Positions 1 through 64,000 of a stretch of DNA of 64,000 nucleotides are shown here, in pieces. This DNA comes from Thermincola carboxydiphila (GTDB lineage Bacteria > Bacillota > Thermincolia > Thermincolales > UBA2595), in the NCBI GenBank assembly GCA_016841325.1, contig JAENZJ010000021.1:1-64000 (forward strand), written 5' to 3'. The notes under the pieces are model-generated. The model was not told the origin of the DNA. It saw only the letters and a list, made by a program, of their open reading frames with translations, and searched no databases. Both the position numbers and the translations under genes were made by a program. How positions within the stretch are numbered: the first letter of the stretch is position 1; each line of letters opens with the position of its first letter.

Positions 1-2
1 CT

Positions 3-233
3 GATTCACTTGTCATTCAAGCCGTTGAGCAATCCCTCAAAGTTGTACCTAAAGAAAAACTAATATTAGGTATTTCTATACCAAGTGAAAATCCGGAGAG
101 TATCCTTACAAAGGTAGGGATTGCCAAGCGATACCAACTTAACGGCATTGCGCTCTGGAGGCTAGGTTTGCTGACAGATGAAATGTGGGACGCATTGCGA
201 AAAACGGTTGAGGTTAAAAGAGGTGAAGATTGA
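3..233 (+). CDS. C-terminal fragment of a glycosidase-like (GH18-type TIM barrel) protein
   Basis: An open frame enters from the left edge and runs to TGA at 231-233, giving 76 residues. The tail contains LILGISIPSEN and, 30 residues later, NGIALWRLGLLTDEMWDAL. A 'G-hydrophobic-x-W-x-L-G' segment followed by W..L is typical of the last strand and helix of bacterial GH18-like barrels that work on cell-wall or spore glycans. The next gene starts 2 bases downstream and encodes a LysM-like lipoprotein, which fits a cell-envelope operon. The catalytic part lies outside the window, so the family call is inference from the tail only. Confidence 0.5.
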   Translation, partial: DSLVIQAVEQSLKVVPKEKLILGISIPSENPESILTKVGIAKRYQLNGIALWRLGLLTDEMWDALRKTVEVKRGED

Positions 234-235
234 CC

Positions 236-787
236 ATGAGAAAGATAGCTCTATTTTTCATATCAGGATTATTAATGATTATACTTGCAGGCTGTGGTGA
301 AGTAGAAACACGAGAGAAAATATTACCGGATGGTAATAAAGCTGTAGTTGACGCCGCTGGAAAAATTGTGTCTGAGGATAAAACCCAAGAGCTTGAAGAA
401 TACATTTATGATGAACAGTCAGGACGGTATATTAACGAGACTACCGGAATTTGGTATGTAGTTGACAACGGGTATAAATTAATACCACCCGAACAATACT
501 TTGACCCTAAAGAGGTAGGCGTACCTGACGGTATTAACATTTCAGGGCGACCTGTCGATGTGTGGGAGTTAAGCGAGATACGTGAAATAACAATACAACC
601 GGGAGATACCTTGGTCGGTATTATCAATCCATACTTTATGAATGAGCATTTCAGAATGAATTATGAGTGGTATGCCAAGCAGGTTTTAGAGCTTAACAAC
701 ATTACCGACCCTCATTATATCCGAGCGGGAGACACCTTAAAGATACCAATATATGTTGACAGCGGTAACAAAAATAAATCTCCTTAG
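236..787 (+). CDS. Lipoprotein with C-terminal LysM-like domain
   Basis: A 183-residue secreted lipoprotein. MRKIALFFISGLLMIILAGC is a signal peptide ending in a lipobox (LAGC), so Cys20 should be lipidated and the protein anchored outside the membrane. Residues about 120-175 contain IQPGDTLVGIIN and, later, RAGDTLKIPIYV. These are the two halves of a LysM-type peptidoglycan-binding fold with a long insert. The start chosen is ATG 236, nine bases after AGGTGA at 221-226; TTG 230 is too close to that site. It follows the glycosidase-like gene at once, so the two are probably co-transcribed and act together at the wall. The middle of the protein is not recognised. Confidence 0.7.
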   Translation: MRKIALFFISGLLMIILAGCGEVETREKILPDGNKAVVDAAGKIVSEDKTQELEEYIYDEQSGRYINETTGIWYVVDNGYKLIPPEQYFDPKEVGVPDGINISGRPVDVWELSEIREITIQPGDTLVGIINPYFMNEHFRMNYEWYAKQVLELNNITDPHYIRAGDTLKIPIYVDSGNKNKSP

Positions 788-810
788 TTCCATCTCTTAT
801 ATAATGTTTT

Positions 811-839
811 TTGAAACCTTCTACTTCCTATGGTATAAT
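811..839 (+). promoter_or_regulatory. Sigma-A promoter of the antiporter transcript
   Basis: TTGAAA at 811-816 and a perfect TATAAT at 834-839 are separated by 17 bp. The pair lies just upstream of the c-di-AMP aptamer, as expected for a riboswitch leader. Confidence 0.75.
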
Positions 840-854
840 ATCTTAAGAATATAA

Positions 855-972
855 TTAAAGCAGTGCTGAATTCATTTATGAAGCGGGGGAACCACTTTCC
901 GGGGTGAATTTCTAATTTGATTAGAACAGGGGCAGCTACCCCTAACCCGACAGCTAACCTCGTAAGCATTAA
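855..972 (+). ncRNA. c-di-AMP riboswitch (ydaO-yuaA class)
   Basis: The leader carries the hallmark conserved blocks of the ydaO/yuaA aptamer in order: CGGGGGAACC (885-893 area), GGGGTGAATT (901-910), then CCGACAGCTAACCTCGTAAGC (947-967). It lies between a good promoter (811-839) and an intrinsic terminator (971-1025), in front of a cation/proton antiporter. In the known class, c-di-AMP binding promotes termination and lowers potassium or osmolyte transport. The assignment rests on motif recognition; a covariance-model search was not run. Confidence 0.9.
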
Positions 973-1025
973 GCCACAATTGTTATGATTAAAACGTCAT
1001 AACAACTATGTGGCTTTTGTTTTTA
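971..1025 (+). terminator. Riboswitch expression-platform terminator
   Basis: AAGCCACA...GTTATGA (971-988) pairs with TCATAAC...TGTGGCTT (997-1016), followed by TTGTTTTT. The hairpin directly follows the last aptamer block, as expected for an OFF switch controlled by c-di-AMP. Confidence 0.85.
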
Positions 1026-1084
1026 CATGTGGACGTATAGTAATTAACCGTAGAATAATTACTAGCGCAAGGGGTGATTAACCG

Positions 1085-2572
1085 TTGGGATTGGAGATAT
1101 TTACCGCGGACTATTTTATTTTGCTAGTTGCGCTTTTCTTAATAGTTGGTGTACTGGCAACAAAATTTTCTACTCACTTGGGAGTACCTGCATTAATCCT
1201 TTTTATTCTTATTGGAATGATTACGGGTAGCGATGGTCTAGGTCTAATTTATTTTGACAACGCAAATCAAGCTCAAATCATTGGTACACTGGCTTTAGTA
1301 ATCATAATTTTTGAAGGCGGATTGAATACAAAGTTGTCCAGAATAAAACCTGTAGCAAGCCAGTCAATAACTCTTGCAACAGTAGGAGTTTTAATTACTT
1401 CAGTAGTAGTTGCAATTTTTGCCAAGCTAATATTAGGAGTAACCTGGTTAGAAGGGTTTTTATTCGGAGCAATTGTCGGTTCTACTGATGCAGCTGCGGT
1501 TTTTGCAGTTTTAAAAGGTCAAAATATCAGAGAGCGGCTTGGTGCAACACTGGAAGCAGAATCAGGAACCAATGACCCCATGGCGGTGTTTCTTACATTA
1601 ACTTTTATTCAGCTAATTATTTTAGAAAATCCTAACTACTTTTTATTGACCGGCAAGTTCTTTTGGCAAATGGGTGTTGGGATAATTACGGGATTATCTT
1701 TAGGTAAACTAGCTCTTAATGCAATAAATCGAATTAACTTGGACTCTAGTGGTTTATACCCAGTTTTTTCAGTTGCCTTTGCCTTTTTAATTTACAGTAT
1801 AACTGCTTTAGTAGGGGCAAGTGGTTTATTAGCAGTTTATATTGCAGCACTGGTTATTGGCAATTCAGAATTAACCTACCAGCACACTATTTTTAGGTTT
1901 AATGAAGGATTTGCTTGGATGATGCAGATTATGATGTTTATGATACTTGGTCTTTTGGTATTTCCTACTCAACTATTTACATTAGACGTTGTCTTAAAAG
2001 GGTTATTGCTTTCAGCGGTATTGATTTTAATTGCCCGTCCTGCTGCTGTTTTTATATCCTCTATTAAAATGGGATATGATTTTAAAGAAAAAATCTTTTT
2101 ATCCTGGGCAGGTTTAAGAGGCGCTGTTCCTATTGTCTTAGCAACTTTTCCAATGACTGCTGGCTTAGAAAATAATCAATTATTTTTTAATGTAATTTTT
2201 TTCGTTGTATTAACATCTGCATTGGTTCAAGGTTCTACTATTATGCTTTTTGCCACTAAACTTAACTTACTTGGGACAAAAAGGGTGCAACCACCTCATT
2301 CTTTGGAACTTATTTCAATAGGAAAAGCAAATGCCGAAATTATTGAATGTGAAGTAAACGGGGACATGAATATAGCAGGTAAGACATTGGCCCAAATTGC
2401 ATTCCCAAAGGATGTATTAGTCACTGCTATAGTTCGCTCTAGTGAATTAATAACACCATCTGGCAGAACGAAAATTGAGGCTGATGATATTCTTTACATC
2501 CTGGTATCCCGTGATAGTAAAATAGAGTTAAGGGAATTATTAGATAACAAAAAGGAAACATTAATTGTCTAG
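1085..2572 (+). CDS. Cation/proton antiporter, CPA1 (NhaP/CvrA-like) with TrkA-C domain
   Basis: A 495-residue integral membrane protein with about 12 hydrophobic segments through residue ~400, followed by a soluble RCK_C/TrkA-C domain (about 410-490, containing VLVTAIVRSSELITPSG and DDILYILV). Motifs typical of the CPA1 core are GSTDAAAVFAVL and ESGTNDPMAVFL, whose acidic residues carry the ion exchange. It probably exports K+ or Na+ in exchange for H+. The start is TTG 1085 with AAGGGGTGAT at 1069-1078. The c-di-AMP riboswitch controls the transcript, and RCK_C domains of such transporters are known c-di-AMP receptors, so control may act on both RNA and protein. The family is clear; the ion preference is not visible in sequence. 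Confidence 0.9.
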   Translation: MGLEIFTADYFILLVALFLIVGVLATKFSTHLGVPALILFILIGMITGSDGLGLIYFDNANQAQIIGTLALVIIIFEGGLNTKLSRIKPVASQSITLATVGVLITSVVVAIFAKLILGVTWLEGFLFGAIVGSTDAAAVFAVLKGQNIRERLGATLEAESGTNDPMAVFLTLTFIQLIILENPNYFLLTGKFFWQMGVGIITGLSLGKLALNAINRINLDSSGLYPVFSVAFAFLIYSITALVGASGLLAVYIAALVIGNSELTYQHTIFRFNEGFAWMMQIMMFMILGLLVFPTQLFTLDVVLKGLLLSAVLILIARPAAVFISSIKMGYDFKEKIFLSWAGLRGAVPIVLATFPMTAGLENNQLFFNVIFFVVLTSALVQGSTIMLFATKLNLLGTKRVQPPHSLELISIGKANAEIIECEVNGDMNIAGKTLAQIAFPKDVLVTAIVRSSELITPSGRTKIEADDILYILVSRDSKIELRELLDNKKETLIV

Positions 2573-2809
2573 TTTAGAAAAAGTACTGTAGATATGTTCC
2601 CCTGCACGACCCTCCTTTTTTCAAAACACATCATTTTAGTCAACCCAACCTTAACCACCAAAACCGCCCCGAAAGACAGTAGGTATGTTTCCTCGGAATA
2701 CTTCGCAAACAAAAAAACATGGTTACCCGGCATTCTAACCGCCTGCCGACATAATCGTAGCAGGTGGGTGGATACCGGAAAACCCTGTAATCAAGCCATT
2801 TTTCAGCAC

Positions 2810-4189
2810 TCATCCGTTTTTTACATTTGACATCAAGACAACACACTCCACATGGCTCGTTTGGGGGAACATATCCACAGGCTGCACTTCTATCGCCCGA
2901 TACCCCCTGTGAGACAAAAACTGCAGGTCCCTGGCCATAGTGCCGGGATCGCATGAAATATACACCATCCGCTGTGGCTGCATGTCGGATATTGCCTGCA
3001 GGGCCTTCTTATCAATACCCTGCCTGGGTGGGTCGACCACAACCACATCGGGCCTGTAACCGCGCTCAGCCAGCCTGGGCAGGCGGTCCTCTGCTTTCCC
3101 GGAAACAAATTCCACATTGGTCACTTTGTTAATCTTGGCATTGGCCCCGGCATCACGCACTGCCTGTGGTGACTCCTCATAACCAATTACCCGGCGGGCT
3201 TTTTCGGCCAGGAAAAGTGAAATTGTCCCAATCCCACAGAATACATCCAGCACCGTTTCCTCTCCCGTCAAAGCTGCATATTCAAGGGCCTTTTTATATA
3301 AAATTTCAGTCTGTTGGGGATTAACCTGAAAGAATGATTCCGGTGAAATGGCAAAAACATATTTCCCGATATGGTCAGTTATTGTGGACTGCCCTGCCAG
3401 GAGCTGTGATTCCCTGCCAAACACCTGCCGGGTAGGTTTCGGGTTAATATTGCGGATAACTGAGGCTACCACAGGGACTTTGGCCCGTAGTTCCCTGGCG
3501 ATTATAAAGGCCTCAGGAAACTTTTCACCTGAAGTAATCAGGACCACCATTACCTTTGAGGTAAACCATCCCTTCCTGATAACTACATGGCGCAGCAGTC
3601 CCTGACCCTTTTCCCGGTCATAAACAGACAACCCGAATTTATTCATCAGTGATTCGACAACTGAAGCAATACCGCTTACCTGTGCATCCAGCAAATGGCA
3701 ATCTGTTGTCGGGACCAGGACATGGGAGCCTTCTTCAAAGAAGCCCAGCTTTATCCTGCCGTCAATCATGTCAACCTGAAACTGTGCCTTATTGCGGTAA
3801 CCCCAGGGGATTTCCATACCGATTACCGGCCTGACGGCAACACCGGTAATCCTCCCAATACGTTTCAGGGAATCCTCTACAAGCTGTTTCTTAAGTTCCA
3901 GCTGCAGGTCATAATCCATGTGCTGAAATTTTGACCCGCCACAGGTCTCAAAAACGGGACACCTGGGCTCAATTCTCCTCTCACTGGAAGAAAGGATCCG
4001 GACCAGTTCACCCTGGGCAAAGTTTTTCTTAACACTCCTTATCTTAGTAAGTACCTCCTCGCCCGGGACGGTAAAGGGTACAAAAACGGCCATACCCTGG
4101 TACTTTCCGACACCTTCTCCCTGGTGGTTAACCGAATTTATAATCAGTTTGACTTCATCCCCTGGACTCATGACTTTCTCCCGGCTCAT
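2810..4189 (-). CDS. rlmD: 23S rRNA (uracil-5-)methyltransferase, TrmA/RumA family
   Basis: 459 residues with an N-terminal TRAM RNA-binding domain (1-65) and a C-terminal Rossmann methyltransferase. Visible motifs are LDVFCGIGTIS (SAM binding), DPPRQG, the catalytic cysteine in YISCDPGTMARDL and the general base in HVECVV. The family makes 5-methyluridine in 23S rRNA (U747 and/or U1939). The iron-sulfur region reads CPVFETCGGSKFQH: the third ligand of the usual C-x5-CGGC signature is Ser, while C..., CGG and a later TDCH cysteine remain, so the [4Fe-4S] cluster may be altered or lost. ATG 4189 is preceded by GGGGGA. The exact uridine target cannot be told from sequence. Confidence 0.88.
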   Translation of the reverse strand: MSREKVMSPGDEVKLIINSVNHQGEGVGKYQGMAVFVPFTVPGEEVLTKIRSVKKNFAQGELVRILSSSERRIEPRCPVFETCGGSKFQHMDYDLQLELKKQLVEDSLKRIGRITGVAVRPVIGMEIPWGYRNKAQFQVDMIDGRIKLGFFEEGSHVLVPTTDCHLLDAQVSGIASVVESLMNKFGLSVYDREKGQGLLRHVVIRKGWFTSKVMVVLITSGEKFPEAFIIARELRAKVPVVASVIRNINPKPTRQVFGRESQLLAGQSTITDHIGKYVFAISPESFFQVNPQQTEILYKKALEYAALTGEETVLDVFCGIGTISLFLAEKARRVIGYEESPQAVRDAGANAKINKVTNVEFVSGKAEDRLPRLAERGYRPDVVVVDPPRQGIDKKALQAISDMQPQRMVYISCDPGTMARDLQFLSHRGYRAIEVQPVDMFPQTSHVECVVLMSNVKNG

Positions 4190-4335
4190 CTGCTTCCCCC
4201 TCTGCCTGGTGTAAGAATCTTTTAATGTTATGACTATATTTTTCGCTTAACACCAAAATAATTCCTGCAGTATACCATTACCAAACCTTTGACATAATAA
4301 AAACTGCAGAAAATTTTTAAATTACGGTGCATTTA

Positions 4336-4935
4336 ATGAAGAAAACAGACAGGTTTCTGGCCGGAATCAGGCTGGAACTGAAGCGTTCGGAAAACGCCAA
4401 TGACAATGGCTATATAGACCTGGCCAAATCAGAGACTGTCCCTGCTCAGGAGGAACTTCTGTCACCGGTGACGCCTTCCGAAGGGCTGAGCGGTTTCCAG
4501 GAAATTATGATGGAAGAAATTGCCAGATGCCACCTGGACAAAATAAAAATAGGGATAAATGAAATGCTTAAACATCTCCTGAGCCAAATCAACAGGGAGA
4601 ATGAAGAAACCATGGCAGAGCTTTATATGTACCGCCTCCGCATGATATTCAGCAGGTGCCTTATGCCTGATTTCCCCTTCCCGGAGGAGGTCTGGAACTA
4701 TATTTGTGACTGCCTGCGCACTGTCGGTTCCTTCCTGGCGCAGGACGGTTTCTATGAAGCATGCCGGGAGATTATTGATGCCACTGCGGGGATGGGGCGC
4801 ATCGCAGCACTTCAGGGGCTTCCTACCGGCAATACCCAGTCAACGCTGCGGACCCTGGAAAACAAGGCCCTGGAAAATGGGGAAAAACAACTTGCATCAG
4901 TAGCCAAAAATGCCCGCTTTAACCTTGAAACTTAA
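4336..4935 (+). CDS. Hypothetical helical protein
   Basis: About 199 residues from ATG 4336; GTG 4327 is an equally possible start, and neither has a good ribosome site. The sequence is soluble and mostly helical, with no signal peptide or membrane segment and no motif I recognise. Central residues (about 60-150) contain aromatic- and Cys-containing helices such as EVWNYICDCLRTVGSFL. It ends 5 bp before the membrane-protein gene downstream, so the two are likely co-transcribed. Confidence 0.6.
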   Translation: MKKTDRFLAGIRLELKRSENANDNGYIDLAKSETVPAQEELLSPVTPSEGLSGFQEIMMEEIARCHLDKIKIGINEMLKHLLSQINRENEETMAELYMYRLRMIFSRCLMPDFPFPEEVWNYICDCLRTVGSFLAQDGFYEACREIIDATAGMGRIAALQGLPTGNTQSTLRTLENKALENGEKQLASVAKNARFNLET

Positions 4936-4949
4936 CCGGGGTGTTGTTA

Positions 4950-6032
4950 TTGTTTGATACACAGTCATACTTACGTGTCCTTACTTCTATAAATGCAGCC
5001 CTGACAACCCTGCTGGGGTCTGTGGGAATCTTTGTTTCCCTGACTGTACAGAGAAGGGTGGAACGCCTCCAGGATATCCTGGAGGAGTTCCTCGACCTCT
5101 CGTACCAGAGTGATACCAATATTACCGGAAAGATGTATAAACTTATTGAAAAATACCAGATGCATTATCTGTTTCCTGATACCCCCGGGCGCCTGATTAT
5201 CCAATATATTAATCTGACCATAGGTGTTGTCATTTTATCCTGGGTGAGTATTTTGACCCTGGGTTTCCGGTGGGTATTCAGCATATCACTTGTATTCTAT
5301 TTGCTGCCTATAATAATGGGACTAGGTATTTTGGTGTTTTACCGCTACCTGCTGAAAAATACTATTTACCCTTTCGGGAATTACCTTATGAGTCCCCTGA
5401 TCCCGCCTCCTGTAATGCTGAGGAGTGTTTCATTCCTTTCCAGCTATGTAAATGTGTCTGTAAAATCGATTCTGAGGCAGGCTCGGCTGAGACTCCTGAT
5501 CAAACCATATAACAATGATAAGGTAAAAGTAGTACTAAAAGAAGAGTTGTCCTTTGATGACTATTTTTATTACCTTTTTATTGCCAGGGAGGACAGCCCC
5601 GTTTTCGTGGCCTATGGTGAACTGCGAATAAGCTTCGGAAATGAATCAATTACCGGCAAGCCCATTCCGGCAGCCAAGAATGTAAATATACCATTAGGCT
5701 ACATACCCTGTCCACATCTGAAACATGATGAATATGAGGCACGGTTATTTATCTTTCCCAGGGGTGAGAAACACCCCCTGGAATATCTGTTTAAACTAAA
5801 AAAACAGGGGAGCATTTATACTATGGCTGAGGAGCCGGAGATTTCCGTAAACTATATGGTAACTTACCAAATTCACAAGGACCGGTTTCAGGTAATCGAA
5901 GAAAACGCCGGTATTCCGTTTTTCCGCAGCCTGGCGGGGACTGCGGTTTTGAACGCTGCCAGGTACGCCTGTAATGAACCGTTCCGGCCGGAAAACGCAT
6001 ATAAGTGCACCGATGACATATATATTGATTGA
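4950..6032 (+). CDS. Membrane protein of unknown function
   Basis: About 360 residues. A hydrophobic N-terminal segment (LRVLTSINAALTTLLGSVGIF) is followed by a short amphipathic stretch. Two strong transmembrane helices lie at about residues 90-140 (INLTIGVVILSWVSILTLGF, VFYLLPIIMGLGILVFY). A soluble domain of about 200 residues, rich in beta-type sequence, completes the protein. TTG 4950 is preferred because GGGGTG (4938-4943) sits 6-7 bases upstream; GTG 4941 is the alternative. It lies directly after the hypothetical gene and before two terminator hairpins. I recognise no family. Confidence 0.6.
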   Translation: MFDTQSYLRVLTSINAALTTLLGSVGIFVSLTVQRRVERLQDILEEFLDLSYQSDTNITGKMYKLIEKYQMHYLFPDTPGRLIIQYINLTIGVVILSWVSILTLGFRWVFSISLVFYLLPIIMGLGILVFYRYLLKNTIYPFGNYLMSPLIPPPVMLRSVSFLSSYVNVSVKSILRQARLRLLIKPYNNDKVKVVLKEELSFDDYFYYLFIAREDSPVFVAYGELRISFGNESITGKPIPAAKNVNIPLGYIPCPHLKHDEYEARLFIFPRGEKHPLEYLFKLKKQGSIYTMAEEPEISVNYMVTYQIHKDRFQVIEENAGIPFFRSLAGTAVLNAARYACNEPFRPENAYKCTDDIYID

Positions 6033-6062
6033 AATTTGTGGTTAATGTAAGAGAAATCTTGA

Positions 6063-6090
6063 CCACCTGCATTAGCAGGTGGTTTTCGTT
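6063..6090 (+). terminator. Intrinsic terminator of the 4.3-6.0 kb genes
   Basis: CCACCTGC (6063-6070) and GCAGGTGG (6075-6082) form a perfect 8-bp stem with loop ATTA, followed by TTTTCGTTT. Confidence 0.85.
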
Positions 6091-6095
6091 TATAC

Positions 6096-6139
6096 AAAAT
6101 GCCGCTAAATGCATTCATTCCAGCATAAAGCGGCATTTT
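6096..6139. terminator. Second, bidirectional hairpin between convergent genes
   Basis: AAAATGCCGCT (6096-6106) pairs with AGCGGCATTTT (6129-6139). A-rich and T-rich flanks on the two sides let it serve the minus-strand gene ending at 6144 as well as the plus-strand gene. Confidence 0.7.
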
Positions 6140-6143
6140 CTTT

Positions 6144-6512
6144 TTACCGGGGAAGCTTCCTGAACAGCCTGTCATTTATGATTACATAGTAAATTCCAAA
6201 GGAGGAGCCAATAGCGGCAAACCATACCGGTATGGCGGCAACAGTTTCATCCGGATTGACTGTCAATATTGCAATCGTCCAGCCAATAAAATGGTACAGG
6301 ACATATGTATACGGAGACAGCATACTTATTCTGTTTTTCTTAAAAATAAAAACCATTATCACACAAACAGGAATCCAGAGAAGCTCAAACATAGCCACAA
6401 TATAATTAAACATCACCGGATTACCTTTGCCCAATATCAGGAGGACACCGTCAATCACCTGCATAATGCCTATACCTATAGCACCCGCAGCATAAAACCG
6501 CGCAAACTTCAT
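6144..6512 (-). CDS. Small four-helix membrane protein
   Basis: 122 residues with four predicted transmembrane segments (about 7-28, 36-58, 68-86, 92-113) and a basic C-terminus (DRLFRKLPR). No catalytic motif is visible. It is the last gene of a minus-strand run with two CPBP proteases, starting 24 bp after the second one, and probably shares their transcript. I do not recognise the family. Confidence 0.6.
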   Translation of the reverse strand: MKFARFYAAGAIGIGIMQVIDGVLLILGKGNPVMFNYIVAMFELLWIPVCVIMVFIFKKNRISMLSPYTYVLYHFIGWTIAILTVNPDETVAAIPVWFAAIGSSFGIYYVIINDRLFRKLPR

Positions 6513-6536
6513 AATCGTTCTCTCCCCGTCAAATGT

Positions 6537-7247
6537 TTACGCCAGAAAGGCCATCACCAGCCGCCAGGAATTGACCGCAGCATGTGCAATAATGCCAGGA
6601 ATTATTGAACCGGTCTTAATATATAAAAGAGTAAAAACCAGGCCGGCAAAAAATATTTCCCCCAGCCAGTATAAATTGAAATGAAACACTGTGAACACTA
6701 TCACTGAAATAATCACTCCGGCGGTTATTCCTGTACGCCGGGCAGCAGCGGGATAAATCATCCCCCGGTAAAGCATTTCCTCGGAAACCGGGGTAAATAT
6801 CCCCCCCGCCAAAAGCGGCCACAGGAACTGCGCGAAGCTCCCGGCCCCGAAAGCGGAACCGATCAGCGGGTGTGTCTGCAATTCCACAGCCAGGAAACGG
6901 TATAGCGCCTGTTCCCCGATACCGAGCGCAACCAGCAGGCCGACACCTGCGGCCAGTCCTGTTATTATATGGCGGGCCACCCGGCCCGTTTTCAGCCCTA
7001 ATGCCTGCTGCCAGCCACCGGTCAGCCTGCGGACAATCAGGTAAATAACGATAATTGTCAGTATCCTGTCCGCCAGGGTGACTACTGCTCCGGCAACTTC
7101 TCCTGCATATGGCCCAATCAGCCGTGCTGCCATATAGCCAAAAACAGCACGTAAGGCAAATATATAAATTATTTCTTTTAATCCCCAGACCGCCCGCTTA
7201 TTGACAGGTGTATTTTCCACTGTTCCGTCTGCCGGCAAAACTGTCAC
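6537..7247 (-). CDS. CPBP family intramembrane metalloprotease
   Basis: 236 residues with several membrane helices. The three active-site motifs of the CPBP (CAAX protease/Rce1-like) family are present in order: SEEMLYRG (Glu pair, about residue 155), FHFN (His) and HAAVN (His). These polytopic proteases cleave substrates within or near the membrane; in bacteria they are often linked to peptide maturation or immunity. It lies 12 bp downstream of a second CPBP gene on the same strand. The native substrate cannot be deduced. Confidence 0.85.
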   Translation of the reverse strand: MTVLPADGTVENTPVNKRAVWGLKEIIYIFALRAVFGYMAARLIGPYAGEVAGAVVTLADRILTIIVIYLIVRRLTGGWQQALGLKTGRVARHIITGLAAGVGLLVALGIGEQALYRFLAVELQTHPLIGSAFGAGSFAQFLWPLLAGGIFTPVSEEMLYRGMIYPAAARRTGITAGVIISVIVFTVFHFNLYWLGEIFFAGLVFTLLYIKTGSIIPGIIAHAAVNSWRLVMAFLA

Positions 7248-7259
7248 CTCTCAATTAAA

Positions 7260-7997
7260 TCAAAACTGATTACTGCCAACATACATAATAAGGAGCATGA
7301 CTGAATTCCATACACTATGGGCGATAATCGGTGTAACCAGTGAGCCCGTCCTTTCATAAAAATATGCCAGCACAAAACCCATTGCCGAAATGGGGAGTAC
7401 CCGGTAGATATCCATATGGAGGACTCCGAAAAACAAACCCGACAAAAGCATTCCGGCTGCCGGGCCAAAACGGGCCCTGACCACCGGGAACACCATGCCC
7501 CGGAAATACATCTCTTCACTCAAAGGAGCCAGCACACCGACGGCAAGAAAAGGAAGCAGCAAATCCCTGCCTGTCTTTAAACCCGTCAACAATACCTCTA
7601 TATCCTGAGGAGGCGGGGGACCGAAAATCCAGATAACGATGATTCCCATAATCCAGAGCACTACGGCCAGGAGTGCCCCTCCGCCCACACCCAGAAATAA
7701 ATTGTGCTTCAGGTTATCACCTATCAGCCCCAGGTCTTTCAGGGTACCCTGCCTGTGCCGTGTTATCAGGCTCACTGCCAGCATGATAACAGCCGCCTGA
7801 ATAAAAGTACCCAGAAACAGGGCCAGGCTCTGGGGAGTGTTTCCTGTCACTTTAAGGAATGATATAGCCTGCATAATATAATTTTTCAGGAATCCTGCCG
7901 CCGGTATCAGGGCCAGCAGCATTACCAGGACCAGGACTAAGTCCCACCACGACCACTTGGGGTCGGGTGGTGGCAAAACAAGTCTTCTTGATTCCAT
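7260..7997 (-). CDS. CPBP family intramembrane metalloprotease (first of a tandem pair)
   Basis: 245 residues with an N-terminal hydrophobic helix after a short charged head. Motifs are LSEEMYFRG (about residue 159), VLHMD and HSVWNS, matching the Glu-Glu, His and His ligands of CPBP proteases. It is similar in layout to the gene immediately downstream, so the pair looks like a local duplication that has diverged. No precursor peptide gene is evident beside it. Confidence 0.85.
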   Translation of the reverse strand: MESRRLVLPPPDPKWSWWDLVLVLVMLLALIPAAGFLKNYIMQAISFLKVTGNTPQSLALFLGTFIQAAVIMLAVSLITRHRQGTLKDLGLIGDNLKHNLFLGVGGGALLAVVLWIMGIIVIWIFGPPPPQDIEVLLTGLKTGRDLLLPFLAVGVLAPLSEEMYFRGMVFPVVRARFGPAAGMLLSGLFFGVLHMDIYRVLPISAMGFVLAYFYERTGSLVTPIIAHSVWNSVMLLIMYVGSNQF

Positions 7998-8029
7998 TTA
8001 ATTTCCCCGTACTTAATTTATTTATCAGC

Positions 8030-8091
8030 TTCTCCTGCCAGGATTTATCAGGTTCTCCTGCCAGGATTTATCAGGTTCTCCTGCCAAGAAT
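8030..8091. repeat. Short tandem repeat, 23-bp unit, about 2.7 copies
   Basis: The unit TTCTCCTGCCAGGATTTATC plus AGG occurs at 8030-8052 and 8053-8075 without change, then partly at 8076-8091. It lies between the CPBP gene start and the hairpin after the GH15 gene, so it may be in the leader of the CPBP operon. Confidence 0.75.
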
Positions 8092-8111
8092 AACAGATTT
8101 TGTCTGACATG

Positions 8112-8142
8112 GCAAGATGCTTTCATCGCTAAGGCATCTTGC
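8112..8142. terminator. Hairpin downstream of the GH15 gene
   Basis: GCAAGATGC (8112-8120) and GCATCTTGC (8134-8142) form a 9-bp perfect stem 9 bp beyond the GH15 stop codon. No long U-run follows on the minus strand, so it may be a weak terminator or an mRNA 3' end stabiliser. Confidence 0.55.
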
Positions 8143-8150
8143 AGGACAGA

Positions 8151-10157
8151 TTAATTCAGGGGTTTTAACTGCCTGTATTTGTGCAGGTACTTTTCCACAG
8201 CCAGTACAAAGGTGGCATGGGACCATGTCAGTGGCGATACCGAGAGGTCCTCTCCCGTATACGGGTGGACCTGTTCCGGAAAAACTCCGCTTTCCAGGGC
8301 ATACCGGACCACACGGTTTATAATGTCCCGGCTCCTGGCAAGGTCCTCAGGGCCTGTGGCGGCATCGGCAAACCACTCGGCTATCCAGAGAGTGCATATC
8401 ACCCACGGGTTTCCCGGGACATTTTGAATATCATCACTTTTCTTAAAATAGTAGTCATCAACATACCTGGCAATCCCCCCGACCTCAGTCTTGACCCATA
8501 ACTGCTCCATCACTGCATTCATGGTGTTCACGACCCGGCTGTCTTCAGGTGAAAATGCACCGAATTCAAAAATCCCATACAAACTGCTGTCAAGAGTGGT
8601 ATCCCTCTCAAGTGTCCCGTCTCTCCGGGGGTAAACTCCCCTGAGGAAACGTCCCAGTTCGGGACAATAGAGATATTTCTCCATAGCGCTGCGGACTTCG
8701 GAAGCAGCCTGGTCGTACCTGTTAGCAGCCCCGCGGTCATTCAGGATTTCGGCAAAGTGAGCGGCAGCCTTTAAACCTGCCCAGACAGCAGCGCTTGTAA
8801 AAGAAAATATTCCCCTGCGTTCCTCCCAGAGGTCAAAACTGGGTAAAGGCAGTTTGGTCACCGGATCACGGTAAGAGACCAGAAAATCAGCAGCCCGCGT
8901 TATCAGCCGGGGATACAGGGACTCTATGAATTCAAGGTTGCGGTACCGGCTGTAATAATGGCCCAGAGCAAACAGGACCAGGGCTGTTTCATCTTCCTGC
9001 ACCGGAATCAGGACCTCACCGTCCCGGAACCAGGGATGCCAGCTGGAGCCAAGGGTACCGTCTGCGTTATACTTATGCAGGAAATACCCGCCTTCAGTGA
9101 TAATATCGGCACATAAACGATAGAATTTTTCAGTGATTTCGGGATAACCGGCCATATCCAGGGCATATGCAACCAGGGCGCCATCCCGGGTCCACATGTA
9201 GCTGTAATGGTCCCTGTGGTACAGCAAAACATCGGAGTCGTTAGCCGCCAGAATAGCTCCGCCGTTATCGGTCTGAGTTCTGATAAGGAGCAGGCTGCGG
9301 TGAAACATATCCTTGACATCATCGGTAAGGTCGGCAAAATCCCGGCCCTTTTTGGATACCCAGGCAGACCAGAATGCTTCGATATCTCCGAATATCTTTT
9401 CAGCCCCGTTTTCCAGAACATATTCATTGCCCTGCCTGACTTCCCTGATGTCAGTCCCGGCTGCTATCCAGTAATATACTGAAACCGGCCTTCCATCTGA
9501 GGGCTGACAACTGAAACTAACCACACTGTCTACAGACCCGTGGGCAACAGGGCTCTGTTCCAGAAATCCGTCCTCAGCATCTCTCCAGGTCCCTTCGGCC
9601 CCCTTAAACCTCTTTATGCCCATGGCATACTGGTAAATCCCCTGACCGCCGGGTCTGCCGTCAGTCTCCCCGACCCTGCCATTAATAAGGAAGTATCTGT
9701 CCCGCTTGTAGTGACAAATGCAGTTTCGGGTAGGGTCGTAAATAGCTGTATCACCGATGTCAGTCTGGTTTATGGAAAGGTCATGGGTAAAAAAGAGGCG
9801 GACTTCACGGTCTGCGCCGGTGAGGTCAGTTATACCCACCTTCTTCAGGTATATGTCCTTCCTGTAGTGTACGGCATCGGTGATTTCAAGGGAAATTCCC
9901 AGTTGGTTGTTAACAGCCTCTATATGTGTTATCAGGCTGTTTTTCCGGTACCCCGCACTCCTGGACCACTGAGCATCATCGAGCCATGAAAAACTTCCGT
10001 CGACCCATACGCCAATCCTGTTGCGGTGCCCCAGGATATGGTTATCGAGGCCGACCACAGGATAGTAAAGGTCTCTCATGCTCAGCCCGCGGTCAAAGTT
10101 GATTAGCATAGAACCATTGCCTATGGCAATATCTCTCGGCATCTTAGGCAGCTCCAT
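8151..10157 (-). CDS. GH15 glucoamylase-like glycoside hydrolase
   Basis: 668 residues, the usual length of prokaryotic GH15 enzymes: an N-terminal beta-sandwich (1-270) and an (alpha/alpha)6 barrel. HRDHYSYMWTRDGALVAYAL begins the barrel. The general acid is expected in FDLWEERRG (Glu at about 443) and the base in PEQVHPYTGE (Glu at about 629), followed by PLTWSHATFVLAVEKY. The family releases glucose from the non-reducing ends of alpha-glucans, and some members split trehalose. There is no signal peptide, so it should act inside the cell on glycogen-like polymer. Neighbouring GH57, DUF4912 and GT4 genes support glycogen turnover. Confidence 0.88.
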   Translation of the reverse strand: MELPKMPRDIAIGNGSMLINFDRGLSMRDLYYPVVGLDNHILGHRNRIGVWVDGSFSWLDDAQWSRSAGYRKNSLITHIEAVNNQLGISLEITDAVHYRKDIYLKKVGITDLTGADREVRLFFTHDLSINQTDIGDTAIYDPTRNCICHYKRDRYFLINGRVGETDGRPGGQGIYQYAMGIKRFKGAEGTWRDAEDGFLEQSPVAHGSVDSVVSFSCQPSDGRPVSVYYWIAAGTDIREVRQGNEYVLENGAEKIFGDIEAFWSAWVSKKGRDFADLTDDVKDMFHRSLLLIRTQTDNGGAILAANDSDVLLYHRDHYSYMWTRDGALVAYALDMAGYPEITEKFYRLCADIITEGGYFLHKYNADGTLGSSWHPWFRDGEVLIPVQEDETALVLFALGHYYSRYRNLEFIESLYPRLITRAADFLVSYRDPVTKLPLPSFDLWEERRGIFSFTSAAVWAGLKAAAHFAEILNDRGAANRYDQAASEVRSAMEKYLYCPELGRFLRGVYPRRDGTLERDTTLDSSLYGIFEFGAFSPEDSRVVNTMNAVMEQLWVKTEVGGIARYVDDYYFKKSDDIQNVPGNPWVICTLWIAEWFADAATGPEDLARSRDIINRVVRYALESGVFPEQVHPYTGEDLSVSPLTWSHATFVLAVEKYLHKYRQLKPLN

Positions 10158-10288
10158 TCACTTGGTTATTTTCCTGCAACAATCAAAACAGTTTTTCCTG
10201 TATATTCATGAGGCGATAAAGGTTATGCCTTAAATAAATTTTCATTTCTGTGAGATAATAAAAAAGTCATTAGACATTATTCCACAAT

Positions 10289-10316
10289 ACCCGGTAAAAT
10301 ATAAAAATCACCGGGT
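10289..10316. promoter_or_regulatory. Inverted repeat upstream of the DUF4912 gene
   Basis: ACCCGGT (10289-10295) and ACCGGGT (10310-10316) are perfect 7-bp arms around a 14-bp AT-rich centre, 41 bp before the DUF4912 start. It could be an operator or a leader hairpin. It is not followed by a T-run. Confidence 0.4.
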
Positions 10317-10356
10317 TAACTACTGACTTCCTGACGGGGAAAAGGAGGAGGGATCA

Positions 10357-11064
10357 ATGTATAATTTCGATGCATTTATGTTAATACTGTTTTTCAGTGT
10401 ACTTATATTTGGCGGAGGTATCTATTTAATGTCCAAAAAGAAACCCATGGCCTATAAAACACTTCCTGAGCCTTTACCGGTCCGGGAAAGTGCACCGGAA
10501 CCAGAAACAGCAGAAGAACTGTTTCCCCGTCTGGATTTTTTGGCTGAATCGGAACCAAATCCCGAACATGATTTTGTCCCTGAGCTGCCCTGGGGATATG
10601 ATGACAACAAAATAACAATACTGGCAAGGGACCCTGAAACAATCTATGCTTACTGGGATATCAGTGAGCAACTGCAAAACACCCTCAGGTTCACCCACGG
10701 GCCCCGGTGGAATGAAGCCCTGCCGGTTTTGCGGGTTTATGATGTGACAGGCATTGATTATTTTAACGGTGTCAATGCCAACAGCTATTTTGACATTGTG
10801 GTCAATGATGCCGCCGGTAACTGGTATCTCCATGTAGGAGCTCCAAACCGGACATTCTGTGTTGACCTGGGTAAAATTCTTAATGACGGTACATTTGTCA
10901 CCATCGCCAGGTCAAACTTTACGGCAACTCCGCGGAATACACTGTCAGACAGGACAGACCCGGAATGGATGCTGGTGTCCACAGACCGGCGCAAGTTGTA
11001 TTCCAGGATTGGAAAAGAAGGCATGAGTTCATACGAAATATTCAGGAACTTTGTCCAAGAATAA
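10357..11064 (+). CDS. DUF4912 domain protein with N-terminal membrane anchor
   Basis: 235 residues. A single transmembrane helix (about 6-26, MLILFFSVLIFGGGIYLM) is followed by an acidic, Pro-rich linker. A DUF4912 domain covers about 80-215, with the recognisable start ITILARDPETIYAYWDIS and later WYLHVGAP. The role of DUF4912 is not established; it often neighbours glycoside hydrolase and glycosyltransferase genes. Here it is directly followed by the GH57 branching enzyme, with 16 bp between stop and start, so it may tether or sense the polymer at the membrane (inference). A strong GGAGGAGGG ribosome site precedes ATG 10357. Confidence 0.8.
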   Translation: MYNFDAFMLILFFSVLIFGGGIYLMSKKKPMAYKTLPEPLPVRESAPEPETAEELFPRLDFLAESEPNPEHDFVPELPWGYDDNKITILARDPETIYAYWDISEQLQNTLRFTHGPRWNEALPVLRVYDVTGIDYFNGVNANSYFDIVVNDAAGNWYLHVGAPNRTFCVDLGKILNDGTFVTIARSNFTATPRNTLSDRTDPEWMLVSTDRRKLYSRIGKEGMSSYEIFRNFVQE

Positions 11065-11080
11065 AGAAAGGATTGATTCG

Positions 11081-12700
11081 ATGCCTAAAGGATACCTGGC
11101 ACTGGTACTGCATACCCACCTGCCCTATGTTCGGCATCCCGAACATGAGTTTTTTTTGGAAGAACGGTGGTTCTTTGAAGCTGTTACAGAGTGCTATATC
11201 CCCCTGATCAATGTCTTTGAGTCACTGGTAAATGACGGGATTAAGTTTCGGCTGACAATGTCAATTACACCTCCGCTGATGTCCATGTTCACCGATGAGC
11301 TGCTGCAGCAGAGGTATTCCAGGCACATTACGAAACTAATTGAACTTGCTGAAAAAGAGGTCGAACGGACCAGGTGGGAACCCCATTTTCATGAGACTGC
11401 AAAAATGTACCGGAATATGTTTATCGAAGCCAGCCGGACTTTTCATGACCGTTATCACAGGAACCTTTTAAATGCCTTTAGGAAGTTTCAGGATATCGGG
11501 GTTTTAGAGGTAATTACCTGTGGGGCCACCCATGGATATTTTCCCCTTATAGGAGTGAAAAAAGAAAGTGTCCGGGCCCAGGTCGGAGTCGCTGTCGACC
11601 TGTACACCAGGCTAATGGGCAGAAAACCAACTGGCATCTGGCTTCCGGAATGCGGCTACAATCCGGGTGATGACCACATCCTTGATGAATTCGGGATTAA
11701 GTACTTTTTTGTGGACACCCATGGCATCATGCATGCCGATACACAACCGAAATACGGCATCTATGCCCCTGTCTACTGCCCGTCCGGAGTTGCCGCTTTT
11801 GGCCGGGACACAGAGACATCAAAACAGGTCTGGAGCGTCGACGAAGGTTATCCCGGGGACTTTGACTACCGGGAATATTACCGTGATATAGGCTGGGATC
11901 TTGGTTTCGACTATGTGAAACCATACATTCATCCAAACGGGCAAAGGATTAATACCGGAATCAAGTACTACCGGATTACCGGAAAATCAAATTATAAGGA
12001 ACCGTATAATCCTCACCGGGCAAACCGGAAGGCGGCTCTTCATGCCGGCAATTTCATGTTTAACAGGGAAAAACAGATTGAATACCTGGCAGGTGTCCTT
12101 GACCGTAAGCCCCTGATTGTATCACCATATGATGCCGAGCTCTTTGGGCATTGGTGGTTTGAGGGTCCGCAATTCCTGAACTACCTCATACGTAAAATCG
12201 CGTGTGACCAGGATATCGTAAAGCTGGTAACCCCAGGTGACTATCTGGACGAATATCCTGTTAATCAGATGACTGTCCCCTCAGCATCAAGCTGGGGCTA
12301 TAAAGGTTATCACGAAGTGTGGCTGGAGGGAAGCAATGACTGGATTTACCGCCATCTGCACAAGGCCAGTGAACGAATGACAGAACTGGCCTCTATGTTC
12401 CCTCATGCTGAAGGCGACCTGCTCAGGGCCCTGAAACAGGCAGCCCGTGAGCTGCTGCTGGCACAGAGCAGTGATTGGGCATTTATCATGAAAACAGGTA
12501 CTATGGTAGATTATGCCCATAAAAGGACAAAGGAACATATTTACAGATTCAACGGCCTTTATGAAGACATCAAATGGAATAAGATCAATCCATCATGGTT
12601 ATCTGAGCTTGAATACAAAGATAATATCTTCCCTGATATAAATTACCGGCATTTCCTGCCATACCGGCCGGTGAAAAGCAGGATTGCAGTTAATTTATAA
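11081..12700 (+). CDS. GH57 1,4-alpha-glucan branching enzyme (DUF1957 type)
   Basis: 539 residues from ATG 11081, preceded by AGAAAGGA at 11065-11072; an upstream frame to 11051 overlaps the previous gene and lacks a site. GYLALVLHTHLPYVRHP is the family's N-terminal strand. WLPECGY (Glu at about 190) should hold the nucleophile and PYDAELFGHWWFEGP (Asp at about 351) the acid. The C-terminal helical domain (LLLAQSSDWAFIMKTGT) is characteristic of the branching-enzyme subfamily. It should make alpha-1,6 branches in glycogen in the cytoplasm. Gene order with DUF4912 and GH15 makes a glycogen synthesis/turnover block. Confidence 0.9.
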   Translation: MPKGYLALVLHTHLPYVRHPEHEFFLEERWFFEAVTECYIPLINVFESLVNDGIKFRLTMSITPPLMSMFTDELLQQRYSRHITKLIELAEKEVERTRWEPHFHETAKMYRNMFIEASRTFHDRYHRNLLNAFRKFQDIGVLEVITCGATHGYFPLIGVKKESVRAQVGVAVDLYTRLMGRKPTGIWLPECGYNPGDDHILDEFGIKYFFVDTHGIMHADTQPKYGIYAPVYCPSGVAAFGRDTETSKQVWSVDEGYPGDFDYREYYRDIGWDLGFDYVKPYIHPNGQRINTGIKYYRITGKSNYKEPYNPHRANRKAALHAGNFMFNREKQIEYLAGVLDRKPLIVSPYDAELFGHWWFEGPQFLNYLIRKIACDQDIVKLVTPGDYLDEYPVNQMTVPSASSWGYKGYHEVWLEGSNDWIYRHLHKASERMTELASMFPHAEGDLLRALKQAARELLLAQSSDWAFIMKTGTMVDYAHKRTKEHIYRFNGLYEDIKWNKINPSWLSELEYKDNIFPDINYRHFLPYRPVKSRIAVNL

Positions 12701-12712
12701 ATATAATTTTCG

Positions 12713-12741
12713 AAGATGAGGATTCCACCTCATCTTTTTTT
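12713..12741 (+). terminator. Intrinsic terminator after the GH57 gene
   Basis: AAGATGAGG (12713-12721) pairs with CCTCATCTT (12728-12736), followed by TTTTT. Confidence 0.9.
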
Positions 12742-12837
12742 GTGGAGATCATAAACTTGCTGAATTTCTAAGGATACTTTATTACTTTAAAAAAGGGATT
12801 CGGGTATTCATTGTCGAAATTAGTAATGTCTGCCAGG

Positions 12838-12871
12838 GGATAAGTTTCCAGCAGAGGATAAGTTTCCAGGC
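12838..12871. repeat. Short direct repeat in the SLH gene leader
   Basis: GATAAGTTTCCAG occurs twice, near 12839 and 12858, flanked by related CCAG/CAG words. It lies 35-65 bp before the SLH protein start. Function unknown. Confidence 0.5.
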
Positions 12872-12903
12872 TGACACATTATTAAAAAAGGAGAGATGGA
12901 TAA

Positions 12904-15567
12904 ATGTCCAGACTGCCCGGCAAAAAGACCCGCCTCTTAACAATCACACTCTGCCTGCTGTTCCTGCTGGTAATGGTTGTCCCGGCCTTTGCCAGTATAA
13001 TATCGCGGGCCACTCCCTTTAAAGATATCAATACCACCCACTGGGGATTAAAAAATATAATCAAAATGAATGTCCGGGGGGTTGTTACCGGCTATACTGA
13101 CGGTACATTCCAGCCTAACAAAGCCATCACCCAGGTAGAAGCTGTTTTAATGACTATCCGCAACATGGGAGTTGCTGACCGGATTTCTACCATAGACACA
13201 AATCAGGAACTGCCGGTGGATGTCCCTCAATGGGTCACTGACTACTATAAGGCCGAAATGCTTTTTGCAGTACAGGAAGGGCTGATCGTGCCCTCGGAAG
13301 ACAATTTTAATTCAGCTGCCGGAGCCACCAGGGCCTGGGTAACACAGCTGATTGTCAGGTCAATCGGCAAGGACAGTGAGGCAGCCCTGCTGTCAGGAGA
13401 AATGCCGGCTGTCGGTGATGCGGCAACAATTCCGGAATGGGCCCGGGGTTACATTAATGCCGCCATCAAATACAAATTGGTGAACGGGTATCCGGATAAC
13501 ACCTTTAGGCCTTATCGTTATGTCACCAGGGCCGAAATGGTCAAACTGCTGGGCGAAAGCGAGCAGTACCTGGACCTCAGTGACACATATTTATCTGCCA
13601 GGGTTGCCGGACTTTCAGGATTGACCCTGTCTCTGTCAGTAAACGGTGTTATCGAAAACTTTGATATCAGCTCAGACACCTGGATATTCGATGAAGATGG
13701 CAGTCACACCGGATGGGACGGTATTTCTGAAAATGACCCGGTCAAAGTCATCATTGACGGTGATACTGTCAAGCTGGTGGAAATCCTGGCAGCAGATGCT
13801 GTTGTTGATACAATAACCGGAACCGTACTTCAGGTCCTTCCCACTGAAAACGTAATCGTAATTCAGGATGCGGCCCTGAAAATACATACCAAGACACTTG
13901 CCGATTATGCCACCTTTAGTGCACAGGCAGGTTCGGTAAGCGGGCTCGCAGACATTAAAACAGGTGACAGTGTGACCTTAAACTGCAACTCTTCCGGTAC
14001 AGTAATATCTGTATTACTTCTTAACTCAGGGCAGAGCGCCGCCAATACCGGCATCATCTTCTCAATTAATCCTGATGCCGAGCTGATTATTATTAAAAAT
14101 TCACAGGGTCTTCTGGATACTTACCAGTATTCAGACCAGTTAACAGTTATTATACCCCAGAAAAGGTTCCCGGCCATAACTGACCTGGAACCGGGAGATG
14201 AAGTGAAAATTACCTTTACCGGAAATGTTATCACTGAAATCGAGTTGGTAAGAGCGAAACAGGACATGACGGTATCCGGGGAGGTCCTCCTGCTCTCTGA
14301 GGACAAACGCATTATTACCATCTCCAATGATAATGGACTGTTGGAAGCATATGAAGTTGCTGAAGATGCCGAGATCGTTATTTCCGGACTTGACTACCCC
14401 CTGCTCTCCAATGTACTGGTAAATGACCAGGTAACCCTGACCGTACACAACGGAACTGTTACCAAAGTAACCGTCCAGAACAGAAATGTCAGGGATACCG
14501 TCAAAGGTACCGTCCTGGCAGTTGACACCGCCAACAGGATTATCACCCTGGAAACCGAAGACGGGGATGTGGAGATATATGAGGTCTACTCCAAAGCCGA
14601 ATTCCTTATTGATAACCGGACAACATCAGATATATCTGCAGTAGAGCGAAACCTTAAAGTAGAAGTACAACTGCTCAATGATGAAATAGTTTACCTGGAA
14701 ACCAAAAATACCGTGGAAGGCACTATTGCCAGTATTGACACCGACCGTGACCTGATTACCGTGAATACCGTCAATTCAGGGACCAAAACATATGTCCTCT
14801 CAGATGACCTTGATGTTAACATCAAGGGTGTCAGCAGCCCTGACGTCGATGACCTGGAAAAAGGCAATTATGTTGAATTAAGGTTTGAAAGTAGTGAAAG
14901 CAAGGTGGTGGCAGACATTAATGCCAGGACCACCCTCAATTACCGGGTCGCCAGGGTTGATGAGGACTCTGAAAGACTCAGGGTGGAAGATGATGACGGT
15001 GATTACTCATATCTCTATCTGGAAAACCATGTCACCCTTTCCGTCCCGGGAGTAAGTTCCCCTGATGTCGAAGACTTTAGCGCCGGAGATATGGTCAGGG
15101 CCACATACATGGGCAGCAGGCTGGTTAAGGTTGAGTCTGTCCCGGTCACCTTCGGAAAAGTGACTACAATCAACGCATATACGAAGTCTGTTTCTCTGAC
15201 TACCTTTGCAGGGGCAACAGAAACCTTTGTTTTTGACAGTGACAGTGAAATTGTCAAAGACGACCGGGAATTCAGCCTGGTAACCGTTCTCTCTGCCGGG
15301 GACCGAATCGAAGTCAAAGAGAATATCGATGGTGGCAAAACGTTTACCGTACTTGAGAAGCACAGCGGAAAATTTCAGTCCCGCAATGATGCCGGCACCA
15401 AGTTTTATATAACGGAAAATACAGTCACCTGGTCCACCTATAACCTGAGTCCGGAAGCATATATCCATTCAGGCAGCGCTGTCCTGACCCTGGATAATTT
15501 CTCCCAAAACGATCCAGTTGATTTGTACGTCCTCAACAATACTGTATATGAGCTCGAAAAGAAATAG
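12904..15567 (+). CDS. S-layer homology (SLH) domain surface protein
   Basis: 887 residues. A signal peptide (about 1-31, LTITLCLLFLLVMVVPAFAS) is followed by three SLH modules: FKDINTTHWGLKNIIKMN (about 40-85), a weaker one (about 95-150) and WARGYINAAIKYKLVNGYPD (about 180-220). SLH modules hold proteins on pyruvylated wall polymers. The remaining ~650 residues are repeated beta-rich units of about 80-95 residues with the pattern 'G-x-V-x-x-(I/V)-x-x-x-x-x-x-I-T-(I/V)' such as GTVLAVDTANRIITLETEDG and GTIASIDTDRDLITVNTVNS. There is no catalytic motif, so this is probably a structural S-layer or outer-surface protein. AAAGGAGAG precedes ATG 12904. Confidence 0.9.
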   Translation: MSRLPGKKTRLLTITLCLLFLLVMVVPAFASIISRATPFKDINTTHWGLKNIIKMNVRGVVTGYTDGTFQPNKAITQVEAVLMTIRNMGVADRISTIDTNQELPVDVPQWVTDYYKAEMLFAVQEGLIVPSEDNFNSAAGATRAWVTQLIVRSIGKDSEAALLSGEMPAVGDAATIPEWARGYINAAIKYKLVNGYPDNTFRPYRYVTRAEMVKLLGESEQYLDLSDTYLSARVAGLSGLTLSLSVNGVIENFDISSDTWIFDEDGSHTGWDGISENDPVKVIIDGDTVKLVEILAADAVVDTITGTVLQVLPTENVIVIQDAALKIHTKTLADYATFSAQAGSVSGLADIKTGDSVTLNCNSSGTVISVLLLNSGQSAANTGIIFSINPDAELIIIKNSQGLLDTYQYSDQLTVIIPQKRFPAITDLEPGDEVKITFTGNVITEIELVRAKQDMTVSGEVLLLSEDKRIITISNDNGLLEAYEVAEDAEIVISGLDYPLLSNVLVNDQVTLTVHNGTVTKVTVQNRNVRDTVKGTVLAVDTANRIITLETEDGDVEIYEVYSKAEFLIDNRTTSDISAVERNLKVEVQLLNDEIVYLETKNTVEGTIASIDTDRDLITVNTVNSGTKTYVLSDDLDVNIKGVSSPDVDDLEKGNYVELRFESSESKVVADINARTTLNYRVARVDEDSERLRVEDDDGDYSYLYLENHVTLSVPGVSSPDVEDFSAGDMVRATYMGSRLVKVESVPVTFGKVTTINAYTKSVSLTTFAGATETFVFDSDSEIVKDDREFSLVTVLSAGDRIEVKENIDGGKTFTVLEKHSGKFQSRNDAGTKFYITENTVTWSTYNLSPEAYIHSGSAVLTLDNFSQNDPVDLYVLNNTVYELEKK

Positions 15568-15570
15568 TAT

Positions 15571-15600
15571 AAAGGGGCTGTGAACCAGCCCCTTTAACTG
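15571..15600. terminator. Bidirectional terminator between convergent genes
   Basis: AAAGGGGCTG (15571-15580) pairs with CAGCCCCTTT (15586-15595). It lies between the SLH gene stop and the minus-strand fusion-gene stop at 15594, which the hairpin overlaps. Confidence 0.85.
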
Positions 15601-18113
15601 TTTTTTAACTGATTTATCCTCTCAATATAAAAGTCAGCCAGGCTTTTGGCAAATTCATAGGAATAGCCTTCTGAGTAAACGTGATACTGGGGCTCTTCAG
15701 CATCAGGAAGAACCAGGGCCCACCCGTTATCGTGGTACACCTTGACCCCATCCAGCAGTTCCAATTCCTGACCGCTGCTTTCCTCAATCAGTTTTCTCAT
15801 TACCCTTCCTTTGGCAGTCCAGGGACAGTCCGTCTCTTTTCTGACCATATTGATCTCAGGCAGGGCCGTCACCATTTCCGCAAGGGTGGTATCCCGGGCA
15901 GCCATATAGTCTATAATCCGGACAACAGTTGAAATGGCATCAAAAGTCACCACAGCCTGGTTAAAAGGCCCCTGGGCCGTTATAAGCTCAGGCTTCATAG
16001 TTTCGTGCATAAAGACCACAGGCGAGGTTTTTGTCCTGATCACTGTACCGTTTCTGGTCTCTGCCAGGGTTTCCACGACCCGGCTCCCGGTAACCGGGAC
16101 CGCTACCACAGGTTCCCGGGATGAATCGAGGATTACTGCTGACATCAGGGCTGTAAAGAGGTGGTCATCCAGGATCCGTCCGGTCCCGTCAATCAGAATG
16201 ACATGTTCTCCATTGCTGTCAAATACAACCCCCATATCTGCACCTGTCCCTGCCAGCTGAGTCGCGATTTTCTCCGCAACTGCCGTCATCTGCTCAAATC
16301 CGGTATACCCGTGAGGACTACCGGCATCATTTGATCTGTCAGCATCCCCGCTTGGGCCAGCCTCCGGTCCAAAATTGATCAATTCACAACCCAGTTCACC
16401 CAAGACACCGGGGACAATGGACTGCAGGCTGTCACCCGGAAGTATGACAGCTATACGGTACTGCTTTTTCCTGATTTCATCCCTGCGGACCATATCCAGC
16501 AGACTGCGCACATATGACTCCGTGAGTCCGGGCATATATGTGGCAATACCAACCTGGTGTTTGGTCTTGCGCTGGAAATCATCCCTCTCAAACCAGTTCT
16601 CGATTTTCCGTTCCATATCCCGGGAAATTATAGCCCCATTTCCGGTGAAGAAATTGATATTAATGGTCTCAGGGTCAGCGGCCGAAGACTTCACATGGAT
16701 CCCGCCCTTGGCTGCAATCGCCCGGAGAGCATGACGGTGTACCGGAGTTATCAGTGTCCCGCCATCTGTTACCATTACCCCTGCTGACATCAAACCTGCG
16801 ACAATAGCATTCTTGACCATTTTAGTACTCCGGTGATAGTCACTGCTTATCAGCACTGTATGCCCGGAGCCAACCACGGTCCCGTAAACAGCTCCGAGTT
16901 TGGCTGCACATTCCGGGGTAAGGTTAATATTTACCCTTCCTGACACACCGTCACTGCCGAAAAGATTCCGGCAGGCCTTTGTTCCCCAGACAAGATGGGC
17001 ATCAACCAGGGTACCCTTTTCCACCATTTTATGAGGCCAGATGTTAGTGTTTGGTTTTACCCTTGCATTTTCCCCGATAATGGTCTCTTCACCGATAACA
17101 GCACCCTCAAATACAGCGGCCCCATCCTTGATAACCACCTTATCACAGATCACAGCGCCCCTTATTTCAGCCTTTTTACCGATGTACGAGCCATTCCAGA
17201 TGACTGCCCGCTTTAGAGAGGCATGATTGTCCACCCTGCAGCCGCTGCCTAACACCACATGGGGACCGACTGCCGCTCCCGGACCGATATGGCAGTTATC
17301 GCCGAGAAAAACCGGGGCCTTAATAATGGCAGCAGGGTCAATCACACAGTCTTTCCCGGTATATATCCCTTTACCGGCAGAATCCCCCCTGACCTCAATG
17401 CCCACCCTTCCTTCCATAGCCGCAAAATGGGCCTCCTGGTACTGTTTCAGGTTGCCGATATCACACCAGTAACCCCTCAGGCTCACTCCGAAGATGGGCA
17501 TATTCTCCCTAAGCAAAAAGGGGAAAAGGTCTTTACTGAAATCAAATTTGGTATTTTCCGGGATATATTGCAAAACCTCAGGCTCCAATATATATATTCC
17601 GGTATTCACGGTATCACTGAAAACTTCTCCCCAACCGGGTTTCTCCAGGAATTGCCGGATTGCGCCTGAATTTTCCGTGATCACGACCCCATATTCAAGG
17701 GGTATTTCCACAGGTGTAAGTACCAGTGTAGCCACCGCCCTCTTTTCACGGTGGAACTTAATCGCTTCTGTAAGGTCAAAATCAGTGAGGGCATCACCAC
17801 TGACAACAACAAAGGTATCCCTCAGGAATCCCTGGGCATTTTTAACACTGCCTGCCGTTCCCAGAGGAGTGTTTTCGATAAAATATTCCATCCTTACTCC
17901 AAGGCCGGAACCGTCACCAAAGTAATCCTGGATTTCCCGGGGCATATACTGAAGGGTCACACCAATTTCGTTGATCCCATGCCGTTTCAGCAGTTCTACT
18001 GCATATTCCATTACAGGCCTGTTGAGCATCGGCACCATCGGTTTGGGCCGGTTGCAGGTCAGCGGTCTGAGGCGTGATCCTTCTCCCCCGGCCATGATAA
18101 TTGACTGTACCAA
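15594..18113 (-). CDS. Sugar-1-phosphate nucleotidyltransferase / phosphomannomutase-like fusion
   Basis: 839 residues. Residues 1-230 form a nucleotidyltransferase ([37 protein letters not shown]). Residues 245-360 are left-handed beta-helix hexapeptide repeats. Residues 380-830 are a phosphohexomutase fold ([31 protein letters not shown]). It would make an NDP-sugar, probably GDP-mannose or NDP-glucose, for polymer synthesis. The usual phosphoserine loop TASHNP is replaced by KSSAADP (about residue 473), so the mutase half may be inactive or altered. The start is TTG 18113 behind AAAGGAGAAG. The GT4 gene lies 14 bp upstream in the same operon. Confidence 0.87.
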
Positions 18114-18127
18114 GGTATCTTCTCCTT

Positions 18128-19393
18128 TCAGTGGGCTCTCTGCCCGGAAGCATTTGCCCTGCCAAGGTTTTTCACTTTTTCATAAAGAGCAGAGAGGGGG
18201 TCAGATGCCCTCCAGGTATCGGTATGCCAGTCCGCCCTTTTTGACTGCTGTAGAATTTCTTCATATACTTCCAGAGTCTGGCCCGCAACCGAGAACCAGC
18301 TGTATTTGTTTCTGGCCTTTTCATAACCGTTCCTGCGCAGGCGGTCTGCCAGCGCCTCATCACCCAAAACGGCCATGATATTGTCTGCCAGTGAATTGGC
18401 GGAACCCACATAACACTTCATGCCATCACGGCCATGTTCAATTATTTCACTGAGACCTCCGGTGTCAGAGACCACCACCGGCGTTCCGGCTGCCATCCCT
18501 TCGAGGGCAACTATGCCGAAGGGTTCATAGAGGCTGGGGAATACGGCGACACTGCTCTGGGCAAACCAGCGGTTCCTGGTGGCATCATCAATATAACCCG
18601 TAAAATAGAAACGGTGCCCCAGCCGTTTTTCCCGCACCATGGCGCGCAGGTGTTCTTCGTAAGGGCCGGTCCCGGCCACAACAAACCTGGTCTCGGGAAA
18701 ATAGGACAAAATCTTGGGCGCCGCATCTATGAGGACCTGTACCCCTTTTTCACGAACCAGCCTGCCTATAAAGAAAATATATTTCTCCTCACCCTTATGG
18801 CGGTGAACAATATCAGATTTAAAATCCTCGATAGTGACCCCATTGGGAATTATCCTCAGCTTGTCTTCAGGGAGCTGAAAGAAACCCTTCAGTTCGCGGT
18901 ACATGTAGGAACTGCAGACAATTACCTTCCATGACTCAAAAGTCAGATACCACTCGACATCACTGATATACCTCTGGTTGTCATTGTGCAGTCCGTTGTT
19001 GCGCCCGAATTCGGTTGCATGAATCGTAGACACCAGAGGCACGCGAAACGAGTGTTTTAATGCCCTCCCGGCAAATGCTGCCAGCCAGTCATGGGCATGG
19101 ACAATATCCACACCCCTGATGGTGTTCAGGAGAGTTACCGCATACTCCAGCATAGAAAAATTAAGGTGCAGTATCCATGTTCTGAAGTCCGGGGCTGATA
19201 TACTGTAAGGATTTATCCGGTGTACCCGTACACCTTCATTCTCTTCATATGGCACAGCATCATCCGCGCCGATTGTAATCACATGAACCTCCACCCCATG
19301 CCTGGCCAGCGCCCTGGACAGGTGGTACACATGCTGGGCCAAACCTCCCACATTTTTGGGAGGGTATTCCCAGGATAACATCAGTACCTTCAT
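18128..19393 (-). CDS. GT4 family glycosyltransferase (glycogen synthase-like)
   Basis: 421 residues with the GT-B fold. The N-terminal [25 protein letters not shown] carries the nucleotide-sugar-binding GG, and HAHDWLAA follows. The C-terminal domain has [17 protein letters not shown] and the catalytic E-x7-E segment [20 protein letters not shown]. Close relatives act as glycogen synthases or make maltose-1-phosphate; other GT4 enzymes build surface polysaccharide. It leads a two-gene operon with the nucleotidyltransferase fusion that could supply its donor. AGGAGGTCAAAG precedes ATG 19393. Confidence 0.85.
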
Positions 19394-19537
19394 CTTTGAC
19401 CTCCTCCTTATTTCCTCTCCAGCTTATTTTACCTAGGGAATATATCCTTTATTCGTTGGCTCCAGGAAGTATAATAAAAGGTCAAGGCATCAGGTTTTTC
19501 GATGCCTGATAACATCATTTTGGCCCGAAAGAAAGAA

Positions 19538-19572
19538 AACTGACTCACTTAGTTATGAGTCAGTTCTATTAA
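19538..19572 (-). terminator. Terminator of the stand-alone carbohydrate-binding module gene
   Basis: AACTGACTCA (19538-19547) pairs with TGAGTCAGTT (19556-19565). On the minus strand it is followed by TTTTCTTTCTTT. Confidence 0.8.
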
Positions 19573-19604
19573 CACAAACTTTAAATACTACAAAAAGTAC
19601 AGCC

Positions 19605-19967
19605 CTAATACTGCTTCCCATCGTGAATTTCAAAACTCCAGTTATGACCCGAGTTATTGTCCCAGTGATCGGCCCCATCCTTGAAACAGAAGTTTAATCT
19701 GGTAGCATCATCGGCCCGCAGGGTTTGTTCCCAGCCGCGTCCGGTCCGGAACATTTTCAGGTCCTTCACATCACGCCAGTGATCGTGAAACCCAAAGCCA
19801 ACATGTAAATAAACATCCTGTGCCCCCGATTTTGACAGGAGACCGTCATATATGATGTTAACATTCTCTCCAAGGGTGATAGGCGTCGGATAAACGTTGA
19901 CACCGCCAACATCGTGCATACCATCGGGACTGCTATGGCTTACATGGTCATAATCTAAATGGTCCAT
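19605..19967 (-). CDS. Stand-alone CBM25-like starch-binding module
   Basis: 120 residues that appear to be a single carbohydrate-binding module of the CBM25/CBM53 type. The recognisable run is VNIIYDGLLSKSGAQDVYLH, then GFGFHDHW, RGWEQTL and NFCFKDGADHWDNNSGHNWSFEI. The aromatic residues would contact alpha-glucan. It has no signal peptide, catalytic domain or membrane segment, so it is probably cytoplasmic and could dock enzymes on glycogen granules (inference). A second, roughly half-identical single module is at 28946-29281. It lies beside the GT4/nucleotidyltransferase operon. GGGGGGAA precedes ATG 19967. Confidence 0.8.
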   Translation of the reverse strand: MDHLDYDHVSHSSPDGMHDVGGVNVYPTPITLGENVNIIYDGLLSKSGAQDVYLHVGFGFHDHWRDVKDLKMFRTGRGWEQTLRADDATRLNFCFKDGADHWDNNSGHNWSFEIHDGKQY

Positions 19968-20051
19968 GAAAAATTCCCCCCTAATTTTTTTCTGTAATTA
20001 GTATTCATATACCGGGGGGTTTTTATATGTGGTAAATAATTCAGATACAGA

Positions 20052-21026
20052 TTATTCACCTGAAAGCTTCACTATTGATTTCACAATCAAATCAACCTTC
20101 TGGATGTCATACTGGGAATTCAGCCTGAATCCTCCTGCCAAAAGCCTTTCCGAGGCGTTCCGGGACTCGGTCCGCACCAGGTCTATGTATGTCTGAGCGC
20201 TCATGTTATTTACATTGGGCTCTTTTACCATGAGATTATTTGCCGCTCCGATAACACCGTTATACAGATTCAGCCCCAGGGCTTTGTCTTTCTCCTCAAT
20301 TACCTGAGCGCTGTGAAAGAGCTGAATCAGTGTCTCTGACTGGGGATAAAAAGCCCTGTAAATATTGTAGGCCTGCTCCTTCTGTCCCGAGAGATAGAGT
20401 GCCCAGGCATAAGACTCTGTGATGTCCTTGTCTTTATACTGGGAATTGTACAGTTCGCTAAGGAGCCTGAGACCCCGGTCAAGGTCACCGGTATCAGTGA
20501 GCGCCTTTGCCAGTGCCAGTTTTTTGAAGGGGTCTGAGGTATCGATATCAAAATGAGCCTGTGCGGTCCTGACATATTTTTCTTTTTCGGTATCATTTAG
20601 ACCCTCAAGGTGATATTTGAAGTCATAAGCAGCCGTCAGGACCTCATACAGTTTTTCCTTGGCGGCATCAAAACCGTAAGCATCATATACTGAGTTGCTA
20701 ACTGCAGCCGGGTTCTTTTGCTGTTCTTTCTGGATCTTCTCATATGATGCCTCTCCGATGGAAATAGCCTCATTCCATTTGCCGGCCATGATCTGGTCCA
20801 CAACCAGGTTGATTTCACCATTAAGTTCCTGCCGCAGCGCCTCACGGGATCTGGCTGGACTATCCTTGTCTTCAGACCCGTCCTGATAGACATTTTTGGA
20901 GACCGCTTCCGGTTTTTCCCGGGAAGGAAGTATGGAAGCCAACCTGGACAGGTTAAAAGAACACCCGCTGAGGAACATAAAAGATGTCATCAACACCAGA
21001 CCGAAAACAATTGTTTTCCTAAACAT
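20052..21026 (-). CDS. Lipoprotein with TPR-like helical repeats, under c-di-GMP riboswitch
   Basis: 324 residues. VLMTSFMFLSGC is a signal peptide with lipobox LSGC, so the protein is anchored outside the membrane. From about residue 60 the sequence is helical, with TPR-like pairs such as PFKKLALAKALTDTGDLDRG and ESYAWALYLSGQKEQAYNIY. No enzyme motif is seen. Its leader contains a c-di-GMP-I aptamer at 21188-21270, which suggests a role in the motile/sessile switch, for example pili, adhesion or matrix (inference from regulation). The gene stands alone on its transcript. I do not recognise the family. Confidence 0.75.
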   Translation of the reverse strand: MFRKTIVFGLVLMTSFMFLSGCSFNLSRLASILPSREKPEAVSKNVYQDGSEDKDSPARSREALRQELNGEINLVVDQIMAGKWNEAISIGEASYEKIQKEQQKNPAAVSNSVYDAYGFDAAKEKLYEVLTAAYDFKYHLEGLNDTEKEKYVRTAQAHFDIDTSDPFKKLALAKALTDTGDLDRGLRLLSELYNSQYKDKDITESYAWALYLSGQKEQAYNIYRAFYPQSETLIQLFHSAQVIEEKDKALGLNLYNGVIGAANNLMVKEPNVNNMSAQTYIDLVRTESRNASERLLAGGFRLNSQYDIQKVDLIVKSIVKLSGE

Positions 21027-21124
21027 TACAACATACCCTCCCTCAATTTCTAAAATTTCCCGGCAATTTTTTTAAAGTCTCTTCGCAATCCCTTTACGGT
21101 TATCACAAAAGTTGTTTCAAAATA

Positions 21125-21170
21125 AGGAGACCAGCCTCATTTCGGAAAAAAACCGAAGAAAGACTGGTTT
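21125..21170 (-). terminator. Expression-platform hairpin of the c-di-GMP riboswitch
   Basis: On the minus strand ACCAGTCTTTCTTCGG (21168-21153) pairs with CCGAAATGAGGCTGGT (21145-21130), with a two-base internal mismatch. It is followed by CTCCTTATTTT. It lies between aptamer and start codon, so it is the probable switching terminator. Confidence 0.65.
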
Positions 21171-21187
21171 GTTTATAACCTGTTAAA

Positions 21188-21270
21188 CTTCGGTAACCCG
21201 GCTGTCCTTAATCTGAAACAGGACCCGTGGCTTTGCGTCCCCATCTTACGAAGGGTTTGCCTTGTCGGTT
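21188..21270 (-). ncRNA. c-di-GMP-I riboswitch (GEMM)
   Basis: Read on the minus strand, the segment contains GGCAAACC (start), GGGGACGCAAAGCCACGGG (core) and CAGCCGGGTTACCG (end), in the order of the GEMM-I aptamer. It is followed by a hairpin and then the lipoprotein start at 21026. The match is by eye to known conserved blocks; a covariance search would settle it. Confidence 0.93.
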
Positions 21271-21344
21271 TTTTACTTTTTTCTATTTATATATCGTTAA
21301 ATATTGGGATTAACATTAGTGTTTTTATGACATTTCTGATTAAA

Positions 21345-22640
21345 TTACAGATTCTTTATCAATTCATCTCCAAATTGGGAGCACTTCACTTCAGTTGCGC
21401 CTTCCATCAACCTGGCAAAGTCATAGGTAACAACTTTGTCGGCAATTGTCTTTTCCATTGACCTGTAGATGAGGTCGGCAGCTTCCTGCCATCCCAGGTA
21501 TTCCAGCATCAGGACACCGGAAAGCAGCACCGAACCCGGATTGACCTTGTCAAGGCCGGCATATTTGGGGGCTGTCCCATGGGTTGCCTCAAATACAGCA
21601 TGGCCTGTCACGTAATTTATGTTTGCCCCTGGTGCAATACCGATGCCTCCCACCTGGGCTGCCAGGGCGTCCGAAATATAGTCCCCGTTAAGGTTCAGGG
21701 TAGCAATGACATCATATTCGGCCGGCCTTGTCAGGATTTGCTGCAGGAAGGCATCTGCAATGACGTCCTTGACAATAAGCCTGCCGGCTTTCTGAGCTTC
21801 ATCCTGTGCCCGGTCAGCAGCTTCTTTCCCCTGTTCAGCGCTGATCCTGTCGTACTGGGCCCATGTAAATACCCTGTCAGCAAATTCCTTTTCGGCAACC
21901 TCATAACCCCAGTTCTTAAATGCTCCTTCGGTGAACTTCATGATATTCCCTTTGTGAACCAGGGTCACGCTCCTGCGGTTGTACTTCAGGGCATACTCAA
22001 TAGCGGCCCTTACCAGGCGGAATGTCCCTTCCTTGGAGACAGGCTTGATACCGATTCCTGAGGTCTCCGGGAAACGGATTTTTTTCACTCCCATTTCCCC
22101 GGTAAGGAAATGAATTACTTTTTTAACTCCATCACTGCCTTCGGGCCATTCAACACCTGCATAAATATCTTCCGCATTTTCACGGAAGATAACCATATCC
22201 ACAAGTTCCGGGCTTTTCACCGGTGACGGAACTCCGTCAAAATACCTTACCGGCCTGAGGCATACGTAAAGGTCAAGTTCCTGCCTCAGGGCAACATTCA
22301 GGGAACGGATTCCACCCCCAACAGGTGTAGTCAGGGGGCCTTTAATGGCGACTATGTACTCCCTGATTGCTGCCAGGGTATCTTCCGGCAGCCATTCACC
22401 CGTTTTGTTAAAAGCCTTTTCCCCGGCAAGCACCTCAAACCATGCTATTTTCTTTTTTCCTTTATATGCCCTGTCCACAGCGGCATCGAGCACCCTTGAT
22501 GCTGCAGCCCAAATATCCGGGCCTGTCCCGTCACCTTCAATAAATGGAATTACGGGATGGTCAGGAACAGTTAAACAACCGTTCTTAAAAGTAATCTTTT
22601 CTCCTTCTTTTGGCATGTCATAAATCCTGAATAATGCCAC
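21345..22640 (-). CDS. icd: NADP-type isocitrate dehydrogenase
   Basis: 431 residues, full length. It converts isocitrate plus NADP+ to 2-oxoglutarate and CO2. Visible family motifs are [26 protein letters not shown] (substrate Ser and Arg residues), [13 protein letters not shown] and [17 protein letters not shown]. The start is GTG 22640 with AAGAGGTGAG upstream. It follows a homocitrate/Re-citrate synthase-type gene on the same strand, with a terminator-like hairpin between them. In anaerobes this pairing usually serves 2-oxoglutarate and glutamate synthesis through an oxidative half-cycle. No aconitase gene is in the window. Confidence 0.94.
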
Positions 22641-22741
22641 AAATTCTCACCTCTTCATCTTTATCTGTTAACTGGTTTTTAACCCTTTAAACATTTTACC
22701 CTATATTTCAGATTTTTTCCACTGCAAAAGCACATTTAAAA

Positions 22742-22767
22742 AAGATGCCTCAAAAGAGACATCTTCA
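22742..22767 (-). terminator. Terminator after the homocitrate/citrate synthase-type gene
   Basis: On the minus strand AAGATGTCTC (22765-22756) pairs with GAGGCATCTT (22751-22742), followed by TTTTTTAAA. The stem overlaps the stop codon. Confidence 0.85.
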
Positions 22768-23898
22768 GGCATGGGAGCCAAATACATCCTCATAAATATA
22801 CATCAGCTCCTTGTCAAAGAGCGACCTTTTCAGGTCAATCGCAGTAGAGCGGACCTTGCGCAGCAGCTCATTGGCCTCTTCCTTGGTCAGTTGGATGCCG
22901 TATTCGGCAAATTTAACTATGAGAGCTTTTGTCCCTGAGTGTTTTCCGATAATAATCTGTCTTTCAAGCCCCACTTCCTCGGGTGAGAAAACCTCGTAAG
23001 TCAGCGGGTTTTTTATGGCCCCATCGGCATGAATTCCGGACTCATGGGCAAACATGTTTGAACCTACTATGGCCTTCCAGGCAGGCAGCTCCCTTCCTGA
23101 AGCCAGGGAGACATATTCGGCTACCGTCCTGAACATCTCTGTCTTAAAGCCAAGGTCGGTTCCCTCTATGTGCTTTAATGCCATAACCACTTCTTCCAGG
23201 GCAGCATTTCCGGCCCGCTCACCCAGTCCCAGTACCGTAACCCCGGCATGTGCGGCTCCTGCTCTGATTCCGGCCAGGGTATTGGCTGTGGCCATGCCGA
23301 AATCATTGTGCATATGCATCTCTATTTCCAGGCCCGTACGTTCTATCAGGGTTTTAACGCGTTCATATGTGGTAAAAGGGTCAAGAATCCCAATGGTATC
23401 ACAGTAACGCAGCCTGTCCGCACCTGCTTTTTGGGCTTCAGTGGCAAATTGGATCAGGAAATCCATGTCGGTGCGTGAAGCGTCTTCAGCATTGACAGAA
23501 ATATACAAGCCCTCTTTTTTGGCAAATTCAGTTGCCCGGACCATATTTTCCAGAACCCGCTCCCGGGTTGTCTGGAGTTTATGCTGAATATGTATATCTG
23601 ATGTGGAAATGGATATAGCCACTGCATCCACACCACAGTCTATACTCTGCTCAATATCTGAAATGACTGCCCTGTTCCATCCCATTATGCTTGCCTTCAG
23701 GCCAAGCTTTACAATATCACCAATAACCTTCTTTTCATCACCGCCCATTACAGGCACTCCGGCTTCAATCTGGTGAACTCCGATTTCGTCCAGAAACCTC
23801 GCTATTCTTATTTTCTCCTTATTAGCAAATACCACGCCGGCAGTTTGTTCTCCATCACGCAGTGTCGTGTCAACTATCCGGATATTCTGATATTTCAC
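22765..23898 (-). CDS. Homocitrate synthase (NifV)-type enzyme; possible Re-citrate synthase
   Basis: About 377 residues of the HMG-CoA-lyase-like DRE-TIM family. Visible motifs are VDTTLRDGEQTAGVVF, AEDASRTDMDFL, RYCDTIG, MHMHNDFGMATAN and GLGERAGNAALEEV. The family condenses acetyl-CoA with a 2-oxo acid. The start chosen is GTG 23898 (MKYQNIRIVDT), because AAGAGGTGG sits at the right distance; the frame continues 10 codons further. NifV-type sequence suggests homocitrate. However, the adjacent icd gene and the absence of nif genes leave the anaerobe Re-citrate synthase as a real alternative, and sequence motifs alone do not decide. Confidence 0.8.
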   Translation of the reverse strand: MKYQNIRIVDTTLRDGEQTAGVVFANKEKIRIARFLDEIGVHQIEAGVPVMGGDEKKVIGDIVKLGLKASIMGWNRAVISDIEQSIDCGVDAVAISISTSDIHIQHKLQTTRERVLENMVRATEFAKKEGLYISVNAEDASRTDMDFLIQFATEAQKAGADRLRYCDTIGILDPFTTYERVKTLIERTGLEIEMHMHNDFGMATANTLAGIRAGAAHAGVTVLGLGERAGNAALEEVVMALKHIEGTDLGFKTEMFRTVAEYVSLASGRELPAWKAIVGSNMFAHESGIHADGAIKNPLTYEVFSPEEVGLERQIIIGKHSGTKALIVKFAEYGIQLTKEEANELLRKVRSTAIDLKRSLFDKELMYIYEDVFGSHA

Positions 23899-24071
23899 CT
23901 GTTTCCACCTCTTCCCCGGCTGTATCATTAGCCTGACAGCCTTTCATTTTATGATTGGTCCTTTTTTCAGAGAGCCAGCTACTAATATTTTACCATGAAA
24001 GGCATAATTTGAGAAGATAAAAATACCGTGCAAGAGGCTTTTCTCTTAAAACAAACTTTTCTAATAAAAAA

Positions 24072-24098
24072 ATTGGCCCCTTTTATCGGGGACCAATA
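24072..24098 (-). terminator. Terminator after the trypsin-like protease gene
   Basis: On the minus strand ATTGGTCCCC pairs with GGGGCCAAT across loop GATAAAA, followed by TTTTTTTATTA. It is 12 bp beyond the stop codon. Confidence 0.88.
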
Positions 24099-24109
24099 TA
24101 TATCTTTTG

Positions 24110-25126
24110 TTAAAAAGTTATATCCAGTTTATCCATCACATTTTGTATCTTGTTAAATACTGTTACTTTGTCGGAACCGGCGAACAGCAGCCCGACCGCC
24201 CGGCGCCTGTCATCAACTCCTAATGCACCGCTGTCTCCTCCCTGTGACATCTCACTGGCGAGAATCTGGTCATGAAACTCAGCCTCTGTCCCGTCTCCCA
24301 TCTCTACTGATACGGTTGCATTGACCACTTTGACAGTCCCTTTGGTTACTCCTGTTGTCCGGCCGCTTTTGATAATTGTCATCCCCGGTTCTGCTTCAGC
24401 AACCCCGGTTACCTTTCCGACTTCCAGTATTTCCGGGTTAAGCCTTTCCGGTTTTTCCGGTTTGGCTACTGCGGCATCAACCGTGTTACCGCTATTTGAC
24501 TCCCGTAAAAATTTGACGACATAATTGGGCGCCATAAACCGGCACAGCGCATTTGCCCAGAATTCAGCCGCCGCGGCTTTGGGACATGATGACTGGCTTA
24601 ATGCCTTATTAACCGGCTGAAAACGGTGCAGCCTGCCAATTAAATCCTCATCAACAACCCCTCCGTCATGTGGCCCGGGAAGAAGGACCGGGTCCCCTAT
24701 CTTTGCCCGGTTATCCCTGCCATTGCTTGAATTGGCCAAAACGTGGTTATTTGAAAGAATCAGTGGTTCCCCTGTCTTCCGGTCCTTGACAACAGCGCCA
24801 AAAGTACCTGCAGTAATCTTGTAATGGCCGATACTCATGCCCGGTTGTGCCGGGCCGCCTCTTTTGGTGCGGTCAACACCCAGCAGCCTGATATCACCAA
24901 CCTCAATAACATCTGTAATAATTCCGTCAAGGTCTTTGGGGACAATATGCTGGGCCTCCAGTTCATGTTCCGGAAGCTTCTGCCTTACCAGGACCACAAT
25001 TCCCTGCTTGGGCTCACCTGTGGCGGCCCGGACTGTCTCCTTATATCCGACTCCCACTCCCACAACGTTTTTCATTGAAAGTAGCTTGCTCCTGTGCTTG
25101 TTAAGAGCGGAACGAATCTTATCCAC
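24110..25126 (-). CDS. Cytoplasmic trypsin-like serine protease
   Basis: 338 residues with the chymotrypsin-fold triad in the right order: His in LSNNHVLA (about 127), Asp in TVDAAVAKP (about 218) and Ser in GGDSGAL (about 297). The N-terminus (LLSMKNVVGVGVGYKE) is a conserved lead-in seen in bacterial proteins of this type, and there is no signal peptide. A Cys/Ala insert lies at about 180-200. Related proteins are common in clostridia and have no known substrate. The start is GTG 25126 with AGGAGGAAA upstream, and the gene appears monocistronic. Confidence 0.8.
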   Translation of the reverse strand: MDKIRSALNKHRSKLLSMKNVVGVGVGYKETVRAATGEPKQGIVVLVRQKLPEHELEAQHIVPKDLDGIITDVIEVGDIRLLGVDRTKRGGPAQPGMSIGHYKITAGTFGAVVKDRKTGEPLILSNNHVLANSSNGRDNRAKIGDPVLLPGPHDGGVVDEDLIGRLHRFQPVNKALSQSSCPKAAAAEFWANALCRFMAPNYVVKFLRESNSGNTVDAAVAKPEKPERLNPEILEVGKVTGVAEAEPGMTIIKSGRTTGVTKGTVKVVNATVSVEMGDGTEAEFHDQILASEMSQGGDSGALGVDDRRRAVGLLFAGSDKVTVFNKIQNVMDKLDITF

Positions 25127-25490
25127 TCGATTTCCTCCTCTCTGATTCCAAACCTGAAATTCACTACATTATATGCAGAACAGGTTTTGGGGGGGATTAG
25201 TTTTTGAAGGAATCAGAAGGAAGAAAAAGTAAAGCCGCCGTCCGGCGGAACAGAGCATAAAATTCGTTTAACCGTATAATAATGTTACCAATAGGTTAAA
25301 AGAGGAGGTAAGTTCCAGATGCGGGGTACTTTCATCAGGTTTGGCATTGACCGCTGCCCGGCCACCAAAAATTATTCCAGTGCGTCTGTCTGCCATCACT
25401 GTGACTTCCTTTGCACAGCAAAAAAAGAGCAGTGTGAATGCTCTTTTTCGCAACTCGGTAAAAGGGAAAAACCCAACTCAGGCCGCCCTT
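25127..25490. other. Intergenic region with two candidate small ORFs
   Basis: A GCCGCC/GGCGG hairpin lies at about 25233-25247. Two small frames compete on opposite strands. On plus, 25319-25510 encodes 63 residues with CHHC, CTAKKEQCEC and an excellent AGGAGGT at 25303-25309; it runs 20 bp into gatB. On minus, 25396-25268 encodes 42 residues starting MADRRTGIIFGGRAAVN, behind AAAGGAAG. At most one is likely to be real, and neither is recognised. Confidence 0.4.
25422..25448 (-). terminator. Hairpin terminator between gatB and the protease gene
   Basis: AAAAAGAGCA (25422-25431) pairs with TGCTCTTTTT (25439-25448). On the minus strand it ends in eight T residues. It lies below the gatB stop at 25491. 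Confidence 0.85.
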
Positions 25491-26954
25491 TTACTTCAAT
25501 TTTTCCCTAAGCAGTTGATTAACCACACCCGGGTTTGCCTGGCCTTTGGTTGCCTTCATGACCTGGCCCACCAGGAATCCAATGGCCTTTTCTTTTCCGT
25601 TTTTAAAGTCCTCCACTGACTGGGGGTTATTGGCAATAACTTCATCCACAACAGCGGCAATTGCACCCTGGTCACTGATTTGTTTTAATCCTTTGGCTTC
25701 CACTATTGCCGCGGGGCTGTCTCCTTTTTGCTGCATTTCAGCAAATACATCCTTGGCAATCTTGCCGCTGATTTCACCCCTGTCAATCAGGTTAACAAGT
25801 TCAGCAAGACTTGCCGGCCTGATGGGGAAATCACTGTCGGCAACACTTATTCCGGATGCATTGATAAATTTCAGCAGTTCACCCATGACCCAGTTGCTTA
25901 ATGCCTTGGCATTGCCGGTATGTTTCAGTCCTTCGTCAAAGTAGTCAGACAGTTCCTTGGAACCGGTAATTACTTCAGCATCATATGGAGGGAGACCATA
26001 GTCCCTGATGTACCTCTCCCTGCGGGCATCAGGAAGTTCCGGAAGTGTCTGCCTGATCTCTTCAATCCATTGTGGGGAAATTATCATCGGGACCAGGTCA
26101 GGGTCAGGAAAATACCGGTAATCGTGCGCTTCTTCCTTACTGCGCATTGAGAGGGTAATTCCCCTGGCCTCGTCCCAGGTCCGGGTTTCCTGAATCACCC
26201 TGCCCCCATCCTCAAGAACATCAATCTGGCGTTCAACTTCATACTCCAGGGCCTTCTGGAGGGCACGGAATGAATTCATGTTTTTCAGCTCGGTCCTGGT
26301 GCCAAACTCTTTTTGTCCGACCGGCCTTACTGAGATATTGGCATCACACCTTAATGACCCTTCTTCCATCTTACAGTCAGAAACCCCGGTATACTGCAGA
26401 ATGGCCTTCATCTTCTCCAGATAGAGCCTGGCTTCCTCCGGAGAACGGATATCCGGTTCAGAAACTATCTCTATGAGAGGGACACCGGTCCTGTTGTAGT
26501 CAACCAGCGAATAACGTGCTGTAGCCATGGATTCACCTTCATGGTTCAGCTTACCGGCATCCTCTTCCATATGTACCCTGGTAATTCCGATTCGCTTCTG
26601 CTGCCCGTCAACAGTGATGTCAAGATACCCATGTTCGGCTATGGGAAGGTCATACTGGGAAATCTGATAATTTTTGGGCAGGTCAGGATAATAGTAGTTT
26701 TTCCTGTCAAACTTACTGAATTCTGCTATCCTGCAGTTCAGGGCCAGCCCTGCCTTTATGGCAAATTCAACAACCTTTTTATTGGCAACCGGCAGGACAC
26801 CCGGCAGCCCAAGGCAGACAGGACATATATGTGTATTGGGATCCCCTCCGAATTCGGTTGAGGAACAGCAGAATATCTTTGAATTTGTTTTCAGTTCGGA
26901 ATGGACCTCCAGGCCGATAACTATCTCGTACTGTGTTGCCATTTGATTTTTCAC
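25491..26954 (-). CDS. gatB: Asp-tRNA(Asn)/Glu-tRNA(Gln) amidotransferase subunit B
   Basis: 487 residues. GatB holds the kinase site that activates misacylated Glu-tRNA(Gln) or Asp-tRNA(Asn) before amidation. Motifs are [39 protein letters not shown] (zinc Cys residues, present as C..C..C), [21 protein letters not shown] and [17 protein letters not shown]. The C-terminal YqeY-like tail domain (about 340-487) is complete. It starts 5 bp after the gatA stop in a gatC-gatA-gatB operon. Confidence 0.97.
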
Positions 26955-26959
26955 CTCTT

Positions 26960-28417
26960 TTAAAGGTTAGGTTTTCTTAAATGAAAATCGGTATTCTGTT
27001 CAAAAGCATAGGCTGCCTTAAATAATGTCCCTTCACCAAAGGGCCTGCCCATCAGCTGCAGCCCGACAGGAAGCCCGTCCACAAAGCCGCAGGGAAGTGT
27101 TAACCCGGGAATACCGGCCAGGTTCACGGAAATTGTAAACACATCAGACAAATACATCTGCATCGGGTCACCGGCCTTTTCACCGTATTTAAATGCCGGT
27201 GTCGGGGAAGTGGGTGAAATCAGGACATCAAACTTTTCCAAAGCCCTGTCAAAGTCCTGCTTAATAAGGGTTCTTACCTTCAGCGCTTTCAGGTAATAAG
27301 CATCATAATACCCTGAACTGAGGGCATATGTGCCCAGCATAATCCTTCGTTTGACCTCAGTGCCAAATCCCTCGCTTCTGGTCCTCATAAACATGGTCAC
27401 AATATCTTCAGCCGACTCATCCCGGTAACCGTACCTGACCCCGTCATACCTGGCCAGGTTGGAACTGGCCTCAGCGGGAGCAATGATATAATATACCGGC
27501 AGTGCATATTCGGTGTGAGGCAGTGATGTCTCCTCACAAACAGCGCCGAGCTCCTCAAATTTGTTGATGGCATTATATATCAATTCCTTTACCCCGGGGT
27601 CTGTACCTTCAACAAAGTACTCCCGGGGAATACCGATTCTCAAACCTTTTACGTCACCGGTGAGGAATGAAGTATAATCAGGCACTTCGAATTCTGCTGA
27701 AGTGGAGTCCTTGGGGTCATGTCCGGCAATGGTACTGAATACCCGGGCACAATCCCGGACATCTTTGGCAAAGGGACCGATCTGGTCCAGGGAAGAAGCA
27801 AAAGCAATCAGCCCGTACCGCGAAACAGCTCCATAGGTAGGCTTAAGTCCCACCACACCACAGAAGGATGCCGGCTGCCTGATAGAACCTCCGGTATCTG
27901 AACCCAGGGAATAAATGGTCTCATCTGCAGCAACAGCCGCTGCACTGCCCCCGCTGGATCCCCCGGGCACCCGCTCAGTATCCCACGGGTTGCGGGTGGC
28001 AAAAAACCTTGAGTTCTCAGTAGAGGACCCCATGGCAAATTCATCGAGGTTAGCCTTACCGATAAGTACTGCACCGGCCTGTTTGAGTTTTTCGACAACC
28101 GTCGCACTGTATGGAGGTACGAAATTATGGAGCATCTTTGACGAACATGTCGTCAAAATGCCCTCTGTACACATATTATCTTTGATTACCACCGGAATTC
28201 CTTCCAATGGACCGATTTCTTCGCCACGGCCAATTTTGGCATCAACTGCCCTGGCTGTTTCCAAGGCTTTATCTCTGGTCTGGGTGACAAAAGACCTTAC
28301 CTTTTCTTCAACTGCATCAATCCTCTTAAAGACTGCCTCAGTAATTTCCACTGCACTTATCTCTTTTTTCACCAGTTTATCATGAAGTTCATGTGCGGTT
28401 AATGCATTGAACTGCAA
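26960..28417 (-). CDS. gatA: Asp/Glu-tRNA amidotransferase subunit A
   Basis: About 485 residues of the amidase-signature family. It releases ammonia from glutamine for the GatB site. The Ser-cisSer-Lys centre is visible: Lys in VVIKDNMCT, and the serines in [14 protein letters not shown] and [10 protein letters not shown]. The start is probably TTG 28417 ([11 protein letters not shown]), 12 bases after AGGAGGG; the frame extends seven codons further to an ATG that overlaps this site. It is the middle gene of gatCAB. Confidence 0.97.
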
Positions 28418-28440
28418 CTTGGATCCCTCCTGCCTCACAT

Positions 28441-28722
28441 CTATATAATCCGGGGTACTTTAAAACTGTTCCCCTCTTTTGCAGGCGCATTCGCCAGGGC
28501 CTTTTCATTATCGAGGTGTTCACATACCTTGTCCTCCCGGAAAACATTTTTGATGGGAAGAACATGGGCTGTAGGCGGAATATTCTCTGTATCAAGTTTA
28601 TTTAAAGCCTCAAAATACTCCAAAATCTCGTTTAACTGGGTGGCATAAGTCTCTTTTTCTGATTCTGACAATTCAAGCCTGCCCAATAGGGCAACATGTT
28701 CAACCTGCTCCCTGGTAAGCAT
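28441..28722 (-). CDS. gatC: Asp/Glu-tRNA amidotransferase subunit C
   Basis: 93 residues, normal for GatC, the small subunit that wraps around GatA and stabilises the complex. [20 protein letters not shown] is the standard N-terminus, and the tail contains FREDKV and [11 protein letters not shown]. The start is ATG 28722 with GGTGAG upstream. The frame is open for 13 further codons but that extension is unlike the family. First gene of the operon. Confidence 0.95.
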
Positions 28723-28945
28723 TGTCTCACCGTCCTTATTAGAATAATAACCTGCGGCCAATGGTCCGGCCGCCCAAAACCTTGATATTACAGGGTTCCA
28801 CGATATTTTATTATATCAGATTAACGGTGTGATTACAAGTTATGGTGAAACTGGCTGAACCAAAGATTAACCCCATATTTTTCAAAGTGTAACAATTTCT
28901 CCTCAGGGAACACTACTGATTGAAAATTCAATTGGAGGTGACAAC

Positions 28946-29281
28946 ATGATATATCTGAAGGCCCATAACGGTGAAGGGGACTACGTTTCCTGGTCAGGGA
29001 TCAAGGCTGACCCCACATCCTCTGACGGTAAAAATGTTAAAATCATTTATGACGGTTTGCTTGCAAAGTCAGGCGCTGACCAGGTGTACATGAGGGCAGG
29101 TTTCGGAACCCGCCGCAGCTGGCAGTCTGTCTATGACCATCCACTGATGAGAACAGACAGGGGTTGGGAATCACCGGTCCTGCACATGAATGACAGTCAG
29201 TTGAACTTCTGTTTCAAGGACAGCGCCAATAACTGGGACAACAATAACGGGGAAAACTGGACTTATGTCATTAAAGATTAA
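28946..29281 (+). CDS. Stand-alone CBM25-like starch-binding module (second copy)
   Basis: 111 residues, a single module similar across its length to the protein at 19605-19967. Shared blocks are KIIYDGLLAKSGADQVYM, RGWESPV and LNFCFKDSANNWDNNNGENW. No signal peptide, enzyme domain or linker is present. TTGGAGGTGACAAC precedes ATG 28946. Because it lacks a catalytic partner, a granule-binding or regulatory role in alpha-glucan metabolism is likely (inference). Confidence 0.8.
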   Translation: MIYLKAHNGEGDYVSWSGIKADPTSSDGKNVKIIYDGLLAKSGADQVYMRAGFGTRRSWQSVYDHPLMRTDRGWESPVLHMNDSQLNFCFKDSANNWDNNNGENWTYVIKD

Positions 29282-29310
29282 GAAGGTTAGGCCAGGCCTA
29301 ACCTTCTTAA
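29280..29310. terminator. Bidirectional terminator, near-perfect palindrome
   Basis: AGAAGGTTAGGCC and GGCCTAACCTTCT are 13-bp perfect arms around one base. The palindrome abuts the stop codons of the converging genes on both sides. Confidence 0.92.
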
Positions 29311-29630
29311 ATTAACCTCTCTGTCGTATTCCTGTTTTTATCTATCCGGTACACTCCCTCAACAGTATTCCCCGAATTCCTGATAATTTCTATGGCGTCC
29401 CGGAAACTGTCCGGAGCCACCTTAACCGACAGCCCGCATCCGGAAGAAATTACCCTGGGCACCGGCATAATCACAAAAGGGACTGCGCCTGTCTCCTGAA
29501 GCGCTTTTTCAGCCTGGAGCGCAGTATGGGTATTGGGGAATGTAATGGCACAATAGTTATCCATTTTGATTAGGTCCCCTGTTGACAATACCTTGTTATG
29601 CCCTGACATCTTAATTGAATCCTGCGCCAA
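29307..29630 (-). CDS. DUF3343 protein (putative Se/S carrier-like)
   Basis: 107 residues. The DUF3343 core begins at MDNYCAITFPNTHTALQAEKAL and contains VPRVISSGCGLSVKV, with a Cys in the conserved SSGCG turn. The family is annotated as a putative Se/S carrier, without firm biochemistry. The chosen start is TTG 29630 with GAGGTGAG just upstream; the internal ATG at the DUF3343 core is an alternative. It is convergent with the CBM gene and sits after the AOR operon on the same strand, possibly on a separate transcript. Confidence 0.8.
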   Translation of the reverse strand: MAQDSIKMSGHNKVLSTGDLIKMDNYCAITFPNTHTALQAEKALQETGAVPFVIMPVPRVISSGCGLSVKVAPDSFRDAIEIIRNSGNTVEGVYRIDKNRNTTERLI

Positions 29631-29738
29631 ATTTACTCACCTCACCACCAGGAAATCCCTTAAACTATTTTCTCCTGAGATGTCCCTACTCTTACACATA
29701 ATTATCATAACAGCAACCGGCTCTTATTTCAATAATCT

Positions 29739-29807
29739 TTAACTTGCTGCCGAAGCAGCAGCGGCGACAGCAGCACAGCCGGCGGCATTTTCGTTGCCTG
29801 CTAACAT
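29739..29807 (-). CDS. Candidate 22-residue Ala/Ser-rich peptide
   Basis: A very short frame from ATG 29807 gives MLAGNENAAGC, followed by eleven residues that are all Ala, Val or Ser, then TAA. The codons form a GCC/GCT run. It lies about 95 bp downstream of the AOR gene on the same strand, after an imperfect hairpin. The ribosome site (TTGGATC) is weak. It could be a leader-core peptide or only a triplet-repeat tract. Confidence 0.25.
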   Translation of the reverse strand: MLAGNENAAGCAAVAAAASAAS

Positions 29808-29901
29808 CTTTTGATCCAAGGGAAAAGGGCCCAACTCAATTGTTATGAGTCAGCCCCTTGCTTTGCCGGCTTACAGTGTAAAGCTTTTTCACTAACATCC
29901 C

Positions 29902-31626
29902 CTACTTAAAATTAAAAACCTCCTGCAGTTCTTCACCGGTAAAATCCCAGGTAGTATTGTGTGGCGGCACTTCTTCCTCAAAGAACTCCGGCAGCTGGTC
30001 ATCTTTTTCCGTAAACCCTGCAGCCTTGTTAAATTCCCGTTCAGTCATCAATACCGACCTGCCCAGTTCATTAATATCGTCTGCGTCAAGGTTTAGTCCA
30101 TACTGGGCATTAAGCATATCCACCACAGCCTGGAAAGCCTCAGGGTTGTCCAGCATACTGAAGGCCACAAAGAGACAGAGCCCGGCGCTGTCTATGGCTG
30201 CTGTGGCCACCTGAAGGTCCCGGGAGAGTTCCACATTGCCTCCTTTTTCAAGGGGGCTGATATCACCACCTACCTTCAGGATATTGGTGGCTACCGAATA
30301 CCCCGCCGTATGGTCTGCCCCCATGGGTGTTGTGGCATAAGTAACTCCGATACCCTTGACAGCCCTGGGGTCGTAGGCAGGGATGGCCTGGTCCTTAACT
30401 GTAGGAACCCTGGTAACCCCAAAGGCCTTTCCGGTAAAAGAGGCCCCATTGCCGATTATCCTTCCCAGTGGGGTTCCTTTTTCTATCTCCCGCAGCAGGC
30501 CGAGCATACCCTGGCCATCACCAAACTCCAGCAAACCGCCTTCCATAGCCACCGCCACAGCAACAGCAGTTTCAATGGTGTCTATGCCAATATCATCACA
30601 GATGCGGTCTGCCTGGGCAATAATGTCCAGGTCATCAATATAGCAGACAGCCCCAAAACCCCATATGGTCTCATATTCGAACCCGGCGGTGACATAGTTC
30701 CCGTCTTTATCGTTATATACCTGTGAGCAGCTGATAACACAGCCGGCATGACAGGTGTGGGTCGGCTTGCCTTTTCGCTCAATAATGGTATCATACATAA
30801 ATTCACCACTGATTTTGTGGGCCCCTTCAAACCGGCCCATGCGGAAATTTCTGGTCGGCAGGCCGCCGGCTTCATTGAGGATGTTTATAAGTACATTGGT
30901 GCCAAATTTGGGCAGGCCCTCTCCTGTAACCGGATGTTTTTTCAGGGCATCGGCAAACACCCGCACACCCTGTTTAAACTTCTCGGGGTCGGCTATTGAT
31001 ACACCGGGACCGTCAGTGTCATCAACAGTAATATATTTGATTCTCTTGGAGTTCATCACAGCTCCCAGGCCGCCCCGGCCTGCGCTGCGGATATTGCCGT
31101 GGGGGTTCTTTACCGAGATATTGGCTGAAGACAGCCCATACTCCCCGGCCTGGCCGATGGTAATCACACCTGTTTTGTCACCAAGCTTTTTGCTCAATGT
31201 ATCAATAACCTCATAATTGCCTTTTCCCAGGAGTTCGGTTTCTTCCTGAATTTTTATCCCGTTTTTGTCAACATGCAGGTTATAATACTTCGTCCCATCG
31301 GGCAGGCCCTCAATAATAATGGCCTTTATTCCCAGGCGGGCCAGCTTTTGGGAGGCTGTCCCCCCGACATTACTCTCCTTGATCCCGCCTGTCAGGGGAC
31401 TCTTGGCCCCGACAGACATCCTGCCCGAATTGGGGGCTGCCGTCCCACTCAGCAGTCCGGGGGCAAAAACCAGTTTGTTTTTCTTCCCCAGAGGATGGCA
31501 GGCCGGTTCTACCTCTTTAGCCACAATTGCTGAGGTCAGGGCCCTGCCCCCAAGTCCCTGCCACTCACCAGGGACATCCTCTGCCTTAACCGTTAAATCA
31601 CTCATATTGATCCGGTATATTTTCAT
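29902..31626 (-). CDS. Aldehyde:ferredoxin oxidoreductase family protein (AOR)
   Basis: 574 residues, slightly short for the family (about 600). AORs hold a tungsten bis-pyranopterin and one [4Fe-4S] cluster, and interconvert aldehydes and carboxylic acids with ferredoxin. Cluster ligands are visible as C-x3-C-x3-C in HTCHAGCVISC (about residue 290) plus Cys in SAGLCLFVAF (about 482). N-terminal GGRALTSAIVAKEV and GRMSVGAKSPLTGG belong to the pterin-binding domain. It is 34 bp behind an iron alcohol dehydrogenase gene, so the pair could link acids, aldehydes and alcohols. GAGGGGGGT precedes ATG 31626. Confidence 0.92.
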   Translation of the reverse strand: MKIYRINMSDLTVKAEDVPGEWQGLGGRALTSAIVAKEVEPACHPLGKKNKLVFAPGLLSGTAAPNSGRMSVGAKSPLTGGIKESNVGGTASQKLARLGIKAIIIEGLPDGTKYYNLHVDKNGIKIQEETELLGKGNYEVIDTLSKKLGDKTGVITIGQAGEYGLSSANISVKNPHGNIRSAGRGGLGAVMNSKRIKYITVDDTDGPGVSIADPEKFKQGVRVFADALKKHPVTGEGLPKFGTNVLINILNEAGGLPTRNFRMGRFEGAHKISGEFMYDTIIERKGKPTHTCHAGCVISCSQVYNDKDGNYVTAGFEYETIWGFGAVCYIDDLDIIAQADRICDDIGIDTIETAVAVAVAMEGGLLEFGDGQGMLGLLREIEKGTPLGRIIGNGASFTGKAFGVTRVPTVKDQAIPAYDPRAVKGIGVTYATTPMGADHTAGYSVATNILKVGGDISPLEKGGNVELSRDLQVATAAIDSAGLCLFVAFSMLDNPEAFQAVVDMLNAQYGLNLDADDINELGRSVLMTEREFNKAAGFTEKDDQLPEFFEEEVPPHNTTWDFTGEELQEVFNFK

Positions 31627-31660
31627 TTGTTTACCCCCCTCGATTTATATCACAGGTGCA

Positions 31661-32815
31661 TTAAAATGCACTGGCATAGATCCCGATGATATCTTCAAGT
31701 GTTGCCTTCCTTGGGTTCGTCAGGCTGGTGGCATCTTTCATCGCATTTTCCGCCATCAGCTTAAAGTCCTCCTCCTTGACCCCCAGTTCTTCCAGCCCTG
31801 AAGGAATGCCTATATCCTCAGACAGCACCTCAATGGCGCTGATAGCAGTTTCAGCCGCTTCCCGGACCGAAAGGCCGTTAATATTCTCACCCATGGCAAG
31901 GGCAATATCCACGAACTTGTCCGGGTTTGCTATCAGGTTGAAGCTTTCCACATGCGGCAGGAGAATGGCATTACATACGCCGTGAGGCAGGTTGTACAGG
32001 CCGCCCAGCTGGTGGGCCATGGCATGTACATAACCCAGGCTGGCATTGTTAAAAGCCATCCCTGCCAGGAATTCCGCATAGGCCATCTTATCCCTGGCTT
32101 CAAAGTTATCTCCGTTTGCCACCGCATTTCTCAGGTTCCCGGAAATCAGTTCAATAGCCATCAGGGCTGCCGAATCTGTCAGCGGAGTGGCAATTGTGGA
32201 GACATATGCCTCAACAGCATGAGTCAGGGCATCCATCCCTGTCGCCGCCGTCAGTGCAGGAGGCTTGCCCATCATCAGCAGGGGGTCATTTATGGCCACA
32301 TTGGGAGTACACCTCCAGTCAACAATTGCCATTTTTACATGAGTATCTGTATTTGTAATGATACAGAACCTGGTCATCTCACTGGCGGTGCCTGCCGTAG
32401 TGTTTACCGCGATCAGGGGCAGCATCGGTTTGGTCATCTTATCAACACCCTCATAGTCGCGGATATTCCCCCCGTTCCCTGCAACGATGCCGATACCCTT
32501 GGCACAGTCATGGGCGCTCCCGCCCCCAAGGGATACAATGACATCACATTTGTTGTCATTGAGGAACTTCAAACCGTCATGGACATTGTTATCTGTAGGG
32601 TTTGGTTCCGCACCCCCGAAAACAGCGACTTCAATACCGGCATCTTTTAAGTACCCGGCTATTTCATCAGCCATCCCGCTTTTGGCCAAAAAAGCATCAG
32701 TAACAATCAATGCCTTTTTACCAAAATTCTTTACCTGTTCACCCACCTGTTTTGCTGATCCTGCCCCCATCAGACTTACAGGAGGCATAAAGTAACTGAA
32801 AACCTGTTCACCCAT
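31661..32815 (-). CDS. Iron-containing alcohol dehydrogenase
   Basis: 384 residues of the group III (Fe-ADH) family. GGGSAHDCAKGIGI binds NAD(P). Metal ligands are expected in DALTHAVEAY (His), HAMAHQLGG (His) and LPHGVCNAILLPH (His), with an upstream Asp. The start is ATG 32815 behind GAGGTGAAG; two in-frame codons (GTG, TTG) lie just before it. First gene of the operon with AOR: together they can reduce acid to aldehyde and alcohol, or work in the oxidative direction. Confidence 0.93.
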   Translation of the reverse strand: MGEQVFSYFMPPVSLMGAGSAKQVGEQVKNFGKKALIVTDAFLAKSGMADEIAGYLKDAGIEVAVFGGAEPNPTDNNVHDGLKFLNDNKCDVIVSLGGGSAHDCAKGIGIVAGNGGNIRDYEGVDKMTKPMLPLIAVNTTAGTASEMTRFCIITNTDTHVKMAIVDWRCTPNVAINDPLLMMGKPPALTAATGMDALTHAVEAYVSTIATPLTDSAALMAIELISGNLRNAVANGDNFEARDKMAYAEFLAGMAFNNASLGYVHAMAHQLGGLYNLPHGVCNAILLPHVESFNLIANPDKFVDIALAMGENINGLSVREAAETAISAIEVLSEDIGIPSGLEELGVKEEDFKLMAENAMKDATSLTNPRKATLEDIIGIYASAF

Positions 32816-32909
32816 CACCAATCTTCACCTCAATTTGTTTAATATGTACGTCTTATTATTAACAACAGAGGTGAAAAAATTTCGCGTATCAGATTTTTTT
32901 ATTCCGAAT

Positions 32910-34235
32910 TTATTTTCCTGCCGCCAGCAGCTGTTCAACCACCTGATCCAGAAGAAGATTTATATCATCAGAGTCAGTTGATGTCTGGTAAAACCCGATG
33001 GTTAAGGTTAGCACCTCTTTATAGGTACTTACCCCCAACATTAAACCTGGGGCAAAGAAAACCGGACTTACCATATATGTATCAATTACCTTCCTGCATC
33101 CAAACCTGATAGTGGAACTGCTAACTTCACCGAAATTAGATAGAAAGGGATTGGCAAGCTTATTTTGCACGGCCTGCTGCCTCATCTGCCGGAACCAGCC
33201 TAAGGCCTGGTTAAATCCAATACTTTGAAAAACCTCAAACACAAAGGCTGTCTGCATCCCAAAGAGTCCTTGTTTCATCCTCCGGATTTGCTGAACCGTT
33301 TTAGCAAGAGTTTCATTGAAGCTTTCCTCATTTTTAAAGTCAAGCGTCACCGTCTCTGATCCCGAGAGGTTACACAGAACCCCGGTGCGCCCGCCCGGAA
33401 TATACCTGCGTAAATCTACTGTAAGCTCAATATCCATTGGCCGGCCTTCCCCTGGTTTCACTACCCCGCAATAACCCCGGTAAAAAGCAGTCATTAAAAT
33501 GTCGTTAATAGTGCAGCCTTTATGTTGAGCCCCCTGCACCAACCGGGAAAACTCTTCACCCCTAATCCTCCTGACAGCTACCCTTGGCCTTTCTTCTATC
33601 CCGGGATTGGAGGGAAATCCCCAGGTTGCCAGCCTGTCACCCCGGCTGCTATCCCAGGCTTGCCGTGGATCGGTAATGTTCAGGACTTCAAATACCTGCC
33701 CCTGGTCCCTGCGGCCACCGTGTTTTTTAACATCAGCCAGGGTATTGGCCATCAACCCGGTATATACATCTGCCAGCAAGCTTATATATTCCTTTAACCC
33801 GCCCCCGTCACAGCAGGCATGGTCGATTTTTATACAAATATAATCCGTTTTGGCTCTTATTACCCTGACTTTTAGGAGAGGGTCAACACACGGATCCAAA
33901 GACTCTATAATAAAATCTTCCATCTCCCGGTCCGGCTCATTGGTTTTCACAATTGAAATATAATGAAGTGAATCCATATCCTCCCGCTCTTCCCAATATG
34001 GTTCCGGACATTCTACAAACCGGCACCCGAGAATAGGTTCAATGTCCACGGTGTGCCTGACCGCTTTACTTAAAACAACCGTATCAATCAGACCATCTAT
34101 CTCTAAAACACAGTTGAGCTGATGATTGGAAGCAGTATATCGGGCTATATAGTTAAACATGTCCTGGGCTATAACCGGAAAGCGGTTGGCTGCCCTACCC
34201 AAAGTGCCCCGGTTGTTACCGGCTGTTTGACTCAT
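32910..34235 (-). CDS. Condensation-fold acyltransferase (BAHD/PapA/WS-DGAT-like)
   Basis: 441 residues with the chloramphenicol-acetyltransferase-like fold of condensation domains. The catalytic motif HHxxxDG appears as DHACCDGGG (about residue 137-145). FPVIAQDMFNYIARYTASN is the typical opening. Substrates of such lone domains include alcohols, sugars and lipids, so no substrate is assigned. It follows a DUF2087 regulator gene by 20 bp, with AGGAGGGG in that gap, and is probably controlled with it. No NRPS modules are nearby. Confidence 0.75.
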   Translation of the reverse strand: MSQTAGNNRGTLGRAANRFPVIAQDMFNYIARYTASNHQLNCVLEIDGLIDTVVLSKAVRHTVDIEPILGCRFVECPEPYWEEREDMDSLHYISIVKTNEPDREMEDFIIESLDPCVDPLLKVRVIRAKTDYICIKIDHACCDGGGLKEYISLLADVYTGLMANTLADVKKHGGRRDQGQVFEVLNITDPRQAWDSSRGDRLATWGFPSNPGIEERPRVAVRRIRGEEFSRLVQGAQHKGCTINDILMTAFYRGYCGVVKPGEGRPMDIELTVDLRRYIPGGRTGVLCNLSGSETVTLDFKNEESFNETLAKTVQQIRRMKQGLFGMQTAFVFEVFQSIGFNQALGWFRQMRQQAVQNKLANPFLSNFGEVSSSTIRFGCRKVIDTYMVSPVFFAPGLMLGVSTYKEVLTLTIGFYQTSTDSDDINLLLDQVVEQLLAAGK

Positions 34236-34255
34236 TTCAGTCCCCTCCTGTCATT

Positions 34256-35020
34256 TCATATTTTAACCCAGTAGGCGCTCCCGTCATTTTCACGGTCCAT
34301 GAAGCCGTAATCGATCAGGTAGCGGCGGACGGTGACATAATCAGGGTAGACTTCGGACAGAATCCGGTTCACCTCTTTTTCTGAATACCTGTGATTTAAT
34401 TGGAACCTTTTCATGATGTGCTTTAGTACTGCCACTTTTCGCTTCTGCTTCAGCGGGAATTTACTTAAGGGGCCATCCAAGCCTTGACTAAAATATTTCT
34501 CAAGAATCCGGCGGTTTTCGTCCTCTGTAATAGCAAATCGTTCATCCACAGCCTTGACCGACCTGGGCATGTTGATAAACCTATTTTCTTGGCGGTCTTC
34601 AGTATCAAGCAGTTCCATTATTGCCAGAAACACCTTGGCCTGTTTCTCCTGCTCCCGTAAAGTAAACCGGTGGTTCCTAACAGTCGAGGCAGTAATACCA
34701 CCCAGCTCTTTGGCAATCTCCTGGTCACTGAGGCCCTGATAAAAGTAAGCCAGCAAATTCTTCCGGTGGTCTGTCAGGCCCGTGTATTTTTTATCCATAT
34801 CCAGTAGATACTCGAATACTGATGAATGTTCTTTGTTAATGTGAATCCGGGTAAACATCTCTGCCTCAAAATAGCTGCCTTCATCGGGGTAGACCACCCC
34901 CTTTGTAAAGCTCTGGCCGCAAATCAGGCAGACAAACTCTCCGGCCTTTTCATCATAAACATACCCCTGTTTGATTTCTGTCACCGATGACCTCCAAAAA
35001 AGTTCAGCAATGTCTTTCAT
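34256..35020 (-). CDS. LuxR-type HTH / DUF2087 transcriptional regulator
   Basis: 254 residues. Residues 25-60 hold a zinc-finger-like CLICGQS...H...H segment. Residues 75-130 form a LuxR-type helix-turn-helix (YFYQGLSDQEIAKELGGITASTVRNHRF). The C-terminal 70 residues are a DUF2087 domain (VAVLKHIMKRFQLNHRYSEKEVNRIL, VTVRRYLIDYGFMDR). DUF2087 proteins are thought to bind DNA. It is transcribed from a near-consensus promoter (35091-35119), ahead of the acyltransferase gene. Confidence 0.85.
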   Translation of the reverse strand: MKDIAELFWRSSVTEIKQGYVYDEKAGEFVCLICGQSFTKGVVYPDEGSYFEAEMFTRIHINKEHSSVFEYLLDMDKKYTGLTDHRKNLLAYFYQGLSDQEIAKELGGITASTVRNHRFTLREQEKQAKVFLAIMELLDTEDRQENRFINMPRSVKAVDERFAITEDENRRILEKYFSQGLDGPLSKFPLKQKRKVAVLKHIMKRFQLNHRYSEKEVNRILSEVYPDYVTVRRYLIDYGFMDRENDGSAYWVKI

Positions 35021-35090
35021 TTGAATACCTCTCCCTCATTATGGATTTATATATAAACTTTTATAACCTTTGTTTGCTGTTACTATAAAC

Positions 35091-35119
35091 ATAATATATT
35101 TTTGTTTGTCATTTGTCAA
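35091..35119 (-). promoter_or_regulatory. Sigma-A promoter of the DUF2087-acyltransferase operon
   Basis: On the minus strand a perfect TTGACA (35119-35114) and TATTAT (35096-35091) are separated by 17 bp, about 70 bp before ATG 35020. Confidence 0.85.
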
Positions 35120-35151
35120 GTTGCATTACAGATTTTTTCCTTAATTTAAAG

Positions 35152-35182
35152 AACGCCCGCAACTCGTTCCTGCGGACGTCCT
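35152..35182 (-). terminator. Terminator downstream of ligA
   Basis: AACGCCCGCA (35152-35161) and TGCGGACGTC (35171-35180) form a 10-bp stem (with G-T pairs) around a 9-base loop, followed on the minus strand by TCTTTAAATT. Confidence 0.7.
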
Positions 35183-35232
35183 CAGCTTTATCCTTTTAAT
35201 AATTCTTATTATGTTGTACACGGTTCCTGCCC

Positions 35233-37242
<2,010 letters not shown>

Positions 37243-37248
37243 TTAAGG

Positions 37249-39495
37249 TTATATCTTCCTGAGCGGGGCATACCTGGCCATCAGTGTTTTGATCCCCAGT
37301 CCCGGAAATGCCACACTGATCTCAGCATCTTCATTTTCCCCTTTTACACTCACAACTACTCCCTGTCCCCACTTACCATGTTCAACCTTGTCCCCCAGGC
37401 TGTAGTTCCCCGGAGCACCGCCTGCGTGCCCGGTCCCTCCGTGGGCAGAGGCGGGTATGCTGCCATAAGTTTTCAGGCCGCCCGGTCCGGCTGACCTGCT
37501 GCCAAACCGGCCTTCCCGGCGGACACCTTCACCGGGAACACCGGCCCCTCCTGCGGCTCCGGCTCCTCCGGCATCCACAGCCTCTGTCAGCTCCCCGGGG
37601 ATTTCTCCGACAAACCTGGAAGGGGGGTTATGCATATAATTCCCGTAAAGTGTACGCTGGTAAGCATTTACCAGGTGAAGTTCCTCCCTGGCCCGGGTAA
37701 TGCCAACATAACAGAGGCGGCGTTCCTCCTCAAGCTCTGCTTCCTCCCCAATCGACCGGGAATGGGGAAAAATGCCCTCCTCCATGCCCACCATGAAGAC
37801 AACGGGAAACTCCAGGCCCTTGGCGCTGTGCAGTGTCATCAGGACAACAACATCGGTATCCTCATTCATGCTGTCTATGTCTGACACCAGGGAAACCTCT
37901 GCCAGGAATTCTTCCAGGGACCCCTCCTCCCGGCCCGAGTCATACTCAGCGGTAACGGTAAGAAATTCCTTTATGTTCTCTATCCGGGTTTCAGCCTCAA
38001 CGGTCTTCTCTTCCCGGAGTTCCTTCATGTAACCGGATTTTTCCAGGATCTCTTTGGTCAGGTCGGTAACCGGGGTCCTGTCTTTATTCTTCCTGAATTC
38101 CTCAATCAGGCTGTAGAAACCCTGCATTGGCTTAACCGCCCTTGACTGCAATTTGGGTACCAGTTCAACCTCACTGAGAGCATCATAAAGGCTGATGCCA
38201 TTTTCAGCAGCATATGCGTAAACCCTGGCCAGGCTGGCATCACCGATCCCGCGCCGGGGAACGTTTATGATCCGCTGCAGGCTGACAGAATCCGCCGGGT
38301 TGCAGATCACCTTAAGGTAAGCCAGGATGTCCTTAATCTCCTTGCGGTCGTAAAACTTCAGGCCGCCAACGATGGTGTAGGGAATATTGTGACGCATCAG
38401 GACTTCCTCAATAACCCTGGACTGGGCATTGGTCCGGTATAATACGGCGAAATCACGGTATGCCCGGTCCTGCAGGTCATGGCCCTCCATAATCTTACGG
38501 GCAACGTAGTATGCCTCCTGCTGTTCATCCTGGGCCGTAAAGAGACACACCGGGGCCCCTTCCCGGTTCTCAGTCCACAGCCGTTTCTCCTTGCGGCCGG
38601 TGTTATTCCTGATAACCTCATTGGCAGCTTCCAGGATATTTTTTGTGGAGCGGTAATTCTGCTCCAGGCGCACCACCCTGGTCTCAGAATAATCACGTTC
38701 AAAGTCAAGAATATTCCTGATGTCGGCGCCCCGGAAACGGTAAACCGACTGGTCGTCATCCCCCACTACACAGATATTCCGGTATTTATCGGCCAGAAGC
38801 CTGACGAGCCTGTACTGTGCATGGTTTGTATCCTGGTATTCGTCAATCAGGATGTACTTAAACCGCTCCTGGTAGGTTTCAAGGATATCGGGATATTTCT
38901 GAAACAGGACCACAGTCTTCATTATCAGATCGTCAAAATCGAGGGCATTATTGTTATAGAGTTTTTTCTGGTACAGGCTGTACACACTGGATACGGTCTG
39001 CTGGTAATAGTCATAGGCCTTTTTTTCGTAAGCCTCCGGCCCCATCAGGCTGTTTTTGGCCTGGCTGATGCCTGCAGCGACAGCCCGGGGCGGAAAACGC
39101 TTGTCATCAATATTCAGTTCCTTAAGGCACTGCTTAATCAGGGTCTGCTGGTCTGCACTGTCATAAATGACAAAACCGGTATCATAGCCAAGTGCCCCGA
39201 TCTCCCTCCTGAGGATACGAACACAGGCTGAGTGAAAGGTACAGATCCACATATGCTCAGCCTGATTTCCCAGGAGTGCCTCAACACGCTCCTTCATCTC
39301 CCGGGCAGCCTTATTGGTAAAAGTAATGGCCAGGATATTGTGGGGGGCTACCCCCCTGTTCCTGATCAGGTGTGCAATCCGGTGGGTCAGGACCCTTGTC
39401 TTACCGCTTCCGGCACCCGCCAGGATTAGCAGCGGCCCGGAACAGTATTCCACGGCTTCGGCCTGTGCCGGGTTAAGTTTATCTGTTAGCTGCAT
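37249..39495 (-). CDS. pcrA: ATP-dependent DNA helicase PcrA/UvrD
   Basis: 748 residues of SF1A. LILAGAGSGKTRVLTHR is motif I, DEYQDTNHAQ motif II, GDDDQSVYRFRGA motif III and EQNYRSTKNIL motif IV; VVFMVGMEEGIFPH and RRLCYVGITRAREELHL are motifs V-VI. A Gly/Ala-rich linker (about 655-690) precedes the C-terminal tudor-like domain (YSLGDKVEHGKWGQGVV), which binds RNA polymerase in PcrA. It unwinds DNA in repair and at stalled transcription. It precedes ligA by 9-21 bp. Confidence 0.97.
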   Translation of the reverse strand: MQLTDKLNPAQAEAVEYCSGPLLILAGAGSGKTRVLTHRIAHLIRNRGVAPHNILAITFTNKAAREMKERVEALLGNQAEHMWICTFHSACVRILRREIGALGYDTGFVIYDSADQQTLIKQCLKELNIDDKRFPPRAVAAGISQAKNSLMGPEAYEKKAYDYYQQTVSSVYSLYQKKLYNNNALDFDDLIMKTVVLFQKYPDILETYQERFKYILIDEYQDTNHAQYRLVRLLADKYRNICVVGDDDQSVYRFRGADIRNILDFERDYSETRVVRLEQNYRSTKNILEAANEVIRNNTGRKEKRLWTENREGAPVCLFTAQDEQQEAYYVARKIMEGHDLQDRAYRDFAVLYRTNAQSRVIEEVLMRHNIPYTIVGGLKFYDRKEIKDILAYLKVICNPADSVSLQRIINVPRRGIGDASLARVYAYAAENGISLYDALSEVELVPKLQSRAVKPMQGFYSLIEEFRKNKDRTPVTDLTKEILEKSGYMKELREEKTVEAETRIENIKEFLTVTAEYDSGREEGSLEEFLAEVSLVSDIDSMNEDTDVVVLMTLHSAKGLEFPVVFMVGMEEGIFPHSRSIGEEAELEEERRLCYVGITRAREELHLVNAYQRTLYGNYMHNPPSRFVGEIPGELTEAVDAGGAGAAGGAGVPGEGVRREGRFGSRSAGPGGLKTYGSIPASAHGGTGHAGGAPGNYSLGDKVEHGKWGQGVVVSVKGENEDAEISVAFPGLGIKTLMARYAPLRKI

Positions 39496-39574
39496 TTACT
39501 GAATCCTCCCTTAATTCTATCCCTCTTATTTCGCCCCTGACTGCAGATTTTCCTTGTACTTTTGCCGGTTCCCC

Positions 39575-40525
39575 TCACCTGGGAAGATATGAAATGTTCA
39601 TTATATTAAGGAATTCTCCCAGGGTCTTCGATTCCATATATTTTTCCAGGGTAGTGAGACCCTCATCCTCGATTGAAAAAATAATACAGCACTGTCCATC
39701 AGCCAGGGTAACCAGCACATGCCTGCCGGAATTGTCCGACTTGTCCACAATGGCATTAGGCACTAAGCCCAGCACAACATTTGCCTTCATCTGCAGCTGA
39801 GCTGCGGAAAAAACAGGTTCAACACTGATCAGAAAACTAAGATTTACCGAGGCAAGCCCCTTTTCCTTAAATATACTGTTCCATTCCCTGATAGCATTAA
39901 CAGTAATTCTCCTGGCTTCATAATTTGTGTAAAGCTCCCGGTCAGGATAATGAGACATTATCCGCTGTGCCAGATCCACTGATTCGGGATTATTCCTTTT
40001 AAAGAATTCCCGGTGTTCTTCCAAGACCCCCGGGTGATTGCGTAAAATGTTGTTTATTATCAATATCTGCTCAATGTTTTCTTCAAACTTTTCCCGGTCA
40101 GCCCGGACGGTTTCCTCTATACCGTCATAAAGCGCCAGGTCATCAATCACCAGGCCCCTTCTTCTCTGTTCAGCCAAAATCCATTTATGGTCCAGGTAGC
40201 CCTGAAGTTCAGCACCTATCAAACCCACAATATCAGACTGCACAACCTTGATAAACCCGGGGACATGTTTTCTCACACATATGTGCAGGAGCTCATGTGA
40301 CAGGGTATAATCATCATTGAATGCATCAGGTTTTATGTAAATGGAATAATCACCACTGGCAGGATCGACCAGTGTTTGGATAACACTGTGTACCGACGGG
40401 TCATCCTTCAGGTAAAGTTTGATATCCCCCGGGTGAATTACACTGCGGGCTTCATCCAGAATAGCCCGGATAAATTGGGACAGCTCTCTTTCGTCGAGTG
40501 ATACCACATTTTCATTTGATTTCAC
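39575..40525 (-). CDS. Zincin-like protein of unknown function (HELLH motif)
   Basis: About 316 residues with no signal peptide. YTLSHELLHICVRKHVPGF contains an HExxH metal-binding motif (about residue 78), followed by DHKWILAEQRRRG, so a gluzincin- or IrrE-like peptidase fold is possible. The C-terminal half (about 200-316, VFSAAQLQMKANVVLGLVPN) is not recognised. GTG 40525 lies 10 bases after AAGGGGG; ATG 40534 is too close to that site. The gene is transcribed alone, upstream of pcrA. Confidence 0.6.
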   Translation of the reverse strand: MKSNENVVSLDERELSQFIRAILDEARSVIHPGDIKLYLKDDPSVHSVIQTLVDPASGDYSIYIKPDAFNDDYTLSHELLHICVRKHVPGFIKVVQSDIVGLIGAELQGYLDHKWILAEQRRRGLVIDDLALYDGIEETVRADREKFEENIEQILIINNILRNHPGVLEEHREFFKRNNPESVDLAQRIMSHYPDRELYTNYEARRITVNAIREWNSIFKEKGLASVNLSFLISVEPVFSAAQLQMKANVVLGLVPNAIVDKSDNSGRHVLVTLADGQCCIIFSIEDEGLTTLEKYMESKTLGEFLNIMNISYLPR

Positions 40526-40644
40526 TGTTAACATTCCCCCTTGTCCGTTCGTAGTCCAGTATTAATATATCAGACTTTTTACCGGCTGTCATTCCCGCGT
40601 ACATTATCTAATATAAAATTTTTCCGAAATATTTATAAAATACC

Positions 40645-40675
40645 TTGACTCTCCGGTAAGGGGAGAAATTATAAT
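40645..40675 (+). promoter_or_regulatory. MerR-type promoter/operator with 19-bp spacer
   Basis: TTGACT (40645-40650) and TATAAT (40670-40675) are separated by 19 bp, the overlong spacing typical of MerR-activated promoters. TCTCC (40650-40654) and GGAGA (40662-40666) form a dyad within the spacer. The MerR gene starts at 40714, so autoregulation is likely. Confidence 0.85.
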
Positions 40676-40713
40676 TAACTCATGAATCAAATGTGCGCAC
40701 AGGAGATTGATAA

Positions 40714-41535
40714 ATGTACAGGATTGGCATATTCTCCAAAATGAACAAGGTAACCATAAAAACACTCCGTTATTATGACGAGGTTGGGCTGCTGAAGCCC
40801 TCCCATGTTGATGAGGCAACAGGCTTCCGGTATTATTCGGCAAGCCAGATGCCCCGCCTGCACCGGATATTAATGCTCAGAAATATCGGGTTTTCCATTA
40901 ATGAGATTATGCAGGCGGTGGAACAGGACATTCCAGCTGATGTAATGATCGGTTATCTTAAAGAAAAACAGGGAGAGGTCTCTGAAATTATCAGGAATGA
41001 GCAGACCAAACTGCTGCAGATTCAAAGTTACTTAAACATTTTGAAGGAGGAGGTAAACTTTATGAGTTATAATATAATCACCAAAGAACTTCCCGAGGTT
41101 ATCGTGGCTTCAATGAGGACTATAATTCCCAATTACGACGCTTTTAACATAATATACCCGGAAATGGGGCGGTACATGGAAGAACAAAAAGTAAAGTGCG
41201 CTGTCCCGCCTTACTGCTTCACACTCTACCATGACGGTGAATATAAGGAAAAAAATATTGATGTTGAAATTTGTGAGGCGGTAACCGATTTTGCCCGGGA
41301 CTCGGATAAGGTAAAATTCAAAAAAATTGACGCTGTAGCCACAGCCGCCTGTGTCCTTCACAGAGGACCCTATAACACCATTGGAATGGCCTACAGTGCC
41401 GTAATGAAGTGTATTGAGGATAACAACCTGGAAATTACCGGGTTGCCGAGGGAATCCTACATAGACGGATGCTGGAACAAAGAAAATCCCGAGGAATGGC
41501 TTACCGAAATCCAGGTACCTGTGAAAACCAGGTAA
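40714..41535 (+). CDS. MerR family regulator with GyrI-like effector-binding domain
   Basis: 273 residues. The N-terminal winged helix has the MerR signature IKTLRYYDEVGLLKPSHVDE (about 14-33) and FRYYSASQMPRLHRI. A coiled-coil linker covers about 85-115. The C-terminal half (about 120-273, ITKELPEVIVASMRT, HRGPYNTI, LPRESYIDGCWN) is a GyrI-like small-molecule domain as in BmrR/BltR multidrug regulators. It likely senses a lipophilic or cationic compound and controls its own 19-bp-spaced promoter. No efflux gene is beside it now; the mobile element begins just downstream. Confidence 0.92.
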   Translation: MYRIGIFSKMNKVTIKTLRYYDEVGLLKPSHVDEATGFRYYSASQMPRLHRILMLRNIGFSINEIMQAVEQDIPADVMIGYLKEKQGEVSEIIRNEQTKLLQIQSYLNILKEEVNFMSYNIITKELPEVIVASMRTIIPNYDAFNIIYPEMGRYMEEQKVKCAVPPYCFTLYHDGEYKEKNIDVEICEAVTDFARDSDKVKFKKIDAVATAACVLHRGPYNTIGMAYSAVMKCIEDNNLEITGLPRESYIDGCWNKENPEEWLTEIQVPVKTR

Positions 41536-41611
41536 ACTCATTTACCAGGGATAACCTAAAAATCACCGCCGTTAGGAGCGGTCAGATAGGGATTATTAAT
41601 TCCTGAAAATT

Positions 41612-41648
41612 CGGCATAGTCGTTGATATTCGGCTATGCCGTTTTTCG
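41612..41648. terminator. Terminator between the MerR gene and the serine recombinase
   Basis: CGGCATAG (41612-41619) pairs with CTATGCCG (41634-41641), followed by TTTTT on plus and AATTTT on minus. It can serve both convergent genes. Confidence 0.8.
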
Positions 41649-41649
41649 T

Positions 41650-43359
<1,710 letters not shown>

Positions 43360-43563
43360 CTACCTTGAAGAAGTCGAGTTGATTTCCGTGGGTTTATATG
43401 AACTATCTGATAACTTTGAAAGGGTTTTTGCGTTGACTGTAATCAGTCGTTTCAGCTTGGAATATACACTTTCCTTTGCTGAATCACTTACTCGTGATTC
43501 CACCACATAGACCGTACCTCCGATATCGGATTTGGTTGTGCGGCTGTTATTTTGGTTTTCCAT
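43360..43563 (-). CDS. TnpW-like transposon protein
   Basis: 67 residues from ATG 43563, preceded by ATAGGAGGTCACGAT. Residues IGGTVYVVESRVSDSAKE and KLKRLITVNAKTLSKLS match the small TnpW-type proteins encoded beside TnpX-like recombinases. The role is unproven. It lies 57 bp upstream of the recombinase gene, on the same strand. Confidence 0.75.
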   Translation of the reverse strand: MENQNNSRTTKSDIGGTVYVVESRVSDSAKESVYSKLKRLITVNAKTLSKLSDSSYKPTEINSTSSR

Positions 43564-43638
43564 ATCGTGACCTCCTATCCGATGTTTTGAAGGAACTGGC
43601 ACTGAACCGAATCAATGATCCAGTGCCTAATCCATTTT

Positions 43639-44538
43639 TTAAGCTTTTATTTGTAATATTTTCAGAGCATCCGGTTGAATTAGCTTGCCATCCAATCTCT
43701 CGTAAGCAGAAAAGCCAATTTGCCCCTGCAATGCATATAATTCACTTAATTTCTTTATTGTTATTGGTTGACGCTCAATCAGCCAGTAATAAGATAAATC
43801 TCCGAATACTATGCTTTTTGCTCCTGCTGATACTGTAGGCATATATGGAGAGGTAACTACAGGCTTTCCGAAGATGGTGTTATCTGAAGAATTCCACAGA
43901 TAACTGCCGCTTGTATCCTTAAGGGTTCTAAGAAGCATGGCTGTATTATCGTGCATGATAAATACAGCGTTATTTCGGTATTCATCTTTTAATGAAAAGT
44001 ACAGAGAGATAATCTCATCAAAAGAGATAGTAGCACTATCTGCTGTAGTTACATCTGCGTCTGCCGTAAGTATACCTGTTGGCTGAGTTGTGCCATTTCC
44101 ATTAAGCAATGCATTTTCCTCAGCCTTGCCAAAACGCTTCGCAAAATCACCCATCAGATATTTTTCAAGATTAAAGTTCATATCGGTGACGAATGAGCGG
44201 TTTAGCTTGACAAGAGATGCCAGCTTGTATGATTTCACCAGAAACTGTGTAAATGTATCGGCGCTTTCGGGGATTGGATCTCCGTCTTCAACCCAATCTG
44301 CTGTACCCGTTGAGGATACCGCTTGAATTTTACCTTCTGCAGAAGATAGATTGATAACAGTAGCAAATCTGCGGAATATATTTTCCTTTGCCAAAGCAGT
44401 GTTAAAGCCTTCTCTGAACTCATCTGGTGCGACATAGGCTCCTACATTATCAAAGCCCTCGCTTAGATTTTGATTGTTTTCTTCTTTTCCTTTCATAACA
44501 TTCCAAAACGCTCTATTATAAGTTGTTGATGTTGCCAT
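43639..44538 (-). CDS. HK97-fold major capsid protein (short form)
   Basis: 299 residues. The sequence starts near what would be the mature part of an HK97-type capsid protein. NVGAYVAPDEFREGFNTAL, LASLVKLNRSFVTDMNFN, AFAKRFGKAEENALLNGNGT-type helix text and FGKPVVTSPYMPTVSAGAKS are typical of the family. There is no N-terminal delta/scaffold domain. No protease, portal or terminase gene is near, so it cannot make a phage particle alone. It could form small capsids or encapsulate element DNA with helper functions (inference). TAGGAGGTAAACGATT precedes ATG 44538. Confidence 0.88.
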   Translation of the reverse strand: MATSTTYNRAFWNVMKGKEENNQNLSEGFDNVGAYVAPDEFREGFNTALAKENIFRRFATVINLSSAEGKIQAVSSTGTADWVEDGDPIPESADTFTQFLVKSYKLASLVKLNRSFVTDMNFNLEKYLMGDFAKRFGKAEENALLNGNGTTQPTGILTADADVTTADSATISFDEIISLYFSLKDEYRNNAVFIMHDNTAMLLRTLKDTSGSYLWNSSDNTIFGKPVVTSPYMPTVSAGAKSIVFGDLSYYWLIERQPITIKKLSELYALQGQIGFSAYERLDGKLIQPDALKILQIKA

Positions 44539-44709
44539 AATCGTTTACCTCCTAAATTAAAATGGATTGTGGGGTATATACCCCGTTTGAAACCGCGTTT
44601 TTTTATGCGTTGCCCCACGCCCGTTGTCCAGATGAAAAGGTGTGGAGATTTGACCTCCCCTAGGGGCTGGTATTAACACATAGGGTTGTTTCCAGTGGTC
44701 TTAAGCTTT

Positions 44710-44785
44710 GTAGCAAGATGTCGCAGGTAAAAACTAAACTCTCTATACGAGAGCAATTTTTTATATAACCTGTTTTTCTTGCTAC
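44710..44785. repeat. Nested inverted repeat between the capsid and primase genes
   Basis: GTAGCAAGA...CAGGT (44710-44728) is mirrored by ACCTG...TCTTGCTAC (44768-44785), with CTCTC/GAGAG inside. GCTAC then recurs at 44781 and 44791. It lies just downstream of the primase-helicase stop codon and could be a terminator, replication origin or packaging site. A GGGGTATATACCCC palindrome is at about 44573-44586. Confidence 0.6.
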
Positions 44786-44802
44786 AAGCTGCTACACTGT
44801 GT

Positions 44803-47127
44803 TTAAATAAGAAGAAATTCTTCTTCTGTCAGCTTATATCCGATAAGCATTGTGGTCATTCCACCACCAGAACGTGGTCGTTTCCGTTCTACACGGGCGA
44901 TAGCTGTTAATGCTTGTTTGAAGTTTCTTGCATTCTCCGAATAACATCCATTGGCACTGCACCAACGCTGATACCGGGCATACACTTCGGATGTCCGCAC
45001 CTCACTGTTAGGACTTTCCTCCAAGGTGTCCTCGAAAAATAATGCTATTTTATCGCTGTCACGTTTATAAGCCTCCGTTGCTGTCTTAACGGAATCAGGT
45101 AAAGTCAAGCCTTCCTTTTTTAACAACTGATAGCCTTCAATTAGCCAGTTGAGGATAGCACTCTGATTCTTCGGTTTGGCGAATTCACGTTTTAGGTTTT
45201 TATCCTGCTCGCTTTCATCAAAGTGTCGTTCAAAAGGGATAATAACCACTCTGCCACTGGAAAACAGCGTCATATCCGTAATAACGGGCAGATAATTGGT
45301 GTTGATATACAGCTTAAACTTTGGCGAAAAGTCAAAAGAATTCTCATGTAGAAACCTTGCGTTGATGGTGTCACCACCCGTCATGCTTTTTACCTGTGCA
45401 GCATTTAGGACAAGTCCTCTGCTAGGCTCGGAGATATTTACATAGCGTACTCCTGCAAGCCGGGCAATATCTTCACTTGGACTTGAACTGTTATTGTTCT
45501 TTTTCAGACTGATAGTCTCTGGCCTTGCGGTACAGCCATAACTGCCTAATACCTTAAGAATGCTCTCGCATAGCGTACCTTTTCCGTTTCGAGTTGTAGC
45601 ACCATAGAGAACAAACAGGCATTCATACCGAGTGTCTCCGCTGATACTGTAGCCAAAGGCTTTTTGGAGGAATTTTGCCTTTTCCTCATCTCCGCTCATA
45701 ATCTCATGAATAAATCTATTCCATCGCTCGCTTTTTGCTTCTGGGTCATATTTAACGCCAGATATCTTTGTAAGTCTGTCCTCGCTGTTGTGGGGATGAA
45801 AATCCATGGATATTAAAAACAAGGTTCCATTGGAACAGTTGAGCATAAGCGGGTCTTGGTCAAATTCAGTCATTGATATGGGATATACGCTCTGCGCATC
45901 CTTAAGCACCGTTTCCCTGTATCTTCTTGACTGCCACTTTCGGCAATAGTCAATGTATGCCTTTCTTTGATGTTCATCCTGAATAGTCAAAGCATAGGTT
46001 AGTAGTTGGTTAGCCAATGATTTACACATTTCCATTACTTTTAGATTACCGACATCAGGAATCCAAATACCATTCTCGTAGCAAAACCACATCTTCCTTT
46101 CGGGAACAAAGCGAGCATAAGATTTATAATAATCAGCAAACAGCCTGCTTGCCCCAATATCCGTCCAAGGGTAGCGATCGTTACTCTCAGGCTTAAAATC
46201 AGCAAGGGAACATTCACCAAAATCTTCTGTAGCTGATGAATGTATACCACCTGGTTTATATATTTCAGTAGCATTTGCGATAGCTTTTTCTATGGTTATC
46301 ATTCCATAAGTACTGCCAGACTGCGGTCTATTCCATTTATCTCGCATTAGGCCGCTCTGCCGGAAAAGTCTGTCCATCTGTCCAATATCCCTGCCACACC
46401 AAAATGCCAGCATACCGCAAAGTGCTAAATCAGCTTCACTGGCAGAAGCATAGCCTGATGTATCCCCTTGCCATAACGCTTTGAACCTTTCTCCGTTTGC
46501 CGATTTTAATGCCTTCTCAATAACAGACTTGTCGGACAGATAGGATTGGCTTTCTGTATCCAGTAGTTGCTTCACAGGGGTAGGACGTAGCATATACTTG
46601 TCTAGTATCATCTGAAGCTCATTCGATTTCTCCGGTATATCACCATCTACAAATACATTGCCTGTTACGGTAACAAAGCGGTTTGTTGCTCTAGCCACAT
46701 AGACCTCAACTCCCAGCTTTCTGTTGTTGATATAGTATTTTGTTTTGTCAAAGTCATAGCCAGTGGCCTTAAAGAAAATATGCAACCCTTTCCCAGATGG
46801 ACTGTGTTCCATATAGCAACCACTAAAAACATCTACAACAATTTGGGCAATAGGCTTAAGCTTATCACCACTGTCAAAGCAATCATCTAAGTCGATAACA
46901 CAGATGTCATTACCTACCAAAAATCCGATACCGTCATAATCACTTATAGCAGCTGCTGCCGAACTAAAATCTAAAAATGTACTCCGCTGATCTGCTTTTG
47001 CCCTTTTTCTTGTTACTGGGTTATAGGGAACTTTGGTTTTTCTGCCACTTCGCTCTTCATATTTCCAACAGCAAAACTGAGGATTATCTTTAAGCATCTG
47101 CGGCAAGTTCTCATATTGTGTTTTCAG
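44803..47127 (-). CDS. P4-type primase-helicase (phage/plasmid replication protein)
   Basis: About 774 residues. The N-terminal primase-polymerase-like part contains GIGFLVGNDICVIDLDDCFD (acidic catalytic residues) and EHSPSGKGLHIFFK. A D5N-like linker covers about 330-470. The SF3 helicase has Walker A in YGATTRNGKGTLCE (about 509), and a C-terminal winged helix follows. It should start replication of the excised element. AAGGAGGTGA is placed six bases before a CTG codon (47127) that follows an in-frame TAA. CTG is therefore the likely start, giving MKTQYENLPQM; the first usual codon is TTG 47106, about 30 bases from the site. Confidence 0.88.
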   Translation of the reverse strand: MKTQYENLPQMLKDNPQFCCWKYEERSGRKTKVPYNPVTRKRAKADQRSTFLDFSSAAAAISDYDGIGFLVGNDICVIDLDDCFDSGDKLKPIAQIVVDVFSGCYMEHSPSGKGLHIFFKATGYDFDKTKYYINNRKLGVEVYVARATNRFVTVTGNVFVDGDIPEKSNELQMILDKYMLRPTPVKQLLDTESQSYLSDKSVIEKALKSANGERFKALWQGDTSGYASASEADLALCGMLAFWCGRDIGQMDRLFRQSGLMRDKWNRPQSGSTYGMITIEKAIANATEIYKPGGIHSSATEDFGECSLADFKPESNDRYPWTDIGASRLFADYYKSYARFVPERKMWFCYENGIWIPDVGNLKVMEMCKSLANQLLTYALTIQDEHQRKAYIDYCRKWQSRRYRETVLKDAQSVYPISMTEFDQDPLMLNCSNGTLFLISMDFHPHNSEDRLTKISGVKYDPEAKSERWNRFIHEIMSGDEEKAKFLQKAFGYSISGDTRYECLFVLYGATTRNGKGTLCESILKVLGSYGCTARPETISLKKNNNSSSPSEDIARLAGVRYVNISEPSRGLVLNAAQVKSMTGGDTINARFLHENSFDFSPKFKLYINTNYLPVITDMTLFSSGRVVIIPFERHFDESEQDKNLKREFAKPKNQSAILNWLIEGYQLLKKEGLTLPDSVKTATEAYKRDSDKIALFFEDTLEESPNSEVRTSEVYARYQRWCSANGCYSENARNFKQALTAIARVERKRPRSGGGMTTMLIGYKLTEEEFLLI

Positions 47128-47493
47128 TTATTTCACCTCCTTGCCTTTTATTAATGACCCGAAACGCTACGGTTCCAGAGGGTTTGCCTTGTTTGACACA
47201 ACCTCGTTATCTTTCAAGGAATACGCTCGGAATTATCGTCATGGCATATTCTGCTTGAAGTATCTCTTGCATTTCGGGGTATTCAGTTGTCAAGGAGCAG
47301 TGAGAGAAAAACTATGCTTTCATTGGGGGATTATTTTTCCTCTCACCTTATAGCCTTGGTAGAACACATTAGTTGAGGGTTTTAGAAAAATATCTTTCTT
47401 CCTCATTCATAAGCGAAGAATTTTATTGATTCGAACCCCTAAAATAAAAAAACAGCCTGTCTATTTTCTAGTAAAGACAGCTGTAATGCTTAT

Positions 47494-47519
47494 GCTTTTG
47501 CTCAAATTTGAGCTAAAGC
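47494..47519. promoter_or_regulatory. 26-bp near-perfect palindrome, probable operator or origin
   Basis: GCTTTTGCTCAAATTTGAGC plus TAAAGC. The central 14 bp GCTCAAATTTGAGC are perfectly symmetric, and GCTTT/AAAGC extend the arms with one mismatch pair. It lies between the divergent halves of the element, 230 bp before the Cro/CI gene. Confidence 0.65.
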
Positions 47520-47709
47520 GATATTTAGTTTAAGAAGGCTGAAATGCCTTAGCTTTGGATGTTTCAATTAGAGTTTCCGACTTTTTTGTCTAAAAGTATT
47601 TATTTGAATAAAGCAAAAGAGAAGGGCATACACAACCATTATTATTTTTGTTAACATTGTATGTTTTCTTCATAAATACAGAGTTATGATGTTATTTTTG
47701 AAGAAAATG

Positions 47710-47718
47710 TGCTATAAT
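47710..47718 (+). promoter_or_regulatory. Extended -10 promoter of the Cro/CI gene
   Basis: TGC followed by TATAAT (47713-47718), 30 bp before ATG 47749. No good -35 hexamer is present, which is common for extended -10 promoters. Confidence 0.6.
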
Positions 47719-47748
47719 GGAAAAAACAAATATAAAGAGGTGACCAAG

Positions 47749-47964
47749 ATGACCGTTAGCTATAAAAAGCTTTGGAAATTGTTGATAGACCGCGATATGA
47801 AGAAGAAAGATTTACAAGCTACTGCGGGAATAAGTCCATCGTCAATTTCAAAGCTTTCAAAAAACGAATATGTCAGTATGGACGTTCTTGTAAAGGTTTG
47901 TACGGCACTTGGCGTTGATTTTAAAGATATCATGGAATTAGTGCCTGAGGAAAAGAAAGAGTAG
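47749..47964 (+). CDS. Cro/CI family (XRE) transcriptional regulator
   Basis: 71 residues from ATG 47749, behind AAAGAGGTGACCAAG; 21 upstream codons are open but lack a site. It is one HTH_3/HTH_26 domain: LWKLLIDRDMKKKDLQATAG, then ISPSSISKLSKNEYVSMDVL and VCTALGVDFKDIMELV. This class represses element genes. It sits between the divergent primase and defence-like operons, 96 bp before the latter, and may control both (inference). Confidence 0.88.
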   Translation: MTVSYKKLWKLLIDRDMKKKDLQATAGISPSSISKLSKNEYVSMDVLVKVCTALGVDFKDIMELVPEEKKE

Positions 47965-48060
47965 GTAAAATGTGGCTTGCCATACCCATGCGATGTGCAG
48001 AAACCAATTTATGAGAAGGAAACTAAATTAGGATAATCTTTGAGGAAGGAGTTCAATACG

Positions 48061-50916
48061 ATGGAAGAAGCGACAAGAAGTCTTGCATCAGTAGTAAGCA
48101 ATGTTGATTTTTCTTCATATAAAACAAAGAACGATTCCCTTCTAATTTGTGAAGTGTATAAAGATGGGATATTTAATAATTTTAATAGATTCTGTTACAC
48201 TAATAATTTTCAACGAATGGGTGACCTTAAAAATTTTGATTTTACTTCTTTATTTGATATCAAAGGTTTTGGAAAAGTACGGGTAAACAGAATTATTGAA
48301 AGATATAATTCTATCATGTTTGAAGATAATTTAGTTTTTGAAGGTAATCAAGCTAACAATACCACTGTTTTTATATCAATGGATGATGCAATAGATACCG
48401 TCTATAATGAAAATAAGTACAATATTTTTAGGAAGTTTTGTTCTGATAATGGATTTTTGACCATAGCCGATTTAAAACATTTAGATTTTGACATCTTGTT
48501 AGATGTAGATGGTATTGGGGTAGGAAAACTCTCTCAGATAAAAAATAAATACACAGAGATTATGCTGAGTAACGAAGAAACGCAGCTAACTCAAACATCA
48601 AACACCAACGAACATGCGAAAACGCAAAAATATCATATCCATGCTGATTACTTTGGCATTGACATATCTTTTGCTTACGAAGAAAAAATTTGTGAGGCTC
48701 TACGAAAAAGGAATATTAAATTTATTTCTGATATTGCAAATATCTCAACATACGACTTTGAAAATATTACAGGAATGGGCAAAAAGCGTATTGCCGAGGC
48801 ATTAGAAAAAGCTAAGCTATTTGAACAGCCTATTGAGGAGTTTGTTTCATCTTCACTTGCTCAAATTCGTAATAAAGATGAATATCAGTGCTACCGTGAG
48901 GTCGTATACAATAAAAAAACCCTTGAGCAAGTTGGAATTGAGTACGGACTAACAAGGGAAAGAATACGTCAAAAGAAAAATAAGATAGAAAAATATGCTT
49001 TTCCAATCATTAACCTTTTTGTAGAGGTATTGATGAAAAGTGGTATACTTGATAACATAATAACTTTTGATTTTGAATATTTGTCAGGATTGATTGGGTC
49101 TTATGACAGTGCTACATTTGCTAAAGACATATTAGCTAATTGTGAGATGAGGCATATAAAATATTCTGCAGATTTTGAGTTGTTTTTTGTTAACAAAAAT
49201 CCAGAAGAGATAAAAACAAAGCTTAGAAATATTACCTTAAAACTTGGAAATGTCTTTTCGTTTGTTGATAAAATGGAACTAGTCGAGAAGATGTTGAAGG
49301 AAGAAAATGTTTCTTTTATCGATGTATTTTCTTTTCCAGACTATTTGGCTTACTTTGGTTATAAAAAATATAAGGATTATTACATTAAAGGACGAGTTTC
49401 TCTTGGTTGTATAGCAGAAATTGTTATGCAGAAATATTTTAATAATGGAATTCAAAATACAACAGAAGATATTGCAAAATTAAGAGGATATATAGATAAG
49501 GAATTTGGCATTAGGCTTTCTGAAGAAGATAATGACAGAAATTTATGGGTTATATTAGAAAGAAACAACAGTAACATTATACTTTGGGGAAAGAGCAAAA
49601 AAATACACATTGAACATGTTATTGTTAGCGATTCTTTATTAGAGAAAATAAAAGATAGAGTTGCATTAGAGCTGACAACTACCCCATCAATATCTTCTGA
49701 TTACATATTTGAACAGGTAAAGCCTTTGTTACAAATCACTTGTAGTAATATCTACTGTAAAGAAGCTTTATACGGGGTCCTTCAGTATTATTTTTCAGAT
49801 TTATTTATATTCAAAAAACTGACTATTAAGGCGACTGGAAACAACGAAAATACTCAAAAAATGCTTGAAGATTATATTTATGAACAAGGAGGGTCTGTTT
49901 CTACGGCATCTGCTAAAGAACATTTCTCTAGATGGACTTCCATCATGCTCAATGCTGCCATTAACTTAAATAAGAATATATTGGCTTGGGAAAATGGTGA
50001 AAACTTAATTTTAGCTTCTGCTTTGCAGTTGTCCGATAGGTTTGTCTCAGAATTTCAACAAAAGATAGATGATAGCTTTATTAATGGATATACAAATGGC
50101 TATATGATTGCAAAAAATGCACGGGTATTACTGCTAAAACATCAAATTAAAGATGATGTGATTTCTGTATATTCATTGGCAAAGCATCTTTTCCCTGAAA
50201 AATATTTCTTTACAAGGAGGCCGCATATTTTACAGAAATATGCAGAAAAGCAGTTTACGTCTGTTGATCTTATACTTATGCTTTACAAGAACAAATCTAT
50301 TATTAGCTATGGAGAAATGAAAGAACGATTGATAAACGATTTTGCTATGGATGAAGTCATGGCTGGGAACAACATTGCAAAGGCAATTCCCTACCTCTTC
50401 CAAACTGACATTGATCAATATTCCCTGCCCAACTACGTTACATATCGTCAAGAAGATGTAATGGATTGTATTGCATATGTTGATAAGTATATTTCCTTAA
50501 GAGGTTATATTATCCTTTCTGAAATAGATAAATCAGATTTGTATCGAAAGTCAATTGATGTTCTGGACATACGCATTCCAATTAATTCGTATATTGTAAA
50601 ATCGATAATCTTAAAAGAATACCCGGCAAAATATAGGTTTATTGGAAGAAAAAATTATGATTGGCGATATGATAACTTAATAATTGTTTCAATTTCATCA
50701 CCAATAATTACCTTTACTGACGCCATTATTCATTTGCTAACTAATGAATTTACAGATAAAGAAAATTTTATTCTTTCAAAAATCGAACAATTTTTGCGTG
50801 AAAAGGAATTAATCGTAAATAAAATACCAGATGAGTTTTTTTCATCAGAAAAAATAATTATTGACGAATATGAACGAGTTTTTATTCGAGAGGAGGATCA
50901 GGATGAGGTCGTTTAA
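48061..50916 (+). CDS. Large protein with RNAP alpha-CTD-like repeats and sigma-70 region 4-like segment
   Basis: 951 residues from ATG 48061 behind AAGGAG (48045-48050). Three repeats of about 50 residues resemble the helix-hairpin-helix alpha-CTD of RNA polymerase: LKNFDFTSLFDIKGFGKVRV (about 60-85), LKHLDFDILLDVDGIGVGKL (about 145-170) and ISTYDFENITGMGKKRIAEA (about 225-250). Next, TLEQVGIEYGLTRERIRQKK (about 285-310) is a sigma-70 region 4-type helix-turn-helix. The last ~630 residues are helical and unrecognised; I see no nuclease, ATPase or methylase motif. First gene of a five-gene operon; its end overlaps the next gene by 14 bp. It probably recognises DNA or RNA polymerase for the system (inference). 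Confidence 0.75.
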   Translation: MEEATRSLASVVSNVDFSSYKTKNDSLLICEVYKDGIFNNFNRFCYTNNFQRMGDLKNFDFTSLFDIKGFGKVRVNRIIERYNSIMFEDNLVFEGNQANNTTVFISMDDAIDTVYNENKYNIFRKFCSDNGFLTIADLKHLDFDILLDVDGIGVGKLSQIKNKYTEIMLSNEETQLTQTSNTNEHAKTQKYHIHADYFGIDISFAYEEKICEALRKRNIKFISDIANISTYDFENITGMGKKRIAEALEKAKLFEQPIEEFVSSSLAQIRNKDEYQCYREVVYNKKTLEQVGIEYGLTRERIRQKKNKIEKYAFPIINLFVEVLMKSGILDNIITFDFEYLSGLIGSYDSATFAKDILANCEMRHIKYSADFELFFVNKNPEEIKTKLRNITLKLGNVFSFVDKMELVEKMLKEENVSFIDVFSFPDYLAYFGYKKYKDYYIKGRVSLGCIAEIVMQKYFNNGIQNTTEDIAKLRGYIDKEFGIRLSEEDNDRNLWVILERNNSNIILWGKSKKIHIEHVIVSDSLLEKIKDRVALELTTTPSISSDYIFEQVKPLLQITCSNIYCKEALYGVLQYYFSDLFIFKKLTIKATGNNENTQKMLEDYIYEQGGSVSTASAKEHFSRWTSIMLNAAINLNKNILAWENGENLILASALQLSDRFVSEFQQKIDDSFINGYTNGYMIAKNARVLLLKHQIKDDVISVYSLAKHLFPEKYFFTRRPHILQKYAEKQFTSVDLILMLYKNKSIISYGEMKERLINDFAMDEVMAGNNIAKAIPYLFQTDIDQYSLPNYVTYRQEDVMDCIAYVDKYISLRGYIILSEIDKSDLYRKSIDVLDIRIPINSYIVKSIILKEYPAKYRFIGRKNYDWRYDNLIIVSISSPIITFTDAIIHLLTNEFTDKENFILSKIEQFLREKELIVNKIPDEFFSSEKIIIDEYERVFIREEDQDEVV

Positions 50917-53008
50917 AGATATGAACATAAAACTTATATACGATACCTCTACATCGAATATTGTTGATGAGCTAATAGTTCCCTTATTAGCTCGTTCTAA
51001 AAAGTATTACCGAGGAGTCGGGTACTTCTCTTCTGCATGGTTAGGATTGACGTTTAAGGGTATACAACAATTTGTCTTGAACAATGGACGGATGCAATTA
51101 TTGACTTCTCCACAATTAAATGACGAAGACTGGAATGCAATCGTAAATGGTGAAAAAGCAAAAACTGATGAAGTTATATATAAATCGATTTGCAAATCCA
51201 TCAACGATTTTGACACCACTACAAAAAAAGATGTCTTGAATATGTTATCTTGGCTCATCGCAGATGGATTCCTCGATATAAAATTTGTGGTTTGCAAAAA
51301 TATTGTTGGGAATTATCACGATAAAATTGCTGTTTTTGAAGACTGTAAAGGAAATAAAATTTGTTTGCACGGGTCTCTTAACGATTCATTACAAGCTACT
51401 TATAATGGCGAATGTGTCTCTGTGTTTAAGAGCTGGGTAAATGGGCAAGTAGAGTATTTGGAAGGGCATTTCGAGAATTTTTGTGAGTTATATAACAATA
51501 AAAATGGCTATTTCGAAGTTTATGATATTCCTAATATGCTAAAAGAAGAGCTGAAGAAATATCAATCCTCAGAGAGACCTTACCTCATTGAAAATAAGAA
51601 GCGAGAAACAATTCATCTGCCTGAGTATATTAAGGAATTGCATGATTATCAAAATGAAGCTATCAAGAACTTAATAGCAAACGATTGGCATGGGATATTT
51701 GAAATGGCAACGGGAACCGGCAAAACAATTACTGCTATCGAAGCTACTAGAATATATATAGAAATGAACAAGCGAGCACTTATAATTGTTATTGTCCCTT
51801 TTTCTCATTTGATAACCCAATGGGAGAAAGTATTGCTAGACTTTGGTTATCAGAACATAGTATGTTGCTATAAAAGGACAAAAACTTGGTTACCAGAAGC
51901 AAAAAGGGCAGTGAAGAATTTTAATGCGAAGTTGCAGGATGTGGCTTGCCTTGTAACAACATATAAAACCGCTTCATCAGATGATTTTGTTACTATGGTA
52001 CAGAGCGTGAACTCTGATGCCTTTTTAATCGCTGATGAATGCCACTATATTGGTAGCACTATATACTCTAGAGTCATGGTGAAAAATATCAACGTGCGAC
52101 TGGGATTATCAGCTACCCCGGATAGATGGCTTGATGATGAAGGTACGCATAAGCTAAGAGACTATTTTGGAAAGATAGTTTTCGAGTATGATCTCCGGAC
52201 TGCTATTGAAAATAAGTTTTTGACACCATACGAGTATCATCCCATAATAGTACATTTGAATACTCAAGAACTCGAGGAGTATGAAGAATTAAGTAAAAAA
52301 ATAAGTCGAATCGTTAGTATTAATAAGGAAATTGAAAAAGGGTCTGCTGCTGAAATTTTACTTATAAAACGGGCCTCCATTATATCCCAAGCAGAGAGCA
52401 AGAAGGAAACATTAAAAGCAATTTTAACAAAACAAGTTCATAATAAGTGCATTAAACATACACTGTTTTACTGCGCCAAGGGTGAAAGTAAGCAAATCAT
52501 ACGCCTTCTAGCTGACTTAAATATTAAGGCACACGAATTTGTCTACGATGTTAGCTCCAATAAAAGGGAGGAGTTGCTCTTGCAATTTGATCGAGGTGAT
52601 ATACAGGCTTTGGTTGCAATTAAATGCTTAGATGAAGGAGTGGACGTCCCAAGCACACAAATAGCTTATTTTTTAGCCAGCACTTCTAACCCTCGAGAAT
52701 TTATACAACGTCGGGGAAGGATTTTAAGAAGGTCAAAGAACAAAAGCAAAGCCTGCCTTTATGACTTCATCGTAATGCCGGAAATACAACAAAATACTTT
52801 GGATGATGACATGGTGAAGATATATAAGAGTATTATTTCAAAAGAACTTCCCCGTTTTGCTGAGTTTTCTTATAACTCTGAAAATAAATATGAAGCTCAT
52901 GACACTTTACGTCCATACCTGCGTTCAATGGGTTTGGAATATTTAATGGATTTATTGCCTCACGAAATTTATCAAGTACTTTATAATATAGAATTTTCCA
53001 AGACATAA
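50903..53008 (+). CDS. PLD-family nuclease / SF2 helicase fusion
   Basis: 701 residues from ATG 50903, behind AGGAGG; the ATG lies inside the end of the upstream gene. Residues 1-190 are a phospholipase-D-like domain with GVGYFSSAWLGL and the catalytic half-site YHDKIAVFED...GSLNDS (about 137-160), as in PLD-type nucleases. Residues about 240-650 are an SF2 helicase: MATGTGKTITA (I, about 270), VTTYKTA, DECHYIG (II, about 377), LGLSATPDRW (III) and FIQRRGRILRRSKNK (VI). It could unwind and cut invading DNA. DISARM and Mokosh also pair PLD and helicase modules, but with different layouts. Confidence 0.88.
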   Translation: MRSFKDMNIKLIYDTSTSNIVDELIVPLLARSKKYYRGVGYFSSAWLGLTFKGIQQFVLNNGRMQLLTSPQLNDEDWNAIVNGEKAKTDEVIYKSICKSINDFDTTTKKDVLNMLSWLIADGFLDIKFVVCKNIVGNYHDKIAVFEDCKGNKICLHGSLNDSLQATYNGECVSVFKSWVNGQVEYLEGHFENFCELYNNKNGYFEVYDIPNMLKEELKKYQSSERPYLIENKKRETIHLPEYIKELHDYQNEAIKNLIANDWHGIFEMATGTGKTITAIEATRIYIEMNKRALIIVIVPFSHLITQWEKVLLDFGYQNIVCCYKRTKTWLPEAKRAVKNFNAKLQDVACLVTTYKTASSDDFVTMVQSVNSDAFLIADECHYIGSTIYSRVMVKNINVRLGLSATPDRWLDDEGTHKLRDYFGKIVFEYDLRTAIENKFLTPYEYHPIIVHLNTQELEEYEELSKKISRIVSINKEIEKGSAAEILLIKRASIISQAESKKETLKAILTKQVHNKCIKHTLFYCAKGESKQIIRLLADLNIKAHEFVYDVSSNKREELLLQFDRGDIQALVAIKCLDEGVDVPSTQIAYFLASTSNPREFIQRRGRILRRSKNKSKACLYDFIVMPEIQQNTLDDDMVKIYKSIISKELPRFAEFSYNSENKYEAHDTLRPYLRSMGLEYLMDLLPHEIYQVLYNIEFSKT

Positions 53009-53023
53009 AGGAGGGTGAAACTG

Positions 53024-53200
53024 ATGAGTAAAATTAATGTAGACCTTATTAAGGAAATCGAAAACCGAGCAGATAGTAAGATTATTCAAAAGATTGCTAT
53101 TGAGATACTAAATCAAATTAGCAACGACTCGTCTGATGAACATTTAAAGAATGTAATTAAACGGCGAGTAGATATCGCGGTAAGGGAGGAAGAAAAATGA
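53024..53200 (+). CDS. Small helical protein of the defence-like operon
   Basis: 58 residues from ATG 53024, 16 bp after the helicase stop and behind AAGGAGGG. It is charged and predicted all-helical (VDLIKEIENRADSKIIQKIA, EHLKNVIKRRVDIAV), without a recognised domain. The stop overlaps the ATPase start (ATGA), so translation is coupled. It may be an assembly or adaptor subunit of the ATPase (inference). Confidence 0.7.
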   Translation: MSKINVDLIKEIENRADSKIIQKIAIEILNQISNDSSDEHLKNVIKRRVDIAVREEEK

Positions 53201-55245
53201 GACTTTGCTCGATGACTTTAGAGAATTTCAGGCAGTTTTATGGTAAGCAACATATTGACTTCACTGACGATGAGCAAAATATAACTGTTATTTTGGGGGA
53301 AAATGGCAACGGGAAAACAGGAATTTTTAGAGCCATTATATTTTGCTTATTTAACGAGAAGGAATTGCCAAATGATCGTAAAGATCGGGGGGCAGACCCC
53401 AATAAAGTCCATCTTGTAAATTTGAATGTTTTACAAGAAAATATAGGCATACCTACTGACGCAAGGGTTGAGTTAACCTTTATACATGGAGGGAAAAAAT
53501 ACATTTTGGAACGTTCTGTTTATGACATGATGACCGATACTGGTGAAATTAGAAGGAACTTGGAAGTTGAAGTGAAATTGTTAATCCAAAATGAGGACGG
53601 TAACGTCGAAAGTGTCTTGACAAAAGAAAGTGATGTTGCAAAAAAAATAAACGATATAATCAATAACCGAGTTAAGGATCTGTTTTTCTTTGACGGTGAT
53701 AAAATTGAGGCTTTGTCCACAACGAATGCAAATTCTCGCGAAGAAATAAAGAATGGGATTATGAGATTACTTCAGATTGATTCTATCAAACGGGCCATTG
53801 ATATTACTTCTCGTCTTAAATCTGATCAACACCGTATCATAAAAGCTAAAGCTGACACCAAACTTCGTGTCAAGGAAGAAGAGTTGGAGCAATTAAAACA
53901 AGAATTGGCCTCCGATCAAGAAGCCTTAGATACTAAGCGTTCGGAGTTGGAGCGTGTCCGTACAACCATAGCAGACTATGAGCATGAACAACAAGAGAAT
54001 GCATCAATCAAGGAGCTTTTTGAACAAAGAGCAAGTGTACTGGAAAACAAGAAAAAAACTGAAAAAATAATTGATGACATGCGCACGGCTATTGACAGTA
54101 TTGTTTCCAAATACGGACATAGCCTTTTATTGCAAGAGACAATACTGCATACACGTTCTTTTATCGAGCAAGAGGAGCGTATGAATTCCTACCATAGCGG
54201 TATAACTTCTGACTTAATTAATGACATTATTGGCTCAGGTAAGTGTATTTGTGAAAGACCATTTGAGATTGGTGATGAAACTTATCTTAAATTACAGGAA
54301 TTAAAGCGTAGATATGAAAAAATGAGATTATCTGATTTTCTTAAGGATTTTAAGCGCAATTTAAAATTGTCCCTTTCCTTTGGAGATGATATAGATGTTT
54401 ATATACAAAGTACTTTAAAAGATTATTTCACCCAGCTTAATGAGCTCGAAAAGTTGAGAAAACAGCTTGATGAAATTGACTTGAAGAAAAACGAGTTTAG
54501 TCAAAGAGAGGATAGGTTAAAAGGTATTGAAATCAGTCTTCAGCGTTGCAAGCAAGATGCAGAGTCTTTGAATAAGTCTATCGCTGTCCTTGAATATGAG
54601 ATTGCATCAAAGTTGCAGAAAATCGACAAACAAGAACAAGAGGTAAAGGAACTTCGCAAGAAAGACAAAGAACTTCAGCATGATAATAATGTATTAGAAT
54701 ACTACGAAAAACTCCTTGATCTATTTACATCTATAAGAGATACATATAGTGGCAAAATGAGAGCTCGTCTATCTGAGGAATCAACAGAGATATTTGAACA
54801 GCTGATTTCTGAGAAGGACAAGCAGGTCTTAAGTCAGATCATAATAAATGAACAATACGAAATACAGGCAAAAGGTTGGAATGATATATCTATTTTTCAA
54901 GACATATCTTCAGGGCAGAAACAAATGTTATCCCTATCTTTTGTTGCTGCATTAGCTAGGGTTGCCGCTGGCGCTAATGGTAAGATTATAGATATGCCAT
55001 TATTTATGGATACACCATTTGCAAAACTTGATGGCAACAACCGGGACAACCTTATTATGAATATGCCAAAACTAACTTCTCAATGGATACTGTTGGTGAC
55101 AGATACTGAATTTGCACGCAAAGAAGTGAACCAAATGAAAGCAACGCATAGATGGAAAAAACTCTATCATTTAGATAAAATTGGAAATGGATACACCCAA
55201 ATCGTACCCATTAAAGATATTAATGCTTTTGCAGCAAGTAGATAG
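53197..55245 (+). CDS. DndD-like SMC/Rad50-type ATPase
   Basis: 682 residues. Walker A is GENGNGKTGIFRAIIF (about 32-47), and FFFDGDKIEAL (about 160) is a hallmark of DndD proteins. Two coiled-coil arms (about 200-300 and 400-510) flank a hinge with GKCICERPFEIG (about 349), a partial zinc-hook-like CxC. ABC signature SSGQKQMLSLSF (about 570) and Walker B PLFMDTPFAKLD (about 600) complete the head. DndD works with DndB/C/E in DNA phosphorothioation; SMC-like ATPases of this type also serve other defence systems. No Dnd modification gene is in the window. The start overlaps the preceding stop by 4 bp. Confidence 0.9.
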   Translation: MRLCSMTLENFRQFYGKQHIDFTDDEQNITVILGENGNGKTGIFRAIIFCLFNEKELPNDRKDRGADPNKVHLVNLNVLQENIGIPTDARVELTFIHGGKKYILERSVYDMMTDTGEIRRNLEVEVKLLIQNEDGNVESVLTKESDVAKKINDIINNRVKDLFFFDGDKIEALSTTNANSREEIKNGIMRLLQIDSIKRAIDITSRLKSDQHRIIKAKADTKLRVKEEELEQLKQELASDQEALDTKRSELERVRTTIADYEHEQQENASIKELFEQRASVLENKKKTEKIIDDMRTAIDSIVSKYGHSLLLQETILHTRSFIEQEERMNSYHSGITSDLINDIIGSGKCICERPFEIGDETYLKLQELKRRYEKMRLSDFLKDFKRNLKLSLSFGDDIDVYIQSTLKDYFTQLNELEKLRKQLDEIDLKKNEFSQREDRLKGIEISLQRCKQDAESLNKSIAVLEYEIASKLQKIDKQEQEVKELRKKDKELQHDNNVLEYYEKLLDLFTSIRDTYSGKMRARLSEESTEIFEQLISEKDKQVLSQIIINEQYEIQAKGWNDISIFQDISSGQKQMLSLSFVAALARVAAGANGKIIDMPLFMDTPFAKLDGNNRDNLIMNMPKLTSQWILLVTDTEFARKEVNQMKATHRWKKLYHLDKIGNGYTQIVPIKDINAFAASR

Positions 55246-55255
55246 GAGGATAGCA

Positions 55256-55732
55256 ATGATTAAATATTCTGCAATAAAGGAAAAAGATAGTTATAAAGTT
55301 AATGTGGATAAGCGCTATGATGATTTATATGATGTTTTAACCGGAAGAACGAGCAAATGCAAGGTCTTTGATAATCAAATAAGCTTATTTATTTTCGCTG
55401 CATCTATCGGACATAAAAGAAAAATAGCAAAAGATATCATCCAACAAAGTGATAATGCAATACATTGCCAACCTATTAGTGAAGAGCAGTTAGCAACACT
55501 GTTTTCTATAATGGTTTCAGATGAAAATCTCGGTGGAGATCTGAATTATTTTCTTGATAATGAATACTTGTCAAAAGGGCTCAGGTTAGCTGAGAAATAT
55601 GCTCAGGCTGGTATGGAAGTGCTCTGTGATGAGGTTTTTGAGGATCGCTGGAATGGCTCGACATTAAGTAAAGAGTATTCTGATTACGGCGCCGATTTAC
55701 TTAGATTTATTTATACCGAGCGCAATTTCTAG
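55256..55732 (+). CDS. Small protein resembling phosphorothioation-associated proteins
   Basis: 158 residues from ATG 55256, behind AGGAGGATAGCA and 10 bp after the ATPase stop. The central segment KVFDNQISLFIFAASIGHKRK resembles the 'FaAsiGy+++' run of a small protein family found beside dnd genes (dnd-associated protein 4 type). That match is from memory of the family pattern and is not tested. The rest is helical and acidic. Last gene of the operon, followed by a strong terminator. Confidence 0.65.
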   Translation: MIKYSAIKEKDSYKVNVDKRYDDLYDVLTGRTSKCKVFDNQISLFIFAASIGHKRKIAKDIIQQSDNAIHCQPISEEQLATLFSIMVSDENLGGDLNYFLDNEYLSKGLRLAEKYAQAGMEVLCDEVFEDRWNGSTLSKEYSDYGADLLRFIYTERNF

Positions 55733-55773
55733 GTGAGTTTTCATAAGATGATAATGTACTTGGTTGGAACAAG

Positions 55774-55820
55774 AAGCCAAGCCATGTAAGCAATATGTTA
55801 AACAAGGCTTGGCTTTTTTT
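55774..55820 (+). terminator. Terminator of the defence-like operon
   Basis: AAGCCAAGCC (55774-55783) and GGCTTGGCTT (55806-55815) form a perfect 10-bp stem, followed by TTTTT. Confidence 0.88.
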
Positions 55821-55852
55821 GCTCCGCTTGAAGCTGTTCAGTTAAGTTTTAT

Positions 55853-55957
55853 TCAATCCCTAAGTGAACGCCCCTTTTGGTGGTGATTTTTCTTGTACTC
55901 CCGCTCCGGCAGCATGTCCTCAATACAGTAGGTTATAATAAGATTAGCCGTATTCAT
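55853..55957 (-). CDS. Small ORF coupled to the methyltransferase gene
   Basis: 34 residues beginning MNTANLIITYCIEDMLPERE, very basic after that, ending RSLRD. Its ATG overlaps the methyltransferase stop in an ATGA arrangement, suggesting coupled translation. It may instead be the remnant of a longer gene cut by the nearby mobile element, whose right end lies close to this stop codon. Confidence 0.35.
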   Translation of the reverse strand: MNTANLIITYCIEDMLPEREYKKNHHQKGRSLRD

Positions 55958-56637
55958 TCAGGCTTTCTCCCCCCAAAAATACCAAAATTAAGGTATTTCC
56001 AGTGGCAGCCTACATCCACAAAACCGGCGTCAGTCAGCCAGTCCATCTGGTCCCTGACTGTAGCCGGAATATCTTCTTCAAGGTACTTTTGAAACCACTT
56101 CTCATCATCTTCTCCATTGGATCTTATAAAATGCCGCCACAACCGGTGATACTGTTCGGTAAGGTAGGGAGTCGCCCCCAGGACGATATCCCTGTTGAGG
56201 AAGATCCCTCCCGGATTCAATACCCGGTAAATTCTTTTGTAGAGGTCAGCCTTACCCGGATTATCCAGGTGGTGGATGGAGAAACCTGATAAAACAATGT
56301 CATAACCCTGTCCAAAGCTGTCAGATGCGAAGTTCCCCTGTGTTAGCGAAAGGCGGTCTGAATAACAGGCCAGGTTTGTTTTACAGACTTTAAGCATGTT
56401 CTCTGCCAGGTCATAAGAGGTAACCCGGGCTCTGGGAAAATGCTTTAACAGCAGGTAAGACAATATACCTGTACCGCATCCCAGGTCAAGGGCATTTAGT
56501 TCCTGGTCACTCCGATGAGGTATCATCCCGATTATTACATCATGATGCTCCCTGTAAAACGGGATTAATCTCAGGATTAGCTCATCATATATGGCAGCTT
56601 CTTTTTCAAAATGCTCACTGACCTTATCTGAATTCAT
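55954..56637 (-). CDS. Class I SAM-dependent methyltransferase
   Basis: 227 residues. Rossmann-fold motif I is ALDLGCGTGILSYLLL (about 48-63), the acidic end of strand 2 is in TSYDLAENML, and the later motifs are YDIVLSGFSIHHLD and LNPGGIFLNRD. Substrate unknown; the fold covers small-molecule and lipid methylases. It follows a GNAT gene on the same strand by 64 bp. GAGGTGAAAAGCTG precedes ATG 56637. Confidence 0.85.
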   Translation of the reverse strand: MNSDKVSEHFEKEAAIYDELILRLIPFYREHHDVIIGMIPHRSDQELNALDLGCGTGILSYLLLKHFPRARVTSYDLAENMLKVCKTNLACYSDRLSLTQGNFASDSFGQGYDIVLSGFSIHHLDNPGKADLYKRIYRVLNPGGIFLNRDIVLGATPYLTEQYHRLWRHFIRSNGEDDEKWFQKYLEEDIPATVRDQMDWLTDAGFVDVGCHWKYLNFGIFGGRKPE

Positions 56638-56701
56638 CAGCTTTTCACCTCAGTTCATTGCTAATTCTAACCTCATCCCTATTACCCCCGATGCCCTGAA
56701 A

Positions 56702-57199
56702 TCAACTCCCGGATTCTTCTTCCGGTCTGTACCTGACCATTACAAATTCCTTTATCCCTTTCTTAAACAAGTCCGGGATAGTGCCCACCTGAACAAATCC
56801 CAGTCTTTCATAGAGCTTCCGGGCCCTTTCATTGAAGTCACTGACCAAAATAAATAACCTGCCTGCCCTGGCAAAACCCATTTTCTCATAATGGTTCAAT
56901 AATGCGGTCCCAACACCTTTACCACGGTACCGTTTTTTGACCGCAAGTATCCGGCAGTAAGGGAACCCGTAAAAAGCACCATACAGGGCAATCCAGATAA
57001 AACCCAGGCAATTTCCGTCTTCATCCAGGGCCACATAAATTTCTCCCTTATAAAAGCCGTCTGTCAGCATCTCTGCCATTTCCTCATCCGGGTGGTGATA
57101 AATTTCCCCCAGTTCAGAATACTTATGGGCCTCTATACAGTCAGGCAGGTATTCAATATTTCCCTGAACTATGTTTATTTGAACTATGTTTTTCTGCAA
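56702..57199 (-). CDS. GNAT family N-acetyltransferase
   Basis: About 165 residues from TTG 57199, nine bases after AAGGGGGAAAA; 16 upstream codons are open but lack a site. The acetyl-CoA-binding loop is AVKKRYRGKGVGTALLNHYE, with Q/RxxGxG/A as RYRGKGVG. DFNERARKLYERLGFVQVG is the usual C-terminal strand-helix. Substrate unknown. First gene of a short run with the methyltransferase. Confidence 0.85.
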   Translation of the reverse strand: MQKNIVQINIVQGNIEYLPDCIEAHKYSELGEIYHHPDEEMAEMLTDGFYKGEIYVALDEDGNCLGFIWIALYGAFYGFPYCRILAVKKRYRGKGVGTALLNHYEKMGFARAGRLFILVSDFNERARKLYERLGFVQVGTIPDLFKKGIKEFVMVRYRPEEESGS

Positions 57200-57332
57200 T
57201 CTGTTTTCCCCCTTTTCGGATGTTTGCCATACTGTAGGCTCAGGCATTTTTTCTGCACAATCCGGTAAATATTATGTCAACTCTGTAACTCCCCGCATTT
57301 TCCCGGAATATATTATCCAAAAGGGGGGATTT

Positions 57333-57644
57333 ATGTTGCCTGAAGTGCATGTCCATAGCTACAGCGGCGTAAGTACGTGTAATGACGGTCATTCCCATCT
57401 GGTAACAGGTGTCAGCAGTCCCGCCATTCTTCTGGCAAACGGGTCACATGTCCATTTGATTCAGGGTCGCTCAAGCTTCCAGGATAATCACTACCATGAA
57501 TATTGTGTTTACTCCGGTCCGAATATAGACCTTCCGGGAGGATATCATGTCCATCCCATCGCTTTCAGGACCACATTTGATGATGGTCACCTGCATGCTT
57601 TTATCGGGTATGACCAGGCATCCATGTATGAAGAATATATGTAA
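57333..57644 (+). CDS. YmaF-like histidine-rich protein
   Basis: 103 residues from ATG 57333, behind AAAGGGGGGATTT. Regularly spaced His residues occur in repeats such as HVHSYSGVSTCNDGHSHLVTG, GSHVHLIQGR, NHYHEYCVYSG, GYHVHPIAF and GHLHAFIG. The pattern suits the YmaF family and suggests metal binding (inference). No signal peptide. A terminator follows. Confidence 0.8.
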   Translation: MLPEVHVHSYSGVSTCNDGHSHLVTGVSSPAILLANGSHVHLIQGRSSFQDNHYHEYCVYSGPNIDLPGGYHVHPIAFRTTFDDGHLHAFIGYDQASMYEEYM

Positions 57645-57655
57645 CTGTCTTTTTG

Positions 57656-57695
57656 ATGACTGCCACAGGCAATAACTGCTAATGGCAGTCATTAT
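57656..57695. terminator. Terminator after the YmaF-like gene
   Basis: ATGACTGCCA (57656-57665) pairs with TGGCAGTCAT (57683-57692), followed by TATTTTA. It may act in both directions. Confidence 0.8.
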
Positions 57696-57782
57696 TTTAG
57701 GTTGCCCTGCCTTTCTGCTATCAGCACACAACTGTAAAATTCGCTGTCAGGGCATTAATTTCCTGCCCCCTGGGTTTCCCGG

Positions 57783-58595
57783 TCAGTCCAGACCGGGCAG
57801 GCCCTGCTTGTCAACTAAAGATACTGCGTATTTTTTGCATCCACTGCGGCAAATGCCGCACCCGTAACACTTATTTGGATTTATATAGCACTTTTTATTA
57901 GATATCGAATACTCAACGGCTCCAAATTGACAAAGCCGCTGACAGTTACGGCAGCCTGTACATTCGTTGGCATTTATGGCTGCAATGTATTCCCCTTTAA
58001 ACATGATTTCCAGCAAGTCCGAACTCACCTGAACCCTATATGCCAGACAATCGTGGTCACAATTGCAGATCGCCCCTATAAAGGGGGTCTGAAAGGTCCA
58101 CACTGAATGTACCAGTCCTTCACGGTCAAACTTCCGCAAAAGCCCTTTGGCCTCCTGAGCAGATATGGTTTCCAGACTGGCCCGGAGGTCGGAATAGTCA
58201 TTGATCATACCCTCAGGGTCAATACCCAGCATCAGACAATACCGGGCATCATTTATACCGGTGGTAACACTTCTGCACACACAGGCAATTCGGGTTACGG
58301 AATGGACCATGTCGATAATCCGCTCTGCATCCTCAACAGGGACAACCTGTCCAAAGTGCCTTTTCTTCATACCGGCAGTTCCCATTTTGCGAATAAACCG
58401 GTATACCACAGCAGGCATTTTTCTTTTGGCCCACTCCAGTTTGGCCAGATTTGAGGCGGCAGTACGCTGAATATTTGGGATAAAATCCCTGATATATTTC
58501 TGGCGGTTGTTTTGGACCAGCATTTCTTTGGAGTAATTATCCATAACCTCATACCACTTCTTGCCTTCACCATGCTTTATACAAAACTCACACAA
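57783..58595 (-). CDS. Iron-sulfur protein with two C-terminal 4Fe-4S clusters
   Basis: 270 residues from TTG 58595 behind GGGGAGGACC. The C-terminus has two ferredoxin clusters: CTGCRNCQRLC (about 215-225) and CYGCGICRSGC (about 245-255). Earlier Cys sites are MCEFC at the start, IACVCRSV (about 115) and ICNCDHDC (about 177-183). It resembles uncharacterised clostridial proteins with a helical N-terminal region and ferredoxin tail. An electron-transfer role is likely, but no partner gene is beside it. Confidence 0.75.
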   Translation of the reverse strand: MCEFCIKHGEGKKWYEVMDNYSKEMLVQNNRQKYIRDFIPNIQRTAASNLAKLEWAKRKMPAVVYRFIRKMGTAGMKKRHFGQVVPVEDAERIIDMVHSVTRIACVCRSVTTGINDARYCLMLGIDPEGMINDYSDLRASLETISAQEAKGLLRKFDREGLVHSVWTFQTPFIGAICNCDHDCLAYRVQVSSDLLEIMFKGEYIAAINANECTGCRNCQRLCQFGAVEYSISNKKCYINPNKCYGCGICRSGCKKYAVSLVDKQGLPGLD

Positions 58596-58753
58596 TTTCC
58601 GGTCCTCCCCGTTCTTTACAAATCATCTTCCCTGTTCATCTCACCGTCAATTCACGGGAAATTATTGTATTTTTTATAATGGCAGTAATATAATGAATTA
58701 TCCCGGCAGATACCGGCACTTCCTTTTATCGAGACGAAAGGAGGAAATTAAAA

Positions 58754-59464
58754 ATGAATAAAGTCCAAAAACTGATATTATCAGTTTTTTTACCCATGAC
58801 CGGGCTCTTTATTGCCCTGGATAATTTTTTCCCCGGAGCTCCTTATGTAAACTATATTAAATTCGTTACCATAATTACCCTTTTCCTGATAACATTAGGA
58901 ATTAACAAAAAATATCCTGAACAAAAAATACTGACGGTCGCAATGTTCTTTGTAGTGGCAGGGGACTTCTTTTTAGTTTTCTGTAAAACTTACTTCGCTT
59001 CAGAAAAATTTCCGCTTTATGGAGTTTTAAGTTTTTCAGCCGCCTATCTATTGGTCATCCTTGCCTTTCAAAAGAACTTTAAAATTGGCAGATTCGAGGC
59101 TGCTGCCGCGCTGCCGGTTTTGATAATAACTGTCCCGGTGGTTATTATTCTGCTGCCCTTTGTAAGCGGACTGATTAAATACGGGCTTTTAATCTTCATC
59201 TTTGTTCTTTGTTACTGTTCATGGACCTGTATTTGCACCTTGTCCAGAGGCTATTTTGCCCCCCGAAGTTCGCATCGCATCGCATTGGCCGGATTCCTGA
59301 TGCTGATATGTGACCTGGGAGTTGGCCTCTCTTCTTTCCATCCCTGTTTTAACGGGACCTTTGTCCCCCTAATAAAAAATATTATCTGGGGGTCATACAT
59401 ACCGGCCTGGACTCTTATTGCCGTTACCATCGCGGAGAAGAACCTGTGCCGGACTCTTCACTAA
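58754..59464 (+). CDS. YhhN-like polytopic membrane protein
   Basis: 236 residues with about seven to eight transmembrane segments and very little soluble sequence. MFFVVAGDFFLVFCKTYF (about 75-92) and LICDLGVGLSS (about 193-203) hold the intramembrane acidic residues seen in the YhhN/TMEM86 family, whose animal members hydrolyse lysoplasmalogen. The bacterial function is uncertain. GGAGGAAATTAAAA precedes ATG 58754. Confidence 0.7.
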   Translation: MNKVQKLILSVFLPMTGLFIALDNFFPGAPYVNYIKFVTIITLFLITLGINKKYPEQKILTVAMFFVVAGDFFLVFCKTYFASEKFPLYGVLSFSAAYLLVILAFQKNFKIGRFEAAAALPVLIITVPVVIILLPFVSGLIKYGLLIFIFVLCYCSWTCICTLSRGYFAPRSSHRIALAGFLMLICDLGVGLSSFHPCFNGTFVPLIKNIIWGSYIPAWTLIAVTIAEKNLCRTLH

Positions 59465-59575
59465 AAAGGCTGAACCATCCCATAGTCCTGAATCCTTCAC
59501 TGCCCTCATATAAACATTATAATTGTCCTTGGATACAGTTAAGCCCTGCAGATTAAAAAATGTAAATATTAACGC

Positions 59576-59605
59576 TTGAAAAAATACTATGACTCATTGT
59601 ATTAT
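59576..59605 (+). promoter_or_regulatory. Promoter of the small lipoprotein gene
   Basis: TTGAAA (59576-59581) and TATTAT (59600-59605) with an 18-bp spacer, 51 bp before ATG 59656. Confidence 0.65.
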
Positions 59606-59655
59606 TGCTATTGACTGTAGTCTTAATTCTCCAACCAGATCTAAGGAGGTCTCAG

Positions 59656-59958
59656 ATGAAAAAATTTCTGCTTGCCTTATTAACGGTTTCTTTGCTGCTG
59701 CTTGTGGGGTGCAGCTCAGGTATTGATTCGGTTGGTTCAAACATTCCCTCAGGGGACGATTGTGCAGAAAATCTTGCTTATCTGCAGTCCGGCGTTGATA
59801 TGTATGCGGAAAGTTTAGGCCAGTATCCCACTGATGTTGAACAGCTTCTGGAGTCTAAGGAAGGTAAAGGACCCTTCGTTGAAGTGATTCCGGAATGCCC
59901 TACCGGCAATCAATATGTAATTGAAAACGGGACCGTTAAAGAAGCTCCAAAGCAGTAA
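59656..59958 (+). CDS. Small lipoprotein with GspG-like C-terminal region
   Basis: 100 residues from ATG 59656, behind TAAGGAGGTCTCAG. MKKFLLALLTVSLLLLVGC is a signal peptide with lipobox (LVGC). The mature part, LQSGVDMYAESLGQYPTDVEQLLESK and ECPTGNQYVI, has the look of the soluble part of type II pseudopilins (GspG 'Y-P-T-x-x-x-L'). A lipid anchor replaces the pilin helix, so it is not an ordinary pseudopilin. A terminator follows directly. Confidence 0.7.
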   Translation: MKKFLLALLTVSLLLLVGCSSGIDSVGSNIPSGDDCAENLAYLQSGVDMYAESLGQYPTDVEQLLESKEGKGPFVEVIPECPTGNQYVIENGTVKEAPKQ

Positions 59959-59969
59959 AACCATTACCG

Positions 59970-60002
59970 GAGATTAGTAAAATTTACTAATCTCTTTTTT
60001 TC
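59970..60002 (+). terminator. Intrinsic terminator of the small lipoprotein gene
   Basis: GAGATTAGTAAA pairs with TTTACTAATCTC, followed by eight T. Confidence 0.92.
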
Positions 60003-60196
60003 CGCGAAATTAGCTGGCAGCTAATTTTTTTAATAACCGCTGCCGTACTCTCAATCTGTGTTCACCGTAGTGGAGAAATAGTAATCATCATAAAAACAGC
60101 CAGATTGAGTCCAATTACTGTGTTATTCAGTCTCATAATTCCACATCCCATCACACATACAGGTAAATATAATTTCCCGGGTCATTACCTCATCAT

Positions 60197-60955
60197 TTAT
60201 GTAACAGAGCGCCCTAGCCGAAAAAGTCTGATAGTAAACATAATCATCCATGTCAAAACTAATAATCCACCCGGTGCGGCAACCATTACAGCTATATTCT
60301 TTATTGCCGGAACAAAAGTCACCAAAATCACGTAAACCAATATCAGTAATCCCCCTGATATCCCCACATATCCTGTTGGCCTGCTAAAAACTCCACCCTT
60401 TAGCATCCCAAATGCCATCACCAGACTCCCTGCTGCCGGTAAAAAATAGCCCGCAAAAGCACCGGGGCTCCCGTGGGCGCCTCTCGCTACCATTGCCTCA
60501 CCCGCTGCTGCAATCAAAATTTTTTGTCCTTCCGTTGTCGCAGCTGCGTACTTACTGCTTAATTCAAGTATGGGAAGAGCCGCATTATTTGTGATAAAGG
60601 CTGCTGCCCCGATAAAATAAATTACCATTGCCAGCAATGTATAAGCAAGACTAGCTCGGCGATGGGCAGCACAAAGAGCGAAATATGTTGGTACCATAAG
60701 GATGGTAGTAAAATAATTCAACATATCCAGATTATAAAGACCAAGCAGCCAATTGTCCTGAAACTGAGCAAACTTTTCAATTGCGGTGTGAGGCACTGCC
60801 GATAAATCGCCTCCGGTAACAGTTCCTATAATGATATCAAATATAGTTGAAATTATAACAACGAGGGCTGTTACAGCACCAAAAGTATAAATATTCTTCC
60901 ACTGTTGCTCAGTGCTTTCATTTTTGTCAGAATGATAATTTTTTGGCAAAGACAA
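60197..60955 (-). CDS. DUF4386-like membrane protein
   Basis: 252 residues with six to seven transmembrane helices: about 26-48, 70-90, 105-130 and four more in the second half. Layout and NLDMLNYFTTILMVPTYFAL match the DUF4386 type of uncharacterised membrane proteins. TTG 60955 is preceded by GGGGGAAGG. Role unknown. Confidence 0.65.
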   Translation of the reverse strand: MSLPKNYHSDKNESTEQQWKNIYTFGAVTALVVIISTIFDIIIGTVTGGDLSAVPHTAIEKFAQFQDNWLLGLYNLDMLNYFTTILMVPTYFALCAAHRRASLAYTLLAMVIYFIGAAAFITNNAALPILELSSKYAAATTEGQKILIAAAGEAMVARGAHGSPGAFAGYFLPAAGSLVMAFGMLKGGVFSRPTGYVGISGGLLILVYVILVTFVPAIKNIAVMVAAPGGLLVLTWMIMFTIRLFRLGRSVT

Positions 60956-60995
60956 TTATCCTTCCCCCTTTTTGTGTTTTAGCAGCACCAATCAA

Positions 60996-61247
60996 CTAGA
61001 TTTCGGGTTTTTCAATTTCGTCCTTCCACTGAGTGACTAGCTCTTTTAACTCAAGAACTGCATTTCTCAGTTGTTCCTGAGAAGCGCCGGGGTTTTCTTT
61101 TATCCGGTCTTCCATACCCTGAATAAGTCTTTCATTGACTATTTTCTCCAGCAATAAATCCTGCATTTCCGGTGGAATGTCGGAATCCCTGGTCTTAAAA
61201 TAAAATTTCCGAAAAGCCCGCTTTAATTGTTCCATAGATTTATCCAT
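60996..61247 (-). CDS. Small helical protein of unknown function
   Basis: 83 residues from ATG 61247, behind GAAAGGGTGATTCTA; the frame is open for seven further codons. It is strongly charged and helical (MEQLKRAFRKFYFKT, LRNAVLELKELVTQWKDEIE). No family recognised. It lies 40 bp upstream of the DUF4386-like gene on the same strand, so the two may share a transcript. Confidence 0.6.
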   Translation of the reverse strand: MDKSMEQLKRAFRKFYFKTRDSDIPPEMQDLLLEKIVNERLIQGMEDRIKENPGASQEQLRNAVLELKELVTQWKDEIEKPEI

Positions 61248-61341
61248 TAGAATCACCCTTTCCGGCAAATTATTTTATAAATAATTCTGTTGAAATCTTT
61301 GCATAATAATAGACAGTGTGAAATGAAAGAAGGTTTTAAAT

Positions 61342-61585
61342 ATGAGTGATTGGTTAATTCCTTATATCACATTTAATGGGAATTTTTATTCATGCTGAAT
61401 TAAGAAAAGATGGTAATGTAATCCGGTTTTCAGACACCTTTCCCGGCGCTCTGTACAGTTAGGGAAATAATATTTCATTTTCATTAGAGTTCGATACCAA
61501 CTTGGAATCATATGGCAGCTTAGATGAACCATGACAGCTATATCAGGCCGCTCTGGTCTATAGGTGGTTTTTTCAGATAAATTAC
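61342..61585 (+). pseudogene. Decayed VOC/PhnB-like gene
   Basis: Translation gives pieces of a glyoxalase/PhnB-fold protein. MSDWLIPYITFNGN in one frame starts at ATG 61342. After a shift, IHAELRKDGNVIRFSDTFPG continues in another frame up to a TAG. In that same frame NNISFSLEFDTNLESYGSLD follows before a TGA. These match the family's opening (IPYLTFNGN), middle (HA.L...G..I.FSD.FPG) and later strand, with about 40 residues missing between the first two. At least one frameshift/deletion and two stops make it non-functional. Confidence 0.75.
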
Positions 61586-61606
61586 CATATACAAGGAGAA
61601 TGAGTT

Positions 61607-61813
61607 ATGGCTAATAAAAAAGTTAAGCAAACTATCCCTCTCGGTGATACTATTCCCGGGCCAGGCACCCTTCAGGTAACTATTATATCCGGCGACAGGA
61701 GTGATGATATTCCTTCGATAGAAATTGATGAAGAAAATGATTATATAGGAAATGGTACTGCTCAGGATGTTGGCTCAACTCCATTGACACCAGACCGTAA
61801 AAGCACCATTTGA
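61607..61813 (+). CDS. Short acidic protein of unknown function
   Basis: 68 residues behind ACAAGGAGAATGAGTT. It contains GPGTLQVTIISGDRSDDIPS and is acidic and polar, with no signal peptide. It directly follows the VOC pseudogene. No family recognised. Confidence 0.55.
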   Translation: MANKKVKQTIPLGDTIPGPGTLQVTIISGDRSDDIPSIEIDEENDYIGNGTAQDVGSTPLTPDRKSTI

Positions 61814-62057
61814 TGATTTTTCTCTTGACCATTAACGGCGTCATCAGCAAATTAAACAAAGTTAGCTGACAGTTTTCCTCCACAGGACCTTATTACCTGT
61901 TTTAATTTATTCAATGACGGGAGTGCATTAACACATTCATACCCACCACATGTACAGACTGCAAAAATGTGCAGTGAATCAATATTAAACCTCCAAACAG
62001 TAAGCTAATATAATACAAACCTTACCCCCAAACCTTCGGGTAAACGAGGTGATATGC

Positions 62058-62786
62058 CTAAACCGGTAAAACCGAGATAATATAGCCACCGGCAATTAAG
62101 CTTATTAGATTTGCGACAAAAGCATAAATAAAGATACGGCTTTTTTTATGTTCCCTAATGAAAATGGGAAACGCAATCATTTCAACAGCAAACACAAAAA
62201 CCTCTCCTACTAATAGACTTAAAATCAAATAGCTCGGCATAAGTGAACCTCCGCTATCTAACCAAACATTCAATGCCCCCTGTGTAACCAGGTTTATAGC
62301 GAGAAATATAAGCCAACTTCTCTTTTGCCTAAACCTAAAGAGCCAGAAAATGATGCCTTCAAGCAAAAGCGTAAGTAGTAACCGTATTGACACTAAGAGC
62401 ACTGAGCGAAATGAATATTTTCCGGGTGTAAGCTCACGATTTGATATATCCAGGGTAACTACGTTATTATAACGCTGCAAGGGTGCATCGAGCGTAAGAT
62501 TAAAGCTTTCCCCATTTGTGTTGACCCTGAACGTATACTCGCCGCCGGCCTGCATATGTCGCGAATAAAAGACATAATATCCTTCCCATGCGACCCGCCG
62601 AACTATCGCTTCTGGTTGATTTTCATTGGATACCATTACAATTGAAAGGTCATCTGGCGGATTGTTAACGAGTATAACCATCGATGGCGGTTCCGCAGAA
62701 TTTGCCGAGACTATTGCAGGCAGTATTGATATCATCAACACACATAACACTATAACAAATGTTAGTCGCTTAACAGTTTTGTTCAT
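62058..62786 (-). CDS. Membrane protein with signal peptide and extracytoplasmic domain
   Basis: 242 residues from ATG 62786, behind GGGGAG; the 32 extra open codons upstream lack a site. A signal peptide (FVIVLCVLMISILPAIVSA) precedes an exported beta-type domain of about 85 residues (YYVFYSRHMQAGGEYTFRVN). Four transmembrane helices fill residues about 120-240. No family recognised. It is transcribed away from the MarR-GNAT gene, about 195 bp apart. Confidence 0.65.
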   Translation of the reverse strand: MNKTVKRLTFVIVLCVLMISILPAIVSANSAEPPSMVILVNNPPDDLSIVMVSNENQPEAIVRRVAWEGYYVFYSRHMQAGGEYTFRVNTNGESFNLTLDAPLQRYNNVVTLDISNRELTPGKYSFRSVLLVSIRLLLTLLLEGIIFWLFRFRQKRSWLIFLAINLVTQGALNVWLDSGGSLMPSYLILSLLVGEVFVFAVEMIAFPIFIREHKKSRIFIYAFVANLISLIAGGYIISVLPV

Positions 62787-62929
62787 ATATAGACTCCCCA
62801 CTAACTCCACATAAAATGGCGCGGTTACTTTTCTACAAACTCTGATGCTTACCGGTTGGTCAGACGATGTGTTTCGGCTCACTCGAAGGAAATTATGACT
62901 CCCTTATTTCGCCGCCTGGCAGGAATATT

Positions 62930-62959
62930 GTTGACTTTGTCAACTAATTTTGTTACTCT
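62930..62959 (+). promoter_or_regulatory. MarR-type operator overlapping the promoter
   Basis: GTTGACTTTGTCAAC at 62930-62944 is a perfect palindrome (6-bp arms, 3-bp centre). It contains the -35 hexamer TTGACT (62931-62936); TACTCT (62954-62959) follows at 17 bp as a weak -10. The MarR-GNAT gene starts at 62981, so autorepression is likely. Confidence 0.75.
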
Positions 62960-62980
62960 TTCCTCGAGGGAGGGATTAAA

Positions 62981-63895
62981 ATGAATATTGTACATAAAGT
63001 AAGGGAGTTTAACAGGTATTATACAAATATACTTGGTTTGCTTGACAGACACATTTTGGACAGCCCATTTTCTTTAACCGAAGCCCGTGTTTTGTTTGAA
63101 ATCGGAAACCGAAACAATTGTTCTGCACGCACCCTGGTACAGGAATTGAACCTGGACCGTGGTTATTTAAGCAGAATAATAAATCGTTTTCAGAAACAAA
63201 AGTTAATTAAACGCATTAAATCGAATGATGATAGCCGTGTTTTTCACCTGGAATTAACTGATAAAGGTCTCACTGTAATGAATCAGTTAGGTGAATCCTC
63301 TGATAACCAAATCGAAAACCTTCTCAAAGCTTTTTCAGAAGAAGATAAATTTATGTTGTCATATCATATGGACTGTATTGTCCGGCTCCTCGAGAATAAA
63401 CAGGCGTCTGCAAGCATCGGTATAAGGCACGCAAAAACCGGAGATTTGGGCTACGTTATATATAGGCATGGCATCTTGTACAGTCAGGAGTATGGTTTTG
63501 ATTCTTCTTTTGAAGAATATGTTCTACAGGGGCTGGCCAAGTATGTTGAAAACTACAATCCTGCTCTGGACCGTATTTGGGTAGCGGAGTTTAATGGCTG
63601 CATAGCCGGCTCTATTGCTATAGTGCATGTAAGTCCCGATACAGCGCAACTACGCTGGTTTCTTGTTGAACCCAAATTTCGGAACCTTGGTCTGGGTAAA
63701 AGGTTGGTGAAAGAAGCAATTGAGTTTTGCAAGCCCCGTTATAAAAACATCTATCTTTGGACTCTAAGTTCTCTTGATTCTGCAAGATATCTGTATAAAA
63801 GCTTCGGCTTTAACCCTGTTGAGGAGAGTTCTCATTTTATCTGGGGTAAACATTTAACTGAGGAAAAATGGGTCTTAAACAATATCTCAGCTTAA
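62981..63895 (+). CDS. MarR-GNAT fusion regulator
   Basis: 304 residues. Residues 1-140 are a MarR winged helix (TEARVLFEIGNRNNCSARTL, LNLDRGYLSRIINRFQKQKL, DDSRVFHLELTDKG). Residues about 150-300 are a GNAT acetyltransferase: IRHAKTGDLGYVIYRHGILYSQEY at its opening, EPKFRNLGLGKRLVKEAIEF for acetyl-CoA binding, and SARYLYKSFGFNPVEE at the end. The fusion is a known type in Firmicutes and Actinobacteria; the acetylated substrate is unknown. It likely represses its own promoter through the GTTGAC palindrome. GAGGGAGGG precedes ATG 62981. Confidence 0.92.
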   Translation: MNIVHKVREFNRYYTNILGLLDRHILDSPFSLTEARVLFEIGNRNNCSARTLVQELNLDRGYLSRIINRFQKQKLIKRIKSNDDSRVFHLELTDKGLTVMNQLGESSDNQIENLLKAFSEEDKFMLSYHMDCIVRLLENKQASASIGIRHAKTGDLGYVIYRHGILYSQEYGFDSSFEEYVLQGLAKYVENYNPALDRIWVAEFNGCIAGSIAIVHVSPDTAQLRWFLVEPKFRNLGLGKRLVKEAIEFCKPRYKNIYLWTLSSLDSARYLYKSFGFNPVEESSHFIWGKHLTEEKWVLNNISA

Positions 63896-64000
63896 CCTTG
63901 AATATTAATTTCATAGTTAATGCAGAGTCATCCTTTTGATTTTCCCATTACGAATTTTTTGTCCCTCATCCTTCTGCCTCCAGACCGTTTCCTCCGTTGT

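What the first reader, a model, noticed from the sequence alone, without database searches (positions are those of the whole stretch)
48061..55732. Candidate undescribed defence system: alpha-CTD/sigma-like protein, PLD-helicase, small protein, DndD-like ATPase, dnd-associated-type protein
Five plus-strand genes with 4-14 bp overlaps or gaps of 16 bp or less form one transcript ending at a strong terminator, inside an AT-rich mobile element. The PLD-nuclease/SF2-helicase fusion and the DndD-like ATPase (FFFDGDKIEAL, Walker A/B, SSGQ) are classic defence parts. The usual phosphorothioation genes (DndA/B/C/E) and DndFGH are not seen in the window. The lead gene has three RNAP alpha-CTD-like repeats and a sigma region-4-like helix-turn-helix, a combination I do not associate with any named system. 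Gene order and domains do not match DISARM, Mokosh, Lamassu, Zorya or Wadjet as I know them.
Basis: partly seen in the sequence, partly recalled or inferred. Interest (0 to 1): 0.92.

Follow-up and report, generated by a model that had tools for sequence, protein, structure and literature searches.

The report
Five-gene Pbe defence operon with promoter-reader
Four of these five genes are a known but poorly understood bacterial anti-virus cassette (PbeABCD), and the fifth, leading gene is a large, apparently undescribed DNA-binding protein carrying the part of sigma factors that reads promoters; it recurs in front of this cassette in many bacteria and also in front of a different defence system (type-4 BREX).

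Summary
In detail: five intact, tightly coupled plus-strand genes (48061-55732), each with a ribosome-binding site, end at a strong terminator inside an AT-rich element. The claim of an undescribed system is only partly right. Genes 2-5 are PbeABCD, the CxC-ABC-ATPase/DndE-type module: PbeA E=5e-225, PbeC E=8e-174 with the diagnostic CxC, a PbeB-size small ORF and a PbeD. Solitary PbeABCD is published. What appears new is gene 1 (g1): three HhH/alpha-CTD-like units, a primary-sigma region 4 and about eight predicted tandem winged helices. Relatives (12-22% identity) sit within 8 bp of, or overlap, pbeA in 21 of 101 sampled Pbe loci from several phyla; two more lead type-4 BREX operons. The family's most conserved stretch is the -35-reading helix TRERxRQ. 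The host genome (99% complete) has no DndC and no PAPS-reductase-family protein, although the characterised PbeABCD needs phosphorothioation. Most likely g1 is an integral DNA-recognition subunit giving this Pbe subtype a promoter-type target. Position, conservation and missing phosphorothioation genes are shown; the mechanism is inferred. In other clades g1 accompanies Dnd-linked Pbe, so it is not simply a substitute for the modification.

The parts
48061..50916 (+). g1: lead gene, 951 aa from ATG (958 aa from TTG 48040): HhH/alpha-CTD-like units, sigma region 4, tandem winged helices
48166..48819 (+). three HhH/alpha-CTD-like units of g1 (about residues 43-93, 114-186, 215-260)
   Evidence: Pfam HHH_5 2.2e-7, RNA_pol_A_CTD 7.5e-5; AF2 secondary structure; coordinates
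48832..49038 (+). sigma-region-4 helix-turn-helix of g1 (residues 265-333); -35-recognition helix LTRERIRQ at 48949-48972
   Evidence: family profile vs PDB sigma region 4 4e-20; most conserved stretch of the family
49057..50889 (+). array of about eight predicted winged-helix units of g1 (residues 340-950)
   Evidence: AF2, most blocks pLDDT 75-93; Foldseek best matches are tandem winged-helix proteins
50903..53008 (+). pbeA: PLD (HKD) nuclease fused to SF2 helicase; HKD motif 51317-51382, Walker A 51704-51727, DECH 52031-52048
   Evidence: PADLOC PbeA 5.1e-225; TIGR04095 6e-143; motifs
53024..53200 (+). pbeB-like small gene, 58 aa (61 aa from GTG 53015)
   Evidence: size and position between pbeA and pbeC as in other Pbe loci; no sequence match of its own
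53197..55245 (+). pbeC: DndD-like ABC ATPase with CxC hook; Walker A 53296-53319, KCIC 54241-54252, SSGQ 54907-54918, Walker B 54994-55020
   Evidence: PADLOC PbeC 7.8e-174 vs DndD 1e-54; CxC; coordinates
55256..55732 (+). pbeD: 158 aa, dnd_assoc_4 family, proposed DndE cognate
   Evidence: TIGR04062 9.4e-8, below cut-off; position; weak DndE similarity
55774..55822 (+). intrinsic terminator
   Evidence: (-23.1 kcal/mol, z -3.98) with T tract

Best explanation
This is a PbeABCD (CxC ABC-ATPase/DndE-type) anti-invader system of a subtype with an integral fifth subunit, g1. By published proposals PbeC and PbeD form an ATP-driven DNA-scanning pair, PbeA is the nuclease-helicase effector and PbeB a small regulator. 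I propose that g1 is a DNA-recognition subunit: its sigma-region-4 module reads -35-like promoter elements and its HhH and winged-helix array grips the adjoining DNA, so that the complex is loaded on, or licensed by, promoter-type DNA. That could let this subtype act where no phosphorothioation (PT) exists, as in this genome. Shown: gene identities, coupling, conservation of the fifth gene and of the sigma helix, absence of PT genes. Inferred: DNA binding, promoter targeting, complex formation and antiviral activity.
For: PbeA/PbeC identity and CxC. g1 directly upstream of pbeA in 21 of 101 Pbe loci over several phyla, -56 to +8 bp. In 398 genomes of the phylum, 5 of 8 full-length g1 copies are before pbeA and 2 before brxP. 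The -35-recognition helix is the most conserved stretch, 3.36 vs mean 1.31 bits per column; PDB sigma region 4 match 4e-20. Tandem winged-helix array. No DndC or PF01507 protein in the genome, while PF01507 rings in all 14 control genomes.
Against: g1 also occurs with Dnd-linked Pbe (8 of 20 genomes), and PT-free Pbe loci without g1 exist, so it is neither specific to nor required for PT-free Pbe. Most Pbe loci lack it. No binding, complex or phage data exist. In AF2 the domain packing is undefined (pTM 0.42). The 101-locus sample was drawn by similarity to PbeA of this type, so 21% is not a population frequency.
Confidence: 0.5

Rival explanations
1. g1 is only a transcription regulator: a promoter-binding protein that controls the operon's expression and takes no part in recognising or attacking invaders.
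For: It is always the first gene, and alpha-CTD-like plus sigma-region-4 modules are typical promoter-binding parts. Sigma-70 factors also occur beside SspABCD-PbeABCD loci.
Against: It is very large (739-1378 aa) with a long winged-helix array, and is translationally coupled to pbeA, where a regulator made in equal amounts is unusual. The element already has a small HTH regulator just upstream.
Confidence: 0.25
2. g1 docks on RNA polymerase through its region-4 fold (beta-flap contact) and couples Pbe to transcription, or senses phage takeover of the polymerase, rather than reading -35 DNA itself.
For: Region 4 of primary sigma factors binds both the -35 DNA and the RNAP beta-flap (general knowledge); region-4 homology is strong.
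Against: The strongest conservation falls on the DNA-contacting helix T305-Q311. No RNAP-contact test was possible.
Confidence: 0.15
3. This copy is an orphan PbeABCD that lost its phosphorothioation partner and is inactive.
For: Archaeal PbeABCD had no activity without PT (PMC6459918), and this genome has no DndC or PF01507 protein. Xiong et al. raised inactivity for solitary pbeAC.
Against: All five ORFs are intact with good ribosome-binding sites. All 12 genomes of the two PbeA clades concerned lack DndC, including a closed genome, so this is not a recent loss in one strain.
Confidence: 0.1

Closest known systems
DndCDEA-PbeABCD of Haloterrigena jeotgali and the 'solitary pbeAC' loci (Xiong 2019, PMC6459918)
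   Same: Same four genes in the same order; small second gene (66 aa there, 58 here) and 152/158-aa fourth gene
   Different: There PT genes are adjacent and needed; no g1-like gene is described; here no PT genes exist in the genome and g1 leads the operon
CxC ABC-ATPase-DndE anchored systems (PMC10853773)
   Same: HKD-SF2 helicase, small protein, CxC ABC ATPase and DndE-type protein
   Different: Described partners are Dnd genes, methylases and MTaX1; no sigma-4/winged-helix lead protein is mentioned in the main text
Type-4 (phosphorothioation-based) BREX (PMC12839542)
   Same: A g1-family protein leads BrxP-BrxC-PglZ-BrxL operons L008 and L009
   Different: Different enzymatic core; the paper's type-4 section does not mention the lead gene
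PglW of type-2 BREX (PMC12839542)
   Same: alpha-CTD-like domain followed by several winged helices; relative L056 matches PglW at 7e-11 over that segment
   Different: PglW has nuclease and kinase domains and no described sigma region 4; g1 has no detected enzymatic domain
MzaA of the MZA system
   Same: Sigma-region-4 segment (g1 relatives match it there at up to 1e-9)
   Different: Similarity is limited to that segment; window g1 matches only 20 residues; the rest of the operon's best matches are Pbe

Membership tests
PbeABCD / CxC ABC-ATPase-DndE system | PbeA: HKD nuclease fused to SF2 helicase | tested here: met
   PADLOC PbeA 5.1e-225; HKD and helicase motifs
PbeABCD / CxC ABC-ATPase-DndE system | PbeC: DndD-like ABC ATPase with CxC hook | tested here: met
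   7.8e-174 vs DndD 1e-54; KCIC; CxC in 84/88 PbeC, 0/16 DndD-like
PbeABCD / CxC ABC-ATPase-DndE system | PbeB: small fast-evolving protein between pbeA and pbeC | tested here: met
   58-aa ORF in place; by size and position only
PbeABCD / CxC ABC-ATPase-DndE system | PbeD: DndE-like protein | tested here: inconclusive
   dnd_assoc_4 9.4e-8, below cut-off; hhalign to DndE E 0.00093, probability 22%; DndE chains prominent in Foldseek but E>1
DndABCDE phosphorothioation (partner of characterised PbeABCD) | DndC sulfurtransferase in the genome | tested here: not met
   No TIGR03183 and no PF01507 match in a 99%-complete genome
PbeABCD / CxC ABC-ATPase-DndE system | Antiviral activity | not testable with these tools
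   needs plaque assays
BREX type 4 | BrxP, BrxC, PglZ, BrxL | tested here: not met
   No BrxP in this genome beyond short weak matches; only g1 is shared
Sigma-70 family sigma factor (for g1) | Region 2 (-10 recognition) as well as region 4 | tested here: not met
   Pfam finds region 4 but no region 2 in g1 or scanned relatives
DISARM, Zorya, Lamassu, Wadjet, Mokosh | PADLOC marker proteins as best match | tested here: not met
   Best matches are PbeA and PbeC; only 25 of 65 families were shown for PbeC

The most novel reading that the evidence does not exclude
g1 defines a family of promoter-reading immune sensors. Its sigma-region-4 helix lets Pbe (and some type-4 BREX) machines find or license targets through -35-like elements, so a PbeABCD system can discriminate invaders without DNA phosphorothioation, by reading promoters or transcription state instead of a chemical mark.
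Probability: 0.25. Interest if true: 0.85.

Novelty: new variant of a known kind. Interest (0 to 1): 0.55.

Why it matters
How Pbe/CxC systems tell self from non-self, and why many occur without modification genes, is open: published proposals disagree on whether they cleave DNA and what they sense (PMC6459918, PMC10853773). A conserved extra subunit with a near-invariant -35-recognition helix gives a concrete test (point mutants at R306/E307/Q311, ChIP-seq, plaque assay). The same lead protein in front of type-4 BREX hints at a module exchanged between two defence systems.

Tried and rejected
A genome-contig scan with gene 1 alone found no relative, and plasmid and phage tblastn found none: the protein is too divergent, so I went through PbeA. 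Searching 398 genomes with the g1 profile hit nearly every genome through ordinary sigma factors; only matches reaching far beyond region 4 were counted. I first read a 1200-aa upstream gene in other Pbe loci as methyltransferase-associated; in the locus scanned it is SspC of a full SspABCD set, so the script label 'mt1200' is a misnomer. That g1 replaces the PT module is weakened by DndC in 8 of 20 g1-Pbe genomes and by PT-free Pbe loci without g1. Short g1-profile hits (360-435 aa) downstream of PbeD are sigma-70 factors judging by the member scanned, not g1 relatives; a 493-aa hit before BrxP in L210 also looks like RpoD. No direct repeat marking the element's ends was found. Promoter-like matches in the region are no more than in shuffles, so no operon promoter is claimed. 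The viral-contig scan found few full PbeA relatives.

Full report
What is there. Five intact plus-strand genes lie at 48061-50916, 50903-53008, 53024-53200, 53197-55245 and 55256-55732, with GGAGG-type ribosome-binding sites, 14- and 4-bp overlaps and 15- and 10-bp gaps. A terminator hairpin (55774-55815, -23.1 kcal/mol, z -4.0) with a T tract follows. GC falls to 30-36%. Next to the operon on the minus strand are a large serine recombinase (41650-43302), an HK97-type capsid gene (43639-44538) and a D5/NrS-1-type primase-helicase (44803-47106), and on the plus strand an HTH regulator (47686-47964). This looks like a small capsid-bearing mobile element or prophage remnant with the operon as cargo; no end repeats were found.

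Genes 2-5 are PbeABCD. Gene 2 matches PADLOC PbeA at 5e-225 and TIGR04095 at 6e-143 (477 bits, below that model's 600-bit cut-off); gene 4 matches PbeC at 8e-174, well ahead of DndD at 1e-54. Gene 4 has KCIC at the hook position; CxC occurs in 84 of 88 PbeC-position relatives and in none of 16 DndD-like proteins on the opposite strand of the same loci, which is the published distinction between the two clades (PMC10853773). Gene 3 has the size and place of PbeB. Gene 5 fits PbeD (dnd_assoc_4, 9e-8, below cut-off); its link to DndE is suggestive only: hhalign E 0.00093 with probability 22%, and DndE crystal chains prominent in Foldseek but at non-significant E. Xiong et al. already reported 320 of 553 pbeAC pairs without Dnd genes.

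The lead gene (g1). Profile matches are HHH_5 2e-7, and alpha-CTD 7.5e-5 and sigma-70 region 4 1.2e-4, the latter two just below cut-off; PADLOC has nothing. A PbeA scan of about 85,000 species genomes gave 80 loci, which with loci from genomes of the same phylum and the window make 101 Pbe loci with a usable PbeA. In 21 (two of them the same Bacillus genome) a g1-family protein lies directly upstream of pbeA, -56 to +8 bp away. The hosts span Bacillota, Actinomycetota, Pseudomonadota and Thermodesulfobacteriota. On the PbeA tree the label needs 5 changes (4 forced by strongly supported branches) against 19 in shuffles; the window sits in an all-g1 clade of 8 (SH-aLRT 99). In an evenly drawn sample of 398 genomes of the phylum, I count 8 full-length g1 relatives in 7 genomes: 5 before pbeA, 2 before brxP of type-4 BREX operons (L008 and L009, BrxP-BrxC-PglZ-BrxL), 1 alone. 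Other type-4 BREX operons have different large upstream proteins, two with weak g1 similarity (L208, L209) and one with HARE-HTH (L214).

Anatomy of g1. AlphaFold2 with 17 sequences gives mean pLDDT 77.6, mostly 72-93 beyond residue 260, but pTM 0.42, so domain packing is unknown. The C-terminal two thirds read as about eight winged-helix units (my count from the secondary structure); the best PDB fold matches are tandem winged-helix proteins (UFL1 6.5e-6; SelB fragment at non-significant E). The family profile matches region 4 of primary sigma factors at 4e-20. Although members share only 12-22% identity with the window protein, the stretch T305-R-E-R-x-R-Q311 is the most conserved of the protein (3.36 bits per column against a mean of 1.31; sequences). 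It corresponds to E. coli sigma-70 residues 583-589, which include the residues that contact the -35 element (general knowledge). Sigma region 2 is not found, so g1 is not itself a sigma factor. No enzymatic domain was detected.

Phosphorothioation. The characterised PbeABCD is inactive without PT (DndA C344S; PMC6459918). This genome (3.43 Mb, 99% complete) has no DndC and no PF01507 protein at all, while that family rings in all 14 control genomes. Of 20 g1-Pbe genomes searched, 12 lack DndC: window, G026, G320 (closed), G394, G177 and the genomes of L062, L063, L064, L065, L069, L072, L076. These are exactly the window's 8-row clade and one Bacillota clade of the PbeA tree. Eight have DndC: the roseobacters, the actinobacteria and one Christensenella. 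Two of the 12 carry BrxP-size PAPS proteins in trans. PT-free Pbe loci without g1 exist as well. So g1 is compatible with both modes and is not simply a replacement for the mark.

Interpretation. Tight coupling over several phyla, survival of the five-gene order under great sequence divergence, and reuse before type-4 BREX argue that g1 is an integral subunit. Its parts are DNA-binding modules and its constraint falls on the -35-reading helix, so target recognition or licensing at promoter-like DNA is the most economical role; operon regulation and RNAP docking are the main rivals. None of this has been tested at the bench. The main-text passages of PMC6459918, PMC10853773 and PMC12839542 that I searched do not describe such a protein, but supplements and papers outside the library were not readable, so novelty is provisional.

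Score. The finding is a new variant of a known kind: the core is known, the fifth subunit appears not to be, and it makes a direct test possible.

Noticed in passing
L048:15254-16354; similar hits in L050/L105, L095, L109, L115, L118, L119, L120, L127, L130, L137, L140, L141: A sigma-70-type factor (L048 copy: regions 1.1, 2 and 4) lies just downstream of pbeD, same strand, in about 13 Pbe loci of various phyla, mostly of the Ssp-linked group; possibly a dedicated sigma factor.
   Followed up: partly
L053:3001-15361 and similar loci (script group 'mt1200'): A complete SspABCD phosphorothioation set (SspD, SspB, SspC, SspA) directly upstream of PbeABCD, confirmed in L053 and with the same gene sizes in many other loci: a Ssp-Pbe pairing that the papers read here do not describe.
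   Followed up: partly
L044:14986-17043; L056:3352-4836; L063:6194-7618; L064:8940-10382; L065:14801-16183: Radical-SAM-like genes directly downstream of pbeD in five DndC-free g1-Pbe loci (weak Pfam matches in some); absent from the window.
   Followed up: partly
L010:2512-7655; L044:3738-5945; L055:15011-17374: Further PLD-SF2 helicase genes (PADLOC mREase_IV-like) a little upstream of g1 in three g1-Pbe loci.
   Followed up: no
L220:7449-9164 and L011:730-2460: A 571-576-aa protein with four alpha-CTD domains plus sigma region 4 (L220) beside a DUF4855 protein and a DnaE-type polymerase in two genomes of one genus.
   Followed up: partly
window 41650-47106: Large serine recombinase (with DUF4368), lone HK97-type capsid gene and D5/NrS-1-type primase on the minus strand: a small capsid-bearing mobile element, phage satellite or prophage remnant.
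   Followed up: partly
L208:9997-12201, L209:9726-12284, L214:5356-6963, L212:10009-12183, L215:5021-7414, L217:4710-6101: Large uncharacterised proteins directly upstream of BrxP in type-4 BREX operons; two weakly g1-like, one with HARE-HTH.
   Followed up: partly
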